Below are positions 1 to 37,634 of a DNA stretch of 37,634 nt, piece after piece. The notes below the pieces were generated by a model, which was not told the origin of the DNA, made no database searches, and saw only the letters and a list, made by a program, of their open reading frames with translations. A program made the translations under genes and the position numbers. Origin of the DNA: Gammaproteobacteria bacterium (GTDB lineage Bacteria; Pseudomonadota; Gammaproteobacteria; UBA9214); NCBI GenBank assembly GCA_003230545.1, contig QIFB01000135.1, positions 1 to 37,634 on the forward strand, read 5' to 3'. Position 1 is the stretch's first letter; each line of letters begins with the position of its first letter.

Positions 1-559
1 TTAAGGCCTCGGGGTGGCATTGATGAATACCCTGAGAATCCCTGTTAAGAATTCCAGGCTTGCTCCTGAGAGGAAAAAATGGCGCAATTAATAGGGCGTT
101 GCAGCCTGATAGCGATTGGTATTTGCCGGAAAGCTAAAAAATTCCCTGTCTATTTCCCTATAACAGGGAATCAACAGAGACGGGTTCGCAGTAGACTGCA
201 TCCACCGCCATACAGTCTGGTCTCTGCCCCGCGTCTCTGCAGGGCAGAGGCAATGACAGGAGAATTCAGGCACTTAGGTCATATTCAAGGGCCTTATTTC
301 CTCCCTATACCGAACTGCTGATCGAAAATTTCCCCGAAACCGCAATTTGTCTCAAACGCCGCTTTGCCCAGTTCGGGGTTGGCGCATTTCTCCACCTTTC
401 CAGCGCAACCTGAGCTATTGTGGTGATGTCAGTAGCCTACTGACATTACCGGGTAGTGTCGCAATGACCTACTGTTCGACCTGTATCGGGGGCTTGTCTG
501 ATCCCGCGTTTCACATAGAATGACTTGCCTGTTAAAAGTCGTATCAATTAGAGGATGAG

Positions 560-847
560 ATGGACAAGATTATAAAGAGCGATTATGTCGTAGCCTCCAT
601 ATTAATCGGCACCTGGTTATTTTATTTGACGTATGAGGGTTCCACGCGGTTTGATATAAACCAAACTGTTACGCTGCCATTGCTGGCGGCGGCCGATTTC
701 ACCGCCCTGGCAATAATCTATGCAGCGGCGCGCTATTATACAATCAAGCATGGCAAGCCCACACCAGATGAACTACTCAACAAAATAAAAGGTCTCGAAC
801 CCGAGCGGGCACAAGACAAAGCTGAGTCAGAAAATAATAAATCCTGA
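560..847 (+). CDS. hypothetical small membrane protein
   Basis: 95-aa ORF with two hydrophobic segments and a charged C-terminus; upstream gaggatgag could act as RBS. Confidence 0.55.
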   Translation: MDKIIKSDYVVASILIGTWLFYLTYEGSTRFDINQTVTLPLLAAADFTALAIIYAAARYYTIKHGKPTPDELLNKIKGLEPERAQDKAESENNKS

Positions 848-1050
848 CCGGGGAACATCAAAGAATCAGCTCTTGTCCCTATTGCCCCTTGCTTCAGATC
901 GACCTGATCCCGGCGCCGACGTGGTGGAACTTTCCCGATTAAGACCGTCAAGGATACCTGATGGGAATGAATACCATTTCAGATGATCAGCCCTATACAG
1001 GCTGGGTTATGGTTAATACGGAGCTGGCAGAGTTCGTTTCATAATCAGTG

Positions 1051-1740
1051 ATGCATATTGTAATTATCATACTATTCCTGTTGTTGCTGGTATTTGGTCC
1101 GCAGTGGTGGGCCCGTTACACCTTTCGGCGCTATGCTGACGTTCTCCCCCGGATTCCCGGAACGGGCGGAGAGCTTGCACGCCACCTGCTGGACCGCTTC
1201 GAGATGCCTGAGGTTCCAGTAGAGAAAACGGAGAAGGGTGGCGATCACTATGATCCGGAGCGCCGCGTGGTGTGTCTGAGTCCCGACAACTACGATCACA
1301 ACTCATTAACTGCCGTGGCGGTTGCTGCGCATGAGGTGGGTCATGCCATACAGCATCAGCGCAACGAGCCGAAGCTCGCGCTGCGCCACCGCCTGGTCAA
1401 GGTGGCGCAGTCCACTCAGCAACTCGGTGCCGGTGCCATGTTCCTGCTGCCGGTCGCAGTGGCTATCACCCGCGCGCCATCGGCAGGTCTCATCATGGCC
1501 GCCATCGGGCTTGGCAGTATGGCCAGCGCCACACTGGTACATCTGGTCACCCTCCCGGTCGAGCTTGATGCCAGCTTTGGCAAGGCATTACCTGTTCTCA
1601 AGGCCGGCCACTACATTCAACCAGAAGACGAGCTGGCCGTGCGTCGGGTACTGCGTGCGGCAGCGTTTACCTATGTGGCCAGCTCACTCGCGAGTCTGCT
1701 GAATCTGGCGCGCTGGCTTGCGTTCTTGCGCAGGGCATAG
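1051..1740 (+). CDS. zinc metallopeptidase, YugP-like family
   Basis: N-terminal TM helix, VAAHEVGHAIQH (HEXXH) motif, hydrophobic C-terminal half. Confidence 0.85.
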   Translation: MHIVIIILFLLLLVFGPQWWARYTFRRYADVLPRIPGTGGELARHLLDRFEMPEVPVEKTEKGGDHYDPERRVVCLSPDNYDHNSLTAVAVAAHEVGHAIQHQRNEPKLALRHRLVKVAQSTQQLGAGAMFLLPVAVAITRAPSAGLIMAAIGLGSMASATLVHLVTLPVELDASFGKALPVLKAGHYIQPEDELAVRRVLRAAAFTYVASSLASLLNLARWLAFLRRA

Positions 1741-1889
1741 GATATTGAGGCCTGCACAGAAGGGCTGCGTGTCTTGCTTGTCGCGATGGCATCCTCTACC
1801 TTATGCAGGCAAATACTTGACTGGAAGACGATGACACGGCACACCACCAGGCAATCTGGAAATATCAACCCGTATTTCTGCAAGGAGAC

Positions 1890-2282
1890 TTGATGATGCA
1901 ATCCACTCGATACCCAATGGCATGGTTCCTTTCTGTCCTGCTGGCACTTATGCCGATAATACCCGCCCAGGCAGCGATGATTGGCACGGACCAGATAATC
2001 AACCCGGCACCAACACACCAGGCAAGAGATCATGTGAAAGAGTTTCTTTCCAGCGAAGCTGCACAACAGCAACTGCTGGAACTCGGTGTCAGTCCCGATG
2101 AGGTAACCAGGCGCATCGACAGCCTGAGCGACAGCGAACTTGCACGCATCAACCAGGGGATCGACCAGCTGAATGCCGGCGGAGGTGTTCTCGAGGTACT
2201 GCTGATTATCTTTATCGTGTTTGTCATTACCGATGTAATCGGCGCAACCGACATCTTTCCATTCATCAAGCCTGTCAACTGA
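1890..2282 (+). CDS. PA2779 family protein (secreted; hydrophobic C-terminal helix)
   Basis: Signal peptide ending AQA; GVSPDEVTRRIDSLSDSELARI...AGGGVLEVLLIIFIVFVITDVIGATDIFPF; adjacent to PA2778-like gene. Confidence 0.75.
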   Translation: MMMQSTRYPMAWFLSVLLALMPIIPAQAAMIGTDQIINPAPTHQARDHVKEFLSSEAAQQQLLELGVSPDEVTRRIDSLSDSELARINQGIDQLNAGGGVLEVLLIIFIVFVITDVIGATDIFPFIKPVN

Positions 2283-2289
2283 TCCGGGC

Positions 2290-3303
2290 ATGAACCGTGC
2301 AATAAACATCCGCCGGATGGCGGGTGTATTGCTGTTCACCGTACTACTGCAGGCCTGTGCGACCCCGCCACAAACACGGGCGCTGCTGGACAACCAGGCA
2401 ACCGGCCTGCCGGTCCGCATCGAACTGAAAGACACCCCGTTCTACCCGCAGGAACGCTATCAGTGTGGCCCTGCTGCACTGGCCACAGTGCTGGGCGCAC
2501 ATTCCATCGAAGTCACACCGGAGGTGCTGGTCGATGCCGTCTATGTGCCGGGACTCCACGGCAGCCTGCCCGAGGAAATGACGGCAACTGCGCGTCATTA
2601 CGCGATGCTGGCCTACCTGCTCGAACCATCACTTGCCGATCTCGTCAGGGAAATCGCAGCAGGGCATCCCGTGCTGATCATGCAAAATTCTGGCTTCCGC
2701 TGGTTCCCCCGCTGGCACTTTGCGGTGGTCATCGGTTACGACCTGGCCGCAGGCGAAGTCATCCTGCGTTCAGGCACCACCGAACGCTGGCAAACCACGA
2801 TGGCTACGCTAGAGAGAACCTGGTCGCGCAGCGGTTACTGGGCACTGGTAATCCTGCCTGCCGGCCGTCTTCCGGCAACCGCACAGCCTGGCCGGTATCT
2901 GCGTGCCGCGCACGACCTGGAAGAATCAAAACAGCCCCGGGCTGCCCGCTCCGCCTACCAGACAGCGGTCCATCACTGGCCGGCCAACCCCCAGGCCTGG
3001 CTGGCACTCGGCAATAACCTGTACGCTGCAAAAGAATATCAACCGGCCGAAACCGCATTCCGGAAAGCCACGGCGCTGGCACCCGAAGATGCCAGCGGCT
3101 GGAACAACCTTGCCTACGCCCTGTTGCAGACCGCCTGCCCGAAGCAGGCACGACAAGCCGCGGCCTGCGCGTTACAGCGCACACCTGATGACCCGAATTA
3201 CCGGGACACCGTGCAGGAGATCAATGCCCGCGCCCGTGGTGACGATGCACTGCGTTGCCAGCCGGTTACGTGTGCGCCGGTAACATTGAAGAATAACCAG
3301 TGA
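2290..3303 (+). CDS. PA2778 family C39-like cysteine peptidase lipoprotein with TPR region
   Basis: Lipobox LLQAC; QERYQCGPAALATVL catalytic Cys region and WHFAVVIGYD His region; C-terminal TPR-like repeats. Confidence 0.8.
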   Translation: MNRAINIRRMAGVLLFTVLLQACATPPQTRALLDNQATGLPVRIELKDTPFYPQERYQCGPAALATVLGAHSIEVTPEVLVDAVYVPGLHGSLPEEMTATARHYAMLAYLLEPSLADLVREIAAGHPVLIMQNSGFRWFPRWHFAVVIGYDLAAGEVILRSGTTERWQTTMATLERTWSRSGYWALVILPAGRLPATAQPGRYLRAAHDLEESKQPRAARSAYQTAVHHWPANPQAWLALGNNLYAAKEYQPAETAFRKATALAPEDASGWNNLAYALLQTACPKQARQAAACALQRTPDDPNYRDTVQEINARARGDDALRCQPVTCAPVTLKNNQ

Positions 3304-3380
3304 AGCTTTTTTCATCTCCCATGGCATTCACTTTACCCAACCCGTGTTGTCTGCCATCCCTGGTTCCGCGATCTGTACAT

Positions 3381-4976
3381 TCAACCCGAAGACGAGAGAG
3401 TAAAGAGTTCCTGCGGAGCACTGACGCCACGCAGATCGTGCGTACCGAGCGAAATCAGCCTGGTCGGGAAGTGGCGGGCAAACTCCGCAGATAACAAAAT
3501 GGATTGATCGAGTGTCTTGCACATGCTTTCGATCCGCGATGCTTCATTCACGGCCGAGCCGATGACGGTAAAATCGAGCCGCCCCGAGGTGCCGATATTA
3601 CCGTACATCAAATCACCGATGTGCATTCCCACCCCGAAACCGATCGCTTTCGCACCGCGTTTAACCCCTTGTTGATTAATCATTGCGATTCGACGTTGCG
3701 CATCCTGTGCCGCATCGATGGCATGCTCGGCGGCCTCCGGACTGTCGGGGTCTTCGATCGGAAAAATCGCCAGTATCGCGTCACCGATAAATTTCAGCAC
3801 CTCACCGCCGTGGTCCAGCACCGCCCCCGCCATGCAATCGAAAAACTGATTCAGCATCGCCAGATATTCCTCACGGTCGAGCGATTCTGTGAGCGCTGTG
3901 GAATCGCGCAAATCGCAAAACCAGATTACCGCATGGATATTTTCACTGTCGCCGCGCTTGATCGAACCTTCCAGGACTCGCTGTCCGGTATGTTTACCCA
4001 GGTACGTGTCGAGCAGGGTAATGGCCGTGCGGCGCAAGGCATGCACCTCGAACAAGCGACTTAACACCGGCAGAATTTCATAAAACTGACCCAGTTCATT
4101 CGTTGAAAAGCCACCCGAACGATCCGAGACCAGGGAAATTATGTTGATTTGACCATCCGAGAAAAACAGCGGCATGGCGACATAATCCGTACCGCCCCTG
4201 GCGTGCAGCTCCTGGAGAATGGGAAAGTCAAATGTCGGATCGGGCCCATCCATGGAACGCCGTACACCACCGGCGCCTTCCAGGATCGGTGCATAAGGGC
4301 TTTCCTTGAGTCTTCGAGACTCCAGTATATCGTGCGGGGCGCTGAATATATCCACCTCGCCGGTATCGCGCCACCAGGTATAGCTGGTGGCGAACAATTG
4401 CGGATGCAGGGTGCGAATAAGTAATTGCAGGCGCCAGACAGGTACTCCCGACGAAAACAGGCAATTCGACAACCGGGCTACCAGCTCGCGAGCCGACGCG
4501 GTGTTCCAGGCTTCGTTTAACAGCCAGTCGGAAAAGATATTCAGGTTGGACGGGGCCGGGTCCTGCGGCTGTTCCAGCACCTGCTTTTCGTCTTCGTACC
4601 AGGCCTCCATGACATCCCAGTCAAAGGCAAGATAGTCCACGATATCCTGTGCATCTTCCAGCGGGTTCTCGTAACTCCATACCACGTTATCCGCGGTTTG
4701 ATTACCGGCCTCAATGGTCCAGTACGAGGCGTTACCCTTGAACGGGCAATGAGTACGATGCCCGGTGCGTTGCAGAAAGTCCATGCGCACATCCTTGCGC
4801 GGAAAATAGTACACACATGGCAGACGGGTTTCATACCACACCACGGCATCCGTGCTGTCCGCAATGGTCTCACCGGCAAAAACTGCCCGCACTCGCTTCC
4901 CGGCCGGCTTCACGGCAACCCGAAAGGCGGTATCGCCCCGGGGTTTCGTTGCAAATTCCGCAACTGATTTGTTCAT
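3381..4976 (-). CDS. DUF427 domain - GAF-like region - class III adenylate/guanylate cyclase
   Basis: N-terminal AVFAGETIADSTDAVVWYETRLPCVYYFPRKDV...CPFKGNASYWTI (DUF427-like); C-terminal WFCDLRDST...KFIGDAILAIF...DFTVIGSAVNEASRIE (cyclase). Start placed at internal ATG (MNKSVAEF) rather than the GTG at 5084. Confidence 0.8.
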   Translation of the reverse strand: MNKSVAEFATKPRGDTAFRVAVKPAGKRVRAVFAGETIADSTDAVVWYETRLPCVYYFPRKDVRMDFLQRTGHRTHCPFKGNASYWTIEAGNQTADNVVWSYENPLEDAQDIVDYLAFDWDVMEAWYEDEKQVLEQPQDPAPSNLNIFSDWLLNEAWNTASARELVARLSNCLFSSGVPVWRLQLLIRTLHPQLFATSYTWWRDTGEVDIFSAPHDILESRRLKESPYAPILEGAGGVRRSMDGPDPTFDFPILQELHARGGTDYVAMPLFFSDGQINIISLVSDRSGGFSTNELGQFYEILPVLSRLFEVHALRRTAITLLDTYLGKHTGQRVLEGSIKRGDSENIHAVIWFCDLRDSTALTESLDREEYLAMLNQFFDCMAGAVLDHGGEVLKFIGDAILAIFPIEDPDSPEAAEHAIDAAQDAQRRIAMINQQGVKRGAKAIGFGVGMHIGDLMYGNIGTSGRLDFTVIGSAVNEASRIESMCKTLDQSILLSAEFARHFPTRLISLGTHDLRGVSAPQELFTLSSSG

Positions 4977-4984
4977 TCCAGAGA

Positions 4985-5120
4985 GTATAGGGTCAATTCT
5001 GCGCTTTATACAGTTGTGCACGGCGCGTGAAATGCCGGGCGCGGCCAGCAGTTCCCGCTGGCGGGTCGGGCCGTAGGTCAGCACCCACTGGTTCCAGCTG
5101 TTATTGAGAGAGTCCAGTGT
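4985..5120 (-). pseudogene. C-terminal remnant of a TgpA-like (DUF3488/transglutaminase) protein
   Basis: Minus-strand reading frame TLDSLNNSWNQWVLTYGPTRQRELLAAPGI resembles the conserved NNxWNxWVLxYxxxRQxxLL segment of TgpA proteins; preceded in frame by TAA at 5123-5121; no upstream domain. Confidence 0.45.
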
Positions 5121-5277
5121 TTAGCGCAGTTGATGCTGTTTTCCGGGGATTACTTCGCCAGGCTGGTCGATTACCCGGTCAAGTAGCTGTGTCATCCGGG
5201 TATCTTGAAGTGGCATGCCGGGGCAAGTCAATCGGCCGGTATTTCCGGTTACGGCCTGGTCGGCGCCAGGTACTTCC

Positions 5278-5358
5278 GGCGGAATGAATTCTGCCCTGCA
5301 AGGACAGGTGTTGCCGTCCATCAATGGCAAGGTGTTGTAGGGCCGAATTTATTCGGCC
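5278..5358. repeat. Family A compound palindromic repeat (GGCGGAAT..ATTCYGCC / GGCCGAATTTATTCGGCC)
   Basis: Two near-palindromes ggcggaatgaattctgcc and ggccgaatttattcggcc; same elements recur at 7236, 13612, 26173. Confidence 0.75.
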
Positions 5359-5440
5359 AGGTACCAGCCGACGGGGAAATAAATCCGTGTATAATTTGCC
5401 CCACTGGTTTTGAATGGCCGTCAAGAGGCGGTATTTTTAT

Positions 5441-5555
5441 GGTGGCTTGTGCCGGTCCCCTCGCGACGATAAGCTGTGAACCCCGTCAGGCCCGGAAGGG
5501 AGCAGCGGCAGCAGTGGCCTCGAGCGCCGGGGTGTGGCTGGTACAGGTCGCCTCC
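5441..5555 (+). ncRNA. ffs: Signal recognition particle 4.5S RNA (bacterial small type)
   Basis: Diagnostic loop gtcaggcccggaagggagcagc; terminal arms ggtggc/gcctcc pair; located directly upstream of dnaX as is common. Confidence 0.9.
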
Positions 5556-5639
5556 ATTTTATGGCTGTGCGATACTATCTGACTCGACCATGTTATTACA
5601 GAATAAACACGGTACTCCGTACCAGACCCACGACAAGCG

Positions 5640-7214
5640 ATGAGTTACCAGGTCCTTGCGCGCAAATGGCGGCCGCACCTGTTCAGCGAGCTGGTCGGGC
5701 AGGAACATGTGCAGCGTGCGCTGATCCATGCGCTGGACAATGACCGCCTGCATCATGCCTACCTGTTTACCGGTACCCGGGGCGTTGGCAAGACCACCAT
5801 CGCCCGGATTCTCGCCAGGGCGCTGAACTGCGAAGCGGGCGTCAGCTCCACGCCCTGCGGGAGCTGCAGCAGTTGTACCGAAATCGACGAAGGGCGCTTC
5901 GTGGACCTGATCGAGGTGGATGCAGCATCGCGCACCAAAGTCGAGGACACCCGCGAACTGCTGGAGAATGTCCAGTACGCACCGACCCGGGGACGTTACA
6001 AGGTCTACCTCATCGACGAGGTGCACATGCTGTCCGGGCACAGTTTCAATGCCCTGCTGAAGACCCTCGAGGAACCGCCTCCGCACGTTAAATTCCTGCT
6101 GGCAACCACCGATCCGCAGAAACTGCCGGTGACCATCCTGTCGCGTTGCCTGCAATTCAACCTGAAGAGCCTGTCCATCGGCCAGATCAGCGGGCAGCTG
6201 ACTGCAATCCTTGGCAAGGAGCAGGTCAATGCCGAGGACGGGGCCGTGCGCCAGCTGGCCTTTGCCGCCGATGGCAGCATGCGCGATGCACTCAGCCTGC
6301 TGGACCAGGCCATCGGTTTCGGGGGCGGTGAGCTGCGGGAAGCCGAGGTGCGCACCATGCTCGGCACCATCGACCGCGATGCCGTCTACCGGCTGCTACA
6401 GGCGCTGGCTGCGACGGATGCTGCCGCGTTATTGACTGAAGTCGGCAAGGCCGATGAGTATGCGCCGGACTACGCGGCCCTGCTCGCAGACCTGCTCTCG
6501 GTACTGCAGCGCATCGCGCTGGCGCAGCAACTGCCGGATGCGATCGACGATACGTTTGGTGACCGCGATGCCGTGCTGCAACTGGCCGGGGACATTGCAC
6601 CCGAGGATGTGCAACTGTATTACCAGATCGGCCTGCTGGGCCGGCGTGACCTGTCGCTGGCACCGGATGCGCGCGGCGGCTTTGAAATGATCCTGTTGCG
6701 GATGCTGGCATTCCGGCCCGCGGCCGGGGCAACGGACAGGGCAGTTGACACCCGCGCAAGGACACAACCGCCGGCAGCAGGAAAGACGGTTGACAAGCCA
6801 AAGCAGGCAGCGCCTGCAGCGGCCACCACGGCTGCCGGTGACTGGCGTGACATTATCGAACAGCTCGGCATCGGTGGTATTACCCGCGAGCTTGCACTGA
6901 ACTGCGCCCTGCACGAGGTAACAGACACGGTAGTCGTGCTGAACCTGGACAAGACGCACGTGCACCTGCTGAACAAGTCACGCAGCGACCAGATCGGGGC
7001 GGCGCTGGGCAAGTACTATGGCCGTTCCATAAAGCTCAAGGTCCTGAAGGATGCACCGGCGCCCGGCGAAAGCCCGGCACGGCAGCAGGTACGGGAAGCC
7101 GATGAGCGCCGGCAGCAGGCCATTGAATCCATCGAGGCGGACGAGAACATCAAGGCGATGCAGGATACGTTCGGGGCAACGGTCAGTTACGAGACGATCC
7201 GGCCGCGCGACTGA
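5640..7214 (+). CDS. dnaX: DNA polymerase III subunit gamma/tau
   Basis: MSYQVLARKWRPHLFSELVGQEHV, GTRGVGKTTIARI Walker A, Zn-binding Cys cluster, synteny with ybaB-recR. Confidence 0.97.
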   Translation: MSYQVLARKWRPHLFSELVGQEHVQRALIHALDNDRLHHAYLFTGTRGVGKTTIARILARALNCEAGVSSTPCGSCSSCTEIDEGRFVDLIEVDAASRTKVEDTRELLENVQYAPTRGRYKVYLIDEVHMLSGHSFNALLKTLEEPPPHVKFLLATTDPQKLPVTILSRCLQFNLKSLSIGQISGQLTAILGKEQVNAEDGAVRQLAFAADGSMRDALSLLDQAIGFGGGELREAEVRTMLGTIDRDAVYRLLQALAATDAAALLTEVGKADEYAPDYAALLADLLSVLQRIALAQQLPDAIDDTFGDRDAVLQLAGDIAPEDVQLYYQIGLLGRRDLSLAPDARGGFEMILLRMLAFRPAAGATDRAVDTRARTQPPAAGKTVDKPKQAAPAAATTAAGDWRDIIEQLGIGGITRELALNCALHEVTDTVVVLNLDKTHVHLLNKSRSDQIGAALGKYYGRSIKLKVLKDAPAPGESPARQQVREADERRQQAIESIEADENIKAMQDTFGATVSYETIRPRD

Positions 7215-7235
7215 AGGATTAATCAGTTTGTCCGG

Positions 7236-7290
7236 CGGAATAAATTCCGCCCTGCAAGGAAAGGTGGTGTAGGGCCGAATTTATTCGGCC
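7236..7290. repeat. Family A compound palindromic repeat
   Basis: ggcggaataaattccgcc ... ggccgaatttattcggcc, nearly identical to the copy at 26173-26229. Confidence 0.8.
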
Positions 7291-7407
7291 TGGTACAAAC
7301 CGGGTTACTACGTGACTATCTAACGGCTGGATTCCGGGTATCCGTTATGCTCCGCCCGGAATGACAACCTGATCAGAGAATCGTTAATAAATTTTGAGGT
7401 AACAGTT

Positions 7408-7731
7408 ATGAAAGGCGGACTCGGCAACTTGATGAAACAGGCCCAGGAAATGCAGGCCAATATGCAAAAGGCACAGGAAGAACTGGCGAGCCTTGAAGTG
7501 ACCGGTGCATCCGGCGGGGGGCTGGTGAGCGTGGTCATGACCGGCAAGCACGAGATCCGGCGTATATCCATCGATGATAGTCTGCTTGGCGATGACAAGG
7601 ACATGCTGGAAGACCTGGTAGCTGCGGCCGTCAACGACGCTGTGCACAAGGTCGAGTCCACGACACAGGAGCGGTTCGCCAACATGGCCGGCGGTCTGAA
7701 CTTGCCGCCGGGTATGAAACTTCCGTTCTGA
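7408..7731 (+). CDS. ybaB: YbaB/EbfC family nucleoid-associated protein
   Basis: [26 protein letters not shown]...; between dnaX and recR. Confidence 0.95.
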
Positions 7732-7737
7732 ACCTGC

Positions 7738-8334
7738 ATGAGTACTTCCCGCCTGATCGGGCAATTGATCGAGTCACTGCGCTGCCTGCCGGGCGTGGGT
7801 CCGAAGTCCGCCCAACGCATGGCCTACCACCTGCTGGAGTATGACCGGGATGGCGGTCGCTTGCTGGCGCAGGTACTGGAACAGTCCATGCAACAGATTG
7901 GCAACTGTGAATCCTGCCGGACCCTGAGTGAAGAGCAGCTGTGTACGCTGTGTGCCAGTGAGCGCCGCGACCGCAGCCAGCTGTGCGTGGTGGAAACCCC
8001 GGCCGATGTACAAGCGCTGGAACAGTCCATCGGCTACACCGGCCTGTATTTTGTGTTAATGGGGCATCTGTCACCGCTGGACGGGATCGGGCCGGAGGCA
8101 CTGGGCCTGGATGTGCTCGACCGGCGCCTGCGGACCGGCAAGGTCGGCGAACTGATCCTGGCCACCAACCCGACGGTCGAAGGCGAGGCGACGGCGCATT
8201 TCATCAGCGAAATGGCGCACGGCCATGGCGTGCGTGTGACCCGCATTGCCCACGGTGTTCCCATGGGAGGCGAGCTTGAATACATCGACAGCAATACCCT
8301 GTCGCATGCGTTTGCGGGCCGGCAGGATATCTAG
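7738..8334 (+). CDS. recR: Recombination mediator protein RecR
   Basis: [17 protein letters not shown], CxxC...C zinc finger, TOPRIM-like [14 protein letters not shown]. Confidence 0.97.
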
Positions 8335-8489
8335 AACCTGCATCGAAATTGTGGATCGGGTGCATGGACCAGCCGCAGGTTGTATAAGGATTGGCAGGAC
8401 CGGCGCCTCGGATTGGTAGGACCGGCGCCTCGCCGGGAACAACAGGGTTCCCGGACAATCGGTTTCCCCGCGGGGCGCGGGTCCTGCAT
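8332..8489. repeat. Composite intergenic repeat: tagaacctgnnTCnAAATTGTGGATyGGGTGC unit followed by Family C (GGACCGGCGCC..GCGCGGGTCCT)
   Basis: First ~32 nt match 25729-25761 with 4 mismatches; followed by ggaccggcgcctcgccggg...ccccgcggggcgcgggtcct. Confidence 0.65.
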
Positions 8490-8566
8490 GAACAGAAAGC
8501 ATATCAGGAAGAAGCGAATTTCGAGATGGGTTCCAGGTATCAACCCGCTCATAACAGGGGAGTGTC

Positions 8567-8911
8567 ATGACTGATTGCCTGTTTTGCAAAATGGTTTCCG
8601 GAGAGATCCAGCCGGATGTAGTGTACGAGGATGAGGACGTGCTGGCCTTCCGGGATGTGAATCCGCAGGCGCCGACCCATGTCCTGGTGATACCGAAGAC
8701 CCATATCGCAACGACCAATGACCTGGATGCCGACAACGTCCAGCTTGTCAGCAAGTGCTACCTGGCCGCACAGCAGATCGCGGCGGATGCCGGCATTGCC
8801 GAGCGCGGTTACCGCATGGTGATGAACTGTAATCCAGAGGCCGGCCAGTCGGTGTATCACATCCACCTGCACCTGCTTGGCGGGCGTCCGATGAGCTGGC
8901 CGCCGGGCTAG
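8567..8911 (+). CDS. hinT: HIT family (histidine triad) nucleotide-binding protein
   Basis: DCLFCKMVSGEI start and YHIHLHLLGGRPMSWPPG (HxHxH) motif. Confidence 0.93.
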   Translation: MTDCLFCKMVSGEIQPDVVYEDEDVLAFRDVNPQAPTHVLVIPKTHIATTNDLDADNVQLVSKCYLAAQQIAADAGIAERGYRMVMNCNPEAGQSVYHIHLHLLGGRPMSWPPG

Positions 8912-9026
8912 GTCCTTCCCCGCGTGGCGCGGGGAATTCCGGATACTCCCGGCGAGGCACTGCTCCTGTTCCCTACTCCTGGTGAGGCATTGCTCCTGTT
9001 CCCGGCGAGGGCGCCGGTCCTACTTC
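8912..9026. repeat. Family C element containing a 30-bp two-unit tandem repeat
   Basis: ccccgcgtggcgcgggg palindrome; actcccggcgaggcactgctcctgttccct / actcctggtgaggcattgctcctgttcccg at 8945-9004. Confidence 0.6.
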
Positions 9027-9038
9027 CGGCGAGTTAAC

Positions 9039-9128
9039 GTAGCCCGGATGCAGGGCCGGAGGCCCGGAATCCGGGGGCTTTTATTTGAAACAAGTTCCCC
9101 GGATTACGCTGCGCTTCATCCGGGCTAC
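9039..9128. repeat. Family B palindrome (GTAGCCCGGATG...CATCCGGGCTAC)
   Basis: gtagcccggatg ... ccccggattacgctgcgcttcatccgggctac; related copies near 23378, 25845, 35916. Confidence 0.8.
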
Positions 9129-9139
9129 CTGTTCCCTTG

Positions 9140-10075
9140 TCACGACAAACCGGCAACCAGCTGCCGGTAACTCTCCAGCCGCCGCGGGTCGATACGGTTC
9201 TGTTGTGCGGCGTCGGCCACGGCGCAATCCGGCTCGGCCAGATGCCGGCAGTTGTGAAACCTGCATTGTCCCAGATAGTTACGAAATTCTCTGAAGCCGG
9301 ATTCGAGCTCGACGGCTGAGGCATGTCCGAGCCGGAAGTCACGCACCCCGGGTGAATCGATCAGCTTGCCGCCACAGGACAGATGATAGAGCGTGGTCGT
9401 GGTCGTGGTGTGGCGCCCCTGGCCGGATGCTGCGGACAGTCTGCCGATAGCGATCTCCAGCCCCGGTAATACGCGCTTGATTAACGACGACTTGCCGACG
9501 CCCGACTGGCCGACCAGGATGCTGGTTCTGCCGGTCAGCGCCTGTTCCAGTTCCGGCATCCCGGTAGTGTTCAGTACGCTGGTGAACAGGATCCGGTAAC
9601 CGATGTCTGCGTAGTCAGCGACCCGTTGTTCGAGTGATTCGCGGGTATTGTTGTCGAGCAGGTCGCTCTTGTTGATGATCAGCAGCGGCTGAACCCCGAC
9701 CAGTTCTGCGGCGACCGTATATTTATCCACCAGGAATTCATCCAGTGCCGGTTCGGATGCCGCGACAATGGCAATCTGGTCGAGGTTGGCGGCAAGCGGG
9801 CGTACACGGTTTTCACCATCAGTACGATTCAGGACGGTTTCACGAACTGCGATGCGGGTAACCACGCCGGTGCCGTCGCCAGCGGACTCCCAGGTGACAT
9901 GGTCACCGCAAACAATGAGCTCAAGATTGCGGCGTGGCACGCAGCGGATCAGCTTGCCATTGCTGTCCTCGATCAGCAGGGACTTGCCGTAGTTGACAAT
10001 GACGAGGCCGGTACCGTTTGTGTCAGTGGAGTTGTTTAGTGCAGGTGGGTCGGAAGATGCGTTGCTGGTAGACAT
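9140..10075 (-). CDS. rsgA: Ribosome small subunit-dependent GTPase A
   Basis: Circularly permuted GTPase motifs NKSDLL, GQSGVGKSSLIKR, DSPGVRDF; C-terminal Zn motif CRFHNCRHLAEPDC. Confidence 0.96.
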   Translation of the reverse strand: MSTSNASSDPPALNNSTDTNGTGLVIVNYGKSLLIEDSNGKLIRCVPRRNLELIVCGDHVTWESAGDGTGVVTRIAVRETVLNRTDGENRVRPLAANLDQIAIVAASEPALDEFLVDKYTVAAELVGVQPLLIINKSDLLDNNTRESLEQRVADYADIGYRILFTSVLNTTGMPELEQALTGRTSILVGQSGVGKSSLIKRVLPGLEIAIGRLSAASGQGRHTTTTTTLYHLSCGGKLIDSPGVRDFRLGHASAVELESGFREFRNYLGQCRFHNCRHLAEPDCAVADAAQQNRIDPRRLESYRQLVAGLS

Positions 10076-10088
10076 TCAGGAACGGCGG

Positions 10089-10439
10089 TTATTCTGTTGC
10101 GGGTAACAGTGCATCGAGTTTGGCGGCGCAGATAAAGTCATTTTCAGAGAGGCCGCCAATGGCATGGGTGCTGTACCTGACGTGACAGCGGTTGTAACCG
10201 ACCTCGATATCCGGGTGATGGTCTTCGCCATGCGCGATCCAGGCCAGTGCATTGACGAACGCCATGGTCTGGTAATAATTTTTGAAGCGGTAGGTGCGGC
10301 TGATTTCCTTGCCGTCTTCCGCGATTGACCAGTCGGTGTGCAGGCTGGCGAGCAGTTCGCCTGCCTGCTCATTATTGAGCGGTTCGACGCCACCTTCGCA
10401 GGGTTTGCAGTGTCTGTCAGAGAGATCGCACACCGTCAT
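10089..10439 (-). CDS. phhB: 4a-hydroxytetrahydrobiopterin dehydratase (pterin-4a-carbinolamine dehydratase)
   Basis: YRFKNYYQTMAFVNALAWIAHGEDHHPDIEVGYNRCHVRYSTHAIGGLSENDF. Confidence 0.95.
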   Translation of the reverse strand: MTVCDLSDRHCKPCEGGVEPLNNEQAGELLASLHTDWSIAEDGKEISRTYRFKNYYQTMAFVNALAWIAHGEDHHPDIEVGYNRCHVRYSTHAIGGLSENDFICAAKLDALLPATE

Positions 10440-10726
10440 TGCGGCGACTCGAAATGATAGTACTGTGTGTTCAGGTAACCGGTGACGTCATTAATATCGT
10501 CCTCGAACCACTTGAGATCCAGGTTGATCTCGCAGCGCTGGACCTGGTTCTGCAGGGCACTCATGGTGGTGACACGCCGCTCGTCACGCATATACATGCT
10601 GTCATCGTGACAGCTGGTACAGTTCCGTTCTGTCAGGGCCCTGCCGTTCTCCATGTCGGCCGTTGCAGCTGTCTGCACCAGCAGCGTCATCAGTACGGTG
10701 GCCATGCGCGCATGGTTTTTATTCAT
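10436..10726 (-). CDS. small periplasmic c-type cytochrome
   Basis: Signal peptide plus single CTSCH heme motif; overlaps both neighbouring genes by 4 bp. Confidence 0.8.
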   Translation of the reverse strand: MNKNHARMATVLMTLLVQTAATADMENGRALTERNCTSCHDDSMYMRDERRVTTMSALQNQVQRCEINLDLKWFEDDINDVTGYLNTQYYHFESPQ

Positions 10727-12009
10727 AGTGCTCTCCCGGTCGTCGCTTCCTGCAGTCTACCGGATATATGTGAAATCCGCACGGGGGCCGGCGGGTGGGA
10801 ATCATGAAAAGCGGAGTACAGCGGGTCTGGCGTCAGGGTGTTTGCATTCTCCCGGTACATCTTCACCAGCGCCGTAACCAGGTCGTGTCCGCTGGACTGG
10901 ACAACGGCATAGGCGTCGGCCTCGAACTCATGCTTGCGTGACAGCCGGGCCATGACTGGATGCAGGAAGAAGGAGAACACAGGGGCTGCCATCATGAACA
11001 GCATCAGTGCCATGTAGTCAGACGGTGTGCTCACTCCCAACCCGCTGTAGAACCAGGACTCACCGGCGAGCCAGCCGAGCAGGGCGAGCCCCCCAAGGCT
11101 CAGTGCGGCCGTGGACAGCAGGCGCTTCTGCACGTGCTTTAGTTTGAAGTGTCCGAGTTCGTGCGCCAGCACCGCCTCGATCTCTTCAGGCTCCAGGCTG
11201 TTTACCAGCGTATCGAAGAACACGATGCGCTTGTTGCGCCCGAAACCGGTGAAGTAGGCGTTGCCGTGTCCGGAGCGTTTCGAGCCGTCCATGATGAAAA
11301 TGCCCTTGCTGCGAAATCCGCACTTGTCGAGCAGCGCCTGGATGCGGGCCTTGAGGGTTTCATTCTCGAGTGGTGAGAACTTGTTGAATAACGGCGCGAT
11401 CACAGCAGGGTAGGCCCAGAACATGACGAGGGTAAAGCACATCCACACCAGCCAGACATACAGCCACCAGAGATCGCCGGATGCCGCCATGATCCACAGG
11501 GCAATGGCCAGCATCGGCGTGCCGATGGCCACCATGAGCAAGGTCTGCTTGGCGAGATCGGTAACGAACACGCCCGGTGTTGTACGGTTGAAGCCGAAGC
11601 GCTCCTCGATCACGAAGGTGTGGTAGAGATCGAAGGGCAGTTCCAGCAGACCCATGACGAGCATGGCGGCAATCATGAAGCCGATCCCGGTGGTGAGTGG
11701 CCCGAAACCGAAACCGCGCAAGGATTGATCCAGCCACTCCAGGCCGCCACCGAGTGTCCAGACCAGCAGCAGGGCACTTCCATAAACCAGCTGGACCATC
11801 CCGAAGCGGGTGTTGGTGATGGTGTAATCGGCGGCCTTGTGATGTTCATCCAGTGCAACGCGTCCGGAAAATGCATCCGGCACCTGTACGCGGTGGGTAC
11901 CGACATGTACTTGCTGGCGCCGGGCGAGCCACAGTTGCACCAGGACCGATGCGCCGAGTGTGGCAACAAACAGGGTGGTGAAGATTTCCATGTAAGGTAA
12001 TTGCTCCAA
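10723..12009 (-). CDS. M48 family metallopeptidase (CAAX/Ste24-type)
   Basis: VLAHELGHFKLKH (HEXXH) motif, multiple TM helices, RxHEFEADAYA. Confidence 0.95.
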   Translation of the reverse strand: MEQLPYMEIFTTLFVATLGASVLVQLWLARRQQVHVGTHRVQVPDAFSGRVALDEHHKAADYTITNTRFGMVQLVYGSALLLVWTLGGGLEWLDQSLRGFGFGPLTTGIGFMIAAMLVMGLLELPFDLYHTFVIEERFGFNRTTPGVFVTDLAKQTLLMVAIGTPMLAIALWIMAASGDLWWLYVWLVWMCFTLVMFWAYPAVIAPLFNKFSPLENETLKARIQALLDKCGFRSKGIFIMDGSKRSGHGNAYFTGFGRNKRIVFFDTLVNSLEPEEIEAVLAHELGHFKLKHVQKRLLSTAALSLGGLALLGWLAGESWFYSGLGVSTPSDYMALMLFMMAAPVFSFFLHPVMARLSRKHEFEADAYAVVQSSGHDLVTALVKMYRENANTLTPDPLYSAFHDSHPPAPVRISHISGRLQEATTGRAL

Positions 12010-12073
12010 TTGGTTGATGCGATGAGATTAGCCTCTGGTACAATGCGGCACAACCATAATATTGAAAGGGATG

Positions 12074-12628
12074 AACGGTTCAATGACGCAAGATGCCACC
12101 AACCTGATCTGGATCGATCTGGAGATGACCGGTCTGGATACGACCGCAGACCGGATCATTGAAATCGCAACCATCGTGACCAGCAGCAAGCTGGAAATAA
12201 TCGAGGAAGGCCCCGTCCTGGCAATCCATCAGCCGGATGACATTATGAATGCCATGGATGAGTGGAACACGAACCAGCATGGCAAGTCCGGACTGACCGA
12301 GCGGGTTCGCAAAAGCACACTCACTGAGCAGCAGGCCGAGCAACAGACACTGGAATTCCTCAGACAATATGTGCCGGAGAACACCTCGCCGATGTGCGGC
12401 AACAGTATCTGCCAGGACCGCCGTTTCATGGCGCGTTGCATGCCGGAGCTGGAGCGCTTCTTTCATTACCGCAACCTCGATGTCAGTACCCTGAAGGAAC
12501 TGGCCATGCGCTGGGCGCCGGTGGTGGCGAAGGGGTTCAAGAAGGGCGGCACCCACCTGGCGCTGGATGACACCCGGGACTCGATCCGGGAGCTGGAGTA
12601 TTACCGCGAGCATCTGTTTAAAATATAA
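12074..12628 (+). CDS. orn: Oligoribonuclease
   Basis: [26 protein letters not shown] (DEDD), [32 protein letters not shown]; start could be 12062, 12071 or a nearby ATG. Confidence 0.93.
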
Positions 12629-12631
12629 GTA

Positions 12632-12740
12632 CGGTTTCCCTGCGAAGCGCAGGTCCTGCGGGAGACAGGGACTCAACCTGAACGGTAGGACCGGCCCCCC
12701 GGCCGGGAATGCATTTCCCCGCGAAGCGCGGGTCCTACCG
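12632..12740. repeat. Family C palindromic repeat pair
   Basis: ccctgcgaagcgcaggtcctgcg and ggaccggccccccggccgggaatgcatttccccgcgaagcgcgggtcctac. Confidence 0.65.
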
Positions 12741-12845
12741 GTGGACGATGTCCCGGCACGGGCAGACAGGTGCGCGTCCGCGTACTACAATCAGTCCGGA
12801 AGACAGGGCGGGTTTCCATAACAATCAAAAACGGGGGAGCGAATC

Positions 12846-13547
12846 ATGCCATTAATCAATCGTGCGGCCGCGGAGTTTATCGGGACCTTCTGGCTGGTGC
12901 TGGGGGGCCTTGGCAGTGCGGTACTGGCAGCGGCATTTCCGGACGTGGGTATCGGGCTGCTGGGCGTGTCGCTGGCGTTCGGCCTGACGGTGTTGACCAT
13001 GGCGTACGCCATCGGGCATATCTCCGGCTGTCACCTGAACCCGGCCGTTTCCGTCGGGCTGCTGGTCGGGGGACGCTTCAATGCGGTTGACCTGTTGCCT
13101 TATGTCGTGGCACAGGTACTCGGCGGCATCGTTGCCGCCATGACGCTGTACTTTATTGCCAGTGGCAATGCGGATTTCAGCCTCTCCGACGGGCTGGCTT
13201 CCAACGGCTACGGTGAACACTCGCCGGGCAACTACACCCTGGCATCCGGTTTCCTCACCGAGGTGGTGATGACCTTTATGTTCCTGCTGGTCATCCTCGG
13301 GGCGACGGACAAGCGCGCCCCGGCCGGTTTTGCACCCATTGCCATCGGCCTGTGCCTGACCCTGATTCACCTGATCAGTATTCCCGTAACCAATACCTCG
13401 GTAAATCCGGCACGCAGTACCGGGCCGGCGCTGCTCGTGGGGGACTGGGCGACAGCACAGCTGTGGATGTTCTGGGTGGCGCCGCTCATCGGTGCGGCAC
13501 TTGCCGGTGTGGTCTACCGCTGGCTGGGTAAAGAGGATGCCGCCTGA
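12846..13547 (+). CDS. aqpZ: Aquaporin Z
   Basis: MIP family, [23 protein letters not shown] and [16 protein letters not shown] motifs. Confidence 0.96.
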
Positions 13548-13611
13548 GCTATAATCCTGAAGAATGTTTATGTGTTGTGTTTCGCCATTCAGCAGTGGCT
13601 CGTTTGTATCA

Positions 13612-13706
13612 GGCCGAATAAATTCGGCACTACAAGGTGGAGTAGGGCGGAGTTCATTCCGCCAGACGACAGGGAACGGTATGGTAGGGCGGAATTTATT
13701 CCGCCA
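13612..13706. repeat. Family A palindromic repeat, three units
   Basis: ggccgaataaattcggc, ggcggagttcattccgcc and ggcggaatttattccgcc. Confidence 0.75.
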
Positions 13707-13720
13707 GGCAGGCTAATCAG

Positions 13721-14212
13721 ATGCGATTTTTACGCTTCGTTGTCATTGCGGCCGCAGCCCTGCTCCCGGTTGCTGGCCAGGCCATCGGCAAGGCAGACCA
13801 GGTACTGGTGGTAAAAGGCGAGTATCGGCTCTACCTGATGCAGAACGGCGAAGTGATGCAGTCGTTCCCGGTAACCTTTGGCGACAATCCGAAGGGCCAC
13901 AAGCAGCAGCAGGGTGACCAGCGCACCCCGGAAGGGAATTATTCGCTTGGTTACAAGAATTCCAGCAGTTCATTTTACAAGTCGATCCATATTTCCTACC
14001 CGAATACACAGGACCGCAAAAGCGCCAGGCGGCGCGGCGTCAGTCCGGGTGGCGACATTATGATTCACGGGCAACCCAATGGCTGGGGCCGATGGTCGCC
14101 GTTGACGCAGTTGTTCAACTGGACCGATGGCTGTATCGCCCTGAGTAATAAAAATATGGATATTGTCTGGGAATCCGTTAACGCCGGTATACCCATCGAA
14201 ATCCGTCCCTGA
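13721..14212 (+). CDS. L,D-transpeptidase family protein (YkuD domain, YafK-like)
   Basis: Signal peptide; IMIHGQPNGWG...WTDGCIALSNKNMD catalytic motif. Confidence 0.9.
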   Translation: MRFLRFVVIAAAALLPVAGQAIGKADQVLVVKGEYRLYLMQNGEVMQSFPVTFGDNPKGHKQQQGDQRTPEGNYSLGYKNSSSSFYKSIHISYPNTQDRKSARRRGVSPGGDIMIHGQPNGWGRWSPLTQLFNWTDGCIALSNKNMDIVWESVNAGIPIEIRP

Positions 14213-14320
14213 GGCAGGTGCTACATCAACACCGATGTCAATAGTTGGTTCTACAGGGTCACGACGTTGACATGTAAATTACATTATAGTTGCAGGATGG
14301 ATCAGAAGAGAGGCTTGATA

Positions 14321-14767
14321 ATGGCAAAATACCTCGTTGGACTGCTACTGGCCGTATCCTTCACCGCATGGGGTGACGAAGCGGCCACAAACAAAGAGAT
14401 CCATATTTTCATTGAGCGACAAGTCCTGTCTGCCATTGAGAATGGCGAGGAGGTCTATAATTTCGATATTGTTACCGGGCGTGACGGAAAGGAAACCACG
14501 GCTGGCAGGTACCAGATCTTCCGAAAGCACGAGAAATATACGAGCAAGACATACGGATCCGAGATGCCGTACACGATGTTCTTCACTGAAGACGGCAAGG
14601 CAATCCATGGCACACAGATGGCCACCCTCCGCTCCTACTTGCATTCCTACCTGAACGAATCAGTAGGCTCGCAAGGTTGCGTCGGCCTGACGGACGATAA
14701 TGCAAAAGCATTATTTGACTGGGCGCCTGTTGGAACCCCTGTCGTCGTGATGCGCGAAGAAGAATAA
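14321..14767 (+). CDS. L,D-transpeptidase-like protein with variant catalytic motif
   Basis: Signal peptide MAKYLVGLLLAVSFTAWG; AIHGTQ...GSQGCVGLTDDNAKALFDW. Confidence 0.8.
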   Translation: MAKYLVGLLLAVSFTAWGDEAATNKEIHIFIERQVLSAIENGEEVYNFDIVTGRDGKETTAGRYQIFRKHEKYTSKTYGSEMPYTMFFTEDGKAIHGTQMATLRSYLHSYLNESVGSQGCVGLTDDNAKALFDWAPVGTPVVVMREEE

Positions 14768-14804
14768 AGCGCATGGTTCCCTGGATGAAAACCGGAGGGG
14801 ATGG

Positions 14805-15215
14805 ATGATAAAAGAACTTTTGGAAAAACCGGCAAAGGTCATTCTCGCAGTAAGATTCCTTTATCTGATAGTAGCTATCGGAATTGTCCGGACATCCGTA
14901 ACAATCATTCGCCATGCAGATGTGAGATCGCCGGATTTCCTGATCTTTACGAAGTTCCTGGTCTACGCGACAAGTTTGTTCCTGATCTACCAGGCGGGCA
15001 AGGGAAAGAACTGGGCAAGATGGTCGCTGATTGTAATATTCGTCATTAGCATTCCCCTGGCCATTCTGCCGAACTTCGATTCAATGACTCACAATCCAGT
15101 ACTTTCGATACTGGGGTTCCTGCAATTGGGGTTGTATGTTGTTGCAATATGGTTTCTGTTTCATGAAAGTTCCTCCAGATGGTTTGGCGTGAGAGGAACT
15201 TCAAAGCAGCCGTAA
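14805..15215 (+). CDS. hypothetical four-TM membrane protein
   Basis: 136-aa ORF with several hydrophobic segments; RBS-like ggagggg upstream. Confidence 0.7.
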   Translation: MIKELLEKPAKVILAVRFLYLIVAIGIVRTSVTIIRHADVRSPDFLIFTKFLVYATSLFLIYQAGKGKNWARWSLIVIFVISIPLAILPNFDSMTHNPVLSILGFLQLGLYVVAIWFLFHESSSRWFGVRGTSKQP

Positions 15216-15317
15216 CGGGTATCGTTCACAAATGTGGCCGCAATGGCCACTTTAAGGATCAACCATGTCCCGAGGTATCGAACGGATGTCATGTTCTACT
15301 TTGTTTATACGCAGCAG

Positions 15318-16127
15318 CTATTCGACCGGCAGGTCCGGGTTGTTGCCCCAGTCCGACCATGCGCCGGGGTAACCTTTTACCCGGTTGAAGCCGAGGTGCT
15401 TGAGAACAATATACGTATGTGAAGACCGGTGGTGTGTCTGGCAGTAGGTGATGGTTTCCTTCTCCGGCGTGACGCCGAGGTTTGCCAGCAGGTCGCGCAA
15501 CTCGTCATCCGGCTTCAGGCGCAGGTTGTGCTGCTGGTCCATGGTATTCGTCCAGTTGAAATTGATGGCCCCCGGGATGTGGCCGCCGCGCTCGGAAAAT
15601 TTCTTGATGCCGTTGAATTCGTCCGGGCTGCGTGTGTCCAGCAGGCAGGTTCCGTCATCTTCCAGATGCTCCTGGATATAGGCAGTGGTTGCCACCGGTC
15701 CGCCGTCCTGGGTAACCGTGAATTTGGCAGGGACCGGTGTTACCGGTTTGTTATCGTACGGGTGGCCCTCATTAGCCCAGGCATGGATGCCACCGTTCAG
15801 CAGGGACATGTGCCGGTGGCCGGCACACTCCAGTGTCCACAGCAGGCGCGCTGCCTTGCCGCCGCCTTCATCATCATAAGCAACCACGCGCGTGTCACTG
15901 CCGATACCTGCTGCCGAGAACACACGTTCCAGGGTCGCAGCATCCGGCAGCAGACCCATTACCGGTTTGTTGATCGCCACGATGGCCGGGAAGTCGAGGT
16001 GGACGGCGCCGGGGATGTGCAGCTTGCGGTAGTTGTCTGCCTTGCTGAGATCGATGATCAGCAGATCGTCAGCGCCCAGTGCTGCTTCAAGGGTGTTCGG
16101 TTCTACGATGAGGGGAAGGTCAGTCAT
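15318..16127 (-). CDS. sseA: Sulfurtransferase (rhodanese / 3-mercaptopyruvate type)
   Basis: Two rhodanese domains; active-site loop YCQTHHRSSHTY. Confidence 0.9.
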   Translation of the reverse strand: MTDLPLIVEPNTLEAALGADDLLIIDLSKADNYRKLHIPGAVHLDFPAIVAINKPVMGLLPDAATLERVFSAAGIGSDTRVVAYDDEGGGKAARLLWTLECAGHRHMSLLNGGIHAWANEGHPYDNKPVTPVPAKFTVTQDGGPVATTAYIQEHLEDDGTCLLDTRSPDEFNGIKKFSERGGHIPGAINFNWTNTMDQQHNLRLKPDDELRDLLANLGVTPEKETITYCQTHHRSSHTYIVLKHLGFNRVKGYPGAWSDWGNNPDLPVE

Positions 16128-16129
16128 GG

Positions 16130-17362
16130 TCAGTGAGTTTCCGGGAGCAGGGTGTCGATCAGTTCGATCCAGTGTTTGACGGGAACCCGTGCATGGTTAG
16201 CCATGTGCGTCAGGCAGCCAATATTGGCGGTGGCGATCATGGCGGGCCCGTGTTCCTGCAGTGTGTTCAGTTTGTTGTCGCGCAGCTGCGCTGCCAATTG
16301 CGGCTGCAGGATAGTATAGGTTCCGGCTGAACCGCAACACAGGTGACTGTCTGTCACCGGCAACAGCTGGTAACCCGCCTGCTCCAGCAGCCCTTCCACC
16401 ACGCCGTTGAGCGGTTGTGCATGTTGCAGGGTACAGGGGGCATGGAAGGCGATTTTATGCTGCTCATGTGCCAGGGAAAGCCGGTCAAACGGGTGCTCGT
16501 CACGAATGACTTCACTGATATCCCGGGCGAGTTCGCTGATGCGGGCGGACTTCGCAGCGTAGCCGGCATCATCCGCCAGCAGGCGGCCATAGTCCTTGAC
16601 CATGGGGGCACAGCCGCTGGCAGTCACGACGATAGCCTCGGCACCCGCCTCAACCGCCGGCCACCAGGCATCGATGTTGCGGCGCATGAACGCCCGCGCC
16701 TCGCCGGGTGCATCGAGGTGATGGCTGAGTGCGCCGCAGCAGCCACTGCCAGAGGCAATCACGGTGCGGATGCCGAGCCGGTCCAGCACGCGGCGCGTGG
16801 CGGTATTGATCTGCGGCGCCAGTACCGGCTGCACACAGCCGTCGAGAAGCAGCATGCTGCGTGTATGCTCCTCGCGTGACGTGAATGGCGTGTGCTGCTG
16901 TCGGTGCGGGATCTTTTTACGCAGCGCGTCCGGCAGCAGCGGGCCGGTCCATTGTCCCAGTTTCAGCAGCGGGGCGAACAGGCGTGGCCGGGTCAGCAGC
17001 TTGCGCAGCAGCCAGCGCAGCCATTGCTGCAGGCGTGGCCGGGGGACCAGGGACTCCAGGGTTTCGCGGCCGGTTTCCAGCAACTCGTGATACACCACCC
17101 CCGAGGGGCAGGTGGTCTCACAGGCCTGGCAGGTCAGGCAGCGGTCCAGGTGCAGCCGGGTGCGTGCCGATGGTACCTGGCCTTCGAGTACCTGTTTGAT
17201 AAGGTAAATGCGCCCGCGCGGGCCATCGAGCTCATCACCGGTCAGCTGATAGGTCGGGCAGGTGGCATTGCAAAATCCACAGTGCACGCAGCTGCGCAGG
17301 ATCCGGTCGGCGGCCTGGCCGGCAGCGGACTGCAGGAAGGATTCAGTCAGCGAGGTCTGCAT
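16130..17362 (-). CDS. glcF: Glycolate oxidase iron-sulfur subunit
   Basis: CVHCGFCNATCPTY and CLTCQACETTCPSG ferredoxin motifs; CCG domains; adjacent to glcE and glcD. Confidence 0.95.
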   Translation of the reverse strand: MQTSLTESFLQSAAGQAADRILRSCVHCGFCNATCPTYQLTGDELDGPRGRIYLIKQVLEGQVPSARTRLHLDRCLTCQACETTCPSGVVYHELLETGRETLESLVPRPRLQQWLRWLLRKLLTRPRLFAPLLKLGQWTGPLLPDALRKKIPHRQQHTPFTSREEHTRSMLLLDGCVQPVLAPQINTATRRVLDRLGIRTVIASGSGCCGALSHHLDAPGEARAFMRRNIDAWWPAVEAGAEAIVVTASGCAPMVKDYGRLLADDAGYAAKSARISELARDISEVIRDEHPFDRLSLAHEQHKIAFHAPCTLQHAQPLNGVVEGLLEQAGYQLLPVTDSHLCCGSAGTYTILQPQLAAQLRDNKLNTLQEHGPAMIATANIGCLTHMANHARVPVKHWIELIDTLLPETH

Positions 17363-18408
17363 CAGAGTTCCGCGTACATCCGGCCGGGATTGAGAATGCC
17401 CGCCGGGTCAAAGCTGTGCTTGAGCCGCTGGTGCAGTGCCAGCAGGCCTGCCGGCAGTGGCTGGAACACCGCCTCACGGTCATTACTTCGAAACCGGCAT
17501 GCGTGGCCGCCGGCGGCCGTTGCCGCGGCACGGACCGCTGCGGTCGGCAACATCGTGGTGATCCAGCGCTGGGCGCCGCCCCAGTCGATAAAGGTTTCGC
17601 CTTCCAGGACAAGCGGGGCGGTGGCCGGTGGAACCGACAGGCGCCATACGGGTTTATCATCGGTGAAGAAGGCATGCCGGTGTTCACGGAGGTCCTCCCA
17701 GAAAGTCTCTGCAGGGTCCATCCGGTCGCCACCGATCTGTTCCGCGGCCGCCTGGACGCCGCGACGGGTACCGGACAGACGCAGCGCCAGTTGCCCGTCA
17801 TGAAAACAGGTCGCTGACAATGGCAGGGGTTTGCCGGCCCAGCGATTCATCAGCACGATGGCTTCAGCCGCGGTGGTTTGACGGCACAGGGTCACCTCGG
17901 TCTCGGGACGTGGCAGTACCTTCAGGGAGATTTCGAGCAGCAGCGCCAGTGTTCCCAGGGAGCCGGTCAGTGTCCGTGATACATCGTAGCCCGCCACGTT
18001 TTTCATCACCTGCCCGCCGAAGCGCAGCTGCTCGCCCTTGCCGTTCAGGCAGCGGATACCCAGCACGAAGTCGCGTGCGGCACCGGCAAAGGGGCGCCGC
18101 GGTCCGGACAGGCCGCAGGCAATGGTGCCGCCCAGCGTGGTGCTTGCACCGAAGTGGGGTGGTTCGAATGCCAGCATCTGGTTTTCCGCGGCCAGCACCG
18201 CCTCGATCTCGGCCAGTGGTGTGCCGGCGCGTGCCGTGATGACCAGTTCGGTCGGTGAGTAATCGATGACGCCGCGGTAGTCCCTGACGCAAAACTCCCT
18301 GCCTTCAGGCCGTCGGCCATAGAATGCCTTGCTGCCACCACCGGTGATGCTCAGTGGTGTGGCATTCTCGCCGGCCGCGACCAATGTCTCCTGGAATGAT
18401 TCGATCAA
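17362..18408 (-). CDS. glcE: Glycolate oxidase FAD-binding subunit
   Basis: FAD-binding region PPHFGASTTLGGTIACGLSGPRRPFAGAARDFVLG; gene order. Confidence 0.93.
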   Translation of the reverse strand: MIESFQETLVAAGENATPLSITGGGSKAFYGRRPEGREFCVRDYRGVIDYSPTELVITARAGTPLAEIEAVLAAENQMLAFEPPHFGASTTLGGTIACGLSGPRRPFAGAARDFVLGIRCLNGKGEQLRFGGQVMKNVAGYDVSRTLTGSLGTLALLLEISLKVLPRPETEVTLCRQTTAAEAIVLMNRWAGKPLPLSATCFHDGQLALRLSGTRRGVQAAAEQIGGDRMDPAETFWEDLREHRHAFFTDDKPVWRLSVPPATAPLVLEGETFIDWGGAQRWITTMLPTAAVRAAATAAGGHACRFRSNDREAVFQPLPAGLLALHQRLKHSFDPAGILNPGRMYAEL

Positions 18409-19859
18409 AACCGTTCCAGTTCCGGGTGCGGCAGCTTGCCCTCATGCACATGCATGGCGCCGAATTCGGCGCAGCGGTGCAGGGTGGGAATGGCCTTGCC
18501 GGGATTCAGCAGTTGCTGTTTATCGAATGCCTGCTTGATTGCGTGAAACTGGGTCAGCTCGGCGGCATTGAACTGTACGCACATCTGGTTGATTTTCTCC
18601 ATGCCGACCCCGTGCTCGCCGGTGATGGTGCCGCCCACGGCAACACAGATCTCGAGGATCTTCCCGCCCAGTTCCTCGGTGCGTTCGAGTTCGCCCGGCT
18701 GGTTGGCGTCATACAGGATCAGCGGGTGCAGGTTGCCGTCACCGGCATGGAACACATTGCAGATCGGCAAGTCGTATTCACTGGAAAGCCGGCCGATCTC
18801 CGCCAGCACGGTTGCCAGGTGCTTGCGCGGGATGGTGCCGTCCATGCAGTAGTAGTCAGGAGACAGGCGCCCCATGGCCGGAAACGCGGCCTTGCGTCCG
18901 GCCCAGAAGCGCTGGCGTTCTGCCTCGTTGCGCGAGACCTGCAGGTCTATGGCACCGGCATCGCGAAATACCCGGCTGACCTGTTCGATCTGTGCGCTGA
19001 CCTCGTCCGCGGTGCCGTCTATTTCGCACAGCAGGATGGCTGCGGCATCGACGGGATAGCCGGCGTTGACAAATTTTTCCACGGCACGGATCGCCGGGTT
19101 GTCGAGCAGTTCCAGGCCGGCCGGGATAATGCCGCTGGCAATGGTCGCGGTAACTCCGGTGCCGGCGGCCTCGACCGAGTCGAAGGCCGCGAGCACCACC
19201 TGGGCCGTTGCGGGGATTGGCAGGAGTTTTACCGTAACCTCGGTAATGACACCGAGCAACCCCTCCGACCCGGTCATCAGCGCCAGCAGGTCATAACCCG
19301 GGCTGTCGAGCGCTGCACTGCCGATGGTGAGCTGTTCACCTTCCACAGTCAGTACCTCGAGATGCTGGATGTTGTTTACGGTCAGGCCGTACTTGAGACA
19401 GTGTATGCCACCGGCATTCTCCGCCACGTTGCCGCCGATCGAGCAGGCGATCTGTGATGACGGATCCGGCGCGTAATACAGGCCGTACGGTTCAGCGGCT
19501 TTCGAGATTGACAGATTGGTCACACCCGGCTGGACACGTGCGGTTCGGTTGCCGGTATCGATTTCAAGTATCCGGTTGAAACGTGCCATGCTCAACAGCA
19601 CGCCATCCGTTACCGGCAGTGCACCACCCGAAAGCCCGGTTCCGGCGCCCCTGGCAACAACGGGCACACGGTTTTCCGAGCACAGCTGCAGCGTAGTCTT
19701 TACCTGTTGCTGTGTTTCCGGGATGACTACAGCCAGCGGTGTATTACGATAGGCCGACAGCGCATCGCATTCATACGGCCGCAGGTCCTCGGGGTGGGAC
19801 AATACGCATTGTTCCGGCAGGTGGCTGCGTAACAACAGTGTGAATGTAGCAGATGACAT
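18405..19859 (-). CDS. glcD: Glycolate oxidase FAD-linked subunit
   Basis: VPVVARGAGTGLSGGALP, GGNVAENAGGIHCLKYG, GEHGVGMEKINQM. Confidence 0.95.
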   Translation of the reverse strand: MSSATFTLLLRSHLPEQCVLSHPEDLRPYECDALSAYRNTPLAVVIPETQQQVKTTLQLCSENRVPVVARGAGTGLSGGALPVTDGVLLSMARFNRILEIDTGNRTARVQPGVTNLSISKAAEPYGLYYAPDPSSQIACSIGGNVAENAGGIHCLKYGLTVNNIQHLEVLTVEGEQLTIGSAALDSPGYDLLALMTGSEGLLGVITEVTVKLLPIPATAQVVLAAFDSVEAAGTGVTATIASGIIPAGLELLDNPAIRAVEKFVNAGYPVDAAAILLCEIDGTADEVSAQIEQVSRVFRDAGAIDLQVSRNEAERQRFWAGRKAAFPAMGRLSPDYYCMDGTIPRKHLATVLAEIGRLSSEYDLPICNVFHAGDGNLHPLILYDANQPGELERTEELGGKILEICVAVGGTITGEHGVGMEKINQMCVQFNAAELTQFHAIKQAFDKQQLLNPGKAIPTLHRCAEFGAMHVHEGKLPHPELERF

Positions 19860-20028
19860 GCCTGATTTATACAGGATCCGAAAGTTTCTTTATTGCTAAA
19901 CCGGGCCTGGCTCATCAAGCATGATGAGCCGATCAAGAATGGACGCGCCGGGCCGATACCTTTCGATACTATAATTCATGGTTCATGTACAGAGGCAGAT
20001 TAATCGCCGTGCGTGTTATGATAGCCCG

Positions 20029-20550
20029 ATGAAGTGTACGTTGCGACAAGCTGATTATTGCGGCATCCCGTCATGTACCTTTGCCGGGTTGATGGAATTG
20101 TATGAAAGCAATTACATCAGGCTGCGTAATCTGGTGCCGGAACTGGACGCACTGCAGCCGGAGATTGTCTCGCGGGTACCGGGTGCACTCGATCTTCACT
20201 TGCACATCGTCGAGCGCTGCAAGTTCACAACCACGCTGAACCTGACCTATCACTTCACCGACACAGAAGGTTTGTTCCCCACGCCCGATATCCGCGTGCG
20301 GATCTACCACGATGCGCAGGTGGGTGAAGTCATTGCCTGCGGCCGGCGTCGCGGCCGGCGTCACGCCGAGTATAACCGGATGCATCATCATTACACGCTG
20401 GAACAGAAATGGCGCATGAACCGGTTTCTGCAGAAATGGCTGGGCTATTGCCTGCGCCAGGGCCATCGCTTCAATCCGGGCAGCCCTACGGTTTGCCCCC
20501 GGGAAACCACACTGACTGTCCAGAAATCCCTGCTGACCGCGGAATCCTGA
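20029..20550 (+). CDS. DUF1249 family protein (YqiB-like)
   Basis: YESNYIRLRNLVPEL...KFTTTLNLTYHF...DAQVGEVIAC; start placed at internal ATG. Confidence 0.85.
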   Translation: MKCTLRQADYCGIPSCTFAGLMELYESNYIRLRNLVPELDALQPEIVSRVPGALDLHLHIVERCKFTTTLNLTYHFTDTEGLFPTPDIRVRIYHDAQVGEVIACGRRRGRRHAEYNRMHHHYTLEQKWRMNRFLQKWLGYCLRQGHRFNPGSPTVCPRETTLTVQKSLLTAES

Positions 20551-20623
20551 TCGCTGTCACACCATTATCTGCCCCTGCGCCGGGCAACTACTTGATCGTC
20601 AACCCCGACTGTCGCATACTTAG

Positions 20624-20646
20624 TACCTGAGCAATTTACTAGGTAT
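20624..20646. promoter_or_regulatory. candidate IscR type I binding site / iscR promoter
   Basis: tacctgagcaatttactaggtat: imperfect dyad upstream of iscR resembling the AT-rich dyad of known IscR type I sites. Confidence 0.4.
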
Positions 20647-20696
20647 TTATCGTGTGCCCGCGGCAGGCTTGCCGGGCCACTGACAGGGAACCATTC

Positions 20697-21173
20697 ATGC
20701 GCTTATCAACCAAGGGCCGTTATGCCGTAACCGCCATGATGGATCTTGCCATGCATTACGGGCAGGGGCCGGTAACACTCGCGGATATTTCGGAACACCA
20801 GGACATCTCGCTTTCCTACCTGGAGCAGTTGTTTGCCCGGTTGAAGAAAAACAACCTGGTTGAAGGCCTGCGCGGACCCGGTGGCGGCTATCGCCTGTCA
20901 CGCCACCCGGATGCAATTTCTGTTGCCGATGTCATTACGGCCATCGGAGAGGGCATCGATGCCACGCTATGCGAGGGGAGTGAAGATTGCCAGGATGGCG
21001 AGCAGTGTCTCACCCATGAACTCTGGTCCCGGCTCGGCAAGGAAATCTACGATTTCCTCAATGGCATCACGCTGGCCAGTTTTCTGGAAAACGGGGCGGC
21101 GAACAAGTCGCCTGAACACAGTCAGGACAGCATGGTCGTTTCGATGCCGGCCTTGAACAAATCCTGTGCATGA
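20697..21173 (+). CDS. iscR: Fe-S cluster assembly transcriptional regulator IscR
   Basis: [18 protein letters not shown]; cluster ligands [16 protein letters not shown] (Cx5Cx5Cx2H). Confidence 0.97.
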
Positions 21174-21212
21174 CCTGTAACAGGCATTGAGAATTTTTGC
21201 AGGACTGGACCT

Positions 21213-22433
21213 ATGAATATCAGTATTCCAATTTACATGGATTACTCGGCGACCACCCCGGTTGATGAACGCGTTGCCGAACGGATGTGTGCCTACCTGA
21301 CACGCCAGGGGCAGTTCGGTAACCCGGCTTCCCGTTCGCACGAGTACGGTTGGAAGGCCGAAGCCGCGGTCGACGAGGCCCGTGCGCATGTGGCGGCACT
21401 GGTCAATGCCGATCCAAGAGAAATCATCTGGACCTCGGGCGCAACGGAATCGGACAATCTCGCCATCAAGGGCGCGGCACATTTCTACAAAAAGAGCGGC
21501 AAGCACATTGTAACGCTCAAGACGGAACACAAGGCAGTGCTGGATTCCTGCCGGCAGCTGGAGCGCGAGGGATATGAAGTCACTTACCTGGATCCCGAGC
21601 CGAATGGCCTGGTTGACCTGAAGAAGCTCGAGGCAGCCCTGCGTGATGACACCACGCTGGTCTCGATCATGCATGTCAATAACGAAATCGGCGTGATCCA
21701 GGACATCGCCGCGATTGGTGAGCTGTGTCGGGCACGCAAGATCATCTTTCATGTGGACGCCGCACAGAGTGCCGGCAAGCTGCCGATTGACCTCGAAACG
21801 CTCAAGGTCGACCTGATGTCATTTTCGGCGCACAAGATTTACGGCCCCAAGGGCATCGGCGTCCTGTATGTACGCCGCAAGCCGCGCGTGCGACTGGAGG
21901 CCCAGATGCATGGAGGTGGTCACGAGCGTGGACTGCGTTCCGGTACACTGGCGACCCACCAGATCGTCGGCATGGGTGAGGCGTTTCGTATTGCCAAAGA
22001 GGAAATGGTCGAGGAAGAACAACGGATTCGCAAACTGCGTGATCGCCTGTGGCTGGGTCTCAATGATATGGAAGAGGTCTATCTCAACGGTGACTTTGAC
22101 CGGCGGGTACAGGGCAACCTGAATGTCAGTTTTAATTACGTCGAGGGTGAGAGCCTGATTATGGCGCTCAGTGACATGGCGGTCTCGTCCGGATCGGCCT
22201 GCACCAGTTCCAGTCTTGAGCCGTCCTATGTGCTGCGTGCCCTGGGCCGCAATGACGAGCTGGCGCACAGTTCGATCCGGTTTACCATTGGCCGCTATAC
22301 AACCGCCGATGAGGTCGACTATATCGTCGAGCGCATTCATGAGAAGGTGGCCAAGCTACGGGAATTGTCGCCACTCTGGGAGATGTACAAGGACGGCATC
22401 GACCTGGATTCAGTACAGTGGGCGGCTCACTAG
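21213..22433 (+). CDS. iscS: Cysteine desulfurase IscS
   Basis: [31 protein letters not shown] Lys; [21 protein letters not shown] active Cys. Confidence 0.98.
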
Positions 22434-22439
22434 GAAGTA

Positions 22440-22766
22440 ATGATGGCGATTACCCTGACAGAATCGGCCGCAAGTCGCGTTAAGACATTTCTTGAAAGTC
22501 GCGGCAGTGGCGTGGGACTGCGCCTGAGCGTCAAGACGACGGGTTGCTCGGGTATGGCCTATGTCATCGAGTATGCCGATGAGATCGAGGAGGATGATGT
22601 CATCTTCGAGGATCATGGCGTCAAGGTTTTCGTGAATCCCGGGAGCCTGGTATATCTCGACGGTACTGAACTTGACTACGCCAAAGAAGGACTGAACGAG
22701 GGTTTCAAATTCAACAATCCGAATGTCAAGGACGAGTGCGGTTGCGGGGAAAGTTTCAATATCTGA
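22440..22766 (+). CDS. iscA: Iron-sulfur cluster assembly protein IscA
   Basis: [13 protein letters not shown]...DECGCGESF (C...CGC HesB signature). Confidence 0.96.
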
Positions 22767-22810
22767 TGTCAGTATTCTGCTGATAGTCTGTATTACCTGA
22801 CGGTTTTGCT

Positions 22811-23371
22811 ATGGCTGCGGAGTTATCCTCAACCCATTTTGAGCTGTTTGGCTTGCCGCAGACATTCGAGGTTGATCGTGAGTTGCTAGACAGCCGGTTT
22901 CGGGAGTTGCAGAGAATGGCGCACCCCGACCGGTATGCGCATGCATCTGACCAGGAGCGCCGCATCTCGATGCAGCAGGCGATCCGTATCAACGAGGGTT
23001 ACCAGACGCTGAAGGATCCGTTACGGCGTGGCCGCTACCTGCTGGAACTCGGCGGTTACGATTTCAGCGATGAGCACCACACCACCAGCGACCCGGAATT
23101 CCTGATGGAGCAGATGGAATTGCGCGAGACCATCGGGGAGGTGCGCAGCGGTCCGGACCCGCTGGACAGGCTGGGAGTTATCATGGATCGTATCGCGGCC
23201 GATTTTGATGCGCTGGCCATCCGGCTGCGTGGGCAGCTTGCAGCAGGGACTGTGAATGATCATGATGTTGCCGCTGATATCCTGATGAAAATGCAGTTCT
23301 TCCGGAAGCTCGATGAGGAGACGCAGGAGCTGGAAGCAAGCCTCGAGGATGAACTGGACCAGAAACACTGA
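22811..23371 (+). CDS. hscB: Co-chaperone HscB
   Basis: J domain with HPDRYAH; C-terminal HscB region; operon position. Confidence 0.95.
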
Positions 23372-23377
23372 TTGCAT

Positions 23378-23459
23378 CCCGGATTACGGCCTTGCGGCCT
23401 GCATCCGGGCTACAGACTGAGCCCGTCGTAGCCCGAATGGAGCGCAGCGAAATCCGGGG
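23378..23459. repeat. Family B palindromic repeats
   Basis: cccggattacggccttgcggcctgcatccgggctac and gtagcccgaatggagcgcagcgaaatccgggg between hscB and hscA. Confidence 0.7.
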
Positions 23460-23478
23460 AAATCATAAAGAAATCACC

Positions 23479-25359
23479 ATGGCGCTATTGCAGATATCCG
23501 AACCCGGCCAATCCACCGTGCCGCACGAGCACCGGTTGGCCGCCGGCATCGACCTGGGTACCACCAATTCACTGATTGCCAGTGTGCGCAGCGGCGTGGC
23601 CGGGACCCTGCCGGATACCGGGGGCAATCACCTGTTGCCGTCTGTGGTGCGTTACACCACGGCTGGCCCGGTGGTGGTTGGCCAGACTGCCCTCGATGCG
23701 GCAAGCACCGATCCGTTGAATACCATCGCCTCGGTCAAGCGCCTGATGGGCCGCGGTATCGAGGATGTGAAAAGCCTTGGCGCGCACCTGCCATACGAGT
23801 TTGTACCGGGCGCCAGTGACATGCCGTTGCTGCATACATGCCATGGCGATATCAGCCCGGTCGAGGTGTCAGCGGATATTCTGCGGGTACTGAAAACCCG
23901 GGCCGAGCAGACGCTTGGAGGTGAGCTGGCCGGGGTGGTGATTACCGTGCCGGCCTATTTCGATGACGCCCAGCGGCAGGCCACCCGGGATGCCGGCAAG
24001 CTTGCCGGCCTGCCGGTACTGCGCCTGTTGAACGAACCCACGGCGGCGGCCGTGGCCTATGGTCTTGATCATGGCTCGGAAGGTATTGTGGCAATCTACG
24101 ATCTCGGTGGCGGCACCTTTGATATCTCCATCCTGCGCCTGAACCGGGGTGTGTTCGAGGTCATGGCAACCGCCGGTGATACGGCACTCGGCGGTGATGA
24201 CATCGACCGGGTCGTGGCGCAGTGGATCATGCAACAGGCCGGTATCGGAGATGATGCCGGTCACGGCCAGCTGCGTCACCTGATGCAGCTGGCCCGTGCC
24301 GCAAAGGAGGCACTGACGGAACTCCCTGCAACGCCAATCGATGTCTCGATAGACGGAGTGGATGACTGGTCCGGGACACTGACACGTGCACAGTTTGATG
24401 AACTGATTGGCCCGCTGGTACAGAAAACACTGAGCCCGTGCCGGCGGGTATTACGCGATGCCGGCATCCGGACAGAAGATTTGCAGGCCGTGGTGATGGT
24501 CGGCGGCTCCACACGGGTGCCGCTGGTACGCAGCCGGGTGGCCGGTTTCTTCGGGCGTGAACCGCTGGTGGATATCGATCCCGACCGGGTTGTCGCCGTG
24601 GGCGCCGCCATCCAGGCGGATATTCTTGCCGGCAACAGGCCGGATGACGATATGCTGTTGCTGGACGTCATCCCGCTGTCGCTGGGGCTGGAAACCATGG
24701 GCGGGTTGGCGGAAAAAATCATTCCCCGCAATACCACGATACCGACTGCGCGGGCCCAGGAGTTCACTACCTTCAAGGACGGGCAAACCGCAATGTCGCT
24801 GCACGTGGTGCAGGGGGAGCGCGAACTGGTCAGTGACTGCCGTTCGCTGGCGCAGTTCGAGTTGCGTAATATCCCGCCCATGGTGGCCGGGGCGGCCCGC
24901 ATCCGGGTCAGTTTCCAGGTGGATGCCGACGGGCTGCTGAATGTTACCGCTGAAGAACAGGTCAAGGGCATCAAAAGCAGTATCGAGGTCAAACCGTCCT
25001 ACGGACTGAACGACCGCGAGATCGAAACCATGCTGAAGGACTCCATGGCCCATGCGCAGGATGATATGGAGCAGCGCCGTCTGCGTGAACAGCAGGTCGA
25101 TGCGGAGCGTGTGCTCGAGGCCCTCGAGGCTGCACTGGCGGAAGACGGTGACCGGCTGCTGGATGCAGAGGAGCGCAAGGTCATCGCTGCCGCTGCCGCT
25201 GCACTGCAACTGGCCGGCAAGGGATCTGACTATCAGGCCATCAGGCAGGCAATCGAGGGTGTGGAAAAGGCGAGCAGTGACTATGTTGCCCGTCGCATGA
25301 ACGACAATATCCGCAAGGCCATGGCCGGACACCGGGTGGACGAGTTTGAGTCACCCTGA
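23479..25359 (+). CDS. hscA: Fe-S protein assembly chaperone HscA
   Basis: HSP70 motifs [39 protein letters not shown]; start placed at ATG after repeat. Confidence 0.97.
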
Positions 25360-25392
25360 GCATGCCGGATTACTACAGGATTACAGACCAAC

Positions 25393-25731
25393 ATGCCGCA
25401 GATTATATTTTTACCGCACGAAGATATTTGTCCGGAAGGGGCGGTCGTCGAGGCCGAGCCGGGGACCAGTATCTGTGATGCGGCCCTGAAGCAGGGCATC
25501 GATATTGAACACGCCTGCGAAAAGTCCTGTGCCTGTACCACGTGTCATGTGTATATCCGCGAAGGCTCGGATTCGCTCAACGAGGCAGAGGAAGAGGAGG
25601 ACGATCTGCTCGACAAGGCATGGGGGCTGGAGCCGGACTCACGGCTGAGTTGCCAGGCGATCGTGGATGACCAGGACCTGGTGGTCGAGATACCGAAGTA
25701 CACCATCAACATGGTGAGTGAGAGTCACTAG
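25393..25731 (+). CDS. fdx: ISC system [2Fe-2S] ferredoxin
   Basis: ACEKSCACTTCHVYI...RLSCQAIV. Confidence 0.96.
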   Translation: MPQIIFLPHEDICPEGAVVEAEPGTSICDAALKQGIDIEHACEKSCACTTCHVYIREGSDSLNEAEEEEDDLLDKAWGLEPDSRLSCQAIVDDQDLVVEIPKYTINMVSESH

Positions 25732-25834
25732 AACCTGTCTCAAAATTGTGGATTGGGTGCCAGTAGGACCGGCCCTTTATGCCCACTGGGGTGCCGGCCG
25801 GGAATGCCTTTCCCCGCGGGGCGCGGGTCCTACA
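25729..25834. repeat. Composite repeat starting at the fdx stop codon, then Family C
   Basis: tagaacctgtctcaaaattgtggattgggtgc followed by ggaccggcc...ccggccgggaatgcctttccccgcggggcgcgggtcctac. Confidence 0.65.
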
Positions 25835-25844
25835 TGGAAAGCCA

Positions 25845-25912
25845 GTAGCCCGGAATCCGGGACAAAATTTTAAATACGTTCCCCGGATTCCGCTGCGCTC
25901 CATTCGGGCTAC
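25845..25912. repeat. Family B palindrome
   Basis: gtagcccggaatccgg...ccccggattccgctgcgctccattcgggctac. Confidence 0.75.
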
Positions 25913-25938
25913 CGACTGTCGGGTAACAGGAGATATCT

Positions 25939-26139
25939 ATGGGACTGAAATGGACCGATTCACTGGATATTGCCATCGAACTCGATGAGCATTACCCGGA
26001 TACTGATCCGGCACAGGTCAATTTCGTCGACCTGCGTGATCGGGTGATGAGGCTGGGAGACTTTGACGATGACCCCGGGCACTGCGGGGAACGTATCCTG
26101 GAGGCCATCCAGATGGCCTGGATTGAGGAACGCAGCTGA
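25939..26139 (+). CDS. iscX: Fe-S assembly protein IscX
   Basis: MGLKWTDSLDIAIELDEHYPDTDPAQVNFVDLRDRV...W family pattern. Confidence 0.95.
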   Translation: MGLKWTDSLDIAIELDEHYPDTDPAQVNFVDLRDRVMRLGDFDDDPGHCGERILEAIQMAWIEERS

Positions 26140-26172
26140 CCGGCAAGGCTCAGTCTGGCGTCAAGTTTTTTT

Positions 26173-26229
26173 GGCGGAATAAATTCCGCCCTACAAAGAA
26201 AGGGATTGTAGGGCCGAATTTATTCGGCC
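26173..26229. repeat. Family A compound palindromic repeat
   Basis: ggcggaataaattccgcc-ctacaa-...-ttgtag-ggccgaatttattcggcc; inner ctacaa/ttgtag also inverted. Confidence 0.8.
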
Positions 26230-26496
26230 TGGTACCGGCTGATCCACTACGGAATAACTGCAAGTATATTGTGTAACTAGCTGTTATTATATAATTAAAG
26301 CTGATGCCTTATCGGAGGTTCGGCTGTGTAATGGGCGTGTAGTTACGCGGCCCCGGTCAGGTGCTGCATTTAAATCATTCCCCTAACCTTGTATATTACG
26401 CGGCCTTGTTCCTGCCGGTTTTTTCCGTTGGGTGTTAACGCTACAGGCACGGTTCCGGTGGCCTGTTTCTGGATATTGTGAAAAACGAGGTACGCA

Positions 26497-27468
26497 ATGG
26501 CTGTTAGAAATCGTCTGCATCGCAGTGAACTGGCTGTTCCCGGGAGTAATCTTCGGATGCTGGAAAAGGCGCCCACGGCCGGTGCCGATATCGTGTTTCT
26601 CGATCTTGAAGATGCCGTGGCCCCGGATGACAAGGACCAGGCGCGCAAGAACGTGATCGAGGCGCTGAACGACATGGACTGGTCGAATTGTGCCGTGTCG
26701 ATACGCATCAATGGTCTGGATACCCACTACTGTTACCGGGACGTGGTCGACGTGGTCGAGCAGGCCGGTGACAAACTCGACACCATCCTCATTCCCAAGG
26801 TTGGTACGCCGGCGGATATCCTGTTTGTCTCCACCCTGCTGGAACAGATCGAGGCGGCGAAAAACTACAAGCCGATCAATATTCATATTCTTATAGAAAC
26901 AGCCCTTGGCATGGCCAACGTTGAAAGCATCGCGGCCACATGCCCGGAACGCATGGAAGCCATGGTGTTCGGTGTGGCCGACTATGCCGCATCAACCCAG
27001 GCGCGTACCACGCAGATGGGCGGCGCCAATCCCGATTACTACATGCTGACCCACCCCGATACCGAGGGTGCACGCGAACGGCACTGGGGTGACCAGTGGC
27101 ATTTTGCCATCTCGCGCATGGTGGTTGCCTGTCGGGCCTATGGCCTGCGGCCGATCGATGGCCCGTTCGGTGACATCCAGGATGCGGACGGCTACGTGGC
27201 CGTCGCCCGGAGCGTCGCTGCGCTCGGCGTGGAAGGCAAGTGGGCCATCCATCCGAGCCAGATTGCACTCGCTAACGAGGTGTTTACCCCGCCGGAATCC
27301 GAAGTGGACCGGGCACGCCGTATCCTGATTGCCATGAAAGAGGCCGCCAGCGAGGGCCGCGGTGCCGTTGCCCTCGATGGCCGCCTGATCGATGCGGCTT
27401 CCATTCGCCAGGCCCAGGTGATGGTCGACAAGGCCAGCCAGATCGAGCAGTCGCTGGCCGGTCGGTGA
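26497..27468 (+). CDS. mcl: L-malyl-CoA lyase-like (HpcH/HpaI CoA ester lyase)
   Basis: LFLDLEDAVAPDDK-like motif, KVGTPADI, LIETALGMANVESIAA, GVADYAAS; adjacent CoA ligase subunits. Confidence 0.85.
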   Translation: MAVRNRLHRSELAVPGSNLRMLEKAPTAGADIVFLDLEDAVAPDDKDQARKNVIEALNDMDWSNCAVSIRINGLDTHYCYRDVVDVVEQAGDKLDTILIPKVGTPADILFVSTLLEQIEAAKNYKPINIHILIETALGMANVESIAATCPERMEAMVFGVADYAASTQARTTQMGGANPDYYMLTHPDTEGARERHWGDQWHFAISRMVVACRAYGLRPIDGPFGDIQDADGYVAVARSVAALGVEGKWAIHPSQIALANEVFTPPESEVDRARRILIAMKEAASEGRGAVALDGRLIDAASIRQAQVMVDKASQIEQSLAGR

Positions 27469-27501
27469 AGCAACAACCTTATATAACTCCGGAGTTGTGC
27501 T

Positions 27502-28674
27502 GTGAATATCCATGAATACCAGACCAAGGAATTAATCAAGAGTTATGGCGTACCGGTACCGGATGGTCGCGTCGCCCACAACGTGGACAATGCCGTTACG
27601 GTGGCAGAAGACCTCGGCGGTGAACGCTGGGTGGTAAAGGCCCAGATACACGCCGGTGGTCGCGGCAAGGGTGGCGGTGTGAAAGTCGCATCATCTCTCG
27701 ATGAGGTGCGCCAGTTCACCGACCAGATGATCGGTAGCCAGCTGGTGACTCCACAGACCGGCGAAAATGGCCGGTTGGTGCAGCGTGTCCTCGTTGAGCA
27801 GGCCTGTGATATCAAAAAGGAATATTACCTTGGCATGATCATCGACCGGGGGTCGCAGCGGATTACGGTCATCGCCTCGGCATCCGGCGGCATGGATATC
27901 GAGGAAGTGGCGAAGACCCAGCCGGAAAAAGTGATTCGTGAAGCCGTTGACCCTGCCGTCGGCCTGATGGAATTCCAGTGTCGCAAGATTGCGGCGAATA
28001 TCGGCCTGCGTGGCAAGCAGATTCACGAGGCCAGCAAGCTGATGCGCGCACTCTATAAATGTTTTCGTGAAAAAGATGCCTTGCTGGCCGAGATCAACCC
28101 GCTGGCCGAAATGAACGATGGCAGCCTGATGGCGCTGGATGCAAAGATGTCATTTGATGGCAATGCCCTGTATCGACGTCCGTCGATAACCGAGTTTCGC
28201 GATTTCGATGAAGAAGATCCCAAGGAAGTCGAGGCCTCCGGCCACGGTCTGAACTATATTGCACTGGACGGCAACGTCGGCTGTATTGTGAATGGCGCCG
28301 GTCTGGCCATGGCGACCATGGATTCGATCAGTTTCCACAAGGGCAAGCCGGCCAATTTTCTCGATGTGGGCGGCGGTGCATCGCCCGAGAAGGTCGGTAA
28401 TGCCTTCCGCATCGTGTTACAGGATCCGAATGTAAAGATCATTCTGGTAAATATCTTCGCCGGTATTAACCGCTGTGACTGGATTGCCGAGGGCCTGATC
28501 AAGGCCATGCAGGACCAGAAAATCGAAGTGCCGGTCGTGGTCCGGCTGGCAGGCACCAATGTCGAAAAGGGTGCGGCCATGCTTGAAGAGTCCGGCCTGG
28601 ATTTCATTATGGCGGAAAACCTGGACGATGCCGCGACCAGGGTCATGGCGATACTGGGAGGGCAGGCATCATGA
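27502..28674 (+). CDS. mtkA: Malate--CoA ligase (malate thiokinase) beta subunit-like / SucC homolog
   Basis: ATP-grasp; IFAGINRCDWIAEG and ASASGGMDIEEV resemble malate thiokinase rather than SucC (IFGGIVRCD); downstream of mcl. Confidence 0.75.
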   Translation: MNIHEYQTKELIKSYGVPVPDGRVAHNVDNAVTVAEDLGGERWVVKAQIHAGGRGKGGGVKVASSLDEVRQFTDQMIGSQLVTPQTGENGRLVQRVLVEQACDIKKEYYLGMIIDRGSQRITVIASASGGMDIEEVAKTQPEKVIREAVDPAVGLMEFQCRKIAANIGLRGKQIHEASKLMRALYKCFREKDALLAEINPLAEMNDGSLMALDAKMSFDGNALYRRPSITEFRDFDEEDPKEVEASGHGLNYIALDGNVGCIVNGAGLAMATMDSISFHKGKPANFLDVGGGASPEKVGNAFRIVLQDPNVKIILVNIFAGINRCDWIAEGLIKAMQDQKIEVPVVVRLAGTNVEKGAAMLEESGLDFIMAENLDDAATRVMAILGGQAS

Positions 28675-29540
28675 GCGTCTTTGTGCACCAGTCATCCCGG
28701 GTCATTATCCAGGGGTTTACCGGCCAGCATGCGACCTTCCATGCAGAAGAGTCCATGGAGAACGGGACCAATGTCGTCGGTGGCGTGACCCCCGGCAAGG
28801 GCGGGCAGACCCACCTCGATCGCCCGGTGTTCGATACAGTGTCACAGGCCGTGCGCGAGACCGGTGCCGATGTCAGCGGGATCTTTGTGCCACCGCCGTT
28901 TGCCGCGGACGCCATCATGGAAGCACTGGAGGCCGGTATCGGTGTCGTCGTGGTGATCGCCGACGGTATCCCGGTGCAGGACATGGTGCGGGTGAAGCGT
29001 TATGCCATGGACTGCAATGCCATAATTATCGGCCCGAATACCCCGGGCATCATCACCCCGGCGGCCTGCAAGGTCGGCATCATGCCGTCACACATCTACA
29101 CGCCGGGACGCATCGGCGTGGTATCCCGTTCCGGGACCCTCAACTACGAGGCCGTGCAACAGATGACGGAGCTGGGTATGGGGCAATCGACTTCGGTCGG
29201 TATCGGTGGTGACCCGGTCAATGGCACCGACTTTGTGACCGTGTTGCGGGCCTTCGAGGAAGATCCTGATACCGATGCCGTTATTATGATCGGCGAGATC
29301 GGCGGACCGCAGGAGGTCGATGCGGCACAATGGGCGAAGGACAACATGAGCAAGCCGGTGGTCGGTTTTGTCGCGGGTGTGTCGGCGCCTCCGGGACGGC
29401 GCATGGGCCATGCCGGCGCCATCATTTCCGGCCAGGCGGATACGGCGAATGCCAAGATGGACCTGATGGAAGAACTGGGGGTCCATGTGGTGCGTAACCC
29501 GGCCCTGATCGGTGAAACTGCCAACCGGGTCTTCAGCTAG
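28671..29540 (+). CDS. mtkB: Malate--CoA ligase (malate thiokinase) alpha subunit-like / SucD homolog
   Basis: NVVGGVTPGKGGQTH, FVPPPFAADAIMEA, GRRMGHAGAIISG phospho-His; 4-bp overlap with beta subunit. Confidence 0.78.
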   Translation: MSVFVHQSSRVIIQGFTGQHATFHAEESMENGTNVVGGVTPGKGGQTHLDRPVFDTVSQAVRETGADVSGIFVPPPFAADAIMEALEAGIGVVVVIADGIPVQDMVRVKRYAMDCNAIIIGPNTPGIITPAACKVGIMPSHIYTPGRIGVVSRSGTLNYEAVQQMTELGMGQSTSVGIGGDPVNGTDFVTVLRAFEEDPDTDAVIMIGEIGGPQEVDAAQWAKDNMSKPVVGFVAGVSAPPGRRMGHAGAIISGQADTANAKMDLMEELGVHVVRNPALIGETANRVFS

Positions 29541-29548
29541 ACATTACC

Positions 29549-29667
29549 GGGGTCAGATCCCAGTTTTCGCTAATATTCCTCGAATAATTTTTCGCCAGGA
29601 ATATTAGCGAAAACTGGGATCTGACCCCACCCCGGGGACCTGTTAGCGAAAACTGGGATCTGACCCC
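29549..29667. repeat. Perfect 32-bp inverted repeat (29549-29580 / 29597-29628) plus third partial copy (29643-29667)
   Basis: ggggtcagatcccagttttcgctaatattcct vs aggaatattagcgaaaactgggatctgacccc; then ttagcgaaaactgggatctgacccc. Confidence 0.9.
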
Positions 29668-29787
29668 CCCCGGCAGAAGCATTGCCTGCCAGCTTGTATC
29701 GGCGGTAAACTACGTCCTCATTTTATTCACTAAGCTCCCGTTTTATGGCGGGTTTTAACTCATTCACTGAAACAGACGGAGTCTTGC

Positions 29788-30219
29788 ATGGCAATCGAGC
29801 GGACCTTTTCAATTATTAAGCCGGATGCAGTGGCGAAAAACATCATAGGCGATATCTACAGCCGTTTTGAAAAGGGCGGTCTGTGCATTATTGCAGCGAA
29901 AATGCTGCACCTGACACGTGAACAGGCAGAAGGGTTTTATGCCGTGCACAGGGAGCAGCCGTTCTACAAGGACCTGGTGGAGTTCATGACGTCCGGGCCG
30001 GTCGTGGTACAGGTGCTCGAAGGCGACAACGCCATTCTGAAAAACCGCGAACTGATGGGTGCAACCAATCCACAGGATGCCGATCCCGGTACCATCCGCG
30101 CGGATTTCGCCGAAACCGTGGATGAGAATGCCGTACACGGTTCCGATGCCCCCGACACTGCGGCGCAGGAAATTGATTTTTTCTTTGGAGACGAAGGTCT
30201 CTGTCCACGTACCCGCTAG
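29788..30219 (+). CDS. ndk: Nucleoside diphosphate kinase
   Basis: [40 protein letters not shown] end. Confidence 0.97.
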
Positions 30220-30235
30220 CCGGTTTGGCCTGCCC

Positions 30236-31339
30236 ATGAGCGTTCCCGGGAAAATCAATCTGCTGGGTCTCGATCGCGAGGGTCTGGAGGCCTTTTTCAC
30301 GGCGCGCGGCGACAAGTCGTTTCGCGCCTCCCAGGTGATGAAGTGGATCTACGGCCAGGGCGTGGCCGATTTCCGCGCCATGACCAACCTGGGCAAGGCG
30401 TTGCGGACGGACCTCGATGAGTGCGCCGAAGTGCGTCTTCCGGACATTGCAGAGGACCAGTGTTCGGATGACGGTTCACGCAAATGGCTGTTGCGACTCG
30501 AAGACGGGAACTGTATCGAGACGGTTTTTATCCCGGAAGCCGATCGCGGGACCCTGTGTGTGTCATCGCAGGTCGGCTGCATGCTCAACTGCAGTTTTTG
30601 TTCCACGGCGCAACAGGGTTTCAATCGCAACCTGACTGCGGCGGAGATTATCGCGCAGCTCTGGATTGCCTCCCGTGCACTGGATAATCCGCCCGACGGG
30701 TCGCGCCGCATATCCAATGTCGTGATGATGGGCATGGGGGAGCCGCTGCTTAACTATGACAACGTGGTTCGTGCCATGCGCCTGATGCTGGATGACTTCG
30801 GTTACGGGCTGTCGAAACGCCGCATTACGCTCAGCACGGCCGGTATTGTTCCGGCCATCAAAAAATTGCGTGAAGACTGCGATGTCAGCCTGGCCGTTTC
30901 CCTGCATGCACCGGATGATCTGCTGCGGGATGAACTGGTACCCCTGAATCGCAAGTATCCTATCCGGGAATTGCTCGATACCTGTCATGAATACGTGGGC
31001 GACAGCCGGCGCCGGGTCACCTTTGAATATGTGCTGCTATCAGGGGTCAATGACACCGATGGCCACGCCCGCCAGCTGGCGCGCCGCCTGGAAGGTATCC
31101 CGGCGAAGATCAACCTGATTCCGTTCAACCCGTTTCCGCAAACCCGCTACCGGCGCAGTCCGCCTGCGCGTATTCAGCGGTTCTTTGAAATACTCAACCA
31201 GGCAGGTATCGTTACCATTACCCGGAAGACCCGGGGAGACGATATCGATGCGGCCTGCGGCCAGCTCGCGGGACGCTTTAGTGACCGTACCAGCCGCCGT
31301 GCCCGCCGTACAGCTGCTGCCCAGGAAACCCGATTATGA
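30236..31339 (+). CDS. rlmN: 23S rRNA (adenine2503-C2)-methyltransferase RlmN
   Basis: Radical SAM CNLNCxFC-type motif [27 protein letters not shown]; start at internal ATG after ndk. Confidence 0.96.
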
Positions 31340-32112
31340 CCGCTACCCTCAACAGATTTCTGGTACCTGTTCTTGCCATCGTATTGTCGGCATGCGCTGC
31401 CTCGCCGGATGAGGAGAGAGCAGAAAGGCGCCTGAAACGGGCTGCGAAGGCCAACACAGAGCTTGGTGTGGAATATATGAAGGAAGGCCATCTGGAAACG
31501 GCAGAAGGCAAGCTGAAGAAGGCCATCGAGCAGGACCCGGACTCCCTGCGTGCACACGATGCCATTGCGGTGCTGTACGGGCGTGTTGAAGAAAATGAGC
31601 GCGCGGAGAAACATTTCAAAAAGGCATTGTCACTGAATCCGGACGATTCCAGGACGCACAATAATTACGGGTTGTACCTGTGCCAGACAGGTGCTTACGT
31701 CAGGGCGGATGAGCAGTTCAGGCAGGCCGCCAGCAACCCGCTGTATTCCGGGCGGCTCGCTACGCTGACGAATGCCGGCGTATGTGCGAACAAGATTCCG
31801 GATGTTGAAAAGGCGGAACAGTATTTCCGGGAAGTCCTGGAAACCGCCCCGGATTTTACCCCGGCCTTGCTGAACATGGTGAGCATGAGCTATGAACAGG
31901 GCAAGTACATGAGTGCACGTGGTTACCTGCAGCGCTATGAGGGTGTTGCCCGGTACAACGCCGAGAGCCTGTGGCTGGGTGTGCGCATCGAGGCAGCATT
32001 GAAAGACAGGAATGCATCAGGCCGTTATGGCCTGTTGCTGAAGAACAATTTTCCGGATACCGCCCAGGCAAAGAGCCTGCAGGAGTGGGAGAATGAGCGC
32101 CGGAACCGCTAG
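31336..32112 (+). CDS. pilW: Type IV pilus biogenesis/stability protein PilW
   Basis: Lipobox LSACAA; TPR repeats; between rlmN and rodZ. Confidence 0.92.
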
Positions 32113-32590
32113 CAGCAACAACACAATCGGGACACGACTCCGCGAGGCGCGGATTGCGCATCAGCTGGAACCGGAAGGCGTGGCAGAAGAACTGCATCTG
32201 GACGCGGGGATAATCAGGGCTATCGAGACGGGCGACATGGCGGCATTGCCGGCATCCATATTTGTCCAGGGTTATGTGCGCAGCTACGCACGCCTTGTCG
32301 GGTTGCCGGAAGATGAACTGATTCGTGACTTTAATGCACAGTGTGAAGAGCTGCCGCCGCTGTCGGTGTATCGCACGAGTGAACAGCGGCTACTCTTGCG
32401 GCTACCCTCGGCAAGGCTGGTTCGAAACGTGATACTCATTATGCTCGGGGCTATCATGCTGTGGCTCGCCTATCCGTTTGTTGAGAAGCTGGTACGGTCA
32501 CAGGGCGGGGAAGCAACCGAGCAGGTCCCCGGGCGGCTGGAATTACCGCCTGAATTTGGCAACGAACAACCTTCCGATAATCCCGGCTGA
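32093..32590 (+). CDS. Short RodZ-like helix-turn-helix membrane protein
   Basis: N-terminal HTH_25-like [24 protein letters not shown]...[15 protein letters not shown], one TM helix; ends shortly after TM (165 aa). Confidence 0.82.
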
Positions 32591-32648
32591 CGGGCAGCAG
32601 CCCGGCACGGCAGCGGAATATACCAGGCAGGAAAACGGGAACAGGTTT

Positions 32649-33935
32649 ATGGCCAAGACGATCCAGGCCGTACGCGGGATGAACGATATCCTGCCGGACC
32701 AGACAGCTGCATGGCAGCACCTCGAAGCGGTGTTGCGGGACGTGGCCCAGGCATATGGCTACCGTGAAATCCGTTTGCCCATCATCGAGAAAACCGAGCT
32801 GTTCAAGCGCTCTATTGGTGAGGTAACGGATATCGTCGAGAAGGAGATGTACACCTTCGATGACCGCAATGGCGAGAGTCTGACACTGCGTCCCGAGGGT
32901 ACGGCAGGTTGTGTCCGTGCCTGCATGGAGCACGGCATGCTGCACAACCAGGTGCAGCGACTCTGGTATACCGGGCCGATGTTCCGGCACGAACGCCCGC
33001 AGCAAGGGCGCTACCGGCAGTTTTACCAGGTTGGCGTCGAGGCATTCGGGATGGAGGGCCCGGATATTGATGCCGAGCTGATTTTCATGACGGCACGTAT
33101 GTGGCGCTCCCTGGGCCTGAATGACCTGACACTGCAGATCAATTCGCTGGGCACCACTGCTGCCCGGGCTGGTTACAAAACCGCCCTGGTGGAGTATCTC
33201 CGGGGCTGTTTCGGGGAACTCGATGCGGACAGCCAGCGGCGCATTGACAGCAATCCAATGCGCATTCTCGACAGCAAGAACCCGGCGATGGCGGCTGTCA
33301 TCAACGGTGCGCCGGTGTTGCCGGATTATCTGGATGACGAATCCCGTGTACACTTCGGTGCGTTATGCGCATTCCTGGACGATGCAGGCATCGTCTACGA
33401 GGTCAATCCGCGCCTGGTCAGGGGGCTGGACTATTACAGCAGGACCGTGTTCGAGTGGGTGACCGGCAAGCTGGGCGCACAGGGTACCGTCTGTGCCGGC
33501 GGGCGCTTTGACGGCCTGGTCGAGTATCTCGGTGGCCGGGCAACACCGGCAATCGGTTTTGCGCTCGGGCTGGAACGGTTGATTGCCCTGCTGCAGGCCA
33601 ATGCCGTTGAGCTGCCTGCACACACGCCGCATGTCTACCTGGTGCTGGGTGGCACGCAGGGGGTCCGGCGCGGAATGGTTTTTGCCGGGGAGCTGCGCGC
33701 CATGCTCACCGGCCTGCGTCTGGAGACCAATTGCGGTAATGGCAGTTTCAAGAGCCAGTTCAAGCGGGCAGACCGGAGCGGCGCCGCCATTGCCCTGGTG
33801 ATCGGGGACGATGAGGCCGCGCAGGGCCAGGTCACACTCAAGCCGTTGCGGAGCGAGGGCGACCAGCAGGTGCTGGCTCAGCAGGATATTGCCAGTCACC
33901 TGGGTGAACGGCTGGGTTTGCAGCTAAACCGGTAA
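32649..33935 (+). CDS. hisS: Histidine--tRNA ligase
   Basis: [38 protein letters not shown]; start at ATG 32649. Confidence 0.97.
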
Positions 33936-33982
33936 TCAATACATGGCTCTTTCCCCGGTCGAGCGGGTAGATTACCGTTACC

Positions 33983-34055
33983 GGGCCGAATTCATTCACC
34001 CGCAAATGACTCCGGCCGTCAGAGCCCCGCTGGTCGAATGAATTCGACCCTACAA
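33983..34055. repeat. Degenerate Family A-like palindromic repeat
   Basis: gggccgaattcattc and ggtcgaatgaattcgaccctacaa. Confidence 0.5.
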
Positions 34056-34076
34056 TCGTATTAACAGGAGTACTTG

Positions 34077-34733
34077 ATGGATATCCATGAAACAGAGGAA
34101 CAGCAGGTAGAGGCCCTGAAGAAATGGTGGAAGGAGAATAGCAGCTCCATCATCACCGGGATATTGCTCGGCCTGGCCGTGCTGTTTGGCACAAAGACCT
34201 GGTTTTCCTACCAGGAAACACAAGCGGGAAATGCTTCCAATATCTACACGGGCATGATGGCCGCACTGGACAAGGGCGAGGAGGCAGTCGTCACGGGGCG
34301 GGCCGGTATCCTGATCGCCGACTATCCCGGAACACCGTATGCAACACTGGCTGCGCTCGCACTGGCCAGGGTAAAGCTGGAGCAGGGGGAGCTCACGGCC
34401 GCCCACGCGCAATTGCAATGGGCGCTGGACAATACCGGTTCCGATGTGGTCCGGCAGACAGTCCGCCTGCGCCTTGCCCGGGTCATGATAGGCGAAGACA
34501 ACCTGGACGGAGCGGAAGCATTGCTGGGGGAGACACCACCTGATGCGGCGTTTGAACCGCTATATGCCGAACTCAGGGGGGATATCCAGCTGGCACGCGG
34601 CAACGCAAACACTGCCCGGGTGCAATACGAACAGGCACTGGCCGGGTTGCAGCCTGCTGCGCCCGGCTACCGGTTGGTAAAACTCAAGGTTGACAATATC
34701 CAGCCAGCGGAAGATTCGGGGGCGCCTCAATGA
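34077..34733 (+). CDS. yfgM: YfgM family tetratricopeptide protein (SecYEG ancillary subunit)
   Basis: EEQQVEALKKWWKENSSSIITGILLG; between hisS and bamB. Confidence 0.93.
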   Translation: MDIHETEEQQVEALKKWWKENSSSIITGILLGLAVLFGTKTWFSYQETQAGNASNIYTGMMAALDKGEEAVVTGRAGILIADYPGTPYATLAALALARVKLEQGELTAAHAQLQWALDNTGSDVVRQTVRLRLARVMIGEDNLDGAEALLGETPPDAAFEPLYAELRGDIQLARGNANTARVQYEQALAGLQPAAPGYRLVKLKVDNIQPAEDSGAPQ

Positions 34734-35887
34734 AACCGGCGCTGCTCCCGATCCTCGCGGGCATCCTGCTGTCCGGTTGTTCCGCGGTGACCGGTTTTAT
34801 CGCCGGTGAGGACAATGCCGAACCACCGGCCAAGCTTGAGAAGATCAGTAACGATGTCACACTCAACAAGTTGTGGAGCACCCGTACCGGTGTCGGGTAC
34901 GACGAGCAGTTCATCAAGCTGGTGCCGGCCGTGGAAGGTCCCTATGTGCTGGTCGCTGACCGCAAGGGCAGGGTAACGGCACTGAGCGCCGACTCGGGCA
35001 AGGAGCTCTGGCAGACGAAAACCAAAAAGCTGATATCCGCCGGTCCGGGTGCCGGCGAGGAGCTGGTGCTGGTCGGCACCAGCGATGCAGAGGTGCTGGC
35101 TCTGAGCCTGCTCGACGGCAGCGTGGTCTGGGAGGCCCGTGTTACCAGTGAAGTCCTGTCAGTGCCGCAAATCGATCTCGGGGTGGTGGTCGTGCAGACG
35201 GTGGACGGCAATGTCGCCGGCCTGAGTGCAGTGGATGGCAGTCAGCTGTGGATCTATGACCGTACGGTGCCAACGCTGACCCTGCGCGGTACCAGTACCC
35301 CGGCAGTAGAGCACGGCATTGTGCTGGCCGGCTTCGCCAGTGGCAAACTGGCCGCAATCAGCACGGAAAAGGGCTTTGTTGCCTGGGAGACCAGCGTGGC
35401 CATTCCCAAGGGTCGCTCCGAGCTGGAGCGCATGGTGGACGTGGATGCTGACCCGATTATCGTCGGTACGGCGGTCTACGTCGCATCGTACCAGGGGCGT
35501 GTCGCTGTGATTGACATCCAGAACGGCAACCTCGGCTGGACCCGCGATATGTCATCGTTCGCAGGCCTGGGGGTGGACTTTGCACAGGTCTATGTGACCG
35601 ATCAGGAAAGCTATGTCTGGGCGCTCACACGCGAAAGCGGGGACTCGGTCTGGAAGCAGGACAAGTTGATTAACCGCGCAGTGACTGCACCCGAGCCCCA
35701 CAGTAATTATGTCGCGGTTGGTGACTTCGAGGGTTACCTGCACCTGCTGTCACGCTATGACGGTCATATCGCTGCACGCGTCAGGGTTGACAAAAACGGC
35801 ATCAGTGCGCGCCCTGTTTCTGTTGATGAAGTGCTTTATGTATATGGTAATGGCGGTACCATGGCCGCCTACGCGCTGGGCGAGTAA
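34730..35887 (+). CDS. bamB: Outer membrane protein assembly factor BamB
   Basis: Lipobox LLSGCSA; PQQ-like beta-propeller repeats. Confidence 0.96.
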   Translation: MKPALLPILAGILLSGCSAVTGFIAGEDNAEPPAKLEKISNDVTLNKLWSTRTGVGYDEQFIKLVPAVEGPYVLVADRKGRVTALSADSGKELWQTKTKKLISAGPGAGEELVLVGTSDAEVLALSLLDGSVVWEARVTSEVLSVPQIDLGVVVVQTVDGNVAGLSAVDGSQLWIYDRTVPTLTLRGTSTPAVEHGIVLAGFASGKLAAISTEKGFVAWETSVAIPKGRSELERMVDVDADPIIVGTAVYVASYQGRVAVIDIQNGNLGWTRDMSSFAGLGVDFAQVYVTDQESYVWALTRESGDSVWKQDKLINRAVTAPEPHSNYVAVGDFEGYLHLLSRYDGHIAARVRVDKNGISARPVSVDEVLYVYGNGGTMAAYALGE

Positions 35888-35915
35888 ACCGCGTAACGCT
35901 GCGGCCGGCAGGAAT

Positions 35916-35995
35916 GTAGCCCGGAGGCTACATGGCCGGAATCCGGGATCGCGGCCCTGTTTTCCCCGGATTCCGCTGCGCTTCATCCGGGCTAC
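35916..35995. repeat. Family B palindrome
   Basis: gtagcccggaggctacatggccggaatccggg...ccccggattccgctgcgcttcatccgggctac. Confidence 0.78.
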
Positions 35996-36052
35996 AATGT
36001 TTGCTGGTTTGTCAAACGTCCATTATACGGTTCATATATCTACGGTTTTCCC

Positions 36053-37450
36053 ATGATCCCCGTCATTGCACTTGTTGGCCGTCCGAATGTCGGCAAATCA
36101 ACCCTGTTCAACCGCCTGACCCGTACCCGGGATGCGCTGGTGGCCGCCGTCCCGGGACTGACACGCGACCGGAAATACGGTGATGGCCGCTATGGTGACC
36201 GGACGTTTATCGTGGTTGATACCGGGGGCCTGTCCGGCGATCGTGATGCCCTTGACGGCTTGATGGCGCAACAGGCATGGCAGGCCATCGATGAAGCGGA
36301 CCAGGTTTTTTTTCTGGTGGATGGCAGGGAAGGTCTCACGGGCCATGATGAAACCATTGCAGTGGCGCTGCGTCGCACCGGCAAGCCGCAAACACTGATC
36401 GTTAACAAGATTGACGGGATGGATGCCGATGCCGCACTGGCCGATTTCCATGCCCTCGGCCTCGGTGATCCCGTGCCGGTCTCGGCCAGCCATGGACGCG
36501 GCGTGGAGCAACTGCTGAACAGGACCTTCGCCGGGCTGCCGCCGGCCGTGGAGCCGGACAGCACTGTGGCTGCTGACGACACGATACGGGTGGCCGTTGC
36601 CGGACGCCCGAACGTGGGCAAGTCGACCCTGATCAACCGTATGCTGGGTGAAGACCGCGTGCTGGCATTCGATGAGCCCGGCACCACGCGCGACAGTATC
36701 TTTATTCCCTTTCAGCGGGACGGCGTGGATTACACCCTCATTGATACGGCAGGTGTGCGCCGCAAGGCACGCGTCAGGGAGGTGGTCGAGAAATTCAGCA
36801 TCATCAAGACACTGCAGGCCATCGATGCCGCGAACGTGGTGATACTGGTGCTGGATGCGCAGTCAGGCATCAGCGAGCAGGACGCGACCATCGCCGGATA
36901 TATCGCGGAGAAAGGCCGGGCACTGATTGTCGCAGTCAATAAATGGGATGGTCTGGATGCGCATGAACGCAGCGCGGTAAGAAACCAGCTGGAACTGAAA
37001 CTGCCGTTCCTGGGTTTTGCCAGCACGATGTTTATTTCCGCTCTGCACGGCACGGCGGTGGGTGAGTTATATGCAGAGATCAGCCGTGCGCATGCCGCCG
37101 CCATGCGTGACCTGCCAACACCACGACTGACCGCTGTTCTCGAACAGGCCGTGCAGGCACACCAGCCCCCCCTGGTGCGTGGCCGGCGCATCAAACTGCG
37201 CTATGCCCACCAGGGTGGACGCAACCCGCCGGTCATTGTCATTCACGGCAACCAGACGGAACGGGTGCCGGAGACCTACCGGCGTTACCTGGCCAATGCA
37301 TTCCGCAAGCACCTGAAGCTGTCAGGGACGCCGATCCGGATCGAGTTTCGTACCGGCAGCAACCCGTACAAGGGCATCCGCAACAAGCTGACGCCGCGCC
37401 AGGCAGGCCGCAAGCGGCGCCTGATGAAGTACGTCAAGGGAAAGCGCTAG
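36053..37450 (+). CDS. der: Ribosome biogenesis GTPase Der
   Basis: Two GTPase domains: [14 protein letters not shown] and [16 protein letters not shown]-like C-terminus. Confidence 0.98.
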
Positions 37451-37466
37451 ACAGGACAACGGTGCG

Positions 37467-37550
37467 TCGCAGGACCTGCGCCCCCGCGGGGAAATGCATT
37501 CCCGGCCGGGGGCCGGTCAGTAGGTTGGGCTGAACGCAGTGATGCCCAAC
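37467..37550. repeat. Family C element followed by a distinct taggttgggctgaacgcagtgatgcccaac repeat
   Basis: aggacctgcgcccccgcggggaaatgcattcccggccgggggccggtc; ttgggc...gcccaa inverted repeat. Confidence 0.55.
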
Positions 37551-37595
37551 ATGGTGCGTTCATTTAACCGGTGCATTCCACGTATATCAGGACGG

Positions 37596-37634
37596 TCAGT
37601 CGGTATATTCAAACAGCTTGACGACCTTCTGCAC
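37596..37634 (-). CDS. C-terminal end of a minus-strand gene cut by the window (…VQKVVKLFEYTD*)
   Basis: Open minus-strand frame to the window edge ending in TGA at 37598-37596; too short to identify. Confidence 0.35.
   Translation of the reverse strand: MQKVVKLFEYTD

Follow-up and report, generated by a model that had tools for sequence, protein, structure and literature searches.

The DNA analyzed (the window) comprised 37,634 nucleotides of contig QIFB01000135.1, from the draft genome GCA_003230545.1 of a Gammaproteobacteria bacterium. Two adjacent genes on its forward strand, separated by 7 bases, were found to encode a protein of the PA2779 family (DUF6627) and a cysteine peptidase of the PA2778 family, both scoring above the cut-offs of their family models (Table 1). 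The ATG at 1893 was preferred over the TTG at 1890 as the start of the PA2779 gene, and an AAGGAG was located 6 bases upstream of this ATG. Both reading frames and their family assignment had been given in a preliminary description of this DNA and were confirmed here, together with the features listed in it: a signal peptide, the segment LSDSELARI and a glycine run followed by a hydrophobic segment in the first protein, and a lipoprotein signal, a C39-like domain and TPRs in the second. A second PA2779/PA2778 pair was detected on another contig of the same draft genome, whose assembly is 85% complete. The gene upstream of the pair (window 1048-1740) encodes a putative membrane metallopeptidase (Zn_peptidase_2, PF04298, 223.6 bits), which did not recur as a neighbor of the pair across the surveyed loci.

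Table 1. Genes and features of the PA2779/PA2778 locus (window coordinates; residues numbered in each protein).
Feature	Position	Strand	Remarks
PA2779-family (DUF6627) gene	1893..2282	+	129 aa plus stop; NF033919 (PA2779 family) 129.6 bits, cut-off 40; PF20332 (DUF6627) 124.6 bits, cut-off 27
PA2779 signal peptide, aa 1-27, AQA/A	1893..1973	+	Sequence pattern; A25 90% and A27 82% conserved
PA2779 conserved mature N-terminus, aa 28-34, M[IV]GT	1974..1994	+	T32 90%; predicted docking on PA2778
PA2779 helical domain, aa 48-93	2034..2171	+	Invariant G65, R74, E82; helices in models
PA2779 LSDSEL, aa 78-83, LxxxEL motif	2124..2141	+	E82 100%, L78 92%
PA2779 NAGG, aa 94-97, consensus P-A-G-x	2172..2183	+	Proposed processing site; only G96 near-invariant
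PA2779 hydrophobic helix, aa 99-113	2187..2231	+	Kyte-Doolittle 2.76; one helix in models
PA2779 C-terminal tail, aa 114-129, TDxxGxTDIFPF	2232..2279	+	T119 96%, D114 93%
PA2778-family cysteine peptidase gene	2290..3303	+	337 aa plus stop; NF033920 (PA2778 family cysteine peptidase) 345.9 bits, cut-off 150
PA2778 lipoprotein signal and lipobox Cys23 (LLQAC)	2290..2358	+	C23 98% conserved
PA2778 C39-like peptidase domain	2425..2859	+	PF13529 (Peptidase_C39_2); Gln54, Cys59 (2464-2466), His143 (2716-2718)
PA2778 TPR domain	2899..3219	+	PF13432, PF14559; Foldseek TPR matches

The two window proteins are clear members of NF033919 and NF033920, and no function is assigned to either family. The PA2779 gene of P. 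aeruginosa is divergent from bswR, with no function given (PMC3985676), a PA2779-family gene was listed among candidate strong constitutive promoters in P. stutzeri DSM4166 (PMC10155442), and P. aeruginosa clone CHA no longer has the start codon of PA2778 (PMC3697988). The preliminary description had noted no characterised function for the two families, in agreement with our search of the open-licence literature, where no function was found for either, the mentions being limited to expression or mutation lists, and where no paper referred to DUF6627 by name.

The distribution of the two genes was analyzed in a phylum sample of 399 genomes, in which about 20 genera carry the pair. PA2778 was found above the cut-off in all 40 genomes with PA2779 and in one of the 359 without it, counts that are uncorrected for shared descent; the copy in this single genome was inactive. 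Among 149 Pseudomonadaceae genomes, 81 had PA2779, and a full PA2778 was present in the same 81. In the first 141 loci, which were collected starting from either gene, both genes were observed in 140, the exception (L072) ending at a contig edge. PA2779 preceded PA2778 in all of the loci except six, where the genes were convergent yet still neighbors, and the stoichiometry was one-to-one at most loci. No recurrent third gene was found beside the pair in a Pfam tally of 114 neighbors. The pairing is far beyond chance, and the co-occurrence anticipated in the preliminary description was borne out, with adjacency kept.

The active site of PA2778 was equally constant. Gln54, Cys59, Trp142 and His143 were identical in the 106 complete partnered copies (106/106), so that the catalytic Cys and His proved as invariant as the preliminary reading had demanded. 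When a predicted model of PA2778 was used in Foldseek, ComA (3k8u, TM 0.83 by target, and 5xe9) and LahT (6mpz, TM 0.73–0.78, a structure of LahT bound to a leader peptide) were recovered. A single-sequence search with the C39 part of PA2778 gave no matches, and the assignment to C39 is therefore based on the fold search together with Pfam and NCBIfam. The third catalytic residue of LahT is Asp117 (PMC6363468); at the corresponding position of PA2778, aligned by eye to 161, Ser or Thr was found (one Gly), never Asp, and residue 162 was Gly or Asp. Altogether, PA2778 is predicted to be a cysteine peptidase of the C39 type whose Cys-His site is intact, the fold match coming from a predicted model. 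An Ala at position +2 of a lipoprotein, as in PA2778, suggests sorting to the outer membrane. Two copies of PA2778 (L069:3866-4858 and L018) contained one in-frame TAG, either a recent inactivation or a sequencing error, and PA2779 was still present in those loci.

Furthermore, the catalytic Cys was gone from the PA2778-like proteins of 20 out of 20 Pseudomonadaceae genomes having these proteins but no PA2779. Their sites read QSGP, QSAP, QGGP and similar, and the His was mostly gone too, as was most of the TPR half; the comparison set consisted of 161 distinct active PA2778 copies adjoining PA2779. At least two independent inactivations of PA2778 were required by the tree (67 rows). In genus g227, the flanks of the inactive loci L246 and L247 were about 86–94% identical to those of an active pair (L244), and the synteny indicated that most of PA2779 had been deleted and that PA2778 had been shortened at its original site, losing most of its TPR part. 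The inactive copies of genomes G404 and G261 had a downstream flank in common and hence occupy the same locus. Nevertheless, several genomes of genus g223 carried an inactive copy alongside an active pair (L219-L224), which belongs to an older inactive lineage; the explanation of all inactive copies as decay after loss of the partner was therefore rejected, and the claim of coupled loss was restricted to a minimum of two events. Genomes without PA2779 kept no active PA2778 site, whatever the order of the losses. Pseudomonadaceae have retained an inactive, TPR-less lineage of PA2778-like lipoproteins (L142-L147, L205-L224), which suggests that the C39 fold is useful even when catalysis is absent.

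Regarding PA2779, its predicted signal peptide ends in the window as IIPAQA/AM, and NAGGG is followed by a hydrophobic stretch of 19 residues (Kyte-Doolittle 2.76 at residue 99). In the family alignment G96 was 98% conserved, position 97 was occupied by Gly (32%), Glu (30%), Ala (27%) or Gln (7%), and the length of the linker varied just after Gly96; segment 94-98 was the most conserved part of the protein (59% identity). The net charge of the tail was mostly 0 or -1, without a basic cluster. The mature protein had either zero Cys or exactly two in the 178 family members; the paired Cys were residues 117 and 127 in 108 aligned pairs (window 2241-2273), and the window protein itself lacks them. 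This both-or-neither pattern may reflect a disulfide within the tail, which would then be non-cytoplasmic. The PDB matches obtained with the PA2779 sequence were all weak, helical and unrelated. A viral origin of PA2779 was also considered and rejected, since no relatives were found in the viral contigs searched.

The preliminary description had compared PA2779 with double-glycine leaders, whose consensus is Leu-12, Glu-8 and Leu-7 (PMC6363468). L78-x3-E82-L83 reproduces this core, and the LxxxEL pattern was present in the 178 family members (178/178). That part of the comparison held, but not the spacing: the core predicts a Gly pair at 88-89 with the cut after 89, and the real pair lies at 96-97, 8 residues too far. 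Neither was the pair itself conserved as GG, GA or GS, the forms expected of such leaders, in view of the variation at position 97; lack of GG conservation had been named in the preliminary description as a refutation. A strict double-glycine leader was rejected on GG conservation and on spacing, and no bacteriocin or double-glycine leader model of Pfam or NCBIfam matched the pair at E 0.1. L-[ST]-x-x-E at the start of a helix is a common capping box, and the likeness to leaders may thus be a structural chance.

For modelling both chains only, PA2779 and PA2778 were fused by reading the stop codon as Gly where the genes share a frame, as occurs in many loci. The AlphaFold model of this fusion (query L064; 21 fused and 45 single rows), in which the covalent link is artificial, reached a pLDDT of 89.5 and a pTM of 0.84, compared with 59.8 and 0.31 for PA2779 modelled alone with the same PA2779 rows. 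Over the first ten mature residues of PA2779 the mean pLDDT was 93 in the fusion versus 42 alone, and that of its helices was 85–87 versus 57–70. The PAG loop and the hydrophobic helix showed no clear gain, the loop having the lowest confidence there. These predictions suggest that the N-terminus and helical domain of PA2779 dock directly on PA2778.

Additional PA2779 paralogs without an adjoining PA2778 were found in 19 genomes, always with an active pair elsewhere in the genome, a distribution that fits one enzyme with more than one substrate. Three of these orphans (L225-L227) were full length. The other 16 (L228-L243) ended right after the hydrophobic helix, without the C-terminal tail, and had PAGG or PTGG in every case (16/16); the tail is consequently not the general product. 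The five orphans inspected adjoined sua5- and PHP-domain-like genes, with a scpA-like gene on the opposite side where visible (names read from the sequence). A domain-swapped relative was also observed (L149:4077-6156), in which the C39 part (QCGVSALA, NHFVVLVGF) follows the TPR part; its gene comes immediately downstream of one for a secreted helical protein of 309 aa that is weakly PA2779-like (18.6 bits). This permuted pair, present in only one of five genomes of its genus, points to a broader group of lipoproteins that combine C39 and TPR parts and have secreted partners.

We propose, with somewhat less than even confidence, that PA2779 is a dedicated partner of PA2778 and probably its substrate, cut at the Pro-Ala-Gly linker before the hydrophobic helix. 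A lipid anchor would keep PA2778 at a membrane, probably the outer one, facing the periplasm, and PA2779, after export by Sec, would stay in or on the inner membrane by means of its C-terminal hydrophobic helix. With the mature N-terminus and the helical domain of PA2779 bound, PA2778 would cut the flexible linker that joins this domain to the hydrophobic helix, releasing the domain from the membrane; the arrangement would be a C-terminal processing signal and not a peptide bacteriocin. The pairing, adjacency, conserved active site and coupled loss were observed directly, the C39 fold match and the binding come from models, and the cleavage, the position of the cut and the role of the product we infer. 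Segment 94-98, both the most conserved one and a flexible loop, speaks for a cut in the linker. Several observations count against a cut: the proposed scissile site was not seen to dock in the fusion model, G96 is followed by Gly, Ala, Glu or Gln, a variability that known C39 sites do not show, Ser/Thr stands in the by-eye alignment where LahT has Asp, and an outer-membrane lipoprotein would have to reach an inner-membrane protein. The hint of a Cys117/Cys127 disulfide in a periplasmic tail, in turn, fits poorly with a helix that simply spans the membrane. The peptidase-substrate pair of the preliminary description was thus kept as a likely dedicated partnership, in which the cut may fall at the one conserved Gly, and was left unsupported as regards a double-Gly cut.

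The main alternative, possible although in our judgment unlikely, is that PA2779 remains uncut and acts as a membrane-held regulator or recruiter of PA2778 (activator, inhibitor or anchor), the true substrate being another envelope protein. The docking of the N-terminus and helices but not of the PAG loop in the model is consistent with this, as are the one-to-one stoichiometry at most loci and the conservation of the hydrophobic helix and tail, which would be needless in a discarded anchor; nevertheless, the strongest conservation falls on the linker, two PA2779 proteins per active PA2778 in some genomes fit substrates better, and no third gene recurs beside the pair. Release of an active hydrophobic peptide of about 30 residues after removal of a double-glycine leader, as first described, is improbable and the less favored of the cleavage outcomes. 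It would agree with the invariant LxxxEL, the conserved tail, the GG of the 16 tail-less paralogs and a C39 fold of the double-glycine type: PA2778 resembles the C39 domains of ComA and LahT/PCAT in fold, catalytic Cys and His and upstream Gln, and its partner has the LxxxEL helix motif. Unlike them, however, PA2778 is a free lipoprotein with TPRs and no ABC transporter domain, with Ser/Thr at the position of the Asp (aligned by eye), and PA2779 differs from their substrates in its Sec signal peptide and in a single conserved Gly placed 8 residues further on. GG occurs in only about one third of the family, the signal peptide already provides export, neither a transporter nor an immunity gene recurs nearby, leader models gave no match, and the paralogs that stop right after the hydrophobic helix leave such a peptide unsupported.

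A sortase-like role, in which the C39-like domain would cut PA2779 and then link it, by transpeptidation, to a different envelope molecule, has only a slight likelihood. The motif, hydrophobic helix, short tail and adjacent dedicated enzyme recall dedicated sorting systems (PMC3237569), among them GlyGly-CTERM/rhombosortase, in which joint presence or absence and, when one target exists, adjacency are also seen; but no acceptor is known, the enzyme is a lipoprotein and not a membrane protein, and the tail has no basic cluster. It is very improbable that PA2779 is itself a GlyGly-CTERM protein processed by a rhombosortase, with PA2778 uninvolved: in spite of the Gly motif followed by a hydrophobic helix, no GlyGly-CTERM model matched at E 0.1, no rhombosortase match was obtained in the genome (0 in an assembly 85% complete), and PA2779 is almost exclusively partnered with PA2778, a cysteine-peptidase lipoprotein and not an intramembrane protease. 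LapG and LapA, a periplasmic cysteine protease and its dedicated substrate, are another likeness to PA2778 and PA2779; LapG belongs among the transglutaminase-like cysteine proteases, of which no Pfam or NCBIfam match was found for PA2778.

C39 peptidases have been described chiefly as components of peptide exporters, and the one predicted here is a self-standing lipoprotein of the periplasm, tied to an obligate partner. Many Pseudomonadota have the pair, among them Pseudomonas, Stutzerimonas, Marinobacter and Thioalkalivibrio. The loss of the partner together with the catalytic Cys yields a clear-cut prediction, open to testing, for these two families, whose annotations name no function. Returning to cleavage of PA2779 by PA2778, the pair could represent a new type of envelope processing in Pseudomonadota, a suggestion that we regard as doubtful but possible, in which a lipid-anchored C39-TPR peptidase would grip the fresh N-terminus of its partner and cut the PAG linker, sometimes acting on more than one substrate per cell.
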